Of a stretch of 64,000 bases of DNA, positions 1 through 64,000 are shown piece by piece. Numbering within the stretch: the first letter of the stretch is position 1; every line of letters starts with the position of its first letter. The DNA is from Leeia aquatica (GTDB lineage Bacteria; Pseudomonadota; Gammaproteobacteria; Burkholderiales; Leeiaceae), in the NCBI RefSeq assembly GCF_012641365.1, contig NZ_JABAIM010000004.1:124001-188000 (forward strand). Direction: 5' to 3'. Both the position numbers and the translations under genes were made by a program. Under the pieces are notes generated by a model. That model had not been told where the DNA came from, searched no databases, and saw only the letters and a program-made list of their open reading frames with translations.

Positions 1-747
1 CGCATGGCCCGCAGCCTGCGCCAGCGCGATGCCCAGCTGGCAGCGGCCCGGGAAAAGACCTTGCGCGACGAGCAATTGATTGCATTGGGTACGCTGGCGG
101 CCGGTGCAGCACACGAGCTGGGCACACCGCTCAATACCCTGCAATTGCTGGCGGACGAACTGGCGGAGACGGTACCCGCAGCGCTGCAGACCGATGTGCA
201 GCTGATGCAGCAGCAACTGGCCCAATGCCGGCAAAGCCTGTCCACCCTCAGCCGCCGCGCCAGCCATCCCCGTGAGGCCGCGCAAGATGGCAGCGTCACA
301 CAAGCCATTCTGCAACTGGCAGAACGCTGGGCCTTGCTGCGCCCCACCGTGGCACTGACCTTGCATTGGCCCGAGCCACGCCCTGACCAGCAGGTACACT
401 GGCCAGAAACCCTGAACCAGGCCCTGCTCAATCTGCTCAACAATGCGGCAGATGCCCAGCATGGCTTGAGCAACAACCCCATTGAGCTGCGACTGGATGT
501 CAGTGCAGATGCCCTGCTGCTGCATATTCGCGATCATGGTCCCGGTCTGGACGACGAGGCCAGAGAACGGGCCGGGCAGGGGATCTACAGCAGCAAGGGC
601 GGCATGGGCGTCGGCCTGTTGCTGTCCAACGCCAGCATTGAGCAGCTGGGCGGCGAAGTCCGGCTGACCAGCCCACCCGAAGGGGGTGTTTGTTGTGACA
701 TTCACTTGCCGTGGAGGCGGCTGGCCCTCATGGGAGAACCCACATGA
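1..747 (+). CDS. regB: RegB/PrrB-family redox sensor histidine kinase, C-terminal part (5' end outside window)
   Basis: Only the kinase core is visible; the reading frame is open to the window edge, so the membrane sensor domain lies upstream. The H-box at residues 29-42 of the visible ORF (GTLAAGAAHELGTP, phospho-acceptor His37) is the RegB/PrrB/ActS type. A cysteine (Cys75) lies 38 residues after that histidine, in the context AQCRQSL, which matches the redox-active cysteine of RegB. N-box (LLNLLNNAADAQ) and G-boxes (DHGPGLDDEA, GMGVGLLLS) complete the ATPase domain. In this family the kinase autophosphorylates under reducing or low-oxygen conditions and passes phosphate to RegA. The stop overlaps the regulator start by ATGA, which indicates translational coupling. 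Confidence 0.85.
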   Translation, partial: RMARSLRQRDAQLAAAREKTLRDEQLIALGTLAAGAAHELGTPLNTLQLLADELAETVPAALQTDVQLMQQQLAQCRQSLSTLSRRASHPREAAQDGSVTQAILQLAERWALLRPTVALTLHWPEPRPDQQVHWPETLNQALLNLLNNAADAQHGLSNNPIELRLDVSADALLLHIRDHGPGLDDEARERAGQGIYSSKGGMGVGLLLSNASIEQLGGEVRLTSPPEGGVCCDIHLPWRRLALMGEPT

Positions 748-1289
748 AATCACCCATCAAACAGCTCCTGCTGGTGGATGATGACGATGCCTTCCGCATG
801 GTGGCTGAACGCGGTCTGAGCAAGCGTGGCTATCAGGTCTACAGCTGCAACAGCTGTGAGGCCGCCGAGCAGTGGCTGCTCAGCAGTGGCATCAAGCCTG
901 ACCACGTGCTGCTCGACCTGAAAATGGGGGGCGAAAGTGGCCTCACCTTGATTCCACGGCTGCGCATCCTGCATCCGGATTGCCGTATCGTGATGCTGAC
1001 CGGCTTTGCCAGCATCAGTACCGCAGTGGAAGCCATCAAGCTGGGTGCCACCCATTACCTGCCCAAGCCTGCCAGCCTGGACGACATCATCGCGGCCTTT
1101 GGCAAAATACATGGTGACGAGCAGCAGGAAGTTACCCACCAGCCGATGTCGGTCGACCGGCTGGAGTGGGAGCACATCCAGAAGGTGCTGGCCGAGCATG
1201 AGGGCAATATCTCAGCCACCGCGCGGGCGCTGAACATGCACCGCCGCACCCTGCAACGCAAACTTGGCAAGCGCCCGGTACGTCAGTAG
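744..1289 (+). CDS. regA: RegA/PrrA-family response regulator
   Basis: The 181-residue protein has a receiver domain (acidic pocket VDDDD at 11-15, phospho-acceptor Asp58 in VLLDLKMGG, Lys in LPKPAS). After a short linker comes a Fis-type helix-turn-helix at the C-terminus (ISATARALNMHRRTLQRKL), nearly the invariant RegA sequence. I chose the ATG at 744 because it overlaps the kinase stop and starts the receiver directly; an ATG at 711 would add 11 unrelated residues. RegA regulators control respiratory and energy genes in response to redox state. The targets here cannot be read from the sequence. Confidence 0.9.
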   Translation: MKSPIKQLLLVDDDDAFRMVAERGLSKRGYQVYSCNSCEAAEQWLLSSGIKPDHVLLDLKMGGESGLTLIPRLRILHPDCRIVMLTGFASISTAVEAIKLGATHYLPKPASLDDIIAAFGKIHGDEQQEVTHQPMSVDRLEWEHIQKVLAEHEGNISATARALNMHRRTLQRKLGKRPVRQ

Positions 1290-1301
1290 CTCCCTGCGCA
1301 C

Positions 1302-2219
1302 CTAAGTGTGGTCCTCCGTGGAACCGGACGGGTGCTCGGCAGCCAGCAAGTGATCAATCAGTACACGGACCTTGAGCGGCACATGTCGTCCCGCCGGATA
1401 AACTGCATAGATGGTGCGTGGAGCGTAGTCGTCCTGCAAAGCACACGCCGACAGTACCTCGACCAGCTCTCCCCGCTGCAGCGCGGGTGCCGCTGCAAAC
1501 TCCGGCACCAGAGCCAGCGCGTCCATCTGTGGCAAAGCGTTCAATAACGCCAGGCTGTTGTTGATGGTCAAACGGCTATGCAGCTGCACCTGCCGGGCTT
1601 GCCCCGCATGCAGCACGTTCAGCTGATTCCGATAAGGGCCTTCACCCAGATGCAGGGTCGGCCACTGGGTGAGGATGCTCGGGTCTTGCCGAGCCTCGGC
1701 AGACAGCCAGCCGACACGCGCGACCAGCAGGTAGCGAAATTGCCGGATGGGCCTGGCCACCACCCCTTGCGGTAGCTGCCGCGCAATGCGGATGGCCACG
1801 TCCACCCCATCGTTCAGCAAGTCCACATAACGATCCTGCAAGGACACATGCAGGTCCAGCTGCGGATAGCGTGCCAGCAGCGGTGGCAACAGCGGGGCCA
1901 GCCAGTACTCCCCCAGCACGGCGGGTGCACTCACCTGCAAACGCCCGCGTGGCACCTCCGCATACGCCCCGGCGAGCGACAGTACATTTTGCGCGGCATT
2001 CGCCATATCGGCACAGCCCTGGTACACCGACTGCCCGATCTCGGTCACCGCCAGACTGCGAGTGGTCCGGTGCAACAACTTGACACCCAGCTGCCGCTCC
2101 AGCCTCGACACACTCTTGCTGATCGCGGGCGGCTGCACACCCAGATGGTCCGCCGCTTTGTGGAAGCTGCCCAGCTCCACCACCCGGGCAAATACCAGCA
2201 TGTCACTCAGGTACTGCAC
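1302..2219 (-). CDS. LysR-family transcriptional regulator
   Basis: The 305-residue protein has the usual LysR layout. An N-terminal winged helix-turn-helix (residues 1-60, with FHKAADHLGVQPPAISKSVSRLE) is followed by a LysR substrate-binding domain. The start is a GTG, chosen because MQYLSDMLVFARVVELGSF aligns with the normal LysR N-terminus; an ATG at codon 7 is the alternative. It is divergent from the EamA exporter, with about 100 bases between them that contain a perfect palindrome. By the common LysR pattern it probably controls that exporter in response to the exported metabolite. The ligand is unknown. Confidence 0.88.
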   Translation of the reverse strand: MQYLSDMLVFARVVELGSFHKAADHLGVQPPAISKSVSRLERQLGVKLLHRTTRSLAVTEIGQSVYQGCADMANAAQNVLSLAGAYAEVPRGRLQVSAPAVLGEYWLAPLLPPLLARYPQLDLHVSLQDRYVDLLNDGVDVAIRIARQLPQGVVARPIRQFRYLLVARVGWLSAEARQDPSILTQWPTLHLGEGPYRNQLNVLHAGQARQVQLHSRLTINNSLALLNALPQMDALALVPEFAAAPALQRGELVEVLSACALQDDYAPRTIYAVYPAGRHVPLKVRVLIDHLLAAEHPSGSTEDHT

Positions 2220-2238
2220 GTTTTATGTCTCCATGAGA

Positions 2239-2250
2239 AACAATATTGTT
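2239..2250. promoter_or_regulatory. Palindromic candidate LysR operator
   Basis: The 12-base perfect palindrome AACAATATTGTT lies in the divergent gap between the LysR gene and the EamA exporter, about 20 bases upstream of the regulator start. LysR proteins bind AT-rich dyads in such gaps. The assignment is positional inference only. Confidence 0.4.
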
Positions 2251-2318
2251 CCTGAAAATGGATTTTTCACCACAGGGAAACAAAAGACAATACCGCATCT
2301 TCTCGACGAGTGACCATC

Positions 2319-3191
2319 ATGCCTGCTACTACCCTGACCGACCGCCTGTGCATGGTCCTGTCCATGCTGCTCTCCGGCACCATTGGCTGGGCGGTCACCG
2401 TTTCCGGGCACCCCCCCGCGACGGTCGTGCTGTTCCGTTGCCTGATCGGCGCCCTGGCCCTGGCCTGCTGGCTGCTGCTACGCCGCCAGTGGCAACCTTT
2501 GAGCCGCGCCGCACTGGGCTGGATCCTGCTGGGTGGGCTCGCGCTCAGCCTCAACTGGCTGGCGCTGTTCAGTGCCTACCGTTACAGCAGCCTGTCCGTG
2601 GTGACCCTGGTCTACCATCTGCAACCCCTGCTGCTGTTGATACTGGCCGCGCGCTGGCAAGGCGAACGGTTGCCTGCGGGCATCTGGGGCAGCTTGTTGC
2701 TGGCCTTGAGCGGTGTGCTGCTGACCTGTGACCTGAATCCGGGTGACTGGCAGCATACCCAGTGGCAAGGGCCACTGCTGGCCGCACTGGCCGCCTTGCT
2801 GTATGCCTTGGCGACGTTGCTGATCCGGCAAGTCAAGCAGGTCCCTCCGGCACAGATTGCCACCCTGCAGCTCGGCTTCAGTGGCGTGATGTTCCTTCCG
2901 GCTGCAGCGGGCCTGTCAACGATGGCCCTTGCGGCCAGCCTGCCGGTGCTGCTGATCCTGGGGCTGGTGCACACCGCAGGCATGTACCTGCTGATGTACC
3001 GCGCCTTCCAGCGGCTCACCGCCGCTGAAATCGCCATGCTGTCCTACCTGTATCCGGTCACCACCTTGCTGGTGGATCGCCAGGTCTTTCACGTACAGCT
3101 CCACACCGGACAGTGGCTGGGCGTCGCGCTGATCCTGCTTGCCCTGCTGCGCCAACAACAGCTGCAACGAAAAGCACGACCGCAGGCTTAG
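2319..3191 (+). CDS. EamA/DMT-superfamily transporter
   Basis: The 290-residue membrane protein has about ten hydrophobic segments in two EamA repeats of roughly 140 residues each, the drug/metabolite transporter fold. Such proteins export amino acids or other small metabolites through the inner membrane. The ATG at 2319 is preferred; an in-frame GTG at 2310 is possible. It is divergent from the LysR gene, which suggests control by that regulator. In the second repeat the usual acidic or lysine features are not clear enough to name a substrate. Confidence 0.85.
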   Translation: MPATTLTDRLCMVLSMLLSGTIGWAVTVSGHPPATVVLFRCLIGALALACWLLLRRQWQPLSRAALGWILLGGLALSLNWLALFSAYRYSSLSVVTLVYHLQPLLLLILAARWQGERLPAGIWGSLLLALSGVLLTCDLNPGDWQHTQWQGPLLAALAALLYALATLLIRQVKQVPPAQIATLQLGFSGVMFLPAAAGLSTMALAASLPVLLILGLVHTAGMYLLMYRAFQRLTAAEIAMLSYLYPVTTLLVDRQVFHVQLHTGQWLGVALILLALLRQQQLQRKARPQA

Positions 3192-3279
3192 ACTTCGGTA
3201 AAATTCAGTCACAAAAGCGCTCGTACCATAACAACAAAACCCGGTCTGCACGACCACACCGATCAGGATGGACAAACCG

Positions 3280-4407
3280 ATGAAAATCAGCAGTTGTTTT
3301 GACGCCGGCAGCATCGTGGTAGACAGCATGGAACACGCAGGCGATATCCGCCTGCAGGTCCGCCACGACAGCAATTCCGAATTCGCCCAGTGGTTCTACT
3401 TCCGCTTGCAAGGTGCTGCCGGGCAGGCCTGCCAGATGCGTTTCCTCAATGCAGCGCAGTGCGCCTATCCGAAAGGCTGGGTGGACTATCAGGCGGTGGC
3501 CAGTTATGACCGTCAGCACTGGTTCCGTGTGCCCACCCAGTTCGATGGCCAGGTGCTGACCATTCAGCATACCCCGGAAGAAGACAGTATTTACTACGCC
3601 TATTTCGAGCCGTACAGCTGGGAGCGTCACCTGCAATTAATCGGCCAGGCGCAAAGCTCGCCGCGCTGCAAGGTTCGTGATCTGGGCAATACGCTGGATG
3701 GCCGCGACCTCAATCTGCTGGTGATCGGCGATGAAGCACCGGGCAAGCGCAAGGTGTGGCTAACCGCCCGCCAGCATCCGGGCGAAACCATGGCCGAGTG
3801 GTTTGTTGAAGGCACCCTGTCACGCCTGCTGGATGAGCAGGATGCCCTGGCCGGTGCCTTGCTCGACAAAGCCACCTTCTACGTGGTGCCCAATATGAAT
3901 CCGGATGGCAGCTGCCGTGGCAACCTGCGAACCAATGCCGCTGGCACCAATCTGAACCGTGAGTGGGCCAACCCGACGATGGAAAAGAGCCCGGAGGTGT
4001 GGCTGGTGCGCGAAGCCATGCGCGAGATTGGCGTGGACCTGTATCTGGACGCCCACGGTGATGAAGCCTTGCCGTACAACTTCGTGGCGGGCAGCGAAGG
4101 CAACCCGGGCTATAACGCCCGCCGTGAAGCGCTGGAAAACAGCTTCAAGGCCGCCTGGCTGGTACATAACCCGGATTTTCAGGATACCTATGGCTACGAG
4201 CGGGATCATTTTGGTGAAGCCAATATGACCCTGGCAACCAACCATATTGCGGATTACTTTGACTGCCTCGCCTACACCATCGAGATGCCATTCAAGGATA
4301 ACGCCAACCGGCCAAGCGCCTTGTATGGCTGGAACGGCGAACGCAGCAAACAGCTGGGTGCGTCCGTACTGCACCCGATCGCGGCGGTCATCGACCAGCT
4401 ACGCTGA
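3280..4407 (+). CDS. M14-family cytosolic carboxypeptidase
   Basis: The 375-residue protein lacks a signal peptide. An N-terminal beta-rich domain (about 1-120) precedes a zinc carboxypeptidase domain. Zinc ligands are His166 and Glu169 in the QHPGET motif and His259 in DAHGDE. The substrate-binding Asn226-Arg227 (TNLNREW) and the catalytic glutamate Glu335 (YTIEMPF) are present. This is the layout of the cytosolic carboxypeptidase (CCP, Nna1-like) branch of M14, which removes C-terminal residues such as glutamate. The ATG at 3280 is chosen because AGGA lies 11 bases upstream; an ATG at 3268 has no such site. The bacterial substrate is not known. Confidence 0.88.
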   Translation: MKISSCFDAGSIVVDSMEHAGDIRLQVRHDSNSEFAQWFYFRLQGAAGQACQMRFLNAAQCAYPKGWVDYQAVASYDRQHWFRVPTQFDGQVLTIQHTPEEDSIYYAYFEPYSWERHLQLIGQAQSSPRCKVRDLGNTLDGRDLNLLVIGDEAPGKRKVWLTARQHPGETMAEWFVEGTLSRLLDEQDALAGALLDKATFYVVPNMNPDGSCRGNLRTNAAGTNLNREWANPTMEKSPEVWLVREAMREIGVDLYLDAHGDEALPYNFVAGSEGNPGYNARREALENSFKAAWLVHNPDFQDTYGYERDHFGEANMTLATNHIADYFDCLAYTIEMPFKDNANRPSALYGWNGERSKQLGASVLHPIAAVIDQLR

Positions 4408-4427
4408 GTCCACAGCCCGCCATAGCC

Positions 4428-4456
4428 AACCCGGCGGGCCTCGCCCGACCGGGTTT
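4428..4456 (+). terminator. GC-rich hairpin downstream of the M14 gene
   Basis: AACCCGG pairs with CCGGGTT around an inner GGGC/GCCC step. Only three T residues follow, so it is a weak or partial terminator, or an mRNA-stabilising hairpin, between the carboxypeptidase and the phospholipase-D gene. Confidence 0.4.
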
Positions 4457-4476
4457 ACTGGAGATGACCTCCTGAC

Positions 4477-5634
4477 ATGGCGTACCGCTCTGGCCATAGC
4501 CTGACCCTGCTGCGTGACGGGACGGCGTTTTTCCCGGCGCTGCTGGCTGCCATCGACGCAGCAAAGCACAGCGTGTGGCTGGAAAGCTATCTGTATGAGG
4601 CGGACGACACCGGCCTGCGGGTGGCCGATGCCCTGATGGCTGCCGCACGGCGCGGGGTGCAGGTCAATCTGCTGCTGGATGGCTTTGGGGCGTATGCCTT
4701 GCCGGAGTCGCTGCGGCAAACGCTGGCAGCGGCAGGGGTACGCCTGCTGTTTTTCCGACCGGAGATCAACCGCTGGGGGCTGCATCTGCAGCGTTTGCGC
4801 CGCCTGCACCGCAAGCTGGCGCTGGTGGATGGCCATACCGGCTTCATCGGTGGCATCAATATCCTCAACGACTGCGACGAGCCAGATGACCCGCCGCGCT
4901 ACGATTATGCAGTACGGGTGCGCGGCCCGGTCTGCCTCGATATCAGCCGGGTGATGCGGCAGTTGTGGCAGCGCGAGTGCTGGTTGCAGTTCCGCATGCA
5001 CTGGCTGCACCGGCTCCCTCGTCATGGCCGCAGCGACAGTCCGGGCCAGCAGCTGGCGGCACTGGTGGTGCGCGACAATGTTCGGCATCGCCGCGCCATT
5101 GAAGCCGCTTATCTGCATGCGCTGCGGCAGGCCCGTCAGGAGATCATCCTCGCCAATGCCTACTTCCTGCCCGGCTTCCAGTTTCGTCGTGCCTTGCTGG
5201 CGGCGGCACGTCGAGGTGTGAAGGTCACCCTGCTGCTACAGGGGCGGCTGGATCAGGCTTTGCTGCAGTTTGCCTGTCGAGGCCTGTATCGGCAGCTGCT
5301 GGCAGCGGGTATCGAGGTGGTGGAGTACCGGCGCGGCTATATGCACGCCAAGGTGGCGGTGGTGGACGGCCGCTGGGCCACCGTCGGCTCCAGCAATATT
5401 GACCCTTTCTCCATTTTTCTGGCGCGGGAAGCCAATCTGCTGGTACAGGATCATGGCTTTGCGCGCAGCTTGCGCGATGACCTGCGGCAGATGATTGCCG
5501 CGCATGGCGTACGCATTGATCAGCACACCCTCCAGCAATCCCGCTGCTGGTACCGTATCGTACCTTGGCTGGCTTATCAGTGTGTCCGCATGTTGATGGG
5601 TCTGGCGGGCATTGGCGGTCGACAGCAGGAATAG
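4477..5634 (+). CDS. Phospholipase D-family cardiolipin synthase-like protein (ClsB type)
   Basis: The 385-residue protein has two HKD motifs. The first (His111, Lys113, Asp118 in HRKLALVDG) and the second (His290, Lys292, Asp297 in HAKVAVVDG) are each followed by the usual GG/GSSN segments. There is no N-terminal pair of membrane helices, so it resembles the shorter ClsB branch rather than ClsA. These enzymes transfer a phosphatidyl group between two phospholipids to make cardiolipin. The gene is followed after about 110 bases by the hydroxylase-desaturase cluster, so it may share in lipid remodelling, but it could also be independent. Confidence 0.85.
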   Translation: MAYRSGHSLTLLRDGTAFFPALLAAIDAAKHSVWLESYLYEADDTGLRVADALMAAARRGVQVNLLLDGFGAYALPESLRQTLAAAGVRLLFFRPEINRWGLHLQRLRRLHRKLALVDGHTGFIGGINILNDCDEPDDPPRYDYAVRVRGPVCLDISRVMRQLWQRECWLQFRMHWLHRLPRHGRSDSPGQQLAALVVRDNVRHRRAIEAAYLHALRQARQEIILANAYFLPGFQFRRALLAAARRGVKVTLLLQGRLDQALLQFACRGLYRQLLAAGIEVVEYRRGYMHAKVAVVDGRWATVGSSNIDPFSIFLAREANLLVQDHGFARSLRDDLRQMIAAHGVRIDQHTLQQSRCWYRIVPWLAYQCVRMLMGLAGIGGRQQE

Positions 5635-5741
5635 GGCATGGCAATACCTTCCAGTATCATGGCTTGCACCTGCCAGACGCAAAAGATGCAACCCTCGCGG
5701 CAACGCTGCCGCTTCATTCACCAACCCGTACAATCGCCATC

Positions 5742-6524
5742 ATGATGATGTATCCCGTTTTGCTGCCCAATGGCTACGAACCTTCGCTGACTGAGGTCAT
5801 GGTGGGCGGTGTGGTTTTTTTCGGCACCATTTATTTCGGTTTTGCCCTGCTCAACCTGCTGCTGCAAAAGGGGCTGCGCACTCTGGGCATCGGGCGCGTG
5901 CTGGACCCGCGTCCCCTGCGGCCACAGCAGGTCTGGCGGGAGATCGGCTGGTCCTCCCTGTCCATCCTGCTGTTTGGCACCGGCATGGTCTTCCCGTGGA
6001 TGGTGCTGAAGCTGGGCTGGTCACACGCTGTGATGGATGCCGGGATACCCCGTATTCTGCTGGAAATGCTGGCCTTGCTGCTGTGGAACGACATCCATTT
6101 CTACCTGAACCACCGCTTGCTGCATACCCGCTGGATGTTGCCGCGTTTTCATGTGCAGCATCACCGCAGCCATGTCACGACGCCGTTCTCCACCTACGCC
6201 TTCCACCCGGTGGAAGCCTTGCTGCTGGGGAATGTGCTGCTGTTGCCCATGATCGTGCATGACTTCAGCTGGCAAGCCATGCTGTCGCTGCCTTTGCTCA
6301 GCCTGTTGCTGAACAATATCGGCCACGCCAACTATGACCCGTTTCCTGCCCAGGGGGGGCGCAGCTGGTTGACCTCCAGCCGCCGCCATCACCTGCACCA
6401 TGCCTGCTCGCGGGGCAATTTCGGATTCCTGCTGCCTTTCATGGATCAGCTGTTCCATACCGATTTGCCGGATGACGCTGCGGATCGCGTGCTGCAGGCG
6501 CACCAGTCACGCCATGCTGCGTAA
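5742..6524 (+). CDS. Sterol desaturase / fatty acid hydroxylase-superfamily membrane protein
   Basis: The 260-residue protein has several hydrophobic helices and the three histidine clusters of the superfamily: HFYLNHRLLH, HVQHHRSH and HHLHHA. These bind a di-iron centre that hydroxylates or desaturates lipid C-H bonds in the membrane. Translation probably starts at one of three consecutive ATG codons (5742, 5745, 5748); the longer upstream frame overlaps the phospholipase-D gene and has no family match. Its last 11 bases overlap the start of the fatty acid desaturase, so the two are translationally linked. The substrate is not known. Confidence 0.87.
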   Translation: MMMYPVLLPNGYEPSLTEVMVGGVVFFGTIYFGFALLNLLLQKGLRTLGIGRVLDPRPLRPQQVWREIGWSSLSILLFGTGMVFPWMVLKLGWSHAVMDAGIPRILLEMLALLLWNDIHFYLNHRLLHTRWMLPRFHVQHHRSHVTTPFSTYAFHPVEALLLGNVLLLPMIVHDFSWQAMLSLPLLSLLLNNIGHANYDPFPAQGGRSWLTSSRRHHLHHACSRGNFGFLLPFMDQLFHTDLPDDAADRVLQAHQSRHAA

Positions 6525-7368
6525 CCGGCGCGATGTGCAGAGCCTGGCCTACCTGCTGGCCGCCCCCCTGCTGGTGGCCTGGCAGTGGCAACACGGCTTC
6601 AGCCTGCCACTGTACCTGCTGCTCTTGTTCCTGACACTGGGTATCGGGGTGATCAACCACAACCACTCGCATCTACCGATGTGGCGTCATCGTGGCCTCA
6701 ATCGCTTGACCACGCTGTGGGTCAGCCTGCTGCAAGGCCACCCGGCCTTTGTGTTCCACCCGGCCCACGTGGCCAACCATCATCGCTACCACCACGGCGA
6801 GCAGGATGTAGCCCGCACCTACCGCTTTGGCGGCGACCACAATCACCTGCTCGGCTACCTGCTGCATCCGGTGGTGGTGATTCCGGTCCTCTATCCCTTG
6901 TTCTGGCATTATCTGGGCCGCTTGCAGCATCGCCGTCCGGCGCTGTGGCGCGCCTGCCTGCTCCAGTACGGCTGGCTACTGTTGCTATGGGGGGTGCTGC
7001 TCTGGCTGTCACCTGGCAAAACCCTGCTCTATGTGCTGCTGCCGCAGCTGCATGGCCTGCACTGGCTACTGGCCACCAACTACCTGCAGCATGCCCACGC
7101 GGATGGACATTCGCCGCTCAACTTTGCCCGCAACTTTGACGGCCTGATCAACCCGCTGTTACTCAATATCGGCCTGCATACCAGCCACCACCGTCACCCG
7201 AAGGCGCACTGGTCACAACTGACGCACTTGCAACAACAGTACCGCGATCAGATCGACCCGCGCCTGAACGAGCGGGGGCTGCTGCCCTATATGTTCCGCG
7301 TCTACCTGCTGGGGCTGATCTGGCCTCGCTATCGTAGCCAAAGCCTGATGACGTTCACCCCTCACTGA
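6514..7368 (+). CDS. Fatty acid desaturase-family membrane protein
   Basis: The 284-residue protein has membrane helices and three histidine boxes, HNHSH near residue 45, HVANHHRYHH near residue 85, and HTSHHRH near residue 230. That is the arrangement of acyl-lipid or acyl-CoA desaturases with a di-iron site. The start at 6514 (MLRNRRDVQS) is chosen because it overlaps the previous gene by 11 bases and begins just before the first helix. The next gene starts 8 bases after its stop. It is the second of two membrane di-iron enzymes in a row in this cluster. Confidence 0.87.
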   Translation: MLRNRRDVQSLAYLLAAPLLVAWQWQHGFSLPLYLLLLFLTLGIGVINHNHSHLPMWRHRGLNRLTTLWVSLLQGHPAFVFHPAHVANHHRYHHGEQDVARTYRFGGDHNHLLGYLLHPVVVIPVLYPLFWHYLGRLQHRRPALWRACLLQYGWLLLLWGVLLWLSPGKTLLYVLLPQLHGLHWLLATNYLQHAHADGHSPLNFARNFDGLINPLLLNIGLHTSHHRHPKAHWSQLTHLQQQYRDQIDPRLNERGLLPYMFRVYLLGLIWPRYRSQSLMTFTPH

Positions 7369-7376
7369 GGACCGAC

Positions 7377-9272
7377 ATGCCCACACCTTTCCAACGTGTC
7401 TATCTCGATGCGGCCAGCCACTATCTGCCAGGCGAGCCGGTCGATAACACGGCCATGGACCAGTACATCGCGCCGCTGAACCGGCTGTCCAACCGCATCA
7501 AGCAACGCATTCTGGCGGAAAACGGCATTGAGCAACGCCACTACGCCATCAACCCGCAAGGGGAAACGGTACAGTCCCACGCCGCCATGGCGGCAGAGGC
7601 CATCCGTCGGGCTGTACAGCAAACAGAACTCTCACTCAGCGACATTACTTTGCTGGCCGCAGGCTCCTCAGGTGGCGATGCACTGATGCCCGGCTTTGCC
7701 AACCTGATCCAGGGTGAATTGTCGGCCCCGCCGATGGAAACCCTCAGCAGTCAGGGCGTGTGTGCATCCGGTGTCACGGCGCTGAGCCATGCTGCCATGG
7801 CACTCGAACTGGGCAGCCATGAGCGGGCGCTGGTGGTGGCCAGCGAGCTGCCGTCACGCATGTTCAAGAAGAGCCGCTTTGCCCCGCGCGACTATCACGC
7901 CGACTTTGATGCCCATTTCCTGCGCTGGATGCTCTCTGACGGCGCGGGAGCGATGCTGCTCAGCCGCACCCCACGCACGCGAAACGGCATCCGCCTGCGC
8001 CTGAAATGGGTACACCAGCGCTCCTTTTCCGGCGATTACCCGGTATGCATGCAGCTAGGACTACCGCAAGGCGGCAGCAAGAGCTTCCTCGACTATGATT
8101 CCTGCGCCGATGCCGAACGTGATGGCGCACTCTCCTTGCGACAGGATATCCGCCTGCTCCCGCATCTGTTTGACATCGGCATTCATGAATATGTGAAGCT
8201 GGTACAGGAAGGCTGGCTGCATCCGGACCGCGTCAGCCACTTCCTCTGCCATTACTCCTCCGAGCGCTTCATCCCGGTGGTGGAAGAGCTGATGGCCAAG
8301 GCACAGCTGTCCATTCCGCGCGAGCGCTGGTACAGCAATCTGAAATGGCGCGGCAATACCGGCTCGGCCTCCATCTTCATCATGCTGGCCGAGTTTCTGG
8401 AGACGCATACCCTGCAGCCCGGCGACACTTTGTTCTGTTACATCCCGGAATCTGGCCGCTTCACTACGGCTTTCCTGCTGCTGGAGGCCGAAGCGGCCGA
8501 CCAGCCGCTACCCGAGCCGGTTGCTCAACCCATCGCCCAGCCCACGCGTGACGCGGAGGTCCCCGCCCCGCATGACCCCCAACACAGCGATCCACGGCTT
8601 GCCCGCCTATTGCAGGCACTGGCGGTGATCTGGCATGACTACCGGTCACGGGCCTGGCGCACCCCGATGATCCGCAAGTTGCGTGAGCAGCGTTTCACGT
8701 GGAACGATTACCGGCAATGGATGGCCTGCTGGATTCCTCAAGTACGGGAAGGCAGCCTGTGGATGCGCGAAGCGGTCGCCTCGCTGCAAGCCCCGTTTGA
8801 AGCGCTGGGCGAGCTGGTAACCGAGCATGCCAATGATGAGCAGTTTGACTTCAACATCCTGTTTCAGGACTATCAGGCCGCCGGTGGCGAAGCCCGCCGC
8901 ATTGAGGACTTGCGTCGCAACGCGGGCGGGGAAGCCTTGAACAGCTATATGCACGCGCTGGCCAGCACGCCGAATCCCATCGGCCTGCTGGGTGCCATCT
9001 ACATCATCGAAGGCACTGGACAACGCATCATCCCCGCACTGCTGCCGCTGCTGAAAAACCAGCTGCAGCTGCCGCCCAATACCTACCGCTTTCTCGATTA
9101 TCATGGCAGCAACGACGAACATCACCTGCAACGCTGGCTGCGGGCGGTGATGCTGGCGCTGCAGGCGGAACCGGGCGAACGGGTGGCGGAGCAGATCATC
9201 CGCACCACAGAGCGCACCGCGCAGCTGTACCTGATGCAGTTTGAACATGTACTGGAGGATGTGGACGCATGA
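7377..9272 (+). CDS. Ketosynthase III fused to a heme-oxygenase-like (HDO) iron oxidase domain
   Basis: The 631-residue protein has two domains. Residues 1-370 are a 3-oxoacyl-ACP synthase III fold with the catalytic triad Cys129 (GVCASG), His292 (CHYSSE) and Asn327 (GNTGSAS). A Pro/Ala-rich linker (about 373-403) follows. Residues 405-625 look like an iron-containing redox enzyme of the heme-oxygenase-like type, with candidate metal ligands Glu483/His484, Asp487/Glu488, Glu545 (IIEGTG) and His576, Asp580, His582, His583 (HGSNDEHH). The first domain should condense acyl chains; the second may oxidise or cleave the product. The protein may also belong to the long StlD/DarB-type ketosynthases. 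The ATGA at 9269 couples it to the next gene. A parS-like site lies inside it at 8691. Confidence 0.82.
   Translation: MPTPFQRVYLDAASHYLPGEPVDNTAMDQYIAPLNRLSNRIKQRILAENGIEQRHYAINPQGETVQSHAAMAAEAIRRAVQQTELSLSDITLLAAGSSGGDALMPGFANLIQGELSAPPMETLSSQGVCASGVTALSHAAMALELGSHERALVVASELPSRMFKKSRFAPRDYHADFDAHFLRWMLSDGAGAMLLSRTPRTRNGIRLRLKWVHQRSFSGDYPVCMQLGLPQGGSKSFLDYDSCADAERDGALSLRQDIRLLPHLFDIGIHEYVKLVQEGWLHPDRVSHFLCHYSSERFIPVVEELMAKAQLSIPRERWYSNLKWRGNTGSASIFIMLAEFLETHTLQPGDTLFCYIPESGRFTTAFLLLEAEAADQPLPEPVAQPIAQPTRDAEVPAPHDPQHSDPRLARLLQALAVIWHDYRSRAWRTPMIRKLREQRFTWNDYRQWMACWIPQVREGSLWMREAVASLQAPFEALGELVTEHANDEQFDFNILFQDYQAAGGEARRIEDLRRNAGGEALNSYMHALASTPNPIGLLGAIYIIEGTGQRIIPALLPLLKNQLQLPPNTYRFLDYHGSNDEHHLQRWLRAVMLALQAEPGERVAEQIIRTTERTAQLYLMQFEHVLEDVDA
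8691..8706. promoter_or_regulatory. parS-like site inside the ketosynthase gene
   Basis: CGTTTCACGTGGAACG contains the 14-base core GTTTCACGTGGAAC, whose reverse complement equals the core of the Bacillus parS. It lies in codons for RFTWN of the linker-distal domain. Occurrence inside a gene is known for parS elsewhere. It could be chance, but four such sites occur within 44 kb here. Confidence 0.6.
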
Positions 9273-10189
9273 AGCAGCTACCGGATTTTCTGGACACCGA
9301 GTACGACCCGCGCGACCCCTCACCGTGGCTCTCGCTGTATCTGGACCAGAGCACCCCGCTGCCGGACCCGGTCAAGCGGGCCTGGCTGCGTGACTCCAGC
9401 TCCCGCTCACGACAATTTGTGCTGCCCTTCCTGCGGCCGCTGGCCCGCACCCTGATCATCCTGATTCAGGTGCTGAAGGTGGTGCTGCCACGGCGCTGGG
9501 CGGCCTCCCGGCTGCTGCACTGGCTACTGGCCTTTGGCCTCAAGCGCTTTGTCACGCCGGAAGCCAACTGGCTGATCCTGCGCCACTTTCACCTCGGCGC
9601 ACAGATCCTCGAGTTCATCGCCCGAAATTCGCCACAGCCGGTCAGTACCAACCCGCTCAAGCCGGTGACCATCGATGATCTGAAGGATGAGCTGTTTCTC
9701 AAGCACGACCTCAACCTGTTCAACTTCGTGATCCGTCTCAACCAGGCGCTGCGCGAGCACGGCCAGCAACTGGGGCCGGTGGCCCAGCCGGATTTCAGCA
9801 TGCTGCACGAACCGCCGGTACCGCTGGAGAGCATGCCACGTCGCTGGCACAACTTCCTCGACCTGCAGAGCGCCATCGAACTGTTCACCCCGATGTACCA
9901 GCTGTTCCTCACCGACAACGACTTCTGGCGCGCCAGCAACTCGCTGCAGCTGGACGAAACCATCGGCCTCTACGCCGCCCGCATTCTCGGCGCCCCCGAG
10001 CATCTGGTCCTGCTCAACAACAAGCACCCACTGGTACCACTCAGCACCCTGCGCGCCGGTTTCCGCCTGGTACTGCACGGCCTGAGTACTGAAATGCTGC
10101 ATGCCCTTTTGGTCATGCGCCAGCAGCAAACCACGGGTCAAGGCGCGGCCGCCGGTGGTTCTGCGGCCAGTGCGGGCTCTTCGTCGTAA
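9269..10189 (+). CDS. Unrecognised protein of the desaturase-ketosynthase cluster
   Basis: I do not recognise this 306-residue protein. It starts four bases before the end of the ketosynthase gene (ATGA) and so is part of the same operon. It has one strongly hydrophobic stretch near residues 50-92 (PFLRPLARTLIILIQVLKVV and following), which suggests membrane association. The C-terminal 20 residues are a low-complexity Gly/Ala/Ser tail. A His-Phe-His motif near residue 105 (ILRHFHLG), plus scattered acidic residues (LDLQSAIELF), are the only polar features that stand out. Its last 52 bases overlap the convergent peptidase gene. Confidence 0.75.
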   Translation: MKQLPDFLDTEYDPRDPSPWLSLYLDQSTPLPDPVKRAWLRDSSSRSRQFVLPFLRPLARTLIILIQVLKVVLPRRWAASRLLHWLLAFGLKRFVTPEANWLILRHFHLGAQILEFIARNSPQPVSTNPLKPVTIDDLKDELFLKHDLNLFNFVIRLNQALREHGQQLGPVAQPDFSMLHEPPVPLESMPRRWHNFLDLQSAIELFTPMYQLFLTDNDFWRASNSLQLDETIGLYAARILGAPEHLVLLNNKHPLVPLSTLRAGFRLVLHGLSTEMLHALLVMRQQQTTGQGAAAGGSAASAGSSS

Positions 10190-11130
10190 CGGCGCATGAT
10201 GGCGGCGCGCAGCGGGGCGAGTTCGGTGGTGTTGTCGAATTCCAGCAGGTCGTCGTCAAAGCGCAGGCCGAGTTGCAGCCAGATCAGCGGCAGGTCCGGG
10301 CTCACCGGTTCTTCGCGCATCTCCTGATACAGCTCGCGGAAGGTGGCGCCGCCGTCAACCCCATCCAGTGTGGTCAGCACCCGATCTAGGCTGGTGTAGT
10401 CGGCAATGCCGCGCGTCTCACGGTTGAGGTGACGCAGGGCATCCATGAAACCGATCTGGTTGTCGCTCTGCTGCCGCAGGCGCAGGTCGGCCTGCATGCA
10501 GTAGTAGACGCCGGCCCAGTACACCCGGCTGCCGCTCATCGGGTAATCCAGCCCGCGCTCGCCCATTTTGGGGATGGCTTGCCACATGCTGCGCACCAGC
10601 CCGCGCCAGGCCTGGGCTTCGTTGATCGCGCCAATTTTGGCACGCACCAGGGTGGCACTGTAGTCGGCCACGCCTTCCAGAAACCAGAACGCCTTGTTGG
10701 GCAGCATGGGGGTGCCAAGGTGGACCATCTCGTGGATCAGCAAACCATCCCGATTCAGCGCGTCCAGCGTGGCCTTGCGGCCCAGGGTCACCCGTAGTGC
10801 CGGGTACGGTTGGCCCCAGGCAATCCCGGCCAGCACCCGGTCCCCCTCGGCACTATCGACCAGCACCTCGACCCGGTCGACCGGGAAACGTCCATAGAAG
10901 GCGGAGACCCATTGCGCACGCTGCTCAATCCAGGCCACGACCTCCGCTTGGGATAAGCTCAGGTCCTGCGCCTGGAAGGCCACGTCCATCACCGCACCTT
11001 GCACCTCCAGCCGGGTTTTAGGCAACGGCGCCAGTGCGCGGTAGAGGTTAGCCGGGTTCAGGTCCTGTGCCTGGGCGGTGCCACAGCACAGCAGCAGTAT
11101 GAGCAGGAGGCGGGAGAGAAGAGGGTGCAT
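10138..11130 (-). CDS. Secreted MA-like zinc peptidase family protein
   Basis: The 330-residue protein begins with a signal peptide (hydrophobic core LLLILLLCCG, cleavage after AQA near residue 21). A gluzincin motif follows, HEMVH (HExxH) near residues 134-138, with a downstream glutamate in FLEGVADYSA, as in peptidase MA-like proteins. It is therefore probably a periplasmic zinc peptidase or a derived fold. The gene is convergent with the lipid cluster and overlaps its last gene by 52 bases. No specific role is evident. Confidence 0.8.
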   Translation of the reverse strand: MHPLLSRLLLILLLCCGTAQAQDLNPANLYRALAPLPKTRLEVQGAVMDVAFQAQDLSLSQAEVVAWIEQRAQWVSAFYGRFPVDRVEVLVDSAEGDRVLAGIAWGQPYPALRVTLGRKATLDALNRDGLLIHEMVHLGTPMLPNKAFWFLEGVADYSATLVRAKIGAINEAQAWRGLVRSMWQAIPKMGERGLDYPMSGSRVYWAGVYYCMQADLRLRQQSDNQIGFMDALRHLNRETRGIADYTSLDRVLTTLDGVDGGATFRELYQEMREEPVSPDLPLIWLQLGLRFDDDLLEFDNTTELAPLRAAIMRRYDEEPALAAEPPAAAP

Positions 11131-11191
11131 GGGGCGAGTCTACCGCCTTTGTGGCGGCAGACCCAGCCCTGGGGCAGGAAGAAGTCTTCCG

Positions 11192-13255
<2,064 letters not shown>

Positions 13256-13312
13256 TTAAACGGGTCGCCGACACCCTGCAATGGGTGTCGGGTCAAACCT
13301 GGAGAGGCGGTA

Positions 13313-14608
13313 TCAGTCGTCGCTGCTGTTGTGACGGCGGCCTACCTGCACGCCCAGCTGCTTGAGCTTGCGGTACAGGTGGGTGCGCTCCAGCCCTACG
13401 CGTTCGGCCACCTGGCTCATGTTGCCGCCGGCCTGCTTCAGATGGTATTCCAGATACAGGCGCTCGAACTCATCGCGTGCTTCACGCAGGGGCTGGTCGA
13501 ACGACACGCCGGTCATCGGCAGGGCCGGTGCAGCCTCAGGCGCGCGCGGCGCACTGCTGGACAGGCGCAGCAGCGCCTGCACATCGTCCGCACTGATCTC
13601 TTCTTCGCTGGCGGTCAGGGCGGCGGACTGCACCACCTGCAGCAGCTCCTGATGGTTGCCTTGCCAGCCGTGCTGCCGCAGCTGGTTGAGCGCGGCAGTG
13701 GCAAAGCGGCGTTGCGGTGCCTTGCGGGCTTCGATCAGCTGCGTGAGCAATTGATTGGCCAGGTCTGGCACATCGTCCGCATGCAGACGCAGCGGCGGCA
13801 CCACCACGGTCAGCCCTGCCAGCGCCTGATACAACGCAGCATCAAACTGCCGCTCGGTCACCAGTGGCAGCAGCGGCTGGCTGGAGGTGACCACCAAGCG
13901 GGCGTGAAACTTCTCCAGCTTGTTGACCACCAGCATCAGGCCCTGCTGTGCCCGCCGCGGCAATTCAGCCACTTCCGGCACATACAGCAAACCGTCTCGC
14001 GCCTGCTCCAGCAGGCTGAGCGGGGCGTCAATCAGGGTTTGTGGGTTGCTGACGGTCACCCACGGTGAATTCGGGGTATACAGGTAGCGGGCACACGGTT
14101 CAAACGCCACGCCATACTCGCCGGTCAGCAGCACCGGCCGCCGCTGTTGCAATACCTGATCCAGCTTGGCCTTGAGGTCCACAATGGCCTCGCCTTTGCC
14201 CAAGCTGGCCAGTGTTTGCTCCGGGTGGTGCTGGGCACCGCCGCGCTTCAAGGCCCGCTGCACGGTCGACAGCAGCTTTTGCAAGGCAATCGGCTTTTCC
14301 ATGAAGTCCAGCGCGCCGATGCGGGTGGCTTCCACCGCCGTATCAATGGTGGCATGGCCCGACATCATGACCACCGGCATGGTCAGTTGCCCGGCGCGTG
14401 CCCATTCCTTGAGCAAGGTGATGCCATCACAGTCCGGCATCCAGATGTCGAGCAGCACCAGGTCCGGACGCTGCTGATTCCGGTAAGTCCGCGCCTGGGC
14501 GGCATTCTCGGCCAGCTTGACCCGATAACCCTCGTCTTGCAGGATTTCCGACAACAATTCCCGGATGCCCATTTCGTCATCGACGATCAGGATTTCGTTT
14601 CCGCTCAT
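13313..14608 (-). CDS. ntrX: NtrX-family response regulator with a degenerate AAA+ domain
   Basis: The 431-residue protein has a receiver domain (phospho-acceptor Asp54 in LLDIWMPD), a central domain and a C-terminal Fis-type helix-turn-helix (MSQVAERVGLERTHLYRKL). The central domain is clearly descended from a sigma-54 activator but is broken. The Walker A site reads GEYGVAFE instead of GExGTGKE, the Walker B DE is replaced by YVPEVAEL, and no GAFTGA loop is present. It should not hydrolyse ATP or open sigma-54 promoters, so it probably acts as a sigma-54-independent DNA-binding regulator. Its ATG overlaps the NtrY stop. Confidence 0.9.
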   Translation of the reverse strand: MSGNEILIVDDEMGIRELLSEILQDEGYRVKLAENAAQARTYRNQQRPDLVLLDIWMPDCDGITLLKEWARAGQLTMPVVMMSGHATIDTAVEATRIGALDFMEKPIALQKLLSTVQRALKRGGAQHHPEQTLASLGKGEAIVDLKAKLDQVLQQRRPVLLTGEYGVAFEPCARYLYTPNSPWVTVSNPQTLIDAPLSLLEQARDGLLYVPEVAELPRRAQQGLMLVVNKLEKFHARLVVTSSQPLLPLVTERQFDAALYQALAGLTVVVPPLRLHADDVPDLANQLLTQLIEARKAPQRRFATAALNQLRQHGWQGNHQELLQVVQSAALTASEEEISADDVQALLRLSSSAPRAPEAAPALPMTGVSFDQPLREARDEFERLYLEYHLKQAGGNMSQVAERVGLERTHLYRKLKQLGVQVGRRHNSSDD

Positions 14609-16728
14609 ACGTCTCCCTCTGGCGGCGTGGTGACTCTTGGCAGTACCAGCGTCACACTGGCCCCCTGTGGCTCACGGTTCTGTATGCTCACGCTGCCGTG
14701 ATGCTCTTCGCAAATCTTTTTGACAATGGCCAGCCCCAGCCCGGTCCCCTTGGCCTTGGTGGTCACATATGGCTCAAACACCCGGGCCAGCATGTCCGGC
14801 GGAAAACCCGCGCCATTGTCCTGCACCACCAGCGTGGCCGAAGTCTCAGCCCCCTGCAGGCGCACTTCAATGCAAGGCGCTTCCGCGCCCGATACCGCAT
14901 CTTGTGCATTTTGCAACAAATTATGCAACACCTGTCGTAATCTTGTCGCATCCCCCATCACCAGCACGGCACGATCACATAGCCTTGCCTGCACCCAGCC
15001 GCTGCTCTCATACAGGGTGAGTACCTCGCGCACCAGCGCATTCAGGTCCAGCATCTGCAGCACCGTCTTCGGCGCACGCGCATATTCCTTGAAGTCTTCC
15101 ACCATGTTTTTCAGGGCAGCCACCTGATTGACAATAGTCTGCGTACTGCGCGCCAGCATGTCGGCATCCGGCTGCGCCAGCTTGTCAGACAGCTTGTGCT
15201 GTAGCCGCTCGGCCGACAGCTGGATGGGCGTCAGCGGGTTCTTGATTTCATGGGCCAGCCGCCGTGCCACCTCACCCCAGGCCGCTTGGCGCTGGGCCTG
15301 CATCAGGTCGGTAATGTCGTCAAACACCAACACAAAGCCATGGCCAGCCCCCGGCATGCGACTGCCGCGCAACAGCAGCACCTGGCTACCACGAGGGCCG
15401 ACCAGCTCCAGCTGTGCATGCCAGCTGTCCTGACCCACACCGTTGAAACCCTCCACCACCCGCTGGGCAAATTCAGCCAGCTGCGGCATGCGACGGCCCC
15501 ATGCCGCCAGCGCCGTGCCCTGCAATTCATGCATCGGCACCCCGAGAATGGCGTCGGCACCGGCATTGCTGGAGCGCAGACCAAACCCGGCATCGAAGGC
15601 CAGTACGCCGGCGGTCAGGTTGGCCAGCAGGCTGGCAAGGTATTCATTGGCGGCGGCGAGCGCTTGCTGCTGCTGCTCCACGCTGTCACGCGCCTCGGCC
15701 AGCTGCCGGGTCATGCGGTTGAATTGCAGCGTCAGCACCCCCAGCTCGTCCTTGCTCAGCACCGTCTGCCGCTGGCTGAAGTCGCCCTGCGCCACCGCGC
15801 GGGTCCCCGCCGCCAATACCGACAGCGGAGCGGACAAGCGGCTGGAGAGGTAAAACGCCAGCGCCATCACCAGCAGCAGGATCAGCAACAGTGATAGCGT
15901 CAGCGTCACCGAATAGATCAGCTGCAGGTTGCCGCGCGAGAGTGCCAGCGTCTTGTAATCACGGCGGATGTTTTCCAGCACCTCGGCATCATCGGCCAGC
16001 TGGCGGGATACCGGTTGCTGCAGCAGCAGCATGCGGCCATCACCGCCCAACCCGCCTGGCTTCAACGCCACCAGCACCCGCACCTTGAGCTCGTGCTCAT
16101 TCTCGGCAGCGTTTTCCACCACCGACCACGGCCCGCTGCGCGCCTGCAGCAATTCATTCTGCGCCGGCTGAGCGGGCGACTCGCTGCCCGCATACGCCAG
16201 CAAGGAGCCCCGGCTGGTGAAAATCCCCAGCTGGGCAATATCCTGCTGTTCACGCAGTCGCCCCAGCAGGCTCAGCAGGTCCGCATCCTTCGCCTCGTTC
16301 AGCTGCCGGGCAATGCTGAGGGCCACCCGCTCCTGTTCCTGCCGGACGTGGTCCAGCGCCACCTGCCCCAGGTTCAAGCCCCGGTCCAGCGCCGTATCCA
16401 CCCGCACATCAAACCAGGTTTCAATACTGCGGGTCAGGAACTGGAAGGACACGGTATACACCAGCGCGCCAGGCAATACAGCCACCAGTCCAAACATCAG
16501 CACCAGCCGCAGGGTCAGCTTGGAGCCAAACACCCCGGCTTTCAGCTTCTTGCGCAGGTCCCACAACTGCCAGCCAACCAGCGCCAGCAAGCCGACCGCC
16601 ACCACACCGTTGAGCAACAACAACAGGTTGTAGTGGTTGGACAGCCGGCTGCCATTGGCGGCCGCGCTGGCCAGCAGATACAGCATGATCCCGGTTACCA
16701 GTGCAGCCAGTATCACCAGGCGCTTCAT
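14605..16728 (-). CDS. ntrY: NtrY-family sensor histidine kinase
   Basis: The 707-residue membrane kinase has several N-terminal hydrophobic segments (first 100 residues), a periplasmic region and another membrane segment near residue 280. A HAMP region follows (SRLSAPLSVLAAG), then a PAS-like domain. The kinase core has H-box RLAHEIKNPLTPIQLSAERL, N-box LHNLLQNAQDAV and G-box KGTGLGLAIVKKI. NtrY pairs with NtrX to control nitrogen-related and respiratory genes. The coding start overlaps the DUF4390 gene upstream by 4 bases, so rsmB, DUF4390, ntrY and ntrX appear to be one operon. Confidence 0.93.
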   Translation of the reverse strand: MKRLVILAALVTGIMLYLLASAAANGSRLSNHYNLLLLLNGVVAVGLLALVGWQLWDLRKKLKAGVFGSKLTLRLVLMFGLVAVLPGALVYTVSFQFLTRSIETWFDVRVDTALDRGLNLGQVALDHVRQEQERVALSIARQLNEAKDADLLSLLGRLREQQDIAQLGIFTSRGSLLAYAGSESPAQPAQNELLQARSGPWSVVENAAENEHELKVRVLVALKPGGLGGDGRMLLLQQPVSRQLADDAEVLENIRRDYKTLALSRGNLQLIYSVTLTLSLLLILLLVMALAFYLSSRLSAPLSVLAAGTRAVAQGDFSQRQTVLSKDELGVLTLQFNRMTRQLAEARDSVEQQQQALAAANEYLASLLANLTAGVLAFDAGFGLRSSNAGADAILGVPMHELQGTALAAWGRRMPQLAEFAQRVVEGFNGVGQDSWHAQLELVGPRGSQVLLLRGSRMPGAGHGFVLVFDDITDLMQAQRQAAWGEVARRLAHEIKNPLTPIQLSAERLQHKLSDKLAQPDADMLARSTQTIVNQVAALKNMVEDFKEYARAPKTVLQMLDLNALVREVLTLYESSGWVQARLCDRAVLVMGDATRLRQVLHNLLQNAQDAVSGAEAPCIEVRLQGAETSATLVVQDNGAGFPPDMLARVFEPYVTTKAKGTGLGLAIVKKICEEHHGSVSIQNREPQGASVTLVLPRVTTPPEGDV

Positions 16729-17291
16729 GGTGCCGCCTCCGGGGAGAAGGAAAAGCTTTGCCAGTCGGAACCCAGGTTCCAGTCCGACGAGGTCAGGGTG
16801 CGGATCTGGAAGGTTTGCGGCAGCTGCTGACTATCCAGTTGCAGGCGGATGCGGCCTTGCAGGTCACCCAGTTCCCGCAGCCCGCCTTTTTCCAGCACCA
16901 GCCAGCCACCGGGAGTACACAAGGCGCCCAGCGCAGCATCCAGCCGTGGATAGCCGCGGTATAGCCCGCCATAGCTGAGGCGGTACTGCCGGGTCAAGGC
17001 AGAATAGCTGAGTTTGTAGTTGCGCTGCAGGGTCACCACGGTGCTGTCAAACCACAACTTCCGATGGCGTATCAGCTCAAAATCCAGCACAAAACCCAGC
17101 GTCATTCCCTGCTGCAGGGCATCTTCCAGCGTGGGCGGCAGGCTGCAGGCAAAGCGGGCGGACAGCAAATAACCCTCGTCGCCCAGTTGCACCTTCGCCT
17201 GGCGGAAGGCGATATCCGCCTGCGCCAGTGTGCTCACCAGCAGCAGGCCAACGAGCAGCGCCCGCTTAAGCAAGCTTGCGCAGCCGGGCAT
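16725..17291 (-). CDS. DUF4390 secreted protein
   Basis: The 188-residue protein has an N-terminal signal segment (RALLVGLLLVSTLAQA, about residues 10-25) and a beta-rich remainder. In betaproteobacteria this family (DUF4390) lies between rsmB and ntrY, as here. It has no known function; the context suggests an envelope partner of NtrY. The start at 17291 overlaps the end of rsmB by 26 bases and has AGGA about 11 bases upstream. Confidence 0.8.
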   Translation of the reverse strand: MPGCASLLKRALLVGLLLVSTLAQADIAFRQAKVQLGDEGYLLSARFACSLPPTLEDALQQGMTLGFVLDFELIRHRKLWFDSTVVTLQRNYKLSYSALTRQYRLSYGGLYRGYPRLDAALGALCTPGGWLVLEKGGLRELGDLQGRIRLQLDSQQLPQTFQIRTLTSSDWNLGSDWQSFSFSPEAAP

Positions 17292-18534
17292 AAAAGAAAC
17301 CGTCCTGCTGCGCGTCCGGCAGCAGTTGCAGGGTGGCCACGTCATCGCCCAGCGGTATCAGCATCGCATGGGGCTGCCGCTCCAGAAAGGCCACCACCTG
17401 CTGCTGGTTTTCCGCCCGGAAAATGGAGCAGGTGGCATACAGCAGCTCCCCGCCCACCGCCAGACAGGGCCAGATGGCATCCAGCAGGGCGGCTTGCTGG
17501 CGGGCAAACTGCTCGATATCCGCCGGGCGACGGTGCAGCTTGATGTCCGGATTGCGCCGCACCACCCCCGAGGCGCTGCATGGAACATCCAGCAGGATGC
17601 GGTCAAACGGCTGCCCGTCCCACCAGGCTGATGGCTGACTGGCATCACCGCACAGCAGCGTGGCCTGTCCCCCCAGTCGGTCCAGATTGTCCTGCACCCT
17701 TTGCAGACGGCTGGCATCCACATCCAGCGCCGTCAGCTGCAAACGATGCCGTTCCAGCAGGTGCCCGGTCTTGCCACCCGGTGCCGCGCAGGCATCCAAT
17801 ACCCGCATACCGTCTCGTGCATCCAGCAAGAGGGCGGCCTGTTGTGCGCCCAAGTCTTGCACGGACACCGCGCCCTCGCTAAAGCCCGGCAGGCGGCTAA
17901 CCGGCACGGGTGTCTGCAACAACAAGCCCGCTTCACCCACGGCTGTCGCACTGAGCCCCTCGTCAGCCAGTCGCTGCTGATACGCAACCAGCGTCTGCTG
18001 GCGCAGGTTGACGCGCAAACCCATCGGTGGATGCAGCAGCCCGGCTTCGGCAATCTGCTTCCAGCGCTCCGGGTAGCTTTGCCGTAGCTGGTTTACCCAC
18101 CAGCCGGGCAGGGCATAGCGGCTGGCGGGGTCATTCCCGGCCTGCTCCAGCAGACTGCGACGCTCACGCTGGAAACGACGCAGAATGGCATTGGCCATCC
18201 CCTTGGCGGGCGGCAGCCAGCGCGCCACCTGCCGTACGGCATGGTCAACGATGGCGTAAGGCGCCGCTGCCGTATGCTGCAGCTGGTACAAGGCCACCAG
18301 CAGGACCAGCCGCACGCGTGGATCTTCCGGCGGGCGGGTCATCATCTGCTTGAGCACAGCATCCAGTGTGCCGTAATGACGCAAGGTGCCATAGCACAGG
18401 TCGCGGATGCCACCCCGCTGCTGCGGGGTCAGCTCGGTGTCGTGTTGCAGGGTTTCGCTGAGCACCTCGGTGAGGTTGCGTCCGGCCAAGACCTGGCCGA
18501 TCACCTCGGTAGCAACACGCTGTATCTGAAACAT
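17266..18534 (-). CDS. rsmB: 16S rRNA (cytosine-967-C5)-methyltransferase
   Basis: The 422-residue protein has an N-terminal NusB-like RNA-binding domain (about 1-140) and a Rossmann-type SAM methyltransferase domain. The SAM motif is CAAPGGKTGHLLE. The two cysteines of the m5C mechanism are in DVPCSASGVV and LYATCSIF. It methylates C967 of 16S rRNA. The start at 18534 (MFQIQRVATEVIG) is chosen by alignment to the NusB domain; a longer frame has no support. Confidence 0.94.
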   Translation of the reverse strand: MFQIQRVATEVIGQVLAGRNLTEVLSETLQHDTELTPQQRGGIRDLCYGTLRHYGTLDAVLKQMMTRPPEDPRVRLVLLVALYQLQHTAAAPYAIVDHAVRQVARWLPPAKGMANAILRRFQRERRSLLEQAGNDPASRYALPGWWVNQLRQSYPERWKQIAEAGLLHPPMGLRVNLRQQTLVAYQQRLADEGLSATAVGEAGLLLQTPVPVSRLPGFSEGAVSVQDLGAQQAALLLDARDGMRVLDACAAPGGKTGHLLERHRLQLTALDVDASRLQRVQDNLDRLGGQATLLCGDASQPSAWWDGQPFDRILLDVPCSASGVVRRNPDIKLHRRPADIEQFARQQAALLDAIWPCLAVGGELLYATCSIFRAENQQQVVAFLERQPHAMLIPLGDDVATLQLLPDAQQDGFFYARLRKLA

Positions 18535-18572
18535 GGGATCACTGACTTCTGTTCTGGTCAGCGTGGATACTA

Positions 18573-18599
18573 ACAAAAAACCGCCCCGGCGGGGCGGTG
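18573..18599 (-). terminator. Rho-independent terminator after htpX
   Basis: CCGCCCC and GGGGCGG form a 7-base stem. On the minus strand it is followed by a run of six T, which fits factor-independent termination of htpX before rsmB. Confidence 0.8.
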
Positions 18600-18610
18600 G
18601 TGTCCCATGC

Positions 18611-19504
18611 TTACCAGCCGGACGACGCCGATGGCCGCAACATGGCCAGCAAACGGGCCACGCGCTCCTCCGTCACCGGGTGCGTACGGAACAGCCCGGC
18701 CAAGCCCCCGCCATGCAAGGGGTTGATGATCATCATCTGCGCAGTTTCCGGATGCTGCTCGGCGCTGGGCATGACATAGCCTTGCGCGTAGCGTTCGATC
18801 CGCTGCAAGGCACTGGCCAGAGCTTGCGGGTCCCCACTGAGCAGGGCCCCGACCCGGTCCGCCTCAAACTCACGGGCCCGTGAAATCGCCATCTGGATCA
18901 ACATGGCCGCCAGCGGCGCGAACAGGGCAATCACCAGGGCGAGCAGCGGATGAATCGGCCGCTCGTCGTCCCGCCCCCCGCTGCCGCCAAAAAACAGCAG
19001 GAATTGCGACAGGTTGCTGACTGCACCAGCAATGGTGGCGGTCAGGGTCGACAGCAGGGTGTCCCGGTGCAGGATGTGCGCCAGCTCGTGCGCCAGTACG
19101 CCGCGCAGCTCACGCTCGCTCAACAGCTGCAGCAAACCGCTGGTGACCGCCACCGCAGCATGCTGCGGATCTCGACCGGTGGCAAAAGCGTTGGGTTGCG
19201 CACTGTGGATCAGGTAAACCGCGGGCATCGGCAATCCGGCTTTCTGTGCCAGCTCCGCCACCATGCGGTACAGCGGTGCGCCACTGCGGCTGTCCACCGG
19301 CTGGGCATGGTGCATGCGCAGCACCAGCTTGTCGGACTGCCACCACGCCCACAGATTGACGGCCCCAGCCAGCAACAGCATGATCAGCATGCCTGCAGCC
19401 CCCCCGAAGGCCATCCCCAATACCCCGAACAGCGCTGTCAAACCGGCCAGCAACGTGGCCGTCTTCAGCCAATTGCCCCACATCGCCCTCATCCTTGTGT
19501 CCAT
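18611..19504 (-). CDS. htpX: HtpX-family membrane zinc metalloprotease (M48)
   Basis: The 297-residue protein has two N-terminal hydrophobic segments (about 15-35 and 38-55) and the M48 active site HELAH (His139, Glu140, His143). The third zinc ligand is Glu213 in EFEADRVGA. Further hydrophobic segments lie near 155-172 and 185-205. HtpX degrades damaged inner-membrane proteins under stress. The start is uncertain between 19504 and internal ATG codons at 19492 and 19483; the last has the better spaced AGGA. The gene is single and ends in a terminator. Confidence 0.92.
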
Positions 19505-19566
19505 ACGGAGAAACGCTCCGTGCGTAACCCTTAGATGAGGGGCTGGGCAAAAAATTCAATGTCTGA

Positions 19567-20490
19567 TCAAAGGCCTAGCGTCACGCCATCGGCCAGACCC
19601 TGCACCCATTGCGCTGCGGGCTGGCGCTTGCCACCGGCGCGCTGCACCTCCAGCAAGCGCAAGCTGCCCTCGCCACACGCCACCATCAGATGGCCAGCCT
19701 CATCCCGGTGCAACTGCCCGGCGGGCAGGTTCAGTGCGCCGGCCTCGGTAGCCGCCCACACTTTCAGCACTTCGCCCTGGTGGCGAGTCCAGCAACCTGG
19801 CGCAGGATGAAAGGCACGAATGCGCCGCGCCAGCTCTGAGGCTGGCCGCTGCCACAGGAGCTCAGCCTCGGTCTTGTCGATCTTGCTGGCGTAGTTCACC
19901 CCTTCCGCCGGTTGCGGCACCGCAGCCAGTTGCCCCGCAACCCAGCGCGGCAGGTCGGCCACGATGGCCTGTGCGCCCATCTCCGCCAACCGGTCGTGCA
20001 GGCTGCCGGTGGTGTCTTCCGGCAGGATGGCGCAGCGATGCACGGATAGCATGGGCCCGGTATCCAGCCCGGCCTCCATCTGCATGATGGTGATACCCGT
20101 CTCCGCATCGCCCGCTTCGATAGCACGATGGATCGGTGCCGCCCCGCGCCAGCGTGGCAGCAGCGAGGCGTGGATGTTGAGACAGCCATAACGCGGGATG
20201 TCCAGCACCCCCTGCGGCAGGATCAGCCCATAGGCGGCCACCACCATCACGTCTGCCTGCAGTTCGCGCAAGGCGTGCTGGACCTCGGCATCACGCAAGG
20301 TCGTGGGTTGCCACACCGGCAGGCCGTGCGCCAGCGCACACTGCTTGACCGGGCTGGGGGTCAGCTTCATGCCGCGCCCCGCCGGTCGATCCGGCTGGGT
20401 CAGCACCACAGGAATGTCGAATCCGGCGGTCACCAGCGCTTGCAGCGCCCGCTCGGCAAATACCGGTGTCCCGGCAAAGATCACACGCAT
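19567..20490 (-). CDS. fmt: Methionyl-tRNA formyltransferase
   Basis: The 307-residue protein has an N-terminal formyltransferase Rossmann fold ([16 protein letters not shown]) with the catalytic Asn-His-Asp set visible in [12 protein letters not shown] and [17 protein letters not shown]-terminal OB-like tRNA-binding domain follows. It transfers a formyl group from 10-formyltetrahydrofolate to initiator Met-tRNA. The start at 20490 fits the family N-terminus. It lies just downstream of def, the enzyme that later removes the formyl group. Confidence 0.95.
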
Positions 20491-20544
20491 GGGATTACCC
20501 TGAATCATGGAAATAGCAACGGCGAACAAGCGTGTTCTGATGGC

Positions 20545-21048
20545 TTACAGATTCTGCCGTTCACGCTTCTTCAGTTTCTTCAGGATGCGGTCCTGCTTCA
20601 TGCGCGACAGATGTTCGACAAACACCTTGCCGTCCAGATGGTCGATTTCATGCTGGATGCAGATGGCCAGCAGCTCGTCCGCCTCCAGCTCATACGCTTC
20701 GCCCTGCAAATTGAGCGCGCGTACCGTCACCCGCTCCGCCCGGGTGACCTTGTCGTAGACGCCCGGCACCGACAGGCAGCCTTCTTCAGTCTCGCAGCGG
20801 CCATCCCGCTTGAGGATTTCCGGGTTGATGAAATACTGCGGCTGTTGCCGGTCTTCGCTGATGTCGATCACCACCACCCGCTCGTGAACATTGACCTGAG
20901 TGGCTGCCAGACCAATGCCGCGCGCCTCGTACATGGTTTCCAGCATGTCGGCACACAGGGTGCGAATACGGTCGTCTACCACCGCAACGGGTTTGGCCAC
21001 CGTGTGCAGTCGTGGGTCGGGATAATGCAAGATATTGAGGAGCGCCAT
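20545..21048 (-). CDS. def: Peptide deformylase
   Basis: The 167-residue protein shows the three deformylase motifs: [17 protein letters not shown] (metal-binding Cys) and QHEIDHLDG (two metal-binding His and the catalytic Glu). It removes the formyl group from the N-terminus of new proteins using a ferrous ion. The start at 21048 ([14 protein letters not shown]) fits the family. It forms a likely operon with fmt, 54 bases downstream, and is divergent from the LysM gene. Confidence 0.96.
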
Positions 21049-21225
21049 GTTGCCTGCCTGTTGAAAACCTGATGTCATACGCCGATATCTGTTGCCAGCC
21101 TGAGAAAATGGATGCAGAATTTTCTCTATTTATCTGACATACTTGATGAAATTGCGTTCCATGCACCGTCAGCCCTGAGGAGTTCGGCGCGGACGCCCGA
21201 GTGACGACACAGTCGAGGTTGTAAT

Positions 21226-22272
21226 ATGCGTAAGGCCATTATATCGCTTCTCATGCTTGCCGCACTGGGCTTGGCAAAAGCGGATACCCTGCAACTGCAG
21301 GACAATCACCCGAATACCTATACCGTTCGTCGGGGAGACACCTTGTGGGACATCTCCGGCAAGTTCCTGAAACAACCCTGGCGCTGGCCGGAAATCTGGA
21401 ACATGAACCGGGATGAAATCAAGAACCCGCACTGGATCTATCCGGGTGATCTGATCGTACTGGACATGGTGGATGGTCAGCCGCGCCTTTCCGTCTCGCG
21501 TGGCGCCACTATGAAGGGTGGCACCATCAAGGTTCGTCCGCAGGTGCGGATTGAGGGGCTGGATGGCGACGCCATTCCCACCATTGCCTCGTCGATCATC
21601 GACCCCTTCCTGTCGCAACCCAAGGTCATTACCAACGAGCAGTTGCTGACCTCGCCACGCATTGGTGCCGGTGGTGAGCTGCGCGTGGTGTTCGGTGCGG
21701 GCGACTACGTCTACGCCGAGGGCCTGGACGGCCAGAAGCAGGGTAGTGTCTGGCAAATCTACCGTCAGGGCAAAGCCCTGAAAGACCCGGCGGACAAGGA
21801 CGAGAAAATCATCCTCGGCCATGAAGCCCTCTATCTGGGAGATGCCCGGCTGGACGTGGTGGGCAAGGTCAGCAAGCTGACCATCCTGCGTGCCGAGCGC
21901 GAAATCACCTATCACGACCGGCTGCTTGCCGCCCCGGAGCCTTCGCTGCGTAACTACCAGCCGCACGCGCCATCATTCCAGCTGAACGCACAAGTCGTCT
22001 CCAGCTATGGCGATATGGCAGAAGTCGGCCAGTACTTCATGGTGGTGCTGAACAAGGGCGCGCTGGACGGTATTGAAGTAGGCCATGTGCTGCAGGCCCT
22101 GAAAGCCCCGCGCCTGATGCAAAAGGTCAATTCGTCCGACCCGGACCTGTACACCTTGCCGGAAGTGGCCGGAGAAGTGATGGTGTTCCGGGTGTTTGAT
22201 CACCTGTCCTACGCGCTGGTGATGCGCTCGACCGACGTGATCAAGGCGCGTGATGTGGTTGTCAGCCCTTAA
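21226..22272 (+). CDS. Secreted LysM-domain protein
   Basis: The 348-residue protein begins with a signal peptide (AIISLLMLAALGLAKA). A LysM domain follows at about residues 28-80 (YTVRRGDTLWDIS through WIYPGDLIVLD), of the type with an inserted WRWPEIWNMNRDEIKNP stretch. The remaining 260 residues are conserved in betaproteobacteria but of unknown function. LysM binds N-acetylglucosamine-containing polymers, so the protein probably docks to peptidoglycan in the periplasm. It lies 9 bases before dprA, a common arrangement in this group. Confidence 0.88.
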   Translation: MRKAIISLLMLAALGLAKADTLQLQDNHPNTYTVRRGDTLWDISGKFLKQPWRWPEIWNMNRDEIKNPHWIYPGDLIVLDMVDGQPRLSVSRGATMKGGTIKVRPQVRIEGLDGDAIPTIASSIIDPFLSQPKVITNEQLLTSPRIGAGGELRVVFGAGDYVYAEGLDGQKQGSVWQIYRQGKALKDPADKDEKIILGHEALYLGDARLDVVGKVSKLTILRAEREITYHDRLLAAPEPSLRNYQPHAPSFQLNAQVVSSYGDMAEVGQYFMVVLNKGALDGIEVGHVLQALKAPRLMQKVNSSDPDLYTLPEVAGEVMVFRVFDHLSYALVMRSTDVIKARDVVVSP

Positions 22273-22281
22273 GGGAAACCC

Positions 22282-23355
22282 ATGACCGAACACGAGGCCT
22301 GGTTGCGCCTCACATTGACGCCGGGCCTGGGCCCGGCGTCTTTGTTGGCACTGCTGCAACGCTTCCATGAACCGCAGCATATCCTCACCCAGCGGGAAGC
22401 CGTACTGGCTGAGGTTGTCCCGCGCAAGGTCGCGGCAGCTTTGCAGCACACGCCGGTCGATTTGCCTGCGCATCTGGACTGGCTGCAGCAGGCTGGCAAC
22501 AGTCTGCTGACGCTGGCCGATGCCGACTACCCGCCGCAGCTGCTGGAGATTCCCACCCCACCACCGGTGCTGTTCGTCAAAGGCAGGCGCGACTTGCTGG
22601 CCCAGCCTGCGCTGGCGGTGGTGGGTAGCCGCCACGCCACCACCGGTGGCTTTGATACCGCACACAGTTTTGCCCGCAGCCTGTCACAGGCGGGCTGGAC
22701 CATCGTCAGTGGGCTGGCCGATGGCATCGACCGTGCCGCCCATCTGGGGGGGCTGGAGGGGCAAGGCAGCACCATTGCGGTGGTGGGCACCGGGCTGGAT
22801 CGGGTGTATCCGGCGGGCAACCGGGAGTTGGCCCACCGGGTCGCCGCTCACGGGGTGTTGCTCTCAGAGTATGCGCTGGGTGCGCCGCCACTGGCTGGGC
22901 ATTTCCCGCAGCGTAACCGTATCATTGCGGGCCTGGCGCGTGGCTGCCTGGTGGTAGAGGCTACCCTCAACAGTGGCTCGCTGATCACCGCCCGGCACGC
23001 TCTGGAGCAGGGGCGCGATGTGTTTGCCATCCCCGGCTCGATCCATGCCCCGCAAAGCAAGGGCTGTCATCGCCTGATCAAGGAAGGCGCCAAACTGGTG
23101 GAGTGTGCCGATGACATCCTGCAGGAATTACCCGCCCACCCAGCCGTCACGCTCGCACCCTCCGCTGCACCAGCAGACTTGGCGCCCCCTGCAGCAAACT
23201 GGCCACAGGGTCTGGAATATGACCCGATCGACCTGGATCAACTGAGCCTGCGCAGTGGTCGCAGTGCCGCAGAATTGCTGCCGCTGCTGCTGCAGCTGGA
23301 GCTGGAGGGGCAGGTGGAAACGCTGCCGGGTGGACGTTACCGTCGTCGCGGCTGA
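22282..23355 (+). CDS. dprA: DNA-processing protein DprA
   Basis: The 357-residue protein has an N-terminal helical (SAM-like) domain, a Rossmann fold (VVGSRHATTGG, SGLADGIDRAAH, GSLITARHALEQGRDVFA) and a C-terminal winged helix of about 60 residues (DPIDLDQLSLRSGRSAAELL). DprA binds single-stranded DNA taken up in transformation and loads RecA. A competence role is therefore possible here, though DprA also occurs in bacteria that are not known to be competent. Confidence 0.94.
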   Translation: MTEHEAWLRLTLTPGLGPASLLALLQRFHEPQHILTQREAVLAEVVPRKVAAALQHTPVDLPAHLDWLQQAGNSLLTLADADYPPQLLEIPTPPPVLFVKGRRDLLAQPALAVVGSRHATTGGFDTAHSFARSLSQAGWTIVSGLADGIDRAAHLGGLEGQGSTIAVVGTGLDRVYPAGNRELAHRVAAHGVLLSEYALGAPPLAGHFPQRNRIIAGLARGCLVVEATLNSGSLITARHALEQGRDVFAIPGSIHAPQSKGCHRLIKEGAKLVECADDILQELPAHPAVTLAPSAAPADLAPPAANWPQGLEYDPIDLDQLSLRSGRSAAELLPLLLQLELEGQVETLPGGRYRRRG

Positions 23356-23412
23356 TTGCGACGACAATTTGCAATCGCGGCCTTTCCCGTTACACTGGAA
23401 AAAATACGTAAC

Positions 23413-23440
23413 ACGCCTCACCTTGGTGGGGCGTTTGTTT
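23413..23440 (+). terminator. Rho-independent terminator between dprA and topA
   Basis: ACGCCTCACC pairs with GGTGGGGCGT over ten bases (one G-T pair) with a very short loop, followed by TTGTTT. It would separate dprA from topA. Confidence 0.75.
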
Positions 23441-23458
23441 GAAAGCTTAGAAGAGACT

Positions 23459-25741
23459 ATGGCAGCCAATCTGCTGATCGTGGAATCGCCCGCCAAGGCG
23501 AAGACCATCAAGAAATACCTCGGTGCCGACTTTGAGGTGCTGGCCTCCTATGGCCATGTGCGCGGACTGGTGCGCAAGGACGGTTCGGTAGACGTCGACA
23601 ACGACTTCGCCATGAAATACCAGGTGATTGCACGCAACAGCAAGCATGTGGATGCCATTGCCAAGGCGGTGAAAGACGCCGACAACGTCTATCTGGCGAC
23701 TGACCCGGACCGCGAAGGCGAGGCGATTTCCTGGCATATTCTGGAAATCCTCAAAGGCAAGCGGCTCACCGTCAACAAGACCATTCGCCGGGTGGTGTTC
23801 CACGAAATCACCCAGAGCGCGGTCAAAGACGCGGTGGCCAACCCGCGCGACATCGCATCCGATCTGGTCAACGCCCAGCAGGCACGGTCAGCGCTGGACT
23901 ATCTGGTGGGTTTCAACCTGTCACCGCTGCTGTGGCGCAAGATTCGCCAAGGGCTCTCTGCCGGTCGGGTACAAAGCCCGGCGCTGCGCCTGATCTGCGA
24001 GCGTGAGCTGGAAATCCGCGCCTTCCAGAGCCAGGAGTACTGGTCCATCCATCTGGATAGCCACAAGAGCCGCACCCGCTTCTCCGCCAAGCTGTTCCAG
24101 TATCAAGGCAAGAAGCTGGAGCAGTTCGACATCAACAATGATGTCCGCCACAGCGAGGTGCTGGCCAGCCTCAATGGCCACCCGGCCAACGTGGTACAGG
24201 TGGAGAAAAAGCGCAAGTCGCGCAGCCCGGTGGCACCATTCACCACCTCCACCATGCTGCAGGAGGCGGGCCGCAAGCTGGGCCTGACGGCCGACCGTAC
24301 CACCCGTGCCGCCCAGCAGCTGTACGAGGGGATCGACATTGGCAGCGGCCCGGTGGGTCTGATCACCTATATGCGTACCGACTCGGTAGCACTGGCGGCT
24401 GAGGCCGTCACCGAGATCCGCCACTACATCAGCAAAAACTTTGAGGCTGACAGCCTGCCTGCGCAGCCGGTGCAATACAAAAACAAGGCCAAGAATGCGC
24501 AGGAGGCGCACGAGGCGATTCGCCCGACCTCCATCTTCCGCACCCCGGAAGCGATGAAGGGCTTTCTGACGCCGGACCAGTTCAAGCTGTATGAAATGAT
24601 CTGGAAGCGCACGGTATCCAGCCAGATGGCCCCGGCCCGCTTTGATGTGACCAGTGTTGATATCGAAGTGGGCAGTGGCAACCTGTTCCGCGCCAGCGGC
24701 CAGGTACTGACCTTTGCCGGTTTCATGGCGGTCTATCTGGAAGACGAGGACGACGCCGAGGATGAGGACAACGCCCGTCTGCCGGTGCTGGAACAAGGCG
24801 ATGTGCTGCCGGTCGACCGCCTGTACGGTGACCAGCACTTTACCCAGCCACCACCGCGCTATACCGAAGCCAGCCTGATCAAGGCACTGGAAGAGTTCGG
24901 CATTGGCCGCCCGTCCACCTACCCCAGCATCATTACCACGCTCAAAGACCGTGAGTATGTGCTGGTGGACAAGAAGCGGCTGACTCCGACGGACACCGGT
25001 GAAGTGGTCAACAAATTCCTCACCGAGCACTTCACCCAGTACGTGGACTACCACTTCACCGCCAAGCTGGAAGACAAGCTGGACGAGATCTCCAATGGCG
25101 ATCGCGACTGGATTCCGGTGATGCAGGAATTCTGGAAAGGCTTCCACAAGCAGGTGGAGGAGAAGAAGAACCTGACTCGTGCCGAAGTCACGCATGAGGC
25201 GCTGGACGAAGCCTGTCCCAAGTGCGGCAAGCAGCTCACCATCCGCTTTGGCAAGCGGGGCCGTTTTGTCGGCTGCTCGGGCTACCCGGAATGCGACTAC
25301 ACCCGCAACCTCAACGGCAACGCCGAAGAGGAAGAAGTGGAACCCTCGCTGGTGGAAGGCCGTATCTGCCCGAAATGTGGCGGCGGCATGGTGCTAAAGA
25401 ATGGCCCGTATGGCAAGTTTGTCGGCTGCGCCAACTATCCGACCTGCAAGCACATCGAGCCGCTGGAAAAGCCCAAGGACACCGGTGTCACCTGCCCGGA
25501 GTGCAACAAAGGCACGCTGATCGAGCGCAAGAGCCGCTATGGCAAGCTGTTCTACAGCTGCAATACCTACCCGGCCTGCAAATACGCGACGTGGAATCCA
25601 CCGCTGGCTGAAGCCTGCCCGCAGTGCAAGTGGCCGATTCTGACCCTGAAGACCACCAAGCGCCGTGGCACCGAAAAAGTGTGCCCGCAAAAGGAATGTG
25701 GTTACAGCGAAGTGGTGACGCCGCCCGAGCCCAAAGCCTGA
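23459..25741 (+). CDS. topA: DNA topoisomerase I
   Basis: The 760-residue protein starts at MAANLLIVESPAKAK with a Toprim domain (SYGHVRGL, DPDREGEA) and has the active-site tyrosine in YMRTDS. Four C-terminal cysteine-rich zinc units follow (CPKCGKQ, CPKCGGG, CPECNKG, CPQCKWP). It relaxes negative supercoils and is essential in most bacteria. The start at 23459 is fixed by the family N-terminus; a frame extending to 23255 only reads across the dprA end. In related genomes smg (DUF494) usually lies between dprA and topA, but the gap here is only 103 bases. Confidence 0.96.
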   Translation: MAANLLIVESPAKAKTIKKYLGADFEVLASYGHVRGLVRKDGSVDVDNDFAMKYQVIARNSKHVDAIAKAVKDADNVYLATDPDREGEAISWHILEILKGKRLTVNKTIRRVVFHEITQSAVKDAVANPRDIASDLVNAQQARSALDYLVGFNLSPLLWRKIRQGLSAGRVQSPALRLICERELEIRAFQSQEYWSIHLDSHKSRTRFSAKLFQYQGKKLEQFDINNDVRHSEVLASLNGHPANVVQVEKKRKSRSPVAPFTTSTMLQEAGRKLGLTADRTTRAAQQLYEGIDIGSGPVGLITYMRTDSVALAAEAVTEIRHYISKNFEADSLPAQPVQYKNKAKNAQEAHEAIRPTSIFRTPEAMKGFLTPDQFKLYEMIWKRTVSSQMAPARFDVTSVDIEVGSGNLFRASGQVLTFAGFMAVYLEDEDDAEDEDNARLPVLEQGDVLPVDRLYGDQHFTQPPPRYTEASLIKALEEFGIGRPSTYPSIITTLKDREYVLVDKKRLTPTDTGEVVNKFLTEHFTQYVDYHFTAKLEDKLDEISNGDRDWIPVMQEFWKGFHKQVEEKKNLTRAEVTHEALDEACPKCGKQLTIRFGKRGRFVGCSGYPECDYTRNLNGNAEEEEVEPSLVEGRICPKCGGGMVLKNGPYGKFVGCANYPTCKHIEPLEKPKDTGVTCPECNKGTLIERKSRYGKLFYSCNTYPACKYATWNPPLAEACPQCKWPILTLKTTKRRGTEKVCPQKECGYSEVVTPPEPKA

Positions 25742-25787
25742 CGGTCGCATCCTGTGTCACCCCGGGTCGCACAAGCTGCTACCCGGC

Positions 25788-25825
25788 AAACCCGCCGCCT
25801 GGCCCCCTAGGCAGGCGGGTTTTTC
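25788..25825 (+). terminator. Rho-independent terminator after topA
   Basis: AAACCCGCC pairs with GGCGGGTTT and an inner GCCT/AGGC step adds length, around a loop of about eight bases. A run of T follows. Confidence 0.8.
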
Positions 25826-25887
25826 TTGTGCGATGATAAGACATCAGCATGCCTCCGCCCGAGGCGATTAACCTTGCCGGAAAACCC

Positions 25888-26397
25888 ATGACCTTAGTTC
25901 GAATCAGCCTGTTGGCTGCCCTGTGCCTCGCAGGCGCGGCCCACGCCGAGAAAGCTCCCGTCGCCAGCGACCCTTGCTTCAAATCGGTATTCAAAAAGAC
26001 CGTTCAGCAGCAACAGTGGCAAGTGTTTGAATGTATGCCGGAAAACCCGATGGGGGTGACGGTGTACTACCGCGCCAGCCTGAAGCGCGCGGATGGCAGT
26101 CTGCAGGAGAGTGGCGTCATCGCTGCTGAGCCGCAACTACAGACCGATTACCACCTGCACGGTGGCGACCTGCTGCAACTCGATTTCGTCAGCGAACGTA
26201 ATGGCAGCACCGCCTTTCTGCACCCGATGGCGGGGGACGGCAAAGCGTTATCCATGGTGCGCTTCGACTACCAAACGGGTGACGAAGAGTCTCTGCAAGT
26301 GGTGCGCAAAGGCCAGCAACTCAGCTTCAAACCCGCCCGCAACAAGATGAAGGTCAACATCCTGCCGGATGGCCAGCTACAGCTGCTAAAGAAGTAA
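25888..26397 (+). CDS. Secreted protein of unknown function
   Basis: The 169-residue protein has a signal peptide (LVRISLLAALCLAGAAHA, about 1-20) and no recognised domain. Two cysteines (in SDPCFKSVF and VFECMPEN) could form a disulfide in the periplasm. The start at 25888 is chosen because it opens the signal peptide; a frame from 25849 adds unlikely residues. It stands alone between the topA terminator and a bidirectional terminator. Confidence 0.7.
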   Translation: MTLVRISLLAALCLAGAAHAEKAPVASDPCFKSVFKKTVQQQQWQVFECMPENPMGVTVYYRASLKRADGSLQESGVIAAEPQLQTDYHLHGGDLLQLDFVSERNGSTAFLHPMAGDGKALSMVRFDYQTGDEESLQVVRKGQQLSFKPARNKMKVNILPDGQLQLLKK

Positions 26398-26424
26398 AAA
26401 ACGGGCAGCCTGGCTGCCCGTTTT
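26396..26424. terminator. Bidirectional terminator between the secreted gene and nadV
   Basis: ACGGGCAGC pairs with GCTGCCCGT, with A residues on the left side and T on the right. It works for the plus-strand secreted gene and for minus-strand nadV, which ends at 26457. Confidence 0.8.
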
Positions 26425-26430
26425 GCTGGA

Positions 26431-26446
26431 TGGTTTCACGTGAAAC
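26431..26446. promoter_or_regulatory. parS site
   Basis: GGTTTCACGTGAAACC lies in the gap between the convergent secreted gene and nadV. Its 14-base core GTTTCACGTGAAAC is a perfect palindrome and equals the parS core bound by ParB. Its place between genes and about 8 kb from parAB support the assignment. Confidence 0.85.
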
Positions 26447-26456
26447 CATGTCACGT

Positions 26457-27830
26457 TCATCTCGCTTCGCTACGCGCCCGCACCTCGGCCAAAGTATGGC
26501 GATGGCACAGTGCGCCATTCTCAAACACCGTCAGCATGGCATCCTCATCACCCGGCAAGGGGGTGGCGGTGGTGACATAGGCGCCATTTCGACGATACAG
26601 CGCCACACGGCCCTTCTTGGAGACCTTGCCATGATCGGTGACAGGGTCCTTGTACACATCGCGCCAGCTACCATTGACCTGCATGGCACTGCACTTCATG
26701 GCAAACTTTTGCGTATCACGGTTGCATTGCTGCAGCAGCGCTCCGCCCATGCCAAACGCGATATTGTCAGCGGCAAAGCCCTTGGCCTGCAGGCCCGCCA
26801 GGATCGCCTCAATGGCTTGCAGATTGATGCCATCGCCCTGAATCAGGCGCACATGGTTGAGTAGCTTGTAGCCTTTGCTGTTGAGGGTCACGCCAAACTG
26901 CTCGGCCAGCATCTCGGCACTCTTGCGCACGATTTCCACCGGGTCGCCGGAATCGGGGCGCACCACCAGCGTGGCACCTGAGGCTACCACCTGCTCGCGC
27001 AGCTCGCCGCCCCAGCCCTGCTCGATGGCGTGGAACAGGTCATAGCTGTCGGACACCACCGCCAGCAATGCACCCGGCTTGGCGAACTGCTGCAACATGT
27101 TGCGATAAGCATCAAACTCATGCTCGCGCCCCCAGCTGGTGACGGTCGAGTGCTCCGCCGCCGGGATCGAGAAGCCCGCCATTGGCTCATCGTAATAACG
27201 GCGCGCAGCTACCAGCGACAGCACGGTGTCGGTGCCCATGAAATTGACCAGATGGGCGAGGCCACCGAGCGCCGAGCTCTCGGTACTGGATACCCCGCGC
27301 GCCCCGAAATCATGCAGCTTGAAAGGCAATTGCCCAGCCGGGTCATCCGAGGTCGCTTGCAGATAACGGCGGATGATCTGCTTGGCGTGCCACGATACCG
27401 TCGCCACCGTGGTGGTATACCACAGCCGCAGCAGCACCGGCTCCAGATAGCTGACCAGCCAGAACGCCGCCGGGTCGGTCGATTCTACCGTCACCAGACA
27501 CTGGTGGGTCGGTACCACACTGCCTTCCGCCACCGCGCGAATGCGCAAGGGCAGCCGCCCCTGGTGTACGTCCAGAATGTGCTGCCAGCCCGCTTCGTTG
27601 AACGGTTCGCCGTGGGCGGCAAACAGCTCGCGCGCCTCGGCAATCATCCCGGCAGTGATCGGCTTGGACAGATAGTCCTGCAGGATGCTTTGCAGGCCGA
27701 AAAACACGGTACGGTCAAAACGCCCGCCACGCGATTCGATATAGGAATACATGGCCGAAGCGCCTGGCGGATATTGCAGGTAATGGCTGGCCTTGTAGGA
27801 ATCGGTATTGAGGATCAGATTGTCAAACAT
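26457..27830 (-). CDS. nadV: Nicotinamide phosphoribosyltransferase
   Basis: The 457-residue protein begins MFDNLILNTDSYKASHYLQYP and shows NAMPT/NadV landmarks: HDFGARGVSS, SIPAAEHST, VVRPDSGDP, LIQGDGIN and GMGGALLQQ. It makes nicotinamide mononucleotide from nicotinamide and PRPP. NadM lies next to it on the same strand, so the two carry NAD salvage in two steps without deamidation. Intact length and motifs suggest an active enzyme. Confidence 0.94.
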   Translation of the reverse strand: MFDNLILNTDSYKASHYLQYPPGASAMYSYIESRGGRFDRTVFFGLQSILQDYLSKPITAGMIAEARELFAAHGEPFNEAGWQHILDVHQGRLPLRIRAVAEGSVVPTHQCLVTVESTDPAAFWLVSYLEPVLLRLWYTTTVATVSWHAKQIIRRYLQATSDDPAGQLPFKLHDFGARGVSSTESSALGGLAHLVNFMGTDTVLSLVAARRYYDEPMAGFSIPAAEHSTVTSWGREHEFDAYRNMLQQFAKPGALLAVVSDSYDLFHAIEQGWGGELREQVVASGATLVVRPDSGDPVEIVRKSAEMLAEQFGVTLNSKGYKLLNHVRLIQGDGINLQAIEAILAGLQAKGFAADNIAFGMGGALLQQCNRDTQKFAMKCSAMQVNGSWRDVYKDPVTDHGKVSKKGRVALYRRNGAYVTTATPLPGDEDAMLTVFENGALCHRHTLAEVRARSEAR

Positions 27831-27889
27831 GGTGCACCCCTTCCGGTTGCAATGATGGATCGCACCGGTCTTTCCGGTGCGCTGGGTGT

Positions 27890-28942
27890 TCAGGCCACAC
27901 CCAGCAGGCCGTTGATGATTTCCAGATGATCTTCGTACAGGTGATGCTCCAGCTCCGGCAGATCACCCAGCGGAAACCAGCGGGCTTTTTCCGCATCGTC
28001 CCCGCCTTTGACCTTGGGCAGTTCAAACCACGGCAGTTCAATCAGGAAGGCTTCGGTCAGCGTGCGGCCACGCAAGGAGCGTTCCGGATGGTCGAACAGA
28101 CGGCGATCCTTGATCGAGGTCTGCAAGATGGCGCGCATCTCGTCGATGCCGGTTTCCTCTCGCAGTTCGCGCAGCATGGCCTCTTCCGCCCGCTCATCCT
28201 GCCCGACAAAACCACCCGGCAGCGCCCACAGCCCTTTGCCCGGCTGTGCGCGCCGCTTCACCAGCAGCACATGCCCCTGACACACCACCACCGCATCGAC
28301 GGTAAAGAAGGTGGGTGGGTAGGGCGCATCAGCCCAGGCGGCACGGTACTGCTGGGTAAAGGCTTGCTCCTGCTTCAGCAACAGATAATCGCGGGTTTCA
28401 GCAAAGGCGCGCAGGTAATCCAGCACCGGCAGCGGTACCCGGGTACGCAGCAGCATGTCCCAGCGCGGCGTACCACTCTCGTTGCTGTCATCACCGAAAT
28501 ACCATTGCCGCAACGTAGTGGCATCCAGACCGTCGATATTCTCAACATCTTCCAGCGTCCACTGCGGAAAGGTTTTCAGGTAATAGGAGCTGTGATCCTT
28601 CAGGTGGCCGATCAAGCCGATGCGCGCAGGCTCCTGCAGGTGTGCCACCTGCTGCGCAACCGTCGCGTGTACTTGTGCCAGCCATTGGTGTTCGTTATAC
28701 AGGTAATCGCGTAGCGGCAGGATGCTGACCCGCTCGCGCTCTTCGTTACTCAGGCAGTCCAGCAGCATCATGCGCCGCTCTTCATAGCTGAACGGGTTTT
28801 TGATGGTTCGAGGTTTGAAGGCGGTACCGACCAGCACAATCACATGGTCAGCCAGGCGTAGCGCACGCTGCAGGGTTTTGAGGTGTGCGGCATGCATCGG
28901 CTGAAAACGGCCGATGTACACCAGATGGGTGTAATGATTCAT
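27890..28942 (-). CDS. nadM: Bifunctional NMN adenylyltransferase / Nudix hydrolase
   Basis: The 350-residue protein has an N-terminal NMN adenylyltransferase domain (IGRFQPMHAAHLKTL with the nucleotidyltransferase histidine motif). A C-terminal Nudix domain (about residues 215-350) contains an intact Nudix box, G-x5-E-x7-REL-REETG. The first domain joins NMN and ATP to give NAD; the second may hydrolyse ADP-ribose or a related compound. The start at 28942 fits the family. It is upstream of nadV in the same direction. Confidence 0.93.
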   Translation of the reverse strand: MNHYTHLVYIGRFQPMHAAHLKTLQRALRLADHVIVLVGTAFKPRTIKNPFSYEERRMMLLDCLSNEERERVSILPLRDYLYNEHQWLAQVHATVAQQVAHLQEPARIGLIGHLKDHSSYYLKTFPQWTLEDVENIDGLDATTLRQWYFGDDSNESGTPRWDMLLRTRVPLPVLDYLRAFAETRDYLLLKQEQAFTQQYRAAWADAPYPPTFFTVDAVVVCQGHVLLVKRRAQPGKGLWALPGGFVGQDERAEEAMLRELREETGIDEMRAILQTSIKDRRLFDHPERSLRGRTLTEAFLIELPWFELPKVKGGDDAEKARWFPLGDLPELEHHLYEDHLEIINGLLGVA

Positions 28943-29023
28943 GGCAGCGATTCTCCATCGCAGGTTCAACACAAGGGTCCGTCTCTCGGACCTGTGATGA
29001 CTATGCCACTGTCGCGCAGGGTT

Positions 29024-29047
29024 GGCAAGCCGGCGGCCCGGCTTGCC
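29024..29047 (-). terminator. Perfect 10-base hairpin after hemL
   Basis: GGCAAGCCGG pairs with CCGGCTTGCC around a 4-base loop, just past the hemL stop. No T run follows on the minus strand, so it may stabilise the hemL mRNA or need Rho. Confidence 0.45.
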
Positions 29048-29055
29048 TGGTCGCT

Positions 29056-30333
29056 TCAGATACGGGCAAACGCTCGCCGCGCCGCGGCCAGCGTGGCGTC
29101 AATCACCGCATCATCGTGCACAATGGAGACAAAACCGGCCTCATAGGCGCTCGGCGCCAGATAGACGCCTTCGTCCAGCATGGCGTGGAAAAAGGCGTTG
29201 AAGCGGGCGATATCGCTGCGGGTCACTTCGGCAAAATTCTGCGGGACTTCCGCAGTGAAGTAGAGGCCAAACATGCTGCCCATGCTCTGCGCCGAAAACA
29301 CCACACCCGCTTCGCGGGCCGCGTCCTGCAAGCCCGCAGCCAGCCGTGCGGCACGCTGACTCAGCGTCTCGTAGAAGCCGGGTTGACGAATCTTGTTCAG
29401 CGTTACCAGACCGGCCGTCACGGCCAGCGGGTTGCCGGAGAGGGTACCGGCCTGGTACACCCCGCCCAGCGGCGCAATATGCGCCATGATGTCGCGGCGG
29501 CCACCAAATGCCCCCACCGGCATGCCGCCGCCGATCACCTTGCCCAGCGTGGTCAGGTCTGGCGTGATGCCATAGCGTCCTTGCACCCCGGTGAGCCCCA
29601 CACGGAAACCGGTCATCACTTCGTCAAAAATCAGCACGGCGCCAGAGGCTGTGCACAGCTCACGCAAACGACGATGGTAGGCTTCACCGGGTGCAATCAG
29701 GTTCATGTTACCGGCAAAGGGCTCGATGATCACTGCCGCGATCTCGGCGCCTTTTTCCGCAAATACCGCTTCCAGTGCAGGCAGGTCATTGAACGGCAGC
29801 ACCAGGGTATGCCGAGCGATTTCTTCCGGCACCCCTGCCGAGCTGGTTTGGCCAAACGTCAGCAAGCCAGAGCCCGCCTTGACCAGCAGCGAGTCGCTGT
29901 GACCATGATAGCAGCCCTCAAACTTGATCAGCAGGCTGCGCCCGGTGAAGCCCCGCGCCAGACGAATGGCACTCATGGTCGCCTCAGTACCGCTCGACAC
30001 CAGCCGCACCTGCTCCATGCTGGGCAGCAGCTCGCAGATCAGTTCCGCCAGCTCGACCTCGCCCTCGGTGGGCGCGCCAAAGGAGAAGCCGCGTGTCGCC
30101 GCTTGCTGCACCGCTGCCACCACATCAGCATCGCCATGGCCGAGGATCATCGGCCCCCAGGACTGGATATAGTCGATGTATTGCTTGCCGTCCGCGTCCC
30201 ACATATAAGGGCCTTGGGCGCGGTCAATAAAGCGCGGCGTGCCGCCGACGGATTTGAAAGCACGAACGGGTGAATTCACACCGCCGGGAATACTGCGCTG
30301 GGCGCGCTCAAACAATTGCTGGTTACGGTTCAT
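29056..30333 (-). CDS. hemL: Glutamate-1-semialdehyde 2,1-aminomutase
   Basis: The 425-residue PLP enzyme starts [20 protein letters not shown] and has the PLP lysine segment [17 protein letters not shown]. The motifs IEPFAGNMN and DEVMTGFRV also fit. It converts glutamate-1-semialdehyde to 5-aminolevulinate, the first committed heme precursor in the C5 pathway. HemJ, a later heme enzyme, is encoded about 600 bases downstream of it only in the sense of map position; the two share strand and neighbourhood. Confidence 0.96.
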
Positions 30334-30392
30334 GGGCTTATCCAGTCACAGGGGTAGGGCACAGCCCGCAGGCTGCGCAGAATCAGGGGCCA

Positions 30393-30893
30393 CTATGGCG
30401 CAGGCGGCACCGGGCTGCCTTGCGCAGGATCAGCCCATTGCGTATACGGGTGTTGCGACAGCCAGGCATTGGTATAGCGGCCATCCTCGGTCACTTCCTC
30501 GCCCAGCCAGTCCGGGCGGGTGAACGGCGTGTGCTCGTCGGGTAGCTCTATCTCAGCCAGAATCAAACCGGCATTATCCCCGAAGAACTCGTCCACTTCC
30601 CAGATAAAGCCATCCAGTTCGATGCGGTAGCGCTTTTTCTCCACCTGCATGGCACACAGGTGGGTCAGCATGGCTTCGGCATCCGCCAAGGGGACCGGGT
30701 ACTCGAATTCGTGGCGGCGCATGCTGGAAATCTGCCCTTTCAGGGTCAACCAGGCCAGCTCACCCACCACCCGCACCCGCACGGTGCGCTGCGGCTCCAC
30801 CGAGACATAGCCCTGGCGATACCAGATGCCAGGGGCCAAACCACGCCAGCGCTCGCCGTTGACCTTGAAACGGCGTTCGATTTCATACGCCAT
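30393..30893 (-). CDS. CYTH-domain protein
   Basis: The 166-residue protein starts with the CYTH signature MAYEIERRFKV (ExExR/K) and has the further charged strands expected of a triphosphate tunnel (EKKRYRIELDGFIWEVDEF). CYTH proteins bind triphosphates and a metal ion; many bacterial ones are inorganic triphosphatases. It lies 12 bases from hemJ and may share its transcript. Confidence 0.9.
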   Translation of the reverse strand: MAYEIERRFKVNGERWRGLAPGIWYRQGYVSVEPQRTVRVRVVGELAWLTLKGQISSMRRHEFEYPVPLADAEAMLTHLCAMQVEKKRYRIELDGFIWEVDEFFGDNAGLILAEIELPDEHTPFTRPDWLGEEVTEDGRYTNAWLSQHPYTQWADPAQGSPVPPAP

Positions 30894-30904
30894 GATGTGA
30901 CCTT

Positions 30905-31324
30905 TCAGAACGGCTTGAGCACCACCAGAAACACCACTGCAAACAGCAGCAGCACCGGGATTTCATTGAATACCCGGTACCAGCGGTGGCTACGCTGGTT
31001 GCGGCCTTCAACAAAGGATTTGAGCAACTGGCGACAGCAGCCGTGATACACCAGCAGCAGCAGCACCAGCGCCAGCTTGGCGTGCAGCCAGCCGCCGCTG
31101 ATGCCGAAGCCCAGCCACAACCAGCAACCGAACGTCACCGCCAGTAGCGCCAGCGGCGTCATGAAGCGGTAAAGCTTGCTGGCCATCAGCGTCAGCCGCA
31201 GGGTGGCCTTGGCGTCGGTTTCCATCGCCAGATTGACGAAAATACGTGGCAAGTAGAACAGCCCGGCAAACCAGCTGATCACAAAAACCAGGTGCAGTGC
31301 CTTGAGAATGCCGTAACTGTTCAC
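30905..31324 (-). CDS. hemJ: Protoporphyrinogen oxidase HemJ (CopD-related membrane protein)
   Basis: The 139-residue protein has four hydrophobic helices. The first begins KALHLVFVISWFAGLFYLPR, the HemJ signature with a heme-ligand histidine (His11). The length (about 140) and the C-terminal VLKP segment also fit. HemJ oxidises protoporphyrinogen IX in the inner membrane. The nearby hemL supports a heme role. Confidence 0.88.
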   Translation of the reverse strand: MNSYGILKALHLVFVISWFAGLFYLPRIFVNLAMETDAKATLRLTLMASKLYRFMTPLALLAVTFGCWLWLGFGISGGWLHAKLALVLLLLVYHGCCRQLLKSFVEGRNQRSHRWYRVFNEIPVLLLFAVVFLVVLKPF

Positions 31325-31333
31325 CCTGCCTCC

Positions 31334-32152
31334 TTAGCGCTTGCGGGCGGCTTCGTACAGCGGCACCACCTTGGGCATGGCATCGCGCAGGGTCTGGGCA
31401 CGGGTCTTGTCGGACGGATGGGTGGAGAGGATCTCCGGTGGTTTGCCGCCACCCAGATTACCCATCTTCTCCCACAGCGACACCGCAGCACGCGGGTCAT
31501 ACCCCGCACGTGCCGTCAGCTCCAGCCCCATCAGATCCGCCTCACTCTCGTGCTCACGGCTGTGCGGCAGGGTGTATGCCACCGTAAAGGCCTGTCCCAG
31601 CAGATCCTGCTGCTGGGTATTGAGCTTGGCCGCAGCACCGAGGATCGACAGGGTCAGCGATGCCCCATAGGCTTGCGACAGGCGCTCACGTGAATGCTCG
31701 CGCAACGCGTGGGCAATTTCGTGACCAATTACTGCAGCCAGCTCATCGTCCGTCGCTTTCAGCCGGTCGATCAGCCCAGTGTAGACCATGATCTTGCCAC
31801 CGGCCATGCAGTAGGCGTTCACTTCATCCTTGCGCTGGACATTCACTTCCCAGTTCCAGCGCTGTGCATCCTGACGGAACACGCCCACCTGGGCAATCAG
31901 GCGATTGCTGATGGTCCGCACCCGCTCATACGCCTTGCGATCGGCGTTCAGGGCACTTCCGGCTTCCTGCTTTTCCTGCAGATAGGCAGCCAGCGCCATG
32001 TCTTCGGTCTGCTTGGCGCTGACCATCATGCTCTGCTTGCGGTTGACGCCGACCACACCGCTATCCGTAGTCTTGACCGACTTGCAGGCCACCAGCGACA
32101 AACTGGCGACCACCGCCAGCGCGATGCCTTTGCGCAACCATGGGCGGGCCAT
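31334..32152 (-). CDS. M48-family metallopeptidase lipoprotein
   Basis: The 272-residue protein has a lipoprotein signal (VVASLSLVAC, Cys23), which would anchor it in the outer or inner membrane. The M48 motif is HEIAHALREHSRE, with a further Glu in HSREHESEADLMG. LoiP/BepA-like proteases of this type take part in outer-membrane quality control. It follows rubredoxin by two bases and precedes hemJ by 9 bases, all on one strand. Confidence 0.9.
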   Translation of the reverse strand: MARPWLRKGIALAVVASLSLVACKSVKTTDSGVVGVNRKQSMMVSAKQTEDMALAAYLQEKQEAGSALNADRKAYERVRTISNRLIAQVGVFRQDAQRWNWEVNVQRKDEVNAYCMAGGKIMVYTGLIDRLKATDDELAAVIGHEIAHALREHSRERLSQAYGASLTLSILGAAAKLNTQQQDLLGQAFTVAYTLPHSREHESEADLMGLELTARAGYDPRAAVSLWEKMGNLGGGKPPEILSTHPSDKTRAQTLRDAMPKVVPLYEAARKR

Positions 32153-32154
32153 GC

Positions 32155-32319
32155 TCAGATCTCCACCATTTCAAAATCATCCTTGCGCGCACCGCAGTCT
32201 GGGCAGGTCCAGTTCATCGGCACATCCTCCCAGCGGGTACCTGGCGCAATATTGTCTTCCGGACGGCCTTCAGCCTCATCGTAAATCAGCCCACAAATCA
32301 GGCACATATAGGTTTTCAT
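32155..32319 (-). CDS. Rubredoxin
   Basis: The 54-residue protein has the two CxxC knuckles of rubredoxin ([11 protein letters not shown] and [13 protein letters not shown]). They bind one iron and carry single electrons. The start at 32319 gives the normal length; a longer frame crosses the promoter region. It is divergent from thiD and heads the M48-hemJ-CYTH run. Confidence 0.94.
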
Positions 32320-32414
32320 GCGATTCCTCACTGATGACTTGCAGCGTGGTACAGGCAGTAGCACGCAGCATGGGGTAGAATGCCATTTTACTGTGAAGCC
32401 AGCCCCTCTGCACC

Positions 32415-33248
32415 ATGTCCGACAGCCCACCCATCGTTCTCTCCTTTGCCGCCAGTGACAGCACCGGTGGCGGTGGCCTGCAAGCCGACGTTCTGACCAT
32501 TGCCAGCATGGGCGGCCACCCTTTATCGGTGGTGACCGCGCTTACCGTGCAGGATACCCTCGGCGTGGAAAGCGTGCTGCCAATAGAGGCAGACTGGATT
32601 GCCGAGCAAGCCCGCGCGGTGCTGGAAGATATACCGGTGACGGCCTTCAAGGTGGGCATGGTGGGTAGCGTAGAGGGCATCGCCGCCATTGCCGAAATCG
32701 TGGCCGACTATCCGGATATTCCGCTGATTCTGGACCCTTGCCTGGCGTCACGCCGCGGTGACCAGCTGGCGGACGATGACATCATCGACGCCCTGCGCGA
32801 AATGCTGATCCCGCAAGCCACGCTGATTACGCCGAACCTGCTGGAAGCCCGCCGCCTGCTGCAGGCCGAGCAGGACGAGGAAGAAGAGGAATACGGACTG
32901 GACGATCTGGCCGCTCGTCTGCTCGCGCTGGGCACCGAATATGTGATGATCACCGGCACGCTGGACCCGACCAGCGACGTAATCAACCGCCTGTATCATG
33001 AACAGGATGGCAAGCTGCTGGAATCGAGCTGGCCGCGCTTTCCGCATAGCTATCACGGTGCCGGCGCCACCCTCTCCGCCGGTATTGCCACCGGACTGGC
33101 CAGCGGGTTGGTACTGAAAGAGGCGGTGCAGGATGCGCAAGATTACACCTGGCAGACCCTGCAGCATGCCTTCCGTCCCGGCATGGGCCAACATCTGCCG
33201 GACCGGCTGTACTGGGCAGTGGAAGAAGAGGGTGGCAGCGAAGACTAA
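32415..33248 (+). CDS. thiD: Hydroxymethylpyrimidine/phosphomethylpyrimidine kinase
   Basis: The 277-residue ribokinase-fold protein starts with [19 protein letters not shown], the ThiD signature. The middle has the [12 protein letters not shown] segment and the C-terminal [11 protein letters not shown] anion hole. It phosphorylates the pyrimidine moiety of thiamine twice. No TPP riboswitch fits in the short divergent gap. Confidence 0.92.
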
Positions 33249-33263
33249 GCCACCCAAGCTCCA

Positions 33264-33884
33264 TCAACGCAGCTTATGTTTCGCCATGCACGCCAGCATG
33301 GCATCACGCCCCTTGAAGCCGCCTTCGGTGGCCGCCACCAGCACGGTTTTGCCATCAAGCATCATTTCAAAATCGCCCCGGTCAACAATGCTTTTCACCG
33401 TTTCCTGCAGCTTGATCGGGGTGATCAGGTAGGCTCCCGGCATCCACGCAAATGGTGCCCGCCCACTCTGCTCATTCAGTCGCATCGACACTTCTACCTT
33501 TTGAGGAGACGTCGGGGAATCCATTCCAGGACCGGCGTAAACGGCAACGGGTGACCCGGTGCCCTTGGGGCTGGCAAAGAAGAACTTGTTGTCATTCTGG
33601 GCGAACAACAGCGTGCATTTGCTGTCTTTGGGGTTGCGACCTTCAATCAGAAACCAGAGGCCTTTATTGCTGCCTCGGTGCACCAGTGTCCAACCTGGTG
33701 GCAGCTTGACTTTAGCTGCAGGATCATCCCCTTGCAGCGTCACTTGGCCGGTCTGCATCTTGCTTAGAAGGTCGGCATAGTCTTGCAGGGCCGCATCATT
33801 ATCTTCCGCATGGGCAAGACCCATCGTCAGTATGACGCCGGTGATCAGCATGCGAGTACCCCAGCCGGTAAAAAGTGCCTTCAT
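33264..33884 (-). CDS. Secreted protein of unknown function
   Basis: The 206-residue protein has a signal peptide (MLITGVILTMGLAHA, near residues 12-26). I recognise no domain. The mature part contains two cysteines (SKCTLLFAQ and LACMAKHKLR). The C-terminus ends close to the convergent thiD stop (15 bases). The start at 33884 opens the signal peptide; an upstream GTG is unlikely. Its base use is slightly less GC-rich than its neighbours. Confidence 0.7.
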   Translation of the reverse strand: MKALFTGWGTRMLITGVILTMGLAHAEDNDAALQDYADLLSKMQTGQVTLQGDDPAAKVKLPPGWTLVHRGSNKGLWFLIEGRNPKDSKCTLLFAQNDNKFFFASPKGTGSPVAVYAGPGMDSPTSPQKVEVSMRLNEQSGRAPFAWMPGAYLITPIKLQETVKSIVDRGDFEMMLDGKTVLVAATEGGFKGRDAMLACMAKHKLR

Positions 33885-33919
33885 ATGGTTTCTCCAGAGG
33901 AAAATACGCCATTCGGCAG

Positions 33920-34216
33920 TCAGGCCGGGATCTCTTCGTAGAAATGGATGGTCATGTCGCATGCCTGATCCCGCAAAGGGACCAGCGCTTGGTAGCGCAC
34001 ATCGCCATAAAAGCGGTCTGCATGCGCCGCATCACGGAAACGAAATACAGCGCCCACCTCAGCGCCAGGCGCTTCTCCACGCAGGGCATGGGCATAACGT
34101 CCGCGGACAACCACCTCGACACCCAGCTCGACCATCAGCGGGGCAGCAGCACCGACATACGCCTTGAAAGCGTCCATGTCTTTCAGCTTGGCATAGGAAT
34201 AATTCAACAGCGTCAT
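33920..34216 (-). CDS. Small DUF1330-like protein
   Basis: The 98-residue protein resembles DUF1330 dimeric alpha-beta barrel proteins: an aromatic first strand (LLNYSYAKLKDMDAFKAYVG), GRYAHALRG in the middle and FRDAAHADRFYGDVRYQAL. The start is the ATG at 34216, because AGGAAGG lies five bases upstream; an in-frame GTG at 34222 would put that site inside the gene. No catalytic role is known. Confidence 0.7.
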   Translation of the reverse strand: MTLLNYSYAKLKDMDAFKAYVGAAAPLMVELGVEVVVRGRYAHALRGEAPGAEVGAVFRFRDAAHADRFYGDVRYQALVPLRDQACDMTIHFYEEIPA

Positions 34217-34249
34217 ACTCACCTTCCTCGTTTCAACGGCCGGTTGAGT

Positions 34250-35095
34250 TCAGGCAGAGTAGCCAAAACGCTCAAGCAAGCCATCCAGTTGTTCCAGGCT
34301 CAGGTACTCGATTACGATCTTGCCACGACCTTTGCTGCCGCCGCGGACTTCAACACGGGCACCCAGCCGGTCCGACAGGCCTTCTGACAGGCGCGCCACA
34401 TCAGCATCCACCTTTTTCTCGGTTTTGACCGGCGGGTTCAGTACCTGTTTGACCAAGGCTTCGGTCTGCCGCACCGACAAGCCCTTATCCGCCACCGACT
34501 GCGCCACCGCACTTTGCTGCGGCAGTGGCAAGGCCAGCAGCGCCCGTGCATGCCCCATGTCGATGCCGCCTTCGCTCAACAGCGCCTGCACCGGGCGCGA
34601 CAGCTGCAGCAGGCGCAGCAGGTTGCTTACTGCACTGCGTGAACGGCCAACGGCCGTTGCAGCGCTGTCGTGCGTCATGCCAAATTCATCAATCAGGCGT
34701 TGCAGGCCTTGGGCTTCTTCCAGTGCGTTTAGTTCCTGCCGCTGGATGTTCTCGATCAGCGCGATGGCGAGTGCTGCCTCATCCGGCACATCCCGCACCA
34801 GCACCGGCACCTCGGTGAGCCCTGCCAGCTGCGAAGCACGCCAGCGACGCTCACCGGCAATGATTTCGTAATCGGTATCCGATACCGCCCGCACCAGAAT
34901 CGGCTGAATCAGACCCTGAGCCTTGATCGATGCCGCCAGCTCGTCCAGCGCCGCCACATCCATATGGCTGCGCGGCTGGTATTTGCCGGGGCGCAAGCGC
35001 GACACCGGCAGCGTCATCAAGGTATCGCGGCTACTGTCCAGATCGCCGCCCAGCAGGGCATCCAGCCCGCGGCCCAGACCTTTCAGTTTGGCCAT
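34250..35095 (-). CDS. parB: Chromosome-partitioning protein ParB
   Basis: The 281-residue protein has the ParB N-terminal CTP-binding domain (GERRWRASQLAG, ENIQRQELNALEEA), a helix-turn-helix (GRSRSAVSNLLRLLQLS) and a C-terminal dimer domain. It binds parS and slides as a CTP clamp to load chromosomes for segregation with ParA. Four parS-like sites lie within this window. It follows parA by 29 bases. Confidence 0.96.
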   Translation of the reverse strand: MAKLKGLGRGLDALLGGDLDSSRDTLMTLPVSRLRPGKYQPRSHMDVAALDELAASIKAQGLIQPILVRAVSDTDYEIIAGERRWRASQLAGLTEVPVLVRDVPDEAALAIALIENIQRQELNALEEAQGLQRLIDEFGMTHDSAATAVGRSRSAVSNLLRLLQLSRPVQALLSEGGIDMGHARALLALPLPQQSAVAQSVADKGLSVRQTEALVKQVLNPPVKTEKKVDADVARLSEGLSDRLGARVEVRGGSKGRGKIVIEYLSLEQLDGLLERFGYSA

Positions 35096-35124
35096 GATCG
35101 GTTTCCTTTCGTGATAGCAGGGGG

Positions 35125-35916
35125 TCAGGCGCTGGCGGTTTCCGCAATCTGCAGGCCCAGCCGGGCCATCAGTTCGTCGGTGAAAGCCAGATAGGCTTGC
35201 GCGCCACGTGAGGTCTTGTCGTACAGCATGCCCGGAATGCCGTAGCTGGGCGCTTCAGCCAGCCGTACATTGCGTGGGATGACGGTATCAAACACTTTGT
35301 TGCCAAAGTGCTTTTGCAGCTGCTCGGCCACCTGCTGGCTCAGCGTACTGCGGCTGTCCACCATGGTGCGCAGCAGACCGAGAATGTCGATTTTCGGATT
35401 GAGGTGCTTCTTCACCATGCGTACGGTGTTGACCAGATCGGTGAGCCCTTCCAGCGCGTAGTATTCGCACTGCATCGGGATCAGCACCGAATCGGCCGCC
35501 ACCAGCCCATTGAGCGTCAGCAGGTTGAGCGCCGGCGGGCAATCCAGCAAGATCAGATCGTAGTCCGCCTTGATGTCTGCCAGCGCGCCTTTCAGGCGCT
35601 GCTCGCGCGCCATCATCGACACCATCTCGACTTCCGCCCCGGCCAGGTCACGGTTGGCGGGCAGCACGTCAAAACCGCCGCTGTCCGAATGCTGGCGCAC
35701 GCTGGCAAGCTCGGCATCCTCGACCAGAATCTGGTAGATGGTCTGCTGCAGGTGCTGTTTGTCCACCCCGGCACCCATGGTGGCGTTGGCCTGCGGGTCA
35801 AGGTCAATCAGCAGCACGCGCAGGCCGCGGCTGGACAGCCCGGCAGCCAGATTGACTGCGGTGGTGGTCTTGCCGACGCCACCCTTCTGGTTGGCAATTG
35901 CCAGCGTCAAAGCCAT
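35125..35916 (-). CDS. parA: Chromosome-partitioning ATPase ParA
   Basis: The 263-residue protein begins with the deviant Walker A motif ANQKGGVGKTTTAVNLAAGL (with the signature Lys) and has DLDPQANATMG and LLDCPPALN. It is the chromosomal type, without a helix-turn-helix extension. It cooperates with ParB to move the origin region. The gene lies 21 bases after rsmG in the conserved mnmG-rsmG-parA-parB order. Confidence 0.96.
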   Translation of the reverse strand: MALTLAIANQKGGVGKTTTAVNLAAGLSSRGLRVLLIDLDPQANATMGAGVDKQHLQQTIYQILVEDAELASVRQHSDSGGFDVLPANRDLAGAEVEMVSMMAREQRLKGALADIKADYDLILLDCPPALNLLTLNGLVAADSVLIPMQCEYYALEGLTDLVNTVRMVKKHLNPKIDILGLLRTMVDSRSTLSQQVAEQLQKHFGNKVFDTVIPRNVRLAEAPSYGIPGMLYDKTSRGAQAYLAFTDELMARLGLQIAETASA

Positions 35917-35937
35917 GCGTGCTTCCCCCGCCTCAGA

Positions 35938-36573
35938 TCAGGCCGTCACCTTGAGGGTGACCAGATGTCGTTCTGCGCCCAGCCCCGGCACCTCCAGCGG
36001 CTGAACATGTTCTACCTCAAACCCGGCTGGCAGATGGGCTATTTCCTCGAAAGGGTACACCCCTTTCATGGCCTGGAAGCGGCCACCCGCTGCCAGCGCG
36101 CTCTTGGCCAGTTTGACGAAGTCCGCCAGCTCAGAGAAAGCACGCGAGATGATGGTATCAAACGCCAGACCACTCAGCGCTTCGACGCGTGAGGTATGCA
36201 CCGTGACATTCGCCAGCTTCAGCTCGATGGCCGCTTGCTGCAGGAACGCGGTTTTCTTGTGGTTGCTGTCCACCAGATGCACCTGCCACTCGGGACGGGA
36301 AATGGCCAGCAACAAACCCGGAATGCCACCGCCGCTGCCCACATCCAGCAGGCGCTGGGTGGTGGTGAGGCAGGGCAGTACGGCCAGCGCGTCCAGCAGA
36401 TGGTGGGTGACCATCTGTTCCGGGTCGCGCACGGCGGTGAGGTTATGCACCTTGTTCCACTTCACCAGCAAGGCGAGGTAATCCATCAATTGCTGCTGCA
36501 CCGCCGGGGAAAGGTCGAGGCCCAGTTGGCGAATGCCGTCAGCCAGTTGTTCTGCCAGTTGCGGGTGGGTCAT
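35938..36573 (-). CDS. rsmG: 16S rRNA (guanine-527-N7)-methyltransferase
   Basis: The 211-residue protein has the SAM-binding motif LLDVGSGGGIPGLLLAI and the RsmG signature VDSNHKKTAFLQQ. It methylates G527 of 16S rRNA. The ATG at 36573 is preferred over a TTG at 36588. It lies between mnmG and parA. Confidence 0.95.
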   Translation of the reverse strand: MTHPQLAEQLADGIRQLGLDLSPAVQQQLMDYLALLVKWNKVHNLTAVRDPEQMVTHHLLDALAVLPCLTTTQRLLDVGSGGGIPGLLLAISRPEWQVHLVDSNHKKTAFLQQAAIELKLANVTVHTSRVEALSGLAFDTIISRAFSELADFVKLAKSALAAGGRFQAMKGVYPFEEIAHLPAGFEVEHVQPLEVPGLGAERHLVTLKVTA

Positions 36574-36635
36574 GGTAACCGTATGCAATCCAAAAAGGTG
36601 GGTAGGGAGCGCCTGCTATGTGCAGCAGGCCGCCA

Positions 36636-38543
36636 TCATGCCGACTTGCGCTCTGCCGCCAGCCGCTTCAAATGCACCAGCAACAGGGAAATTGCAGCCG
36701 GGGTCATGCCGGAAATGCGCGATGCCTGACCAATGGTTTCCGGCCGGTGCTGACTCAGCTTCTGCTGCACTTCCTTGGAGAGGCCGCGCACCGTGCTGTA
36801 ATCCAGATCGTCCGGCAGGCGCACGCCTTCCAGTCCTTCGGCACGCGCCACTTCCAGTTGCTGGCGGTCGATGTAGCCTTGGTACTTGATCTGGATTTCC
36901 ACTTGCTCTTTGACCGCCGGATCGGTCTGCGCCTGCTCAGGCAGCGCCTCCAGCCCGCTCACCTGCAAGGTGTGCAACAAGTCGTAATCCATATTGGGGC
37001 GACGCAGCAGGTCGGCCAGCGTGTATTCGCGCTCAATGCGCTGGCCCAGTACCCGCTCGGATTCGTGTGCCGCCAGAATGCGCGGATTCACCCAGGTGGC
37101 TTTCAGCCGCTCGATGTCAGTGGCCACCGCATCCCGTTTGCGGCTGAAGGCATCCCAGCGGGCATCATCCACCACGCCCAGTGCGCGGCCTTGCTCGGTC
37201 AGGCGCAGGTCGGCATTGTCCTCGCGCAGTTGCAGCCGGAATTCGGCACGGCTGGTAAACATGCGGTAAGGCTCGGTCACGCCCCGGGTAATCAGGTCGT
37301 CCACCAGCACACCCAGATAGGCTTCATCACGCCCCGGGCACCAGCCGTCCAGTTCGCGCGCCAGCCGGGCGGCGTTGATCCCCGCCAGCAGACCCTGCGC
37401 GGCCGCTTCTTCGTAACCGGTGGTGCCGTTGATCTGCCCCGCAAAGAACAGGCCTCGGATGGCCTTGGTCTCCAGTGTCTGCTTCAGGCCACGCGGGTCG
37501 AAATAATCGTATTCGATGGCATAGCCGGGGCGCAGGATGTGTGCCTGCTCCAGCCCCGGCAAACTGCGGATGATCTGCCACTGCACATCAAACGGCAGGC
37601 TGGTGGAGACGCCATTCGGGTAAATCTCGTGCGTGGTCAGCCCTTCCGGCTCCAGGAACACCTGATGGCTGTCCTTGTCGGCAAAGCGGGTGACCTTGTC
37701 CTCAATCGACGGGCAGTAGCGCGGGCCGACGCCTTCAATCACGCCCGCGTACATCGGCGAGCGGTCCAGATTGGCGCGGATCAGATCATGCGTGGCAGTA
37801 CTGGTATGCGTAATCCAGCACGGCAGCTGCTGCGGGTGCAGGGCACGGCTGCCCATGAAGGAGAACACCGGAGCCGGATCATCGCCGGGCTGTACTTCCA
37901 GCCGTGAAAAATCAATGGTACGGCCATCAATGCGCGGCGGCGTGCCGGTTTTCAGCCGCCCCACCGGCAGCTGCAATTCCCGCAGCCGCTGCGACAGCGT
38001 CACCGCCGCCGGATCGCCCGCACGGCCTGCGGTGTAGTGCTGCATGCCGACATGCACCAGCCCATTGAGGAAGGTACCCGCCGTCAGCACCACGGTACGC
38101 GCCGTAAAGCGCAGGCCGATTTGCGTGACCACCCCGCTGACCCGATCCCCCTCCAGCAGCAGGTCATCCACCGCTTGCTGGAACAGGGTCAGATGCGGCT
38201 GGTTCTCCAGCCGGTGGCGAATCGCCGCCTTGTACAGCACGCGGTCTGCCTGCGCGCGGGTGGCGCGCACCGCCGGGCCTTTGGAGGAATTCAGGGTACG
38301 GAACTGGATACCGGCCTCGTCCGTGGCGATTGCCATGGCGCCACCCAGTGCATCCACTTCGCGCACCAGATGGCCCTTGCCAATGCCGCCGATCGACGGG
38401 TTGCACGACATCTGCCCCAAGGTCTCGATATTATGGGTGAGCAGCAGCGTCTCGCAGCCCATACGGGCTGCGGCCAGCGCGGCTTCGGTACCGGCATGAC
38501 CGCCGCCGACCACGATCACATCAAAAGACTTGGGGAACTGCAT
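36636..38543 (-). CDS. mnmG: tRNA uridine 5-carboxymethylaminomethyl modification enzyme MnmG
   Basis: The 635-residue protein has an N-terminal FAD-binding fold ([18 protein letters not shown]) and the GidA motifs ([39 protein letters not shown]). With MnmE (encoded at 47969) it forms the cmnm5 modification at U34 of tRNA. The start at 38543 (MQFPKSFDV) aligns with the E. coli start. The promoter region carries a parS site at 38629. Confidence 0.95.
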
Positions 38544-38628
38544 GAACATCGCACCTGCAAAAAGCATTCAGAGCGGTATTCTACAGGAAATCAGACACTT
38601 GGCGTAAGCCACTGCCCAAAGGGCAGGG

Positions 38629-38644
38629 TGTTTCACGTGGAACA
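38629..38644. promoter_or_regulatory. parS site upstream of mnmG
   Basis: TGTTTCACGTGGAACA is the reverse complement of the Bacillus subtilis parS TGTTCCACGTGAAACA. It lies in the intergenic region just upstream of the mnmG-rsmG-parAB run and is the best match of the four. Confidence 0.92.
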
Positions 38645-38690
38645 TGAGCCCTCCAGCGGGATGCCACAATATGGTCATGTCATTGATTAT

Positions 38691-38726
38691 TAAAAACAAA
38701 CGGCGCAGACCCGTTGGCCTGCGCCG
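38691..38726 (-). terminator. Rho-independent terminator after the glycerophosphodiesterase gene
   Basis: CGGCGCAG pairs with CTGCGCCG around a loop of about ten bases, followed on the minus strand by TTTGTTTTTAA. It ends transcription of the glycerophosphodiesterase. Confidence 0.85.
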
Positions 38727-38740
38727 CTGCAGAGCACCAC

Positions 38741-39853
38741 TCAGCGGGTAAACTGCTCGATGGCCTGACGCCCCACCACCGGATCATCACTGAAGAAGCC
38801 GTCGATGCCGGTTTTCAGGTAGGCCACAATCTCCGCCTGCGCATCCCCCCGCTCGGTCAGCGAGCCCGCATTGCCCTTGCGCAACTCCACCGGCAGGAAC
38901 GGGTTTTCCGGGCGCAGGGTCCAGATATGCACTTTCAGCCCGACTGCGTGTGCATCCTGCACGAAGCGGGTCGGTTGACCCAGGCGATTATCCGCCGTGC
39001 GCGGAATGATGATTTCCTTGTACGGCCCCACCCCATCGGCGTAGCGGGCAATCTCCCGCAGCCCCTCCGCAGTGGTCAGATCGGCATAGGTGCGCTTGTC
39101 ACCTGAAGCGATGAAGTCATACGGCGTGTTTTGCGGGGTGCCATTGGCCGCGGGTTTATTCAGCGGATTGTTGATCAGCTGAACCAGCGACAGATCCGTC
39201 ATCTTGCGCAGCTGCTTCAGGTTGGCTACCTCGAAGGACTGGATCAGGATAGGATCACTGCGCTTGGTATAACCCGCTTCGTGCAAGGTTTTCACCAGCG
39301 GTTCTTCCAGCGGAAGACCAATGCTGCGGAAATAGCTCGGGTGCTTGGTTTCCGGATAGATGCCGATGCGGCGGCCCTGAATCTTCTCATAGCGACGCAC
39401 CGTGGCAATCACCTCGGAGAGCGTCGGGATCGGATACTGGCCGTTTTGCGCCACATTCTCCGGGCGGTTGGCCGGAATACGCTCACGGGCGCGCAAGGTC
39501 TTCAGCTCAGCGAGGGTAAAATCTTCGGTAAACCAGCCGGTGACCGGCACACCATCAATCTGCTTGGTGGCCTTGCGGCTGGCAAACTCTGGGTGATCCG
39601 CCACATCGGTGGTACCGGAAATCTCGTTCTCATGCCGCGCCAGCAGTACCCCATCCTTGCTGGACACCAGATCCGGCTCCACATAATCCGCCCCAGCCAG
39701 GATCGCCCGCTCATAAGCCGCCAGCGTATGCTCCGGCGCGAGCGCACTCGCACCACGATGCGCAATCATCAAAGGCTTCGCTTTGACCATGACCGGCCCC
39801 TGCGCCGCACACCCCACCAAGGCCACCACCACTAAACCCACCAGTAAACGCAT
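38741..39853 (-). CDS. Glycerophosphodiester phosphodiesterase, lipoprotein type
   Basis: The 370-residue protein has a lipoprotein signal (LLVGLVVVALVGC, Cys15) and the GDPD/GlpQ catalytic segment IAHRGASALAPEHTLAAYERAI. Further motifs are YVEPDLVSSKDGVLLARHE and GIYPETKHP. It splits glycerophosphodiesters into glycerol-3-phosphate and an alcohol in the envelope. The start at 39853 is the lipoprotein start with GGAG upstream. A terminator follows its stop. Confidence 0.9.
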   Translation of the reverse strand: MRLLVGLVVVALVGCAAQGPVMVKAKPLMIAHRGASALAPEHTLAAYERAILAGADYVEPDLVSSKDGVLLARHENEISGTTDVADHPEFASRKATKQIDGVPVTGWFTEDFTLAELKTLRARERIPANRPENVAQNGQYPIPTLSEVIATVRRYEKIQGRRIGIYPETKHPSYFRSIGLPLEEPLVKTLHEAGYTKRSDPILIQSFEVANLKQLRKMTDLSLVQLINNPLNKPAANGTPQNTPYDFIASGDKRTYADLTTAEGLREIARYADGVGPYKEIIIPRTADNRLGQPTRFVQDAHAVGLKVHIWTLRPENPFLPVELRKGNAGSLTERGDAQAEIVAYLKTGIDGFFSDDPVVGRQAIEQFTR

Positions 39854-39958
39854 GTCCTGCTCCCCGAGACAGTGAAAACGGCAGAATGGCAGAGGGATGT
39901 TACGGCGAAGTGACCCGACAACCAACACTGATGAGAACCTCATCATGGTGCGGTTTTT

Positions 39959-39977
39959 AGTGCCGTACTTCGGCACT
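39959..39977. repeat. Short perfect hairpin upstream of the glycerophosphodiesterase
   Basis: AGTGCCG and CGGCACT form a 7-base stem with a five-base loop, in the gap between gyrB and the glycerophosphodiesterase gene. No T run follows on either strand, so its role is unknown. Confidence 0.45.
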
Positions 39978-40000
39978 TGCTGATAAAACACATTGATTTG

Positions 40001-40029
40001 GATAAGGCCTCCAATTTGGAGACCTTATC
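40001..40029. repeat. 14-base inverted repeat downstream of gyrB
   Basis: GATAAGGCCTCCAA and TTGGAGACCTTATC pair with one mismatch and a single-base centre. It is 79 bases past the gyrB stop. It may terminate gyrB weakly, or be a protein site; no strong T run follows on the minus strand. Confidence 0.55.
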
Positions 40030-40107
40030 TAAGTGATTGATAGCAATTCGGCTCTCATAGGAGCCTAAAATACAGGAAAAACCCGCATTTATCGCGATTT
40101 TACATAC

Positions 40108-42600
<2,493 letters not shown>

Positions 42601-42620
42601 TTACAACGGGTGCATTAGCC

Positions 42621-43730
42621 TTAAATGCGCATCGGCATCACCACATAGCGGAAGCTGGCATTGCCGGGTTCACTGACCAGGGCACTGCCATTGCTGTCAC
42701 CCAAAGCCAGCTGGATGTCATCGCAGCTGCTGTGGTTCAGCACATCCAGCAAGTAGTTGATGTTGAAACCGATGTCCAAAGCATCGTAAGGATACTGGAT
42801 ATCCAGCTCTTCCTGTGCTTCTTCCTGTTCACTGTTGGCAGACTGGATGCGCAGCAGGTGATCGGACAGCATGACACGGACACCACGGAATTTCTCGTTG
42901 GAGAGAATGGCGACGCGCTGCAGCGCTTGCAGCAGCAACACCCGGTTGATGCTGAAAATCTTGTTGTTATGTGCTGGCAATACCCGGTTGTAGTCGGGGA
43001 ATTTGCCTTCGATCACCTTGGAGACCAGGTCAATGCTGCCAAACTGGAAGCGGATCTGGTTGCTGCAAATGTCGATGTGTACCGGTTCGTCGTTATCCGC
43101 CAGTTGTTTGCCTAGCTCCAGTACAGTTTTGCGTGGAATGATGGCTTCGCAGCGTTGCTGGTCGCTACTGTTGCTGCTGGTCTCGATATAGGCCAAACGG
43201 TGTCCATCGGTGGCCACTAGCTTCAGCATGCCGGATTCGCTCACCAGATAGAGCCCGTTCAGATAGTAGCGGATGTCCTGGTTGGCCATTGCGTACTGCA
43301 CTTTTTGCAGCAAAGCCCGCAGTTCGCGTTGTTGCAGGGTAATCCGGTTGAGCACCTGCGTGTTCAGCTGTACCTGTGGCAGGTCTTCTGCAGGCAGCGT
43401 ATGCAGGTTAAAGCGGCTCTTGCCACTGCGAATCAGCAGTTTGTTGCTGTCGGTTTCCAGCCGAATGGGCTGGTTGTCCGGCAAGGCGCGCAGGATGTCG
43501 AGCAGCTTCTTGGCGCTGGTGGTAAAGCGAACATCGTCACCTGTGGTTTCCAGGGTCTCGCTGGTCTGGATCTGGATTTCCAGGTCAGTGCCCAGCATGC
43601 GCAAACTGCTGCCCTGTTTTTCGATCAGCACATTGGAGAGGATGGGCATGGTATGCCGCTTCTCCACGATACCGGTAACGGTAGACAAGGGTTTGATCAG
43701 ATTGTCTTTGCCCGCTTCGATGAGAGCCAT
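42621..43730 (-). CDS. dnaN: DNA polymerase III beta sliding clamp
   Basis: The 369-residue protein has the three clamp domains. Segments ENLIKPL-like (KDNLIKPLSTV), YLNGLYL and the C-terminal YVVMPMRI fit DnaN. It forms a dimeric ring on DNA that tethers the polymerase. It lies downstream of dnaA and upstream of gyrB, all on the minus strand. Confidence 0.97.
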   Translation of the reverse strand: MALIEAGKDNLIKPLSTVTGIVEKRHTMPILSNVLIEKQGSSLRMLGTDLEIQIQTSETLETTGDDVRFTTSAKKLLDILRALPDNQPIRLETDSNKLLIRSGKSRFNLHTLPAEDLPQVQLNTQVLNRITLQQRELRALLQKVQYAMANQDIRYYLNGLYLVSESGMLKLVATDGHRLAYIETSSNSSDQQRCEAIIPRKTVLELGKQLADNDEPVHIDICSNQIRFQFGSIDLVSKVIEGKFPDYNRVLPAHNNKIFSINRVLLLQALQRVAILSNEKFRGVRVMLSDHLLRIQSANSEQEEAQEELDIQYPYDALDIGFNINYLLDVLNHSSCDDIQLALGDSNGSALVSEPGNASFRYVVMPMRI

Positions 43731-43934
43731 ATCAAATAACCTTTTAAAGATTTTGATAGTAGATAATAGAGGCGATCCATCCTGTGGAAAAGCCGTTTTT
43801 ATTCCATTTAATCAATGCTTTGCAACAACAATAACCCGACTGTTCAGCCCCGGTGCTACCTGTGGACAAATTGTGACTGCTTTTTCGTGTAAACCGCAAT
43901 CACGGGCTTATACACAATCTGTACCGGGTGTTGT
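43731..43934. other. Candidate replication origin (dnaA-dnaN gap)
   Basis: This 204-base gap holds three DnaA-box matches: TTATACACA at 43908-43916, TGTGGACAA (reverse of TTGTCCACA) at 43861-43869 and TGTGGAAAA (reverse of TTTTCCACA) at 43783-43791. AT-rich stretches at 43741-43770 and 43795-43834 could be the unwinding element. Gene order around it (dnaA, dnaN, gyrB, rpmH, parAB and parS) supports oriC. A further box lies upstream of dnaA. Confidence 0.65.
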
Positions 43935-45353
43935 TCAATTCTTCAGGATCTGCAGCAGCACATTGAAATCATGCGCCATCTCCGGCTCCGCAGCGCGTAA
44001 CTCATTGATTTTACGGCAAGCATGCAAGACGGTGGTATGGTCACGACCGCCAAAGGCCTCGCCGATATCCGGCAGTGACAGCTGTGTCAGTTCCTTCGCC
44101 AGAGCCATCGCCACCTGCCGTGGCCGGGCAATGGTACGGGAGCGACGGGCTGAATACATGTCTGCCACCTTGATCTTGTAGAAGTCCGCCACCGTCTTCT
44201 GGATATTATCCACGGACACCTGACGGTTCTGCACGGCCAGCAAATCTTTCAGCGCTTCTTTGGCCAGCTCCAGTGTGACTTTTTGCCCGGTGAAGCGTGA
44301 GTAGGCCAGTACCCGCTTCAGTGCGCCTTCCAGCTCACGCACATTGGAGCGAATATGTTTGGCGATGAAGAAGGCCGTATTCTCATCCAGCTGCACCCGC
44401 TCCTGTTCCGCTTTCTTCAGCAGGATGGCGACCCGCATTTCCAGCTCAGGTGGCTCTATGGCCACCGTCAGCCCCCAGCCAAAGCGCGAGATCAGGCGGT
44501 CTTCCATGTTCTCGATTTCCTTGGGGAAGGTATCGCAGGTGATGATCACCTGCTTGTGCGCCTCAATCAGCGCATTGAAAGCATAGAAGAATTCTTCCTG
44601 CGTGCGGTTCTTGCCGGAGAAGAACTGAATGTCATCGATCAGCAGTACATCGAGTGAGTGGTAATAGCGCTTGAACTCTTCAAATGCCTTGTGCTGGTAA
44701 GCCTTGACTACATCGCCAACATACTTCTCGGCATGGATGTAACGAATGCGCGCCTTCTTGTTGTGCTGCTGCACCACATTGCCGATAGCCTGTACCAGAT
44801 GGGTCTTGCCTAGCCCCACGCCGCCGTACACGAACAGCGGGTTATAGGCCACGCCTGGATTCTCGGCCACTTGCAGTGCAGCAGCGCGTGCCAGCTGATT
44901 GGCCTTGCCGGTAACGAAAGTGTCAAAGGTAAAATTCGGGTTGAGCCGGGAGTACTCGTCTACCACCGGGCGGCCACGGGTCGCCGCCGGCTCGGCTGCA
45001 GGGGACGGTGCAGTAATGCTGGCGGGCCGACTCTCTGCGACAACCGCTTCGGTAACCACGGTCGGCGCAGGTGCGGCCTCCGGCTTGCGGCTGACCGCCG
45101 CGGTGCGCGGGCTGTGCAACGTCAGCGCAATGGTCACCGGCTTGCCAAAAAATTCATCGGCCAGCAACTGGATGCGGGCCATGAACTTGTCTTTGACCCA
45201 CTGCAGTACAAACTTGTTGGGCACCAGCAGGCGCAACTCGTCCCCACCATCCTCTACCGCCAATGGCTTGATCCAGGTATTGAACTGTTGTGCGGTCAGC
45301 TCCGCTTCAAAAGCGGACAGACAGCTTGACCAGAAGACAACAGCATTGGACAT
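43935..45353 (-). CDS. dnaA: Chromosomal replication initiator DnaA
   Basis: The 472-residue protein has domain I (about 1-85), a Pro/Ala-rich linker (about 95-135), the AAA+ domain with Walker [17 protein letters not shown] and Walker [10 protein letters not shown], and domain IV with the signature [13 protein letters not shown]. It melts oriC by binding DnaA boxes. The gene is divergent from rpmH. The DnaA box at 45429 sits in its own promoter region, as in self-regulated dnaA genes. Confidence 0.97.
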
Positions 45354-45428
45354 GAGGACACTTCAGGCTGGTGGAACAGGGTGGCGGACGCCGGACTATC
45401 GGGCGGATTGTAGCCCGTTTACCCCGAG

Positions 45429-45437
45429 TTATCCACA
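45429..45437. promoter_or_regulatory. Consensus DnaA box between dnaA and rpmH
   Basis: TTATCCACA is a perfect DnaA box, 76 bases upstream of the dnaA start. It could repress dnaA and affect the divergent rpmH promoter, or belong to a bipartite origin with the dnaA-dnaN gap. Confidence 0.75.
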
Positions 45438-45457
45438 GTTTATCCCAAAAATAGCGC

Positions 45458-45487
45458 TTGACAGGATGGGGGGTAACAGTGTCAAAT
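45458..45487 (+). promoter_or_regulatory. Candidate rpmH promoter
   Basis: TTGACA at 45458-45463 is a perfect -35 box. TCAAAT at 45482-45487, 18 bases on, is a weak -10. It would drive rpmH, whose start is about 40 bases downstream. The -10 match is poor, so the site is tentative. Confidence 0.4.
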
Positions 45488-45527
45488 TGCGCGTTTGATT
45501 TTGTACGAAATCCCATAAGGAATTACC

Positions 45528-45662
45528 ATGAAACGCACCTTCCAGCCCTCGGTCGTCCGCCGCAAGCGCACCCATGGCTTCCTGGTCCGCATGCGCACCA
45601 AGGGTGGTCGCGCCGTTATTGCTGCTCGTCGTGCCAAGGGCCGTGCCCGTCTCGGCGTCTGA
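45528..45662 (+). CDS. rpmH: 50S ribosomal protein L34
   Basis: The 44-residue protein [18 protein letters not shown] and the rest match L34 end to end, rich in Arg and Lys. It is part of the 50S subunit. The start has AAGGAA upstream (cataaggaattacc). It begins the plus-strand run rpmH-rnpA-yidD-yidC-mnmE. Confidence 0.97.
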
Positions 45663-46020
45663 TGCAGGCGGTGTTGATCACCGCTTTTCACGGCAGTATC
45701 GCTTGACCAAAACGGATGAGTATTCATCCGTTTTTGGTTTCAGGCGTTCCTTTCGTGGCCAGTACTTCCAGTTGCTGTACCGTCCGGTACCTGGAGGCTT
45801 GCCCCGGCTCGGCATTGTGGTCAGCAAGAAAGTGGCCAAGGCTGCGCACGACCGGAACTACGCCAAGCGGGTATGCCGTGAGTTCTTCCGTTTGCACCGC
45901 GCCCTGTTTGCCGGGCACGACGTGGTGATCCGCGTGCAAGCTCGTCTGTTGCCGAGCCAGTCAGACCTGTTCCGCCAGGAACTGTTTTCCCTCTCACGCC
46001 GGTTACGCGTATCATCATGA
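45643..46020 (+). CDS. rnpA: Ribonuclease P protein component (start uncertain)
   Basis: The protein has the RnpA motifs [34 protein letters not shown] and VCREFF. With the RNase P RNA it processes tRNA 5' ends. The start is unclear. The segment [10 protein letters not shown] aligns with the N-terminus of Neisseria RnpA, but the matching position here is GTT, not a start codon. The nearest upstream starts in frame are GTG at 45643, 45631 and 45604, or ATG at 45574, all inside rpmH. A TTG at 45703 would cut off the conserved segment. I list 45643 as the best compromise. The stop overlaps yidD by ATGA. Confidence 0.85.
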
Positions 46021-46226
46021 CCCGCGTGCTGCTGCTACTGATCCGCGCTTATCAACTGCTGCTCAGTTCCTGGCTGCCGCCCAGTTGCCGTTTTTCCCCA
46101 ACCTGCTCCTGCTACGCGCAAGAAGCCCTGCGTCGACATGGTGCGCTGCGTGGCAGCAGGTTGACCTTGTGGCGCATTGCCCGTTGCCATCCTTGGTCCA
46201 AGGGTGGTTACGACCCGGTGCCCTGA
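46017..46226 (+). CDS. yidD: Membrane protein insertion efficiency factor YidD
   Basis: The 69-residue protein has a hydrophobic or amphipathic N-terminus and the conserved cysteine segment [19 protein letters not shown], then [17 protein letters not shown]. YidD aids insertion of proteins by YidC. Its ATG overlaps the rnpA stop, and yidC follows 25 bases on. Confidence 0.95.
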
Positions 46227-46251
46227 ACCCTGTTACAGATAGGTTTGATTG

Positions 46252-47964
46252 ATGGAACCTCGTCGTCTGCTGATTTTCATTGTCCTGTCCATGGCCTTGC
46301 TGCTGGGCTGGCAACAGTACCAGAAGTACCGTTATCCGGAATGGGCGGCGCAACAGAATCGTCCGGCCAGTACACCTGCAGCGGAACCGGCCCCGGCTCA
46401 GGCTGCTGGCAAGCCGACGGTGGACGAAGCCACGCTGAAAACGGCAGGCATCATCACGGTCAATACCGACCTGATCCGTGCCGAGATTGACCTGACCGGT
46501 GGCGACATCCGCAAGCTGTGGGTGCTCAAGCACGGTGATACTAACAAGCCGAAAGAACCCTTCCTGCTGCTGGACAATAGCGTCAACCCGGTCGCTGGCC
46601 GTCACCTCTATGTGGCGCAAAGTGCGTTCAGTGATGAGAGTGCCAAACTCGGTCTGCCGACCCGCCATACCGTCTATCAGGCGCAAACCGGTATCCGCAT
46701 GCTGGACAAGGGTCAGGACAAGCTAGTGGTGGCGCTGACTGCACCCGAGCAGAATGGCCTGGCCGTCACCAAGCTGCTGACCTTCCATCGCAACAGCTAC
46801 GTGATCGACGTGGCCTTCCAGATCCAGAACAAGGGCAGCAGTACGGTGGTGCCGGAAGCCTATTACCGCATCCTGCGTGATGGCATCGAACCCGAAAGCA
46901 AGACCCGTTTCTCCAGTGCCTTTACCGGTGCCGCCATCTATACCGACCAGAAGAAGTATCAGAAGGTCAGCTTTGCGGACATCACCAAGGGTCTGGAAAA
47001 CCCGGAGAAGATCAGCCATGTCACCCAGTGTAACAATGGCTGGGTGGCGATGGTGCAGCACTACTTTATCGCTGCATGGCTGCCGCCAGTCCAGGCGGGC
47101 TACGACAAGGAAGACTGCAGCAAGGGCACGCAGCGCCAGTTTGTGCTGGGCAAGACCAGTAATGGCCTGTACTCCATTGGCACCCAGCTGAAGCTGCCGG
47201 CTGTTGCTGCTGGCAAATCCCTGACTTACAGCATGCCGCTGTTCGTTGGCCCGGAAGAGCAGGAGCAACTGCTGAAAGCCTCGCCGAGCCTGGTGGTGAC
47301 CAAGGACTACGGTATTTTTGCGGTGGTGGCCGAGCCGCTGTTCTGGTTGCTGGTGAAGCTGCATGCCCTGGTGGGCAACTGGGGCTGGGCCATCATTGCG
47401 CTGACCGTGCTGCTGAAAGCACTGTTCTATTACCCGTCTGCCGCCAGCTACCGCTCGATGGCCAAGATGCGTGACCTCGGCCCGCGTCTGCAGCGCATCA
47501 AGGAACAATTCCCGGACGACCGTCAGCAACAGAGCCGGGCGCAGATGGAGCTGTTCAAGACCGAAAAGGTCAACCCGATGGGCGGCTGCCTGCCCATGCT
47601 GATCCAGATGCCGGTCTTCATGGGCCTGTACTGGGTGCTGCTGGGTGCGGTGGAGCTGCGTCAGGCACCGTGGCTGGGCTGGATTCAGGATTTGTCGCAG
47701 CCCGATCCGTACTTCATCCTGCCGGTGCTGATGGCCATTTCCATGTGGTATCAGAGCACGCTGAACCCGGCCCCGACGGACCCGCTGCAGGCCAAGATGA
47801 TGAAGATCATGCCGCTGATGTTCAGTGTGTTCTTCTTCTTCTCGCCGTCGGGCCTGGTGGTGTACTGGCTGGTGAACAACATCCTCACCATCATTCAGCA
47901 AAAGGTGATTTACGCGCAGATGGGCATCAAGCCCACCCAGCCGGCCAAGGCCAGCAGCAAGTGA
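46252..47964 (+). CDS. yidC: Membrane protein insertase YidC
   Basis: The 570-residue protein has an N-terminal membrane helix ([16 protein letters not shown]), a large periplasmic beta domain (about 60-340) and the five-helix insertase core (about 350-550, with [19 protein letters not shown]). It inserts inner-membrane proteins alone or with SecYEG. The ATG at 46252 is the start; a TTG at 46249 is an in-frame neighbour. Confidence 0.96.
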
Positions 47965-47968
47965 GGCC

Positions 47969-49303
47969 ATGCAGCCCGCAGACCTGATTGCCGCCATCGC
48001 CACTGCGCCCGGGCGCGGTGGCGTGGGGGTCATCCGCCTGTCCGGGCCGGCGTTGCAGCCACTGGCGGCCGCGCTGACGGGCAAGACCCCGCAAGCGCGA
48101 CACGCCACGCTTGTCCGTTTCAAGGATGAAGCGGGTGAGGCCATCGACAGCGGCCTGTTGCTGTACTTCCCGGCCCCGCATTCCTTTACCGGTGAAGATG
48201 TGCTGGAGCTGCAAGGCCACGGCGGCCCCGCCGTGCTGCAGCGTTTACTGAAGCGCTGTTTGCAGCTAGGCGCCCGCCTCGCCGAGCCCGGTGAATTCAC
48301 CCGCCGCGCCTTTCTCAATGACAAGCTGGATCTGGCGCAGGCTGAAAGCGTGGCTGACCTGATCGAGGCCAGCTCGGAAGAGGCGGCGCGCAGCGCCATG
48401 CGCTCGCTGTCTGGCGACTTTTCCCGGCAGATACATGCTTTGGTGGAAGGCCTGATCCAGCTGCGCATGCTGGTGGAGGCCACCCTCGATTTCCCCGAAG
48501 AAGACATCGATTTTCTCGAGGCGGCCGATGCATTGGGCCAGTTGCGCAGCCTGCGTGCCGCGCTCGCCACCCTGCGCGGGCAAGCCCGTCAGGGCCGCCT
48601 GCTGCGCGATGGCTTGAATGTGGTGCTGGTGGGGCAGCCCAATGTTGGCAAGTCCAGCCTGATGAACGCGCTCGCCGGCGACGATGTCGCCATCGTGTCC
48701 GATACCGCTGGTACCACCCGCGACAGTCTGCGCGAGCTGATCCATATCGAAGGCATCCCGCTGCACCTGATCGATACCGCTGGCCTGCGCCAGACCGATG
48801 ATCATGTTGAACAGCTGGGCATCGCCCGCACCCGTGCCGCACTGGACAAGGCAGACCTGGTGCTGCTGCTGGTAGACGCCCAGCACGGCCTGACCCCGGC
48901 TGAGCAGGCGATACTGGATACCCTGCCAGCGGTGCCCCGCATCACCGTTTATAACAAAATTGACCTCTCCGGCGAGACCGCCGCCAGCGAGCTGGGCGCA
49001 GACGGCATGCGCGTACGCCTGTCAGCCCGCCAAGGTGACGGGGTCGACCTGCTGCGACAGCAAATCCTGCACGTGGCAGGCTGGCACTCCGGCGAGGGCG
49101 TCTTCATGGCCCGCGAACGCCACCTCACCGCACTGGCCGCCGCCAGCGAGGCACTGGAACGCGCCGAAGCGGGCTGGCAGCAGATTGAACTGTTCGCCGA
49201 TGACCTGCGCCAGGCCCAGCAGCAACTCAGCAGCATCACCGGCGAGTTCACCGCCGACGATCTGCTGGGGGAAATCTTCAGCCGCTTCTGCATTGGCAAG
49301 TAA
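47969..49303 (+). CDS. mnmE: tRNA modification GTPase MnmE
   Basis: The 444-residue protein has an N-terminal tetrahydrofolate-binding domain ([16 protein letters not shown]), a helical domain and an inserted G domain ([32 protein letters not shown]). It ends in the FCIGK motif with the catalytic cysteine. With MnmG it modifies U34 of tRNAs. The gene starts 4 bases after the yidC stop. Confidence 0.96.
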
Positions 49304-49447
49304 CGCCTTCAGTATTGCTTTTGCCCGACTGAGTGGTCAGTACTTGTGCGGTCTCCCGCACTTTGCCATCATGCCAGGTATGCCCTCGATTGTGCGGTTA
49401 TCCCTTGGGTTACCCTTCTCATCCCTACTGCGCCGGAGTAGCAAAAC

Positions 49448-50314
49448 GTGAAGAAATGGCTTCTGGCTTTGTCGCTTGTCCTGCTGAGTTCAATGCAATG
49501 CGCGACAGCAACAGACATCTATGTCCGCAAAGATGACTTTACGGGTGAGAAGCACTTCTTCAGCCAGTCTTCCAGCCCGGATCTGGTAGGCGGCTCGTTC
49601 TGGACGAGGCGCTATGTGGATGTCAGCTTGCACATGGAGTTACCTGTCAAGAATAAGCATGCGCCCTACTGGATCCGCTTTGACATGAGGACACCGCGTT
49701 GGGTGCTTGTTACAGAAGGCGAAAGTCTGGCCTTGAAGCTGGATGGCGGCGAAATCATTCGAGTGTCGGGTCCAGGTGGTCTGAAGAGCCTGGAGATCGT
49801 GGATAATGAAACTGCCAGTGAGTCCGCCACCTTCCGGTTGACCCCCGCGCTGCTGAGAAAAATGGCGACGGCGGGCAAAGTGGAGTTCCGTTTGACTGGT
49901 GAAGAGCAAAGCATTACCGGCACATTGACTGATGAGCAGTTGTTTGATTTGTCCATGTTTGATGCACATGGTGCAGAAATGCTGGGCATGCAAGTTCCCC
50001 CAAAAGAAGTGCCTCCGCCATCAAGTTACACTTCAACCATACTGGGGCTGAGTGTGGCAAGCCTGTCGGCGGAACAATCCTCGCTGAAAGGGGACCCCGG
50101 CTATGGGGTGATGGTGACCGATGTGGTCAAGGATTCCTTTGCAGCAAAGGCGCAAATTCAGCCCGGCGACGTACTAAAATATGCCAATGGTGTTTTTCTG
50201 TATCATGCCGAAGACTTGCAGAAAGCCACCCCGAATAATCAGGCTGGGCCTGTTCTGGCAGTGGTCTATACCCGCAAAGGTGAGAAGAAACTGTTCCGGT
50301 TGCAGATCAATTGA
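49448..50314 (+). CDS. Secreted PDZ-domain protein
   Basis: The 288-residue protein starts at GTG (GGAG lies nine bases upstream) with a signal peptide (KKWLLALSLVLLSSMQCATA). The middle is an unrecognised beta-rich region. The C-terminal about 75 residues form a PDZ domain (YGVMVTDVVKDSFAAKAQIQPGDVL). PDZ domains bind C-terminal or internal peptides, so it may be a periplasmic scaffold or adaptor. No protease domain is present. Its TTGA overlap with the next gene suggests coupling. Confidence 0.8.
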   Translation: MKKWLLALSLVLLSSMQCATATDIYVRKDDFTGEKHFFSQSSSPDLVGGSFWTRRYVDVSLHMELPVKNKHAPYWIRFDMRTPRWVLVTEGESLALKLDGGEIIRVSGPGGLKSLEIVDNETASESATFRLTPALLRKMATAGKVEFRLTGEEQSITGTLTDEQLFDLSMFDAHGAEMLGMQVPPKEVPPPSSYTSTILGLSVASLSAEQSSLKGDPGYGVMVTDVVKDSFAAKAQIQPGDVLKYANGVFLYHAEDLQKATPNNQAGPVLAVVYTRKGEKKLFRLQIN

Positions 50315-50328
50315 TACACGCCATAAGC

Positions 50329-51072
50329 GTGAAGTACAGCTTGCTGATAGGTCTGGGGCTGACAGGAACAGTGCAAGCCGCAGCGCTTTCTTCCCCCACA
50401 TTCGATGGCATTCAGCTCGCCGTCTGCCGTATTGACCTGCGGCAGGATCAGTTACGCACGTTCTGGCGTAACCCCCAAGGCCATCCCTATGCCTCGCTGC
50501 CTGCGCTGGCCGCACAACTCAAACCGCAGGGTTTGCAGCTGGTTTGTGCGGTGAACGCCGGCATTTATGAGCAGTCGTTGCGGCCGCTGGGCTTGTACAT
50601 CGAGCAGGGCAGGACATGGCGGGAAGCCAACCCGAGGACGTCGGGATATGGCAATTTCTACATGCAGCCCAACGGGGTGTTCCTCGTGCATGCGGGGCGG
50701 GCAGAGATTGTCAGCACCCGTGCATGGCTCAAGCGCACGGACATGCAGCGTGCGGCGGTGCAGTATGCCACCCAGTCCGGACCGCTGTTGCTGGTGGATG
50801 GCAAAATCAACCCACAGTTTAACCCCGCGTCGCGTAACAAGACGGTGCGCAATGCGGTATGTGTGCAAGATGCGCAGACCGTATCGCTGGTGACGACCGG
50901 CTCTCCAGTCAGCTTTTACCCGTTTGCCAAGCTGTTGCAGCAGCGTCTGGGCTGCCAGTCTGCGCTGTATCTGGATGGGGCCATTTCGACCTTCTACCCC
51001 GCGCCGTTTCTGACACCGCAGGTTCAGCTGGGACCGATGCTGGGGGTGGTTGCACCAGTCAGCCCGCCTTGA
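50329..51072 (+). CDS. Secreted phosphodiester glycosidase-family (NAGPA-domain) protein
   Basis: The 247-residue protein has a signal peptide (KYSLLIGLGLTGTVQA) and a NAGPA-type domain with AVNAGIYEQS, FYMQPNGVFLV, TQSGPLLLVDGKINP, RNAVCVQ and LYLDGAISTFY. Human NAGPA removes N-acetylglucosamine from phosphodiesters; bacterial members act on cell-wall or exopolysaccharide substrates. The GTG at 50329 opens the signal peptide; a TTG at 50311 that overlaps the PDZ gene stop is the alternative. Confidence 0.83.
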   Translation: MKYSLLIGLGLTGTVQAAALSSPTFDGIQLAVCRIDLRQDQLRTFWRNPQGHPYASLPALAAQLKPQGLQLVCAVNAGIYEQSLRPLGLYIEQGRTWREANPRTSGYGNFYMQPNGVFLVHAGRAEIVSTRAWLKRTDMQRAAVQYATQSGPLLLVDGKINPQFNPASRNKTVRNAVCVQDAQTVSLVTTGSPVSFYPFAKLLQQRLGCQSALYLDGAISTFYPAPFLTPQVQLGPMLGVVAPVSPP

Positions 51073-51169
51073 TCTGGCGCAGCTGCTGCCGTACGGTGTG
51101 CGACAGCGCGGGAACTTCGCGCTAGAATAGCTTTCTGAATCCAGGTATTTGAATGACAGGTTGTTGATC

Positions 51170-51676
51170 ATGAAGCGCTTCCGCCTTTTGCGTCTTGCCG
51201 CACTTGCCCTGAGCACCGGCCTGCTGTTGGCATGCAGCCAGACGCCGACGGCGCCCGATGTCCAGTTCACCACCATCAAAGGTGAGCAGGGGCGCCTGTC
51301 ACAGTTACGCGGCAAGGTGGTGCTGGTGAATTTCTGGGCGACCAGTTGTTCCGGCTGTGTGGCTGAGATGCCGAAGATGGTGGAGACCTACCAGAAGTAT
51401 CACGGCAAGGGCTATGAGATGGTGGCGATGGCGATGAGCTATGACCGCCCGGACTATGTGATGAACTTTGCCCAGACCCGGCAACTGCCCTTCAAGGTCA
51501 CGCTCGATACCGATGGCAAGCTGGTGGAGGCATTCAGTGCCCAGTTTGGTCAGGTGATGGCCACCCCGACCACCTTCCTGATCGGCAAGGATGGCCGCCT
51601 GCTGCAGAAGTATGTGGGTGAGCCGGACTTTGCCGCCATGCATCAGCTTATCGAGCAAGAGCTGCAACGCAGCTGA
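51170..51676 (+). CDS. TlpA/ResA-type thioredoxin-like lipoprotein
   Basis: The 168-residue protein has a lipoprotein signal (LALSTGLLLAC, Cys22) and a thioredoxin fold of TlpA/ResA type. The active site is CSGC in NFWATSCSGCVAEMP, with the cis-proline in VMATPTTFLIG. It is probably a periplasmic disulfide reductase for cytochrome maturation or for other disulfides. The start at 51170 is the lipoprotein start. A terminator follows. Confidence 0.9.
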   Translation: MKRFRLLRLAALALSTGLLLACSQTPTAPDVQFTTIKGEQGRLSQLRGKVVLVNFWATSCSGCVAEMPKMVETYQKYHGKGYEMVAMAMSYDRPDYVMNFAQTRQLPFKVTLDTDGKLVEAFSAQFGQVMATPTTFLIGKDGRLLQKYVGEPDFAAMHQLIEQELQRS

Positions 51677-51694
51677 GCAGGCTATCCTGACATG

Positions 51695-51722
51695 GAAAAA
51701 CGCGCCCTAGGGCGCGTTTTTT
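51695..51722. terminator. Bidirectional terminator
   Basis: ACGCGCCC and GGGCGCGT form a perfect stem flanked by A on the left and T on the right. It ends the thioredoxin-like gene and the convergent aminotransferase. Confidence 0.88.
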
Positions 51723-51730
51723 ATTGCCGG

Positions 51731-52870
51731 TCAGACCCGGCACAGCCGCGAAGTCGCAGCATCCAGCGTGGCATCCTGCTTGGCGAAGCAGAAGCGGATG
51801 ATGCCATGGTCGGTGCCATCCGCATGGAAGGCAGAAAGCGGAATCACCGCCACCCCATGCTCACGCGTGAGCCACTGTGCAAACTCGGTATCCGGTATAT
51901 CGCTGATCCGGTCATAGCGGGCCAGCTGGAAGTAGGTTCCACGCGAGGGTAGCAGTACAAAGCGGGAAGTCACCATGGCCGCTACAAAGCGATCGCGCTT
52001 GGCCTGGTAGAACGCGGGCAGGGCCAGATAATGCGCGGGCGTTTGCAGATAGTTTGCCAGTGCATGTTGCATCGGGGTATTGACCGAGAACACCAGAAAC
52101 TGGTGGACCCGGCGGAATTCCTGCATCCAGTCTGCCGGGCCTGCGCAGTAGCCGATCTTCCATCCGGTAGCGTGGAAGGTCTTGCCGAACGAATATACCA
52201 GCATGCTGCGGGATGCCAGCAAAGGGTCACGGGCCAGACTCTGGTGTGCCGCGCCATCAAACACGATGTGTTCATAGACTTCGTCCGACAGCACATAGAG
52301 CTGTGGCCATTGCTGCAGTAGCGTACGAAGCTGCTGCAGGTCATCTGCACTGAGCATGGCGGTGCTGGGATTGTTCGGGTTGTTGAGGATGAGCAGACGG
52401 GTGCGCGGGGTGACGCGGCGCTGGACTTCGGTCCAGTCGATCGCATACTGCGGCGGGCGCAGGCTGATACGTTGCTCGATACCGCCATTGAGGCGGATGG
52501 CCGGGCCATAGCTGTCATACGCCGGTTCAAACAGCAGCACTTCGTCACCCGGCTGAATCAGCGCCGTGATGGCGGTGTAGAGCGCCTGGGTGGCCCCGGC
52601 GGTGACGGTGATTTGATGCTCTGGATCGTAGGCTTGCCCATAGGCCGCTTCCAGCTTGCGCGCCAGAACCTCGCGCAGGCGCGGCAGGCCCGGCATCGGG
52701 GCATACTGATTGTGGCCGTCCTGCATGGCCTGAGTGACGGCCTGCAGCAACACAGGATCACAGGGGAAGTCCGGGAAACCCTGCGACAGGTTGATGGCCC
52801 CATGCTGCTGCGCCAGCTGCGACATGACGGTGAAGATGGTGGTACCCACTCCGGGCAGTTTGGACTCCAT
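51731..52870 (-). CDS. PLP-dependent class I/II aminotransferase (methionine aminotransferase type)
   Basis: The 379-residue fold-type I PLP enzyme begins with the segment INLSQGFPDFPCDP and has TAGATQALYTAI, NNPNNPSTA and the PLP lysine in YSFGKTFHATGWKIG. It is close to YbdL, which prefers methionine and aromatic substrates. It may act in amino acid breakdown or methionine salvage. It is not obviously in an operon. Confidence 0.88.
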   Translation of the reverse strand: MESKLPGVGTTIFTVMSQLAQQHGAINLSQGFPDFPCDPVLLQAVTQAMQDGHNQYAPMPGLPRLREVLARKLEAAYGQAYDPEHQITVTAGATQALYTAITALIQPGDEVLLFEPAYDSYGPAIRLNGGIEQRISLRPPQYAIDWTEVQRRVTPRTRLLILNNPNNPSTAMLSADDLQQLRTLLQQWPQLYVLSDEVYEHIVFDGAAHQSLARDPLLASRSMLVYSFGKTFHATGWKIGYCAGPADWMQEFRRVHQFLVFSVNTPMQHALANYLQTPAHYLALPAFYQAKRDRFVAAMVTSRFVLLPSRGTYFQLARYDRISDIPDTEFAQWLTREHGVAVIPLSAFHADGTDHGIIRFCFAKQDATLDAATSRLCRV

Positions 52871-52906
52871 GCGTGCTCCATGTATGGGGATGCCTCAGCA
52901 TCCCGC

Positions 52907-52922
52907 AGTTTCACGTGAAACG
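52907..52922. promoter_or_regulatory. parS site between the aminotransferase and the sensor kinase gene
   Basis: AGTTTCACGTGAAACG contains the perfect palindromic core GTTTCACGTGAAAC. It lies in the 59-base gap between two minus-strand genes. Confidence 0.85.
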
Positions 52923-52929
52923 ACGAGGT

Positions 52930-55005
52930 TCAGCGCTTGCTGTCGGCAGCGCGCTGCAGGGTCAGCACAAAGCACACGCCGTCATCAATATTGCTGACCG
53001 CAATGGTACCGCCCATCTTGGCCATATAGGTCTTGGCGACAAACAGGCCCTGACCCCGGTTGCCGTTGGCGCCGGAGTCCAGCTGGTCAGATACGCCGTA
53101 TTCGAACACCTTGTCCAGCATCTCGTCATCAATCGGAGGGCCTTGATTGTGGATGCTGACCGATACCGTGGTGGGGGTGGTCTGCAGGGTAATGGTGATG
53201 CGGCTGCCCTCCACCCGGTAGCGGGCGGCATTGCGCAGGATGTGCGACACCACGTCCTCCAGCGCGTATTCCTCAGCGCGAACCAGCAGCGGGTGAATGT
53301 CACCCACGTACCAGACGTTGTCCACCTCGATGAAGTGGGCATTGCTCGCCACATTATGCAGGAAGGCATTGAGGTCGATGACGTCCACATCCAGGGTGGT
53401 GGACTGGATCGCCTCACTGGGCGAGGCACTGCCGTACAACACCCGCACCGCCTGCTGCATGCGGTTGATGTAGCGGTTGCTTTCGTTATCATCGGTACCG
53501 TGCAGGGCTTTGAGCGATTGTAGTGGCGACATGATTTCATGGCCGACCGCATGCCACATGTCCTTTTCCTGCTCGGCGCGAATGCGCTCGCGGTTCAGGT
53601 CCTCCCGCACCCGTTGCAGCAGGTCACTCAGGCAGGCGGCCAGTACCCCCAGCTCATCGCTGCCGCGCAAGTCATTCAGGTCGAGCTGGGCCAGGCCATC
53701 GCCCAGGTGCATGGAACGGGATACCCGGTTGGCCCGTTGCTGCAGCACGATGATGCGGCGGATCAGGCTGGCCTCCATCAGCAGCCAGACCACGGCAATG
53801 GCGGTCAGCATCGCGGCCACCATCCAGGAAATGCGGGTGGCGACGCGCGACAGCGACTGGTTGACGGTGCGCACATCACCGGTCAGCTTCAGCTCATAAT
53901 TGCCGAGCGGGGTGGCAATCTCATCTTGCAGCACCAAGGGCGCATCGCCACCCTCCACCCGCAGCTCACCAATCAGCCGCTGGATCAGGGGGGAGGCGTC
54001 ATTGTTGCTGTCGCTGCTGCCAATCAGGCAGTACGGTTTGTCATGGCTACCGGGCCGTGTGATTTGCAGGGTCTCGCCGGGCAACAGCAGCGGAGCCAGG
54101 TCATTCAGGCTGAACAGCGGGGTGGCCTGCGGGCGATTGCTGTCAAACAGTGGCAAACCTTCCCCGGGCGCCAAAACCTCGACGCGCACTTGCATCTGGG
54201 CCAGATCAGCCGGAGGCCACAGCGCTCGAGGTTGATGCAGCACATCCCCCTGCAACGCCGCAATCGGCAGGCGAACCGAGAAGAAACTGCGCTTGCTGCA
54301 CACCGAGACGGGTGCGGGGTCGTCCTCTACGCAATAAGGTTCTTGCCAGATCCAGCCGCGGAATTCCTTGTCCGGCTTGGCATGAAGCAGCGGGCCACTG
54401 CTGCCGATGAAGCCGGTCAGGCGACCGCGCAGACCTTGGCTGGGTTTCTGCTGCTCGGACAGTTCAACCGGGGCGATCCATTGATAGGTTTGCCCCCGAA
54501 CCTGAGCGGTGATACGCACCCGGTGCGCCATCTCCACCCACTTGTCCCCACGCGGGTGGTTTTGCAGGTCGGGGCTGGCGAAGCGGCCTGCCACATAGAA
54601 AAAGCCTCCTGCCCACGGCTTGTTGCCGATGGCCACGCAGGCCGCGCCGTTATCCGGGTACTGCACCAGACAGCCGGACATTTCGATGCCTTGCTGCACC
54701 TTGCTCTGATCGTCGAAATCCAGCGCGGAGAACGGCAGCAACAGCGGGCGTAGCGGGGTGGGCTTGCTGCTGGCCGCAGCCGGGTTGAGCAGGGCCAGTT
54801 GCCCGGAAGGGTGGCGCAGCCGCGCTACGATCTGGCCCAAGGTCTTGCGGAAGCCATTCTGGTAATTCTGGTAACTAAGTGCTTTTTCTTCACGCAGCAC
54901 AAAGTAGGTCATGCCGAGGATGGCCAGCGCCAGCAGCAAGAATGAGCCGCGGAACAGCAGCCGCAGCCGGTAGCGCTTGGGGTGCAGTCGGGCGAGGAAT
55001 TTCAC
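52930..55005 (-). CDS. Membrane sensor histidine kinase with a large periplasmic domain
   Basis: The 691-residue protein has a membrane helix near residues 18-38 and a second near 390-412 that bound a periplasmic domain of about 350 residues. A HAMP-like region follows. The kinase core has H-box VGHEIMSPLQSLKALHG (His489), N-box HILRNAARYRV and G-box GQGLFVAKTYMAK. It should phosphorylate the response regulator encoded upstream, whose stop overlaps its start by four bases. I recognise no known sensor domain in the periplasmic part. Confidence 0.88.
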   Translation of the reverse strand: MKFLARLHPKRYRLRLLFRGSFLLLALAILGMTYFVLREEKALSYQNYQNGFRKTLGQIVARLRHPSGQLALLNPAAASSKPTPLRPLLLPFSALDFDDQSKVQQGIEMSGCLVQYPDNGAACVAIGNKPWAGGFFYVAGRFASPDLQNHPRGDKWVEMAHRVRITAQVRGQTYQWIAPVELSEQQKPSQGLRGRLTGFIGSSGPLLHAKPDKEFRGWIWQEPYCVEDDPAPVSVCSKRSFFSVRLPIAALQGDVLHQPRALWPPADLAQMQVRVEVLAPGEGLPLFDSNRPQATPLFSLNDLAPLLLPGETLQITRPGSHDKPYCLIGSSDSNNDASPLIQRLIGELRVEGGDAPLVLQDEIATPLGNYELKLTGDVRTVNQSLSRVATRISWMVAAMLTAIAVVWLLMEASLIRRIIVLQQRANRVSRSMHLGDGLAQLDLNDLRGSDELGVLAACLSDLLQRVREDLNRERIRAEQEKDMWHAVGHEIMSPLQSLKALHGTDDNESNRYINRMQQAVRVLYGSASPSEAIQSTTLDVDVIDLNAFLHNVASNAHFIEVDNVWYVGDIHPLLVRAEEYALEDVVSHILRNAARYRVEGSRITITLQTTPTTVSVSIHNQGPPIDDEMLDKVFEYGVSDQLDSGANGNRGQGLFVAKTYMAKMGGTIAVSNIDDGVCFVLTLQRAADSKR

Positions 55006-55715
55006 GAATGGCGTGAGCCAGGCTCAACCCAGCGGAAGCCCCGCATCGGCACGTTCTCGATACCGTCAAAGCTGGGGTCAATCTCTCGGAAAGCGTCACG
55101 AATGGTGCTGACATGCTTGCGGATGTTGTCACGATTGCGCCCGCTCTTCACCACCATGAACAGGTCATCGTAAGACACCACCTGCCCACGCTGCTGATAC
55201 AGCGCAGACAGGATGCGCTGTGCCGTCAGCGGCAGGTTCACCCGCTGACCGCGCCAGGTGGGCGAGGTCTGGCGCAAGGGGTCGAGGTGCAGTTCATCCG
55301 GCGTTTGCGCAGCGGGCGCCTGCTGGACTTCCTTGCGGGTGCGGGCGGCGCGCAGCATTTCCATGAAGGTATCGAGAAAATCGGCTTCCTCGAATGTGCT
55401 TTTCTGCAGGTAATCCCAGGCATCCAGCGCCTTCATGATGCTGCGGTAGATGGTGGCCGGCATGGCGGACACCACCAGCACCGGGGTGCCATGGTCCTTG
55501 TTGATCACGTTGATGATGGCCACACCAGCGTGGCGTTCACGGCCCAGCTCGATGTCGAGTACCACCAGATCGTAGTTTTCCCGGGTAATGGCCGCTTCGG
55601 CATCGTCGCGGGTAAACCATTGATGCACGGTAATGCCCGGCTTGGTCGATTCGATCCACCCCCGCAGCTGGTTGCTGGTCGGGACATCATCTTCGATCAG
55701 TGCCACCTTGAACAT
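55002..55715 (-). CDS. Response regulator with a C-terminal winged helix
   Basis: The 237-residue protein has a receiver domain (LIEDD, phospho-acceptor Asp54 in VVLDIELG, Lys near DYLQKSTF) and a C-terminal winged-helix domain with an OmpR-like ending (GRNRDNIRKHVSTIRDAFREIDP). The start at 55715 fits the receiver. It pairs with the downstream kinase. The winged helix probably binds DNA. Confidence 0.88.
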   Translation of the reverse strand: MFKVALIEDDVPTSNQLRGWIESTKPGITVHQWFTRDDAEAAITRENYDLVVLDIELGRERHAGVAIINVINKDHGTPVLVVSAMPATIYRSIMKALDAWDYLQKSTFEEADFLDTFMEMLRAARTRKEVQQAPAAQTPDELHLDPLRQTSPTWRGQRVNLPLTAQRILSALYQQRGQVVSYDDLFMVVKSGRNRDNIRKHVSTIRDAFREIDPSFDGIENVPMRGFRWVEPGSRHS

Positions 55716-55935
55716 GGCTGCTCCTGCATTTTTCAACATCATGACAGTGCATTATCCCGCATCCCGCGGGTTTTGCAGGGATATTGTGAAGATTTATTCC
55801 GTTGTGTCGGCAAACACGGCGGTGCTGGCAGCGAACGCTCCCTTGGGCTGCATATGTTGTCATGGCAGCGGTTTTGCATGCTCCGGGCATGCTGCTGCAT
55901 CATGCCGAACAGATAAAAACATCAGGGAGTCCATC

Positions 55936-56220
55936 ATGATCATGCCTGCGCGCGAGCTGTTCAATACCGTACTGGCGTCCATCTGGCGTGCCGGTCTGGT
56001 CGGGGTGCTGCTGGGGGCGTTCTGCCTGTTGCTGGCAATGTCGTCCAGTGCGGCCACACAAACTGCTGAACGACCCGTTCAGTTCAGTGCACCCACCCGC
56101 GCTGCCGAATCGCAACGCGCGCCGCAAGTCGGGCGTGCGGTGGTGGCCCGCCCGGTGCAGTTCCGTTGCAGCGTCCATCTGGTATTTGTCTCTGCCTGCC
56201 TCAAGAGTGTGCGTTTGTAA
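55936..56220 (+). CDS. Small membrane protein with a repeated RPVQF motif
   Basis: I do not recognise this 94-residue protein. It has one hydrophobic helix (residues 18-38, GLVGVLLGAFCLLLAMSS). An Arg-Pro-Val-Gln-Phe unit occurs twice, at 46-50 and 72-76. Two cysteines lie near the end (FRCSVHL and SACLKS). The start at 55936 has AGGGAG seven bases upstream. It may be exported or membrane-anchored. It lies 25 bases before the darcynin-like gene. Confidence 0.6.
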   Translation: MIMPARELFNTVLASIWRAGLVGVLLGAFCLLLAMSSSAATQTAERPVQFSAPTRAAESQRAPQVGRAVVARPVQFRCSVHLVFVSACLKSVRL

Positions 56221-56245
56221 GGTCGACCATTCAGGACACATGATC

Positions 56246-56605
56246 ATGTTTCGCCACACCTACTTCCTGCATCTGAAACCGACTGTGCGCTGGGTCGGGA
56301 TGAGTCCACTGGAGCGCAGCCACTACATCGCGACGGAGCTGTTTCCGGTGTTTGCCCGCTTTCCCACCGTGATGATGCGCTTCTTTGATGGCGAGTATTA
56401 CTCGCCCCAGGTGTGTGACGTGGTGATGCTGGAGACCAATGATCTGCCGGCCTATCACGCGCTGCTGGATGCGCTGGCGGCGTCCTCGCTGTCGGAGATG
56501 TGTGGCATCAGCCACATCATTCCGACGGTGGAGAGCAGCATGGAGAGTTATGAGGCCATGCCGGTCAGTTCAGAACAGCCCTTCTCGCTGGAAGAGAGTG
56601 TATGA
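56246..56605 (+). CDS. Darcynin-family protein
   Basis: The 119-residue protein resembles the darcynin family: FRHTYFLHLKPTVRWVGMSP, then MMRFFDGEYYSPQVCDVVML. The family has no known biochemical role. The ATG at 56246 is preferred because AGGA then lies nine bases upstream; an ATG at 56240 would be too close. It ends 12 bases from the convergent Mpo1-like gene. Confidence 0.7.
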   Translation: MFRHTYFLHLKPTVRWVGMSPLERSHYIATELFPVFARFPTVMMRFFDGEYYSPQVCDVVMLETNDLPAYHALLDALAASSLSEMCGISHIIPTVESSMESYEAMPVSSEQPFSLEESV

Positions 56606-56617
56606 AGCGCCGGATGA

Positions 56618-57070
56618 TCAGTACCGCCAGCCTTGGCGGCGGAACCAGAATGCGACTACCCACAGCGGCCCGATCAGCAAGAACTGGACGTCTTGAAAGA
56701 AAGAGGGTTTCTTGCCTTCGAGCTTATGCCCGTAAAATTGCGCAATCCAGCTCAGCACAAACACGGCGGCCGCAATGGCTGCGACGGGCGCGCCTAGCGC
56801 TGCCAGCCCCCACCACGCTGCCAGCATGAGTGCGGTCATGATCGCCATGGCCAGAAACAGGGTGGGTGAGAGCCGCCAGTAGAACAGCAACGCCACCGCC
56901 ATCAGCACGACAGCGCCATTGAGCAAGGGCAGGCCGGGCACATGCAGCAGCCACAAGAGGCCGAGCAGGCTCCACATGATCAGTGGGACACAAAGCCAGT
57001 GAATGCGCTTGTTGACCGGGTTTTGATGGCTGCAGCCATACTGGTCCAACCAAAGCTGTACGGGTTGCAT
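56618..57070 (-). CDS. Mpo1-like (DUF962) membrane protein
   Basis: The 150-residue protein has four hydrophobic helices and the DUF962 histidine motifs: HQNPVNKRIHWLCVP near the start and QFYGHKLEGKKPSFF near the end. Yeast Mpo1 is an iron(II) dioxygenase that performs alpha-oxidation of 2-hydroxy fatty acids. A similar lipid-oxidising role is possible here, by family only. The start at 57070 is chosen over an upstream codon by family length. Confidence 0.85.
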   Translation of the reverse strand: MQPVQLWLDQYGCSHQNPVNKRIHWLCVPLIMWSLLGLLWLLHVPGLPLLNGAVVLMAVALLFYWRLSPTLFLAMAIMTALMLAAWWGLAALGAPVAAIAAAVFVLSWIAQFYGHKLEGKKPSFFQDVQFLLIGPLWVVAFWFRRQGWRY

Positions 57071-57106
57071 GTAGCGTCTCCTCACGGGCGGGTTTCATGA
57101 TGAACC

Positions 57107-57126
57107 CTGATTCTGTTTTGAATCAG
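57107..57126. repeat. Short hairpin between the TauE-like and Mpo1-like genes
   Basis: CTGATTC and GAATCAG form a 7-base stem with a six-base loop. No T run follows on the minus strand, so termination is doubtful. Confidence 0.35.
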
Positions 57127-57158
57127 ACTAGCATGCTTTTTCAGCTGCGAACAGTCAT

Positions 57159-57932
57159 TCAAATTAGCGTGTGCAGGGTGTCCCACAGCAGCTTGGCAAT
57201 CAGCACACTGACCAGTGCAATAAATAACTTGCGGATCAGCTGATTGCCATAGCGGATGGCAATATGGCTACCCAGCCAGGCACCGGCAATATTGGCGGTC
57301 GCCATCGCCAACCCCAGTTGCCACAGGATGTTGCCAGTGAGGCCAAACAGGATGACTGAGGCAACATTGGACGCCAGATTCACCAGCTTGGTGCTGGCCG
57401 AGGCGTGCAGAAAGTCGAAACCAAATACCCGGATGAAGGCAAACAGCAAGAAGGTGCCGGTGCCGGGCCCAAAGAAGCCGTCATACAGACCAATGCTGCC
57501 GCCGGTCAGCAGCGCCAGCCAGACGGTCCAGCGGCCATGGTCATGAGGCTGGTGATCACGGCCGAACTGTTTGTTGCGTAAGGTATAAGCAGCCACCAGC
57601 AAGAGCAGCGTCACCACCAGAGGGCGCATCACCTCCTTGGGCAGTCGCCGGGCCAGCCAGGCACCGACAAAAGCCAGTACGAATGAGCCGATGACAGCGG
57701 GCAGGGTAACCCGCCAGTCAATATTGACCTTGCGGGCATAGCGGCTGGCCGCCAGCAGGGTGCCAAAGCTGGAGGACAGCTTGTTGGTACCGAGCAGGGT
57801 GGCCGGGATTTCTCTCGGGAAAATGCCGAACAGGGCAGGCACTTGCACCAGCCCGCCACCGCCTACCGCTGCGTCGATCAGCCCGGCCGTAAACGCCGCC
57901 AGCAGAATCAAAACCAGTGACCACCACTCCAT
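57159..57932 (-). CDS. TSUP-family (TauE/SafE) sulfite exporter-like protein
   Basis: The 257-residue membrane protein has eight hydrophobic helices and the TSUP motifs GLIDAAVGGGGLVQVPAL and GLYDGFFGPGTGTFLLF. These proteins move sulfite, sulfonates or other organic anions across the inner membrane. No substrate gene lies nearby. Confidence 0.9.
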   Translation of the reverse strand: MEWWSLVLILLAAFTAGLIDAAVGGGGLVQVPALFGIFPREIPATLLGTNKLSSSFGTLLAASRYARKVNIDWRVTLPAVIGSFVLAFVGAWLARRLPKEVMRPLVVTLLLLVAAYTLRNKQFGRDHQPHDHGRWTVWLALLTGGSIGLYDGFFGPGTGTFLLFAFIRVFGFDFLHASASTKLVNLASNVASVILFGLTGNILWQLGLAMATANIAGAWLGSHIAIRYGNQLIRKLFIALVSVLIAKLLWDTLHTLI

Positions 57933-58052
57933 GGTCTGTGCTCCAAAGGCAAAGGGTCATTGTAACGGCTGTCAAACTTGCCCGTATGCAACAGATGACA
58001 TTAGAAATAAGCGCTACAATGAAAAAATGACCTGCGTATGACAGGGGGTGAT

Positions 58053-59708
58053 ATGGCCTTACAGCCTGTAGCAGGGCCACAGCTGATCCAGTTTGAAGAG
58101 CTGAGTGCGCTGATTGTCGAAGACAACCTCGGCATGCGTGGCACACTCAAATCCATGCTGAACGGCTTTGAGCTCAACAAGCTGGAGTTTGCCCAACGTG
58201 CGGCGGAGGCACGCAAGAAAATCGCTGCCCGACAGTTCGACCTGATCCTGTGCGACTACATGCTGGACATGGATGGCATGAACGGGCAGGAGCTGCTGGA
58301 GGAGTTGCGGCTCACCAAGCTGCTGTCGCTGGACACCATCTTTGTGATGATCACCGCCGAGCGCATGTATGAAAAGGTGGTGGCGACCGCCGAGTACGGC
58401 CCGGATGATTACATCATCAAGCCCTTTTCGCCGGATGTCCTGAAGCTGCGCTTGTCACGCGCCATTGAGCGCAAGCAGGCGCTGGCCGAGGTCAATCGAT
58501 GCATTGACAGCCGCGATGTACTGTCGGCCCTGCAAGCCTGTGAGACCGGACTCAAGCAAGCTCCACGCTTTGCGGTGGATTTTCTGCGGCTCAAAGCGGA
58601 ATTGCTGCTGCAGCAAGAGCGCCACGAAGAAGCGCAGACCATTTATCAGGACATCCTCAAGCACAAGGCGGTACCGTGGGCGCGCTACGGCATGGCGCAG
58701 ATCCTGCGGGCGACCGGTCAGCTTGAAGAGGCGGAGGCCGAGCTGGCCGCCCTGGTGGCAGACAACCCGCTGTTCTTGCGCGCCTACGACTCCCTGGCCA
58801 AAGTACAGCGCAGCCGGGGCGACGGCACGGCGGCCCAGGCCACCTTGCAAAAGGCGGCGGACAAATCAGTCAGCATTGCCCGGATATCCGAGATCGGGGA
58901 TCTGGCCCGGCAAAATGGTGATCTGCTAACAGCAGAGATCATGCTGGCCAAGACCGTGAGTCGGGCCGGGGTGTCGGACATCGTCAACGCGGATCATGTG
59001 CTGGCGCTGGCGGCGGTCAAGACTGAACTGGGCAAACCGGATGAGGCTCTGCAGGTGCTGGCCGGTGCCAAGCGCTCCATGCCGGGGGGCGGCATGAGCC
59101 TGACCGCAGCAGTGGTGGAGTCCCGTATCTATGCTGAAAAAGGCAATCTGGAACATGCGCGCAGCATGCTGGACAAGGCGCTGGACATTCTGAATCGCGA
59201 TGAGCTGACCATCAGCCAGGAGCTGGCCCCTGAGCTGATCTCGGCTTGCTTGCTGACCAATCACCCGGATACCTTTGCGTTGGCGCAGCGCATCCTCGAG
59301 CAGCATTCGGACGAAGCCTTGCGCGAACAGCTGCAGCGCCTTTTTACCCGGCATGGTCACCCGACCGCGTTTGCCAATGCCTCGGAAGAGGCGCTGAAAG
59401 CGGTGACCCGTATCAACAACGAAGGGGTGCAGGCAGCCAGCCGCCGCGACTTCGCCACTGCAGTCAAGCTGATGAGTGATGCCTATATGCGCATGCCGGG
59501 TAACAGCCGGATTGGCATTAACCTGTGCAAGATCTTGCTGGCTGCATTGGAGATGGAAGGATTTTCCACCCAGTATGCGCATCAAGCGGAGGACATTGTG
59601 GCCCGGCTGATGTCCATGCAGGAACAAAGCACCCGGGAACAGGCGCAGGCCATCAAGCAGAAGTTGCTGGGTATCCTGCAGAAGCAGGGGGCGTTATGGC
59701 GCAATTGA
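58053..59708 (+). CDS. Response regulator receiver fused to TPR repeats
   Basis: The 551-residue protein has an N-terminal receiver (LIVEDN, phospho-acceptor Asp68 in LILCDYMLD, TAERMYE, IIKPFS) and a long helical TPR region (about 150-550) instead of a DNA-binding domain. The start at 58053 is preferred to 58038 because GGGGGT lies just upstream. TPR repeats bind proteins, so phosphorylation probably changes a protein complex. The next gene, a minimal kinase, overlaps its end by 13 bases and is the likely partner. Confidence 0.88.
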   Translation: MALQPVAGPQLIQFEELSALIVEDNLGMRGTLKSMLNGFELNKLEFAQRAAEARKKIAARQFDLILCDYMLDMDGMNGQELLEELRLTKLLSLDTIFVMITAERMYEKVVATAEYGPDDYIIKPFSPDVLKLRLSRAIERKQALAEVNRCIDSRDVLSALQACETGLKQAPRFAVDFLRLKAELLLQQERHEEAQTIYQDILKHKAVPWARYGMAQILRATGQLEEAEAELAALVADNPLFLRAYDSLAKVQRSRGDGTAAQATLQKAADKSVSIARISEIGDLARQNGDLLTAEIMLAKTVSRAGVSDIVNADHVLALAAVKTELGKPDEALQVLAGAKRSMPGGGMSLTAAVVESRIYAEKGNLEHARSMLDKALDILNRDELTISQELAPELISACLLTNHPDTFALAQRILEQHSDEALREQLQRLFTRHGHPTAFANASEEALKAVTRINNEGVQAASRRDFATAVKLMSDAYMRMPGNSRIGINLCKILLAALEMEGFSTQYAHQAEDIVARLMSMQEQSTREQAQAIKQKLLGILQKQGALWRN

Positions 59709-60358
59709 TCCATGCACTGCTGGCATCAGCAGTGCACGAAAACAAGAACCTGATGCAAACGGTATTGGCGCAAATCGAGCAACTGACCCAGGACCCGCGT
59801 GCCAGTGATCTGCAAGATGAGCTGCAGGTGTTGCGACGGCAGGCCACCCGGCTGGTGGACAGTTCACTGGAAGTGCTGGCGATCTATCACGCTGGACTGG
59901 ATGCGGATGATTTCCGGCTGGATTACAACACCGTCCCGCTGGAGGAATGGCTGCTGGAGCTGCAGGCGGAAGCGCAGGAGATCATTGGCGAGCGCCCGCT
60001 ACAGCTCGAGGCCCTCATGGACAGTGAGGTGCCGCTGTACTGGATATTTGACGCCAGCCTGCTACGGCTGGCCTTGCGCAATGGCCTGCATAACGCGGCC
60101 GATTTTGCCCGCAGCCGTATCCGTCTCACCCTGACCTTGCTTGAAGGCCGACTGTGCATCAGCATCGAAGACGATGGCGTGCACTATGGCAATACCGACC
60201 GGGGCCCGTCGCGCCCGGCGGCGTCCGGGATCGGGTTGCTGCTGGCCGACACCCTGCTGCGTGCGCATCACGACAAGGAGAGTGGCCGCCACGGTGAAAT
60301 CCGGCTGGAACGCGCCCCCGAGCTGGGTGGCGGCGCGTTCCGTTGCCTGTTGCCCTGA
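59696..60358 (+). CDS. Minimal soluble histidine kinase-like protein
   Basis: The 220-residue protein has no membrane segment and no sensor domain. A possible H-box is HENKNLMQTVL (His14), close to the HExKN type. N-box LRNGLHNAADF and G-box GIGLLLADTLLRAHH show an HATPase domain. It overlaps the receiver-TPR gene by 13 bases, so the two should act together; a phosphatase role is also possible. Confidence 0.78.
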   Translation: MAQLIHALLASAVHENKNLMQTVLAQIEQLTQDPRASDLQDELQVLRRQATRLVDSSLEVLAIYHAGLDADDFRLDYNTVPLEEWLLELQAEAQEIIGERPLQLEALMDSEVPLYWIFDASLLRLALRNGLHNAADFARSRIRLTLTLLEGRLCISIEDDGVHYGNTDRGPSRPAASGIGLLLADTLLRAHHDKESGRHGEIRLERAPELGGGAFRCLLP

Positions 60359-60366
60359 CCCGCTGC

Positions 60367-61398
60367 TCAGCTGAAGCGGGCCTCGGCCATGCGGTCCGCG
60401 GCCAGGCGGGTCGAAATGCCCTCGCGGTCTGCCGTGGCAAAGACCTCAGCCAGCGTCTGCTTGATGGCCAGCACACGGCCTTCCACGCTGTCGGCCGGTT
60501 CACGGTAGTACTCGGCGCACACCTTGATGATGCCGCCAGCGTTGATCACATAGTCCGGCGCGTACAGGATGCCCGCCTCACGCAGCTGCTCACCCAGGTC
60601 GTCGGTGGCCAGCTGGTTATTGGCCGCCCCCGCCACCACTTGGCAGCGCAGGCGTGGCAGGCTGGACGGATTGATGACCGCACCCAGTGCACACGGTGCA
60701 AACACCTCAGCCTCGGCCGCCACAATGTCGTCCACACTGCTGATGCGGGCACCAAATGCCTCTGCGGCCCGTTGGGTACGGCTCGGGTCGATGTCTGCCA
60801 CAATCAGGCGGGCACCGGCCTCATGCAGCTGACGGGCCAGATCAAAGCCCACATGGCCCAGACCCTGGATGGCCACGGTCAGACCTTGCAGCCGGTCGAC
60901 GCCCAACTGGTGCTGAACGGCGGCTTCAATGCCGACACGTACGCCGAGCGCGGTAGCCGGGGAAGGATCACCCCGGCCAGGCTCACCTTCGAGTCCGGCC
61001 ACAAAGCGGGTGCGCTGATGGACGGATTGCATGTCCGCCGGGCTGGTGCCCACGTCTTCGGCCGTGATGTAGCGCCCACCCAGCTGGTCGATGGCCTTGC
61101 CGAGCGCGGCAAACAGGGCCGGTGTTTTGGTGGTTTTACTGTCACCGATGATGACCGCCTTGCCACCACCAATGGGCAGGCCCGCCATGGCGTTCTTGTA
61201 CGTCATGCCGCGCGACAGGCGCAAAGCGTCGGTTGCGGCAGTGACACTGTCGGCATACGGCCACATGCGGCAGCCACCCATGGCCGGGCCGCGCCCGGTA
61301 TGGTGAATCGCGATGATGGCGCGCAAGCCACTGTCGCGGTCGCTGACGAATACCACCTGCTCGTGTTGATCAAAATCGGGTAATTCAAAGAGGCTCAT
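60367..61398 (-). CDS. Glu/Leu/Phe/Val dehydrogenase (leucine dehydrogenase type)
   Basis: The 343-residue protein has GGCRMWPYAD, the catalytic lysine segment MAGLPIGGGKAVI and the NAD-binding GLGHVGFDLA. Its length fits leucine or phenylalanine dehydrogenase rather than the longer glutamate enzymes. It deaminates branched-chain or aromatic amino acids to 2-oxo acids. The start at 61398 (MSLFELPDFDQHE) fits the family. The upstream gap has inverted repeats that may be regulatory. Confidence 0.88.
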   Translation of the reverse strand: MSLFELPDFDQHEQVVFVSDRDSGLRAIIAIHHTGRGPAMGGCRMWPYADSVTAATDALRLSRGMTYKNAMAGLPIGGGKAVIIGDSKTTKTPALFAALGKAIDQLGGRYITAEDVGTSPADMQSVHQRTRFVAGLEGEPGRGDPSPATALGVRVGIEAAVQHQLGVDRLQGLTVAIQGLGHVGFDLARQLHEAGARLIVADIDPSRTQRAAEAFGARISSVDDIVAAEAEVFAPCALGAVINPSSLPRLRCQVVAGAANNQLATDDLGEQLREAGILYAPDYVINAGGIIKVCAEYYREPADSVEGRVLAIKQTLAEVFATADREGISTRLAADRMAEARFS

Positions 61399-61524
61399 GC
61401 CGACCTCCGCACATTCAGGGCGAAGCGCCGACCGCCGCAGCAAGCGGCTGGGGGGATGCAAAACATGGACAGACTCCGAAACGATCCGTTATCAGGTCAA
61501 CCGGGCGCGCACAGGCACAGTGCA

Positions 61525-61577
61525 ATCATGCGTCCGGGGCAAGGTGTGGCAACTTGTGGTCACCACAGGCGCATGAT
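61525..61577. promoter_or_regulatory. Nested inverted repeats upstream of the leucine-type dehydrogenase
   Basis: ATCATGCG at 61525-61532 and CGCATGAT at 61570-61577 flank an inner dyad TGTGGTCACCACA at 61555-61567. Such dyads can be operators for regulators such as Lrp or others, but no specific protein is identified. Confidence 0.35.
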
Positions 61578-61615
61578 AACTGCGATATCCGGGCTTGGGG
61601 AATCCGCGCAAACCG

Positions 61616-62830
61616 CTACTGCAGGTAGCGCATCGGGTCGATCTTCCATTTTGCCGGGTCTTCATGGCTGAGGATGCGGTCTGCTCCGCCTTTACCCATC
61701 GGCTTGGACAGGTCGATTTCCTGAACCGGGATGAAGGTGTTGGACTTGATACTGAAGAAGACTTTCACCCGGGGAGCCAGCATATTGCTCTCATGCAGTT
61801 CGGTCACCACCCCCACCCGCCCGCTTTCCAGCCGCACCAGGGTGCCTACCGGATAGATGCCAATGGTGCGCATGAAGGCCTGCATCAGCTTGGGATTGAA
61901 GTGGAACTTGCTCCACTCCCACATTTTCTTGAGGGCTTCGGCAGGCGGGATGCCCTTGTGGTAGCAGCGGTCGGCGGTAATCGCGTCATAGACATCCACA
62001 ATGGCGGCCATCTGCGCCAAGGTATGGATCTGGTCGCCCGGCAGTTTGTCCGGGTAGCCGCTACCATCCATCCGCTCATGATGGTGCAGGGTAATGTCGA
62101 GCGGGATATCGCCCACACCCTGGGTTTCCAGCAAGATGGCGTGCCCGTCGGATGGATGGCGCTTGATGATCTCGAACTCTTCATCGGTCAACCGGCCTGG
62201 CTTGTTCAGCACCTCATCTGGCACTTTCATCTTGCCGGTATCGTGCAGCAGGCCGCCAATGCCGGCCTGGCGGGTGGTTTCGGTATCAATGCCAACTGCC
62301 TTGCAGAAGGTGACCATCAAGGTGCAGACGCTGACCGAGTGCAGGAAGGTGTAATCATCCTTGGTCTTGAGGCGCAGCAGACTGGTCAGTGCGCCACCAT
62401 TGCGCATCAGGGAGGAGGTGATGTCTTCGACCAGGGGCTCGACATTTTCCATATTGATGGCCTTGCCCAGCCGTACATCCTGCATCACCGAGCGGACAAT
62501 GCGGGTGGCCTGATGGCGGATCTTCTTGGCCCGCTCCATTTCTGCCGCCACGCTGACCTGGATGACTGGAACCGGTTCCTGTGCCGCCTCCAGCATCTCC
62601 GCCTGCAGCTGTGCGTTGACCTCCTCCATGGTGGGGGCGTCCGACACATCCAGCCCTTTGTCGGTATCAATGTACAGCTCGTGGATACCGGCATCGCGGA
62701 TCTTCTGGATCTCGGCTTCGGTTTTCAGCGGGAACTGGTTGCGGACAAAGGGGTGAGACATCCAGTCACAAATCAGATCATGCACATACATGCCGGGCTT
62801 GATTTGTTCTACGGTGATTTTCTTCAGCAT
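61616..62830 (-). CDS. HD-GYP cyclic-di-GMP phosphodiesterase
   Basis: The 404-residue protein has an N-terminal DUF3391-like region (about 1-130, VEQIKPGMYVHDL) and a full HD-GYP domain (LHDTGKMKVPDEVLNKPG, HHERMDGSGYPDKLPGDQI). The metal-binding residues are intact, so it should hydrolyse c-di-GMP. It lowers c-di-GMP and so favours motile over sessile states. It is on the same strand as the Hpt/HD-GYP-like gene but separated from it by a terminator. Confidence 0.92.
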   Translation of the reverse strand: MLKKITVEQIKPGMYVHDLICDWMSHPFVRNQFPLKTEAEIQKIRDAGIHELYIDTDKGLDVSDAPTMEEVNAQLQAEMLEAAQEPVPVIQVSVAAEMERAKKIRHQATRIVRSVMQDVRLGKAINMENVEPLVEDITSSLMRNGGALTSLLRLKTKDDYTFLHSVSVCTLMVTFCKAVGIDTETTRQAGIGGLLHDTGKMKVPDEVLNKPGRLTDEEFEIIKRHPSDGHAILLETQGVGDIPLDITLHHHERMDGSGYPDKLPGDQIHTLAQMAAIVDVYDAITADRCYHKGIPPAEALKKMWEWSKFHFNPKLMQAFMRTIGIYPVGTLVRLESGRVGVVTELHESNMLAPRVKVFFSIKSNTFIPVQEIDLSKPMGKGGADRILSHEDPAKWKIDPMRYLQ

Positions 62831-62910
62831 GGTCAGTTAGTCCGAAACATCGCTGGGGAACCATTCCGCCTGGGCAGGCCCGTGACCGTCGGTGAATCCC
62901 GAACGACAGG

Positions 62911-62958
62911 CAAAAAAGAACGGTAGAGTCTAAAGAGGGAGGGCAGCTGACTCTACCG
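62911..62958 (-). terminator. Terminator downstream of the Hpt/HD-GYP-like gene
   Basis: CGGTAGAGTC pairs perfectly with GACTCTACCG around an 18-base loop. TTCTTTTTTG follows on the minus strand. The long loop is unusual, but the T run and the position after a stop support termination. Confidence 0.65.
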
Positions 62959-63001
62959 CCATTTAAACGCACTACCGAGGAGAACCTGAATTCAGCATAG
63001 A

Positions 63002-64000
63002 CTACCCGGCATCGGTCTGCCGCATTTTCTGCATCGCCCACTGATTGAAAATTTCCACCCAGCGACGGGAAAACTGGCTGCCACTGCAGGCATTGATTTC
63101 GGACACGGCACGCAGCAAAGAGCGGCCATGCTCGCGGTCAGCACGCGGATTGGTCATGGCGTAGTAGGCATCGACCAAGGCAAGCAGCTTGCCCCCTTCG
63201 CACAGACGCTCTTCCTTCAGGCCAAAGGGGTAGCCCTTGCCATTGACCCACTCATGGTGTTGCGCCACCATCTCGGCAGCATCCAGCCAGTAAGGCATGC
63301 GGTATAACAATTCACTGGCCTGCTGTACATGATTGCGGATGCCGTCGATCTCACTCTCGTCCAGCTTGCCGATCTTTTGCACCATGGCTTCGGGTAGCAA
63401 GGCCATGCCGAGGTCATGTACATAAATGGCAATGGCCAGCTGGGTGGGGTCAACCGGGCGCCCCGCCAGTCGGTTCAGCTCCATCGCCAGATTGATTTGC
63501 AGGTTGGTGCGGTCGGTCCAGTAGGGGTTCTTTGCATCCAGCGCCAGCGCCAGGCTGCGGAAGAATTCCAGATCCGCTTCCAGGTCCTGTGGAAACAGGT
63601 GACGCATCTCTACCGGTGCGGGACGGCTGGGGGCGGGCTTCTCGTAGTGACCGGAAATCAGCGACAGCACCGCTTGCGCGGCCTCATCGACATGAGGCTG
63701 CCGGGCCTCGGCCAGCCGATTGAGGCCTGCCTCGATCAGCTCGGGCTGATGACCGGCCAGAGTATGTACATTGGCCAGCTGGATGGCCATTTCGCGCAGC
63801 CGGTCCAGTGACAGCAGCAAGGCTTCGGCCACCAGGGCAGTGCAGGAGAAGTGCTGCTCCTTCATGGCCGCCAGCACGTTCTCGATGGCATGGCCAAACT
63901 GGGTCAAGGTCTGGCTTTGGCACATGGCAAAGTTACCCTTGATCGAGTGAACCTCGCGGAACACGTCCCGCAGCAGCTCCAGATGCCCCGGATCATGTAC
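63002..64000 (-). CDS. Hpt and HD-GYP-like domain protein, C-terminal part (5' end outside window)
   Basis: The frame is open to the window edge, so the gene continues beyond it; 333 codons are visible. An Hpt-type segment (FREVHSIKGN, phospho-acceptor histidine) lies near the visible N-terminus. The C-terminal part is an HD-GYP-like domain with HDLGMALLPEAM and HHEWVNGKGYPFG. The canonical HDxGK is HDLGM here (no Lys), which may weaken catalysis. The protein could link a phosphorelay to c-di-GMP. Confidence 0.78.
   Translation of the reverse strand, partial: VHDPGHLELLRDVFREVHSIKGNFAMCQSQTLTQFGHAIENVLAAMKEQHFSCTALVAEALLLSLDRLREMAIQLANVHTLAGHQPELIEAGLNRLAEARQPHVDEAAQAVLSLISGHYEKPAPSRPAPVEMRHLFPQDLEADLEFFRSLALALDAKNPYWTDRTNLQINLAMELNRLAGRPVDPTQLAIAIYVHDLGMALLPEAMVQKIGKLDESEIDGIRNHVQQASELLYRMPYWLDAAEMVAQHHEWVNGKGYPFGLKEERLCEGGKLLALVDAYYAMTNPRADREHGRSLLRAVSEINACSGSQFSRRWVEIFNQWAMQKMRQTDAG

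Follow-up and report, generated by a model that had tools for sequence, protein, structure and literature searches.

Four codirectional genes at positions 5742-10189 (+ strand) of the analysed window, a 64,000-nucleotide stretch of Leeia aquatica contig NZ_JABAIM010000004.1, almost certainly constitute a conserved operon, as judged from comparison of the sequences. The unit, hereafter the cassette, combines a ketosynthase joined to a heme-oxygenase-like oxidase with two membrane enzymes and a DUF6999 protein. It may be devoted to the biosynthesis of a fatty-acid-derived lipid through a side branch of the type of chemistry known from DarB/StlD enzymes (cyclohexanedione/dialkylresorcinol), a reading whose chances we place slightly below even.

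Organization of the gene cluster

The first gene, hyd (5742-6524, +), encodes a protein of 260 aa of the membrane fatty acid hydroxylase / sterol-desaturase family (PF04116). It overlaps by 11 bases with des (6514-7368, +), the gene for a membrane fatty acid desaturase of 284 aa (PF00487). After a gap of 8 bases follows the KS-HDO gene (7377-9272, +), in whose 631-aa product a ketosynthase III (KS) and a heme-oxygenase-like oxidase (HDO) domain are fused. This gene shares 4 bases with that of the 306 aa DUF6999 protein (9269-10189, +; PF22523). The coordinates, the overlaps and the gap were checked and are exactly as described in the first-pass annotation. The four-gene unit contains no dedicated acyl carrier protein gene. 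RNA families were not detected in the first 20 kb of the window, and the promoter scan gave a result no better than chance.

Conservation and distribution

Gene order and strand were the same in 86 of the 94 loci examined, across at least 15 named genera, with hyd leading the cassette in 86/94. The hosts are soil and aquatic bacteria of many unrelated groups. The genera include Achromobacter, Bordetella, Variovorax, Delftia and Cellvibrio; in Caulobacter vibrioides the cassette was recognized by profile hits only. A single plasmid copy was found, a distant one on a Pseudoalteromonas replicon. The genes around the unit vary from locus to locus. Median dN/dS was 0.08-0.13 for each of the four genes (10 close pairs), and both the synteny and these low values lie well outside what chance would give. 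Pairwise protein distances between cassette genes correlated with r of 0.58-0.86 (26 non-redundant loci), which partly reflects shared ancestry. The candidate pathway of the first-pass annotation is therefore upheld as a co-inherited four-gene unit by the 86 syntenic loci; a parting of the genes in related genomes was looked for and did not occur. The comparison of neighbours had been suggested for Neisseriales; the unit is spread far outside this order and its membrane enzymes are optional.

KS and HDO were found as separate adjacent genes, followed by DUF6999, in six alphaproteobacterial loci, in Pseudoalteromonas and in the gammaproteobacterial locus L115. The alphaproteobacterial, Pseudoalteromonas and L115 loci are devoid of hyd and des. 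DUF6999 accompanies KS and HDO throughout, at identities as low as 27-31%. Since KS, HDO and DUF6999 are found as separate adjacent genes without the membrane enzymes, the gene content indicates that they are the core, while hyd and des are an optional module added in one lineage. As hyd and des are missing at the alphaproteobacterial loci, the final product must therefore differ among lineages. The KS-HDO fusion apparently had a single origin. Variovorax sp. MHTC-1 has a cassette broken at two places, yet none of hyd, des, KS-HDO and DUF6999 has been lost; this loss of linkage with retention of all four genes supports a shared pathway. An apparent triple fusion at two DUF6999 loci (open frames of more than 900 aa) was rejected, the HDO and DUF6999 frames being different.

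Ketosynthase domain

The KS-HDO chain matched the Pfam families ACP_syn_III and ACP_syn_III_C in addition to PF14518, which bears out the earlier description of a ketosynthase joined to an HDO-like domain. The KS domain (residues 1-372; 7377-8492, +) is a StlD/DarB-related ketosynthase III with the triad C129-H292-N327, already reported as intact at first pass. Cys129 was conserved in 92/92 aligned ketosynthases and His292 and Asn327 in 93/93, and the three residues are common to the cassette KS and DarB-type groups. The domain is very probably an active condensing enzyme. Its best solved match was StlD (5gk0; Z 43.3, rmsd 2.3, 359 residues), compared with Z 35.7 for OleA.

The KS scored 333.3 bits against the StlD/DarB family NF005293 and 271.2 bits against NF053539 (DarB), below the curated cut-offs of 450 and 550, respectively. 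Cassette members reached 302-398 bits with NF005293, in contrast to 560-601 for twelve DarB-type genes. In the KS tree, which was built without the FabH rows because these gave very long branches, the fused KS formed a single clade separate from DarB (support 100/100). With the fold and the triad shared, the clade separate and the scores under the cut-offs, the sequence evidence identifies the KS as a sister type of the StlD/DarB enzymes.

Enzymes of the StlD/DarB family build 1,3-cyclohexanediones out of two fatty-acid intermediates. The systems DarA-DarB and StlC-StlD, which make 2,5-dialkylresorcinol and isopropylstilbene, have the KS fold and triad in common with the cassette, whose KS is about 36% identical to DarB/StlD, and in all of them the KS directly adjoins a presumed oxidising partner. 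In the cassette, however, this partner is the HDO (often fused) plus DUF6999 and not DarA, the KS falls in the separate clade and under both curated cut-offs, and the fused form carries two additional membrane enzymes. All three DarB-type loci that were read had DarA immediately upstream of DarB. In contrast, it was missing in 20 of the 22 cassette genomes tested, and both exceptions also have a DarB-type KS; the controls of this search, G025 and G643, were matched. Searches of the literature turned up no enzyme in which a StlD/DarB-type or other ketosynthase is combined with a heme-oxygenase-like domain.

The KS residue E157 is conserved and equivalent to StlD Glu154, a residue whose role is presumably linked to cyclisation. 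It was dropped as proof of cyclisation and is no argument for it, because the FabH of genus-mates also has Glu at this position.

HDO domain and linker

In the AlphaFold model of the full chain, a ketosynthase fold is followed by a disordered linker and then by a C-terminal domain that is all-helical over residues 406-623. When the fold search was run with the full KS-HDO chain, the matches were filled by the KS part. The linker (about residues 373-399; 8493-8573, +) is of low complexity and variable length, with a pLDDT of 34-40 for residues 381-400; in 90 relatives the stretch comprised 25-73 residues (median 37).

The HDO domain (residues 400-631; 8574-9269, +) belongs to PF14518 (52.6 bits; gathering score 28.9). 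Its profile matched the HDO-fold structure 3dde in the PDB (7.7e-11), and UndA was not among the PDB matches. Thus residues 400-631, whose failure to fold as an HDO would have contradicted the first interpretation, match the HDO family and, at the profile level, a structure of the HDO fold, and the all-helical model is compatible with a seven-helix heme-oxygenase fold. Among stand-alone HDO proteins, that of L115 passes the PF14518 score (33.7 bits) and that of Pseudoalteromonas falls short.

Seven candidate metal ligands, H484, E488, D491, E545, H576, D580 and H583, were invariant (94/94), and all of them recur in the stand-alone homologues encoded at L151-L155 and L195. The HDO ligand motif has been given as E-H-E-H-(D/E)-H (PMC11363339). 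The cassette HDO departs from it at the second position, D491; positions 3-6 are present (E545, H576, D580, H583) and E488 takes the E position by spacing. A gapless alignment to 3dde showed that D491 replaces the canonical helix-1 His, a ligand in characterised HDOs, and the candidate set is non-canonical for this reason. The candidate iron ligands, described as a full set at first pass, are accordingly present and invariant but do not form the canonical set, and the predicted metal site may differ from that of canonical HDOs. The domain is nevertheless likely to be a metal-dependent oxidase.

The cassette HDO shares PF14518, E545 and the canonical spacing of H576-x3-D580-x2-H583 with UndA, SznF, FlcD, MboA and CADD. 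It differs from them in having Asp for the helix-1 His and a His one or two turns earlier, and in being fused to, or encoded beside, a ketosynthase. A 2026 review of HDOs names neither a ketosynthase nor a ketosynthase fusion (PMC13108848). The nearest HDO relatives that do not belong to the cassette (20-30% identity, with best scores of about 75-90 bits) are contained in a gammaproteobacterial operon of thermostable haemolysin, AMP ligase, HDO, SDR and TPR genes, where the HDO stands alone, without StlD-type KS and without DUF6999.

Membrane enzymes and DUF6999 protein

Both membrane proteins belong to the expected families and their di-iron histidine boxes are intact, in agreement with their initial description as di-iron membrane enzymes. 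The product of hyd scored 85.6 bits with PF04116 (cut-off 31). Its motifs H124-x3-H128, H137-x2-H140-H141 and H216-x2-H219-H220 fit the family pattern HX3H...HX2HH...HX2HH, and each of these His residues was conserved in 97% or more of 90 homologues. The desaturase scored 76.7 bits with PF00487 (cut-off 29.7), and among 87 homologues its boxes H49-x3-H53, H85-x3-H89-H90 and H222-x2-H225-H226 showed a conservation of 97% or higher. The sole PDB match of the des profile, AlkB 8sbb (E 0.15), was non-significant.

The last gene product, listed at first as an unknown protein, is a member of the named family DUF6999 (PF22523, 441.8 bits; cut-off 27). H106, H146, D147, D198, D229, H270 and E275 were invariant (95/95), and one hydrophobic stretch was found (residues 51-69). 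Its model was of fair quality (pLDDT 78, pTM 0.78), with no significant Foldseek match in the PDB and a single VIA match (Z 2.1). HDO/UndA chains in its noise list were rejected after a profile-profile comparison with the cassette HDO (probability 0.3%). Among the papers searched, none names DUF6999.

Relation to predicted resorcinol clusters

An antiSMASH 'resorcinol' cluster with DarB as core gene is described for A. mucicolens in PMC9045304, and for all seven Delftia strains in PMC13339810. Since the tested genomes of A. mucicolens and Delftia contain no StlD/DarB-type KS other than KS-HDO, we infer that these clusters are probably the cassette locus. In the accessible texts, the orphan 'resorcinol' clusters of Achromobacter, Delftia and Variovorax are not presented as a KS-HDO-DUF6999 pathway. 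Hence, the pathway called uncharacterised at first pass is probably in part already recorded by antiSMASH, as an orphan cluster in Achromobacter and Delftia.

Proposed pathway and alternatives

In the proposed pathway, Cys129 would take a fatty acyl (or beta-ketoacyl) group from a thioester and the KS would join it to a second beta-ketoacyl thioester, giving a 2,5-dialkylcyclohexane-1,3-dione or an open-chain beta-keto precursor. The flexible linker would allow this product to be handed across to the HDO. Activation of O2 at the predicted, probably dinuclear, metal site would then lead to an oxidation by at least two electrons, either aromatisation to a resorcinol or hydroxylation, and the HDO would fill the place of DarA in the canonical pathway. 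DUF6999 could aid this step as a partner, a product-binding protein or a further enzyme. The hydroxylase and desaturase would come last, modifying the alkyl chains within the membrane. Ketosynthases of the StlD/DarB fold also yield linear beta-keto acids, ketones and pyrones. We give a product of the cyclohexanedione/resorcinol kind an even chance; that the HDO does the job of DarA is a more tentative suggestion.

A cyclohexanedione/resorcinol-type product is favoured over a 1-alkene because the KS is of the StlD/DarB type and not of the OleA/FabH type. A route in which a beta-keto acid, as arises from KS chemistry, is decarboxylated or cleaved by an UndA-like HDO to a volatile alkene, ketone or alcohol is improbable. 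The spacing of E488-x2-D491 equals the E-x2 spacing in the first helix of UndA. UndA is moreover an HDO that acts on fatty acids (PMC13108848). However, the KS is closest to StlD and not to OleA, Asp stands at the helix-1 His, the HDO profile did not return UndA, and two membrane tailoring enzymes would be odd for a volatile product. The alkene and ketone routes of the first-pass annotation thus find no specific backing, and the HDO ligand pattern differs from that of UndA. A non-redox HDO domain, metal-free (PqqC/TenA-like) or regulatory and tied to the KS, has a low probability: D491 and the existence of heme-oxygenase-fold proteins that require no metal (PMC13108848) speak for it, but the seven His/Glu/Asp residues are invariant, also in stand-alone forms, and H576-x3-D580-x2-H583 and E545 keep the canonical spacing.

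A membrane or signalling lipid other than a resorcinol is rather unlikely. In such a pathway, the KS would link two acyl chains, or an acyl chain and another nucleophile, the HDO and membrane enzymes would oxidise the product and DUF6999 would handle or transfer it. The hydrophobic stretch of DUF6999, the two integral-membrane oxidases, an acyltransferase/acyl-ligase fusion gene downstream in one alphaproteobacterium and the acyl-AMP ligase and SDR beside the closest outside HDO relatives are consistent with it. A phospholipase-D-family gene also lies immediately upstream, in the window and in Variovorax loci. This link may be accidental, because in the two genus-mates the gene occupies the same position on the chromosome with no cassette beside it, which weakens it as a pathway member, and the flanking genes vary by locus. 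The families PF04116 and PF00487 are each common on their own, so that ordinary duplicate fatty-acid genes might lie side by side by chance; this is ruled out by the synteny and has a negligible probability, given the order kept in 86/94 loci across many genera, the KS-HDO fusion and the low dN/dS.

Implications

The presence of the cassette across many genera of Proteobacteria implies that its product, whatever its nature, is common. The ketosynthase-HDO pairing is an addition to the enzymes named in the 2026 review (PMC13108848), it supplies an HDO with an altered predicted first-shell ligand set, and it gives DUF6999 a functional context. The unlinked cassette of Variovorax sp. MHTC-1 offers a genetic handle. 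The cassette is furthermore a natural test of whether an iron enzyme can replace DarA in the oxidising step of DarB-type chemistry. It is possible, though doubtful, that it represents an undescribed and widespread class of bacterial lipids or aromatic polyketides, made by a StlD-type KS tethered to an Asp-for-His HDO with a DUF6999 helper of possibly new fold.

Gene layout and conservation of the cassette

The cassette consists of four genes on the + strand, namely hyd (5742-6524; PF04116 fatty acid hydroxylase), des (6514-7368; PF00487 fatty acid desaturase), KS_HDO (7377-9272; ketosynthase III carrying the iron-containing redox enzyme domain PF14518 at its C terminus) and the DUF6999 gene (9269-10189; PF22523), all matched over the gathering scores. 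These coordinates are exactly those of the first-pass annotation, and the packing it described was confirmed: hyd and des overlap by 11 bases, des and KS_HDO are 8 bases apart, and KS_HDO overlaps the DUF6999 gene by 4. KS_HDO is a single open chain of 631 residues. Its predicted model displays a ketosynthase fold, a disordered linker at about 382-402 and, from 406 on, a domain made up entirely of helices.

Of 300 genomes searched within the order, 12 contained DUF6999, in every case adjoining a KS-HDO protein, which hyd and des precede in most of them. Scanning a single genome per species yielded 271 relatives; the 80 best were retrieved and cover Achromobacter, Variovorax, Delftia, Comamonas, Cellvibrio, Azoarcus, Advenella, Bordetella, Chitinimonas, Andreprevotia, Pseudoxanthomonas and others. 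Separation of the four genes in relatives had been named beforehand as evidence against a common pathway; it was found that 86 of 94 loci preserve both the order and the strand of hyd-des-KS_HDO-DUF6999, some of the others being contigs that end inside the cassette. A few genera make up much of this sample, and thinning at 12% ketosynthase distance left 26 loci with all parts. The median dN/dS was 0.08-0.13 for each cassette gene (10 close pairs). Among the loci compared, no other gene family was found to travel with the cassette across genera; the commonest neighbour family after those of the cassette (33 loci) occurred only in the window, in Achromobacter and at Variovorax-type loci. In one order member, the des beside KS_HDO (locus L028, about 12443-13302) appears to be frame-broken or else highly diverged, and the locus lacks hyd.

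Ketosynthase and comparison with DarA/DarB

The closest solved structure to the ketosynthase part (KS) was StlD, both by sequence (E = 4e-67) and by fold (Z 43.3, versus 35.7 for OleA). Residues Cys129, His292 and Asn327 are conserved. The KS scored under the curated cut-offs, with 333 of 450 bits for the StlD/DarB model and 271 of 550 for the DarB model, and is not a DarB by these models. In a scan of 396 genomes from the phylum, hits to the StlD/DarB model separated cleanly into 12 genes at 560-601 bits and 8, the cassette ketosynthases, at 302-398.

At each of the three DarB-type loci read out, the gene immediately upstream of DarB is DarA, and no HDO is present. In contrast, DarA was found in just 2 of 22 cassette genomes, both of which also carry a DarB-type ketosynthase. 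Thus, HDO and DUF6999 occupy the position that DarA holds in the DarA-DarB pathway. This supports, without proving, the HDO as the enzyme that would perform the oxidising step in place of DarA.

Putative metal site and the remaining proteins

The HDO profile found one solved relative, 3dde (7.7e-11), of heme-oxygenase fold and unknown function. The candidate metal ligands H484, E488, D491, E545, H576, D580 and H583 are invariant in 94/94 sequences, and all seven are kept in the stand-alone HDOs of L151-L155 and L195. The motif of characterised HDOs, E-H-E-H-(D/E)-H, is common to about 85% of HDO groups (PMC11363339), and the helix-1 His and helix-2 Glu are 53 residues apart in FlcD (H191, E244) and 54 in MboA (H89, E143). 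Since D491 and E545 are likewise 54 residues apart, and a gapless alignment with 3dde places a His opposite D491, the domain differs from characterised HDOs in carrying an Asp (D491) at the canonical His position, with a His seven residues earlier. The nearest HDO relatives outside the cassette (L156-L166) lie in a recurrent gammaproteobacterial operon encoding a thermostable haemolysin family protein, an AMP-binding ligase, the HDO, an SDR and a TPR protein; a literature search found no description of this operon.

The predicted model of DUF6999 (fair confidence) matched no solved fold. A catalytic role is possible, because some of its His and Asp/Glu residues are invariant down to 27% identity. 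The histidine motifs of hyd and des are complete, and no significant solved relative of either was found.

Core unit and genomic surroundings

In six alphaproteobacterial loci (L114, L151-L155), KS, HDO and DUF6999 lie side by side in one direction; KS and HDO are separate genes there, and neither hyd nor des precedes KS. The same arrangement occurs in the gammaproteobacterial locus L115 and in Pseudoalteromonas sp. THAF3, where NCBI names the products beta-ketoacyl-ACP synthase III, iron-containing redox enzyme family protein and hypothetical protein. In a KS tree (no outgroup), the fused KS form one group (100/100) and the DarB-type another (100/100), and the separate-gene KS fall between them. 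Together, the tree and the separate-gene loci are consistent with a single fusion, after which the two membrane enzymes were acquired. Before KS, L195 of strain THAF3 (6621-7178) and L115 (11444-12007) encode a His-containing hydrophobic protein of 185-188 aa, 64% identical between them and of no Pfam family, which may take the place of the membrane oxidases. Downstream of DUF6999, L114 encodes a 1133-aa MFS/acyltransferase/AMP-ligase fusion (5697-9098), which would fit lipid handling.

The cassette of Variovorax sp. MHTC-1 (L105, L196/L198) is broken in two: hyd and DUF6999 lie together at one place, and des and KS_HDO, followed by a second PF00487 gene, at another. That none of the four genes has been lost despite their separation is good evidence that they serve a common function.

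The cassette is absent from both genus-mates compared, in which the phospholipase-D-family gene found upstream in the window lies near the two-component genes (window 13313-16728). Between these landmarks the window is about 7.6 kb longer, comprising the cassette, a gene at 10138-11130 and an OYE/FadH-type flavin oxidoreductase (11192-13243); the latter two are also missing from the equivalent place in both genus-mates. The gene at 10138-11130 has no Pfam or NCBIfam match and is perhaps a peptidase, given its HEMVH motif. The difference is compatible both with gain here and with loss in the genus-mates, and the GC content is unremarkable. An ordinary-looking cytosolic-carboxypeptidase-like M14 peptidase (PF18027 + PF00246) is encoded at 3268-4407.

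Relation to mined clusters and proposed function

An antiSMASH 'resorcinol' cluster with DarB as core gene has been reported in A. mucicolens (PMC9045304), and unassigned ones are on record for 7/7 Delftia strains from a single study (PMC13339810) and for a Variovorax (PMC10946135). Because the A. mucicolens and Delftia genomes tested have no StlD/DarB-type ketosynthase other than the fused KS, their cluster is probably this cassette, as identified by KS content rather than coordinates; that of Variovorax could be a true DarB instead. Genome mining therefore already picks up the cassette in part. In the portions of the three reports consulted, neither a fusion of KS and HDO, nor a fixed unit of four genes, nor a link to DUF6999 is described.

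StlD/DarB enzymes join two fatty-acid intermediates (PMC3949708), and from this family knowledge a condensation of two fatty-acid-derived units by the StlD-type KS is well supported. The HDO, being part of the same polypeptide, would then oxidise the product, and its alkyl chains would be hydroxylated and desaturated in the membrane by hyd and des. Closure of a ring, the reaction of the HDO and the part played by DUF6999 are what we infer. The first-pass annotation had suggested an alkene, ketone, alcohol or modified resorcinol; the alkene route finds little specific support, and the main rival is a lipid other than a resorcinol. The cassette probably makes a compound akin to dialkylcyclohexanediones or resorcinols.
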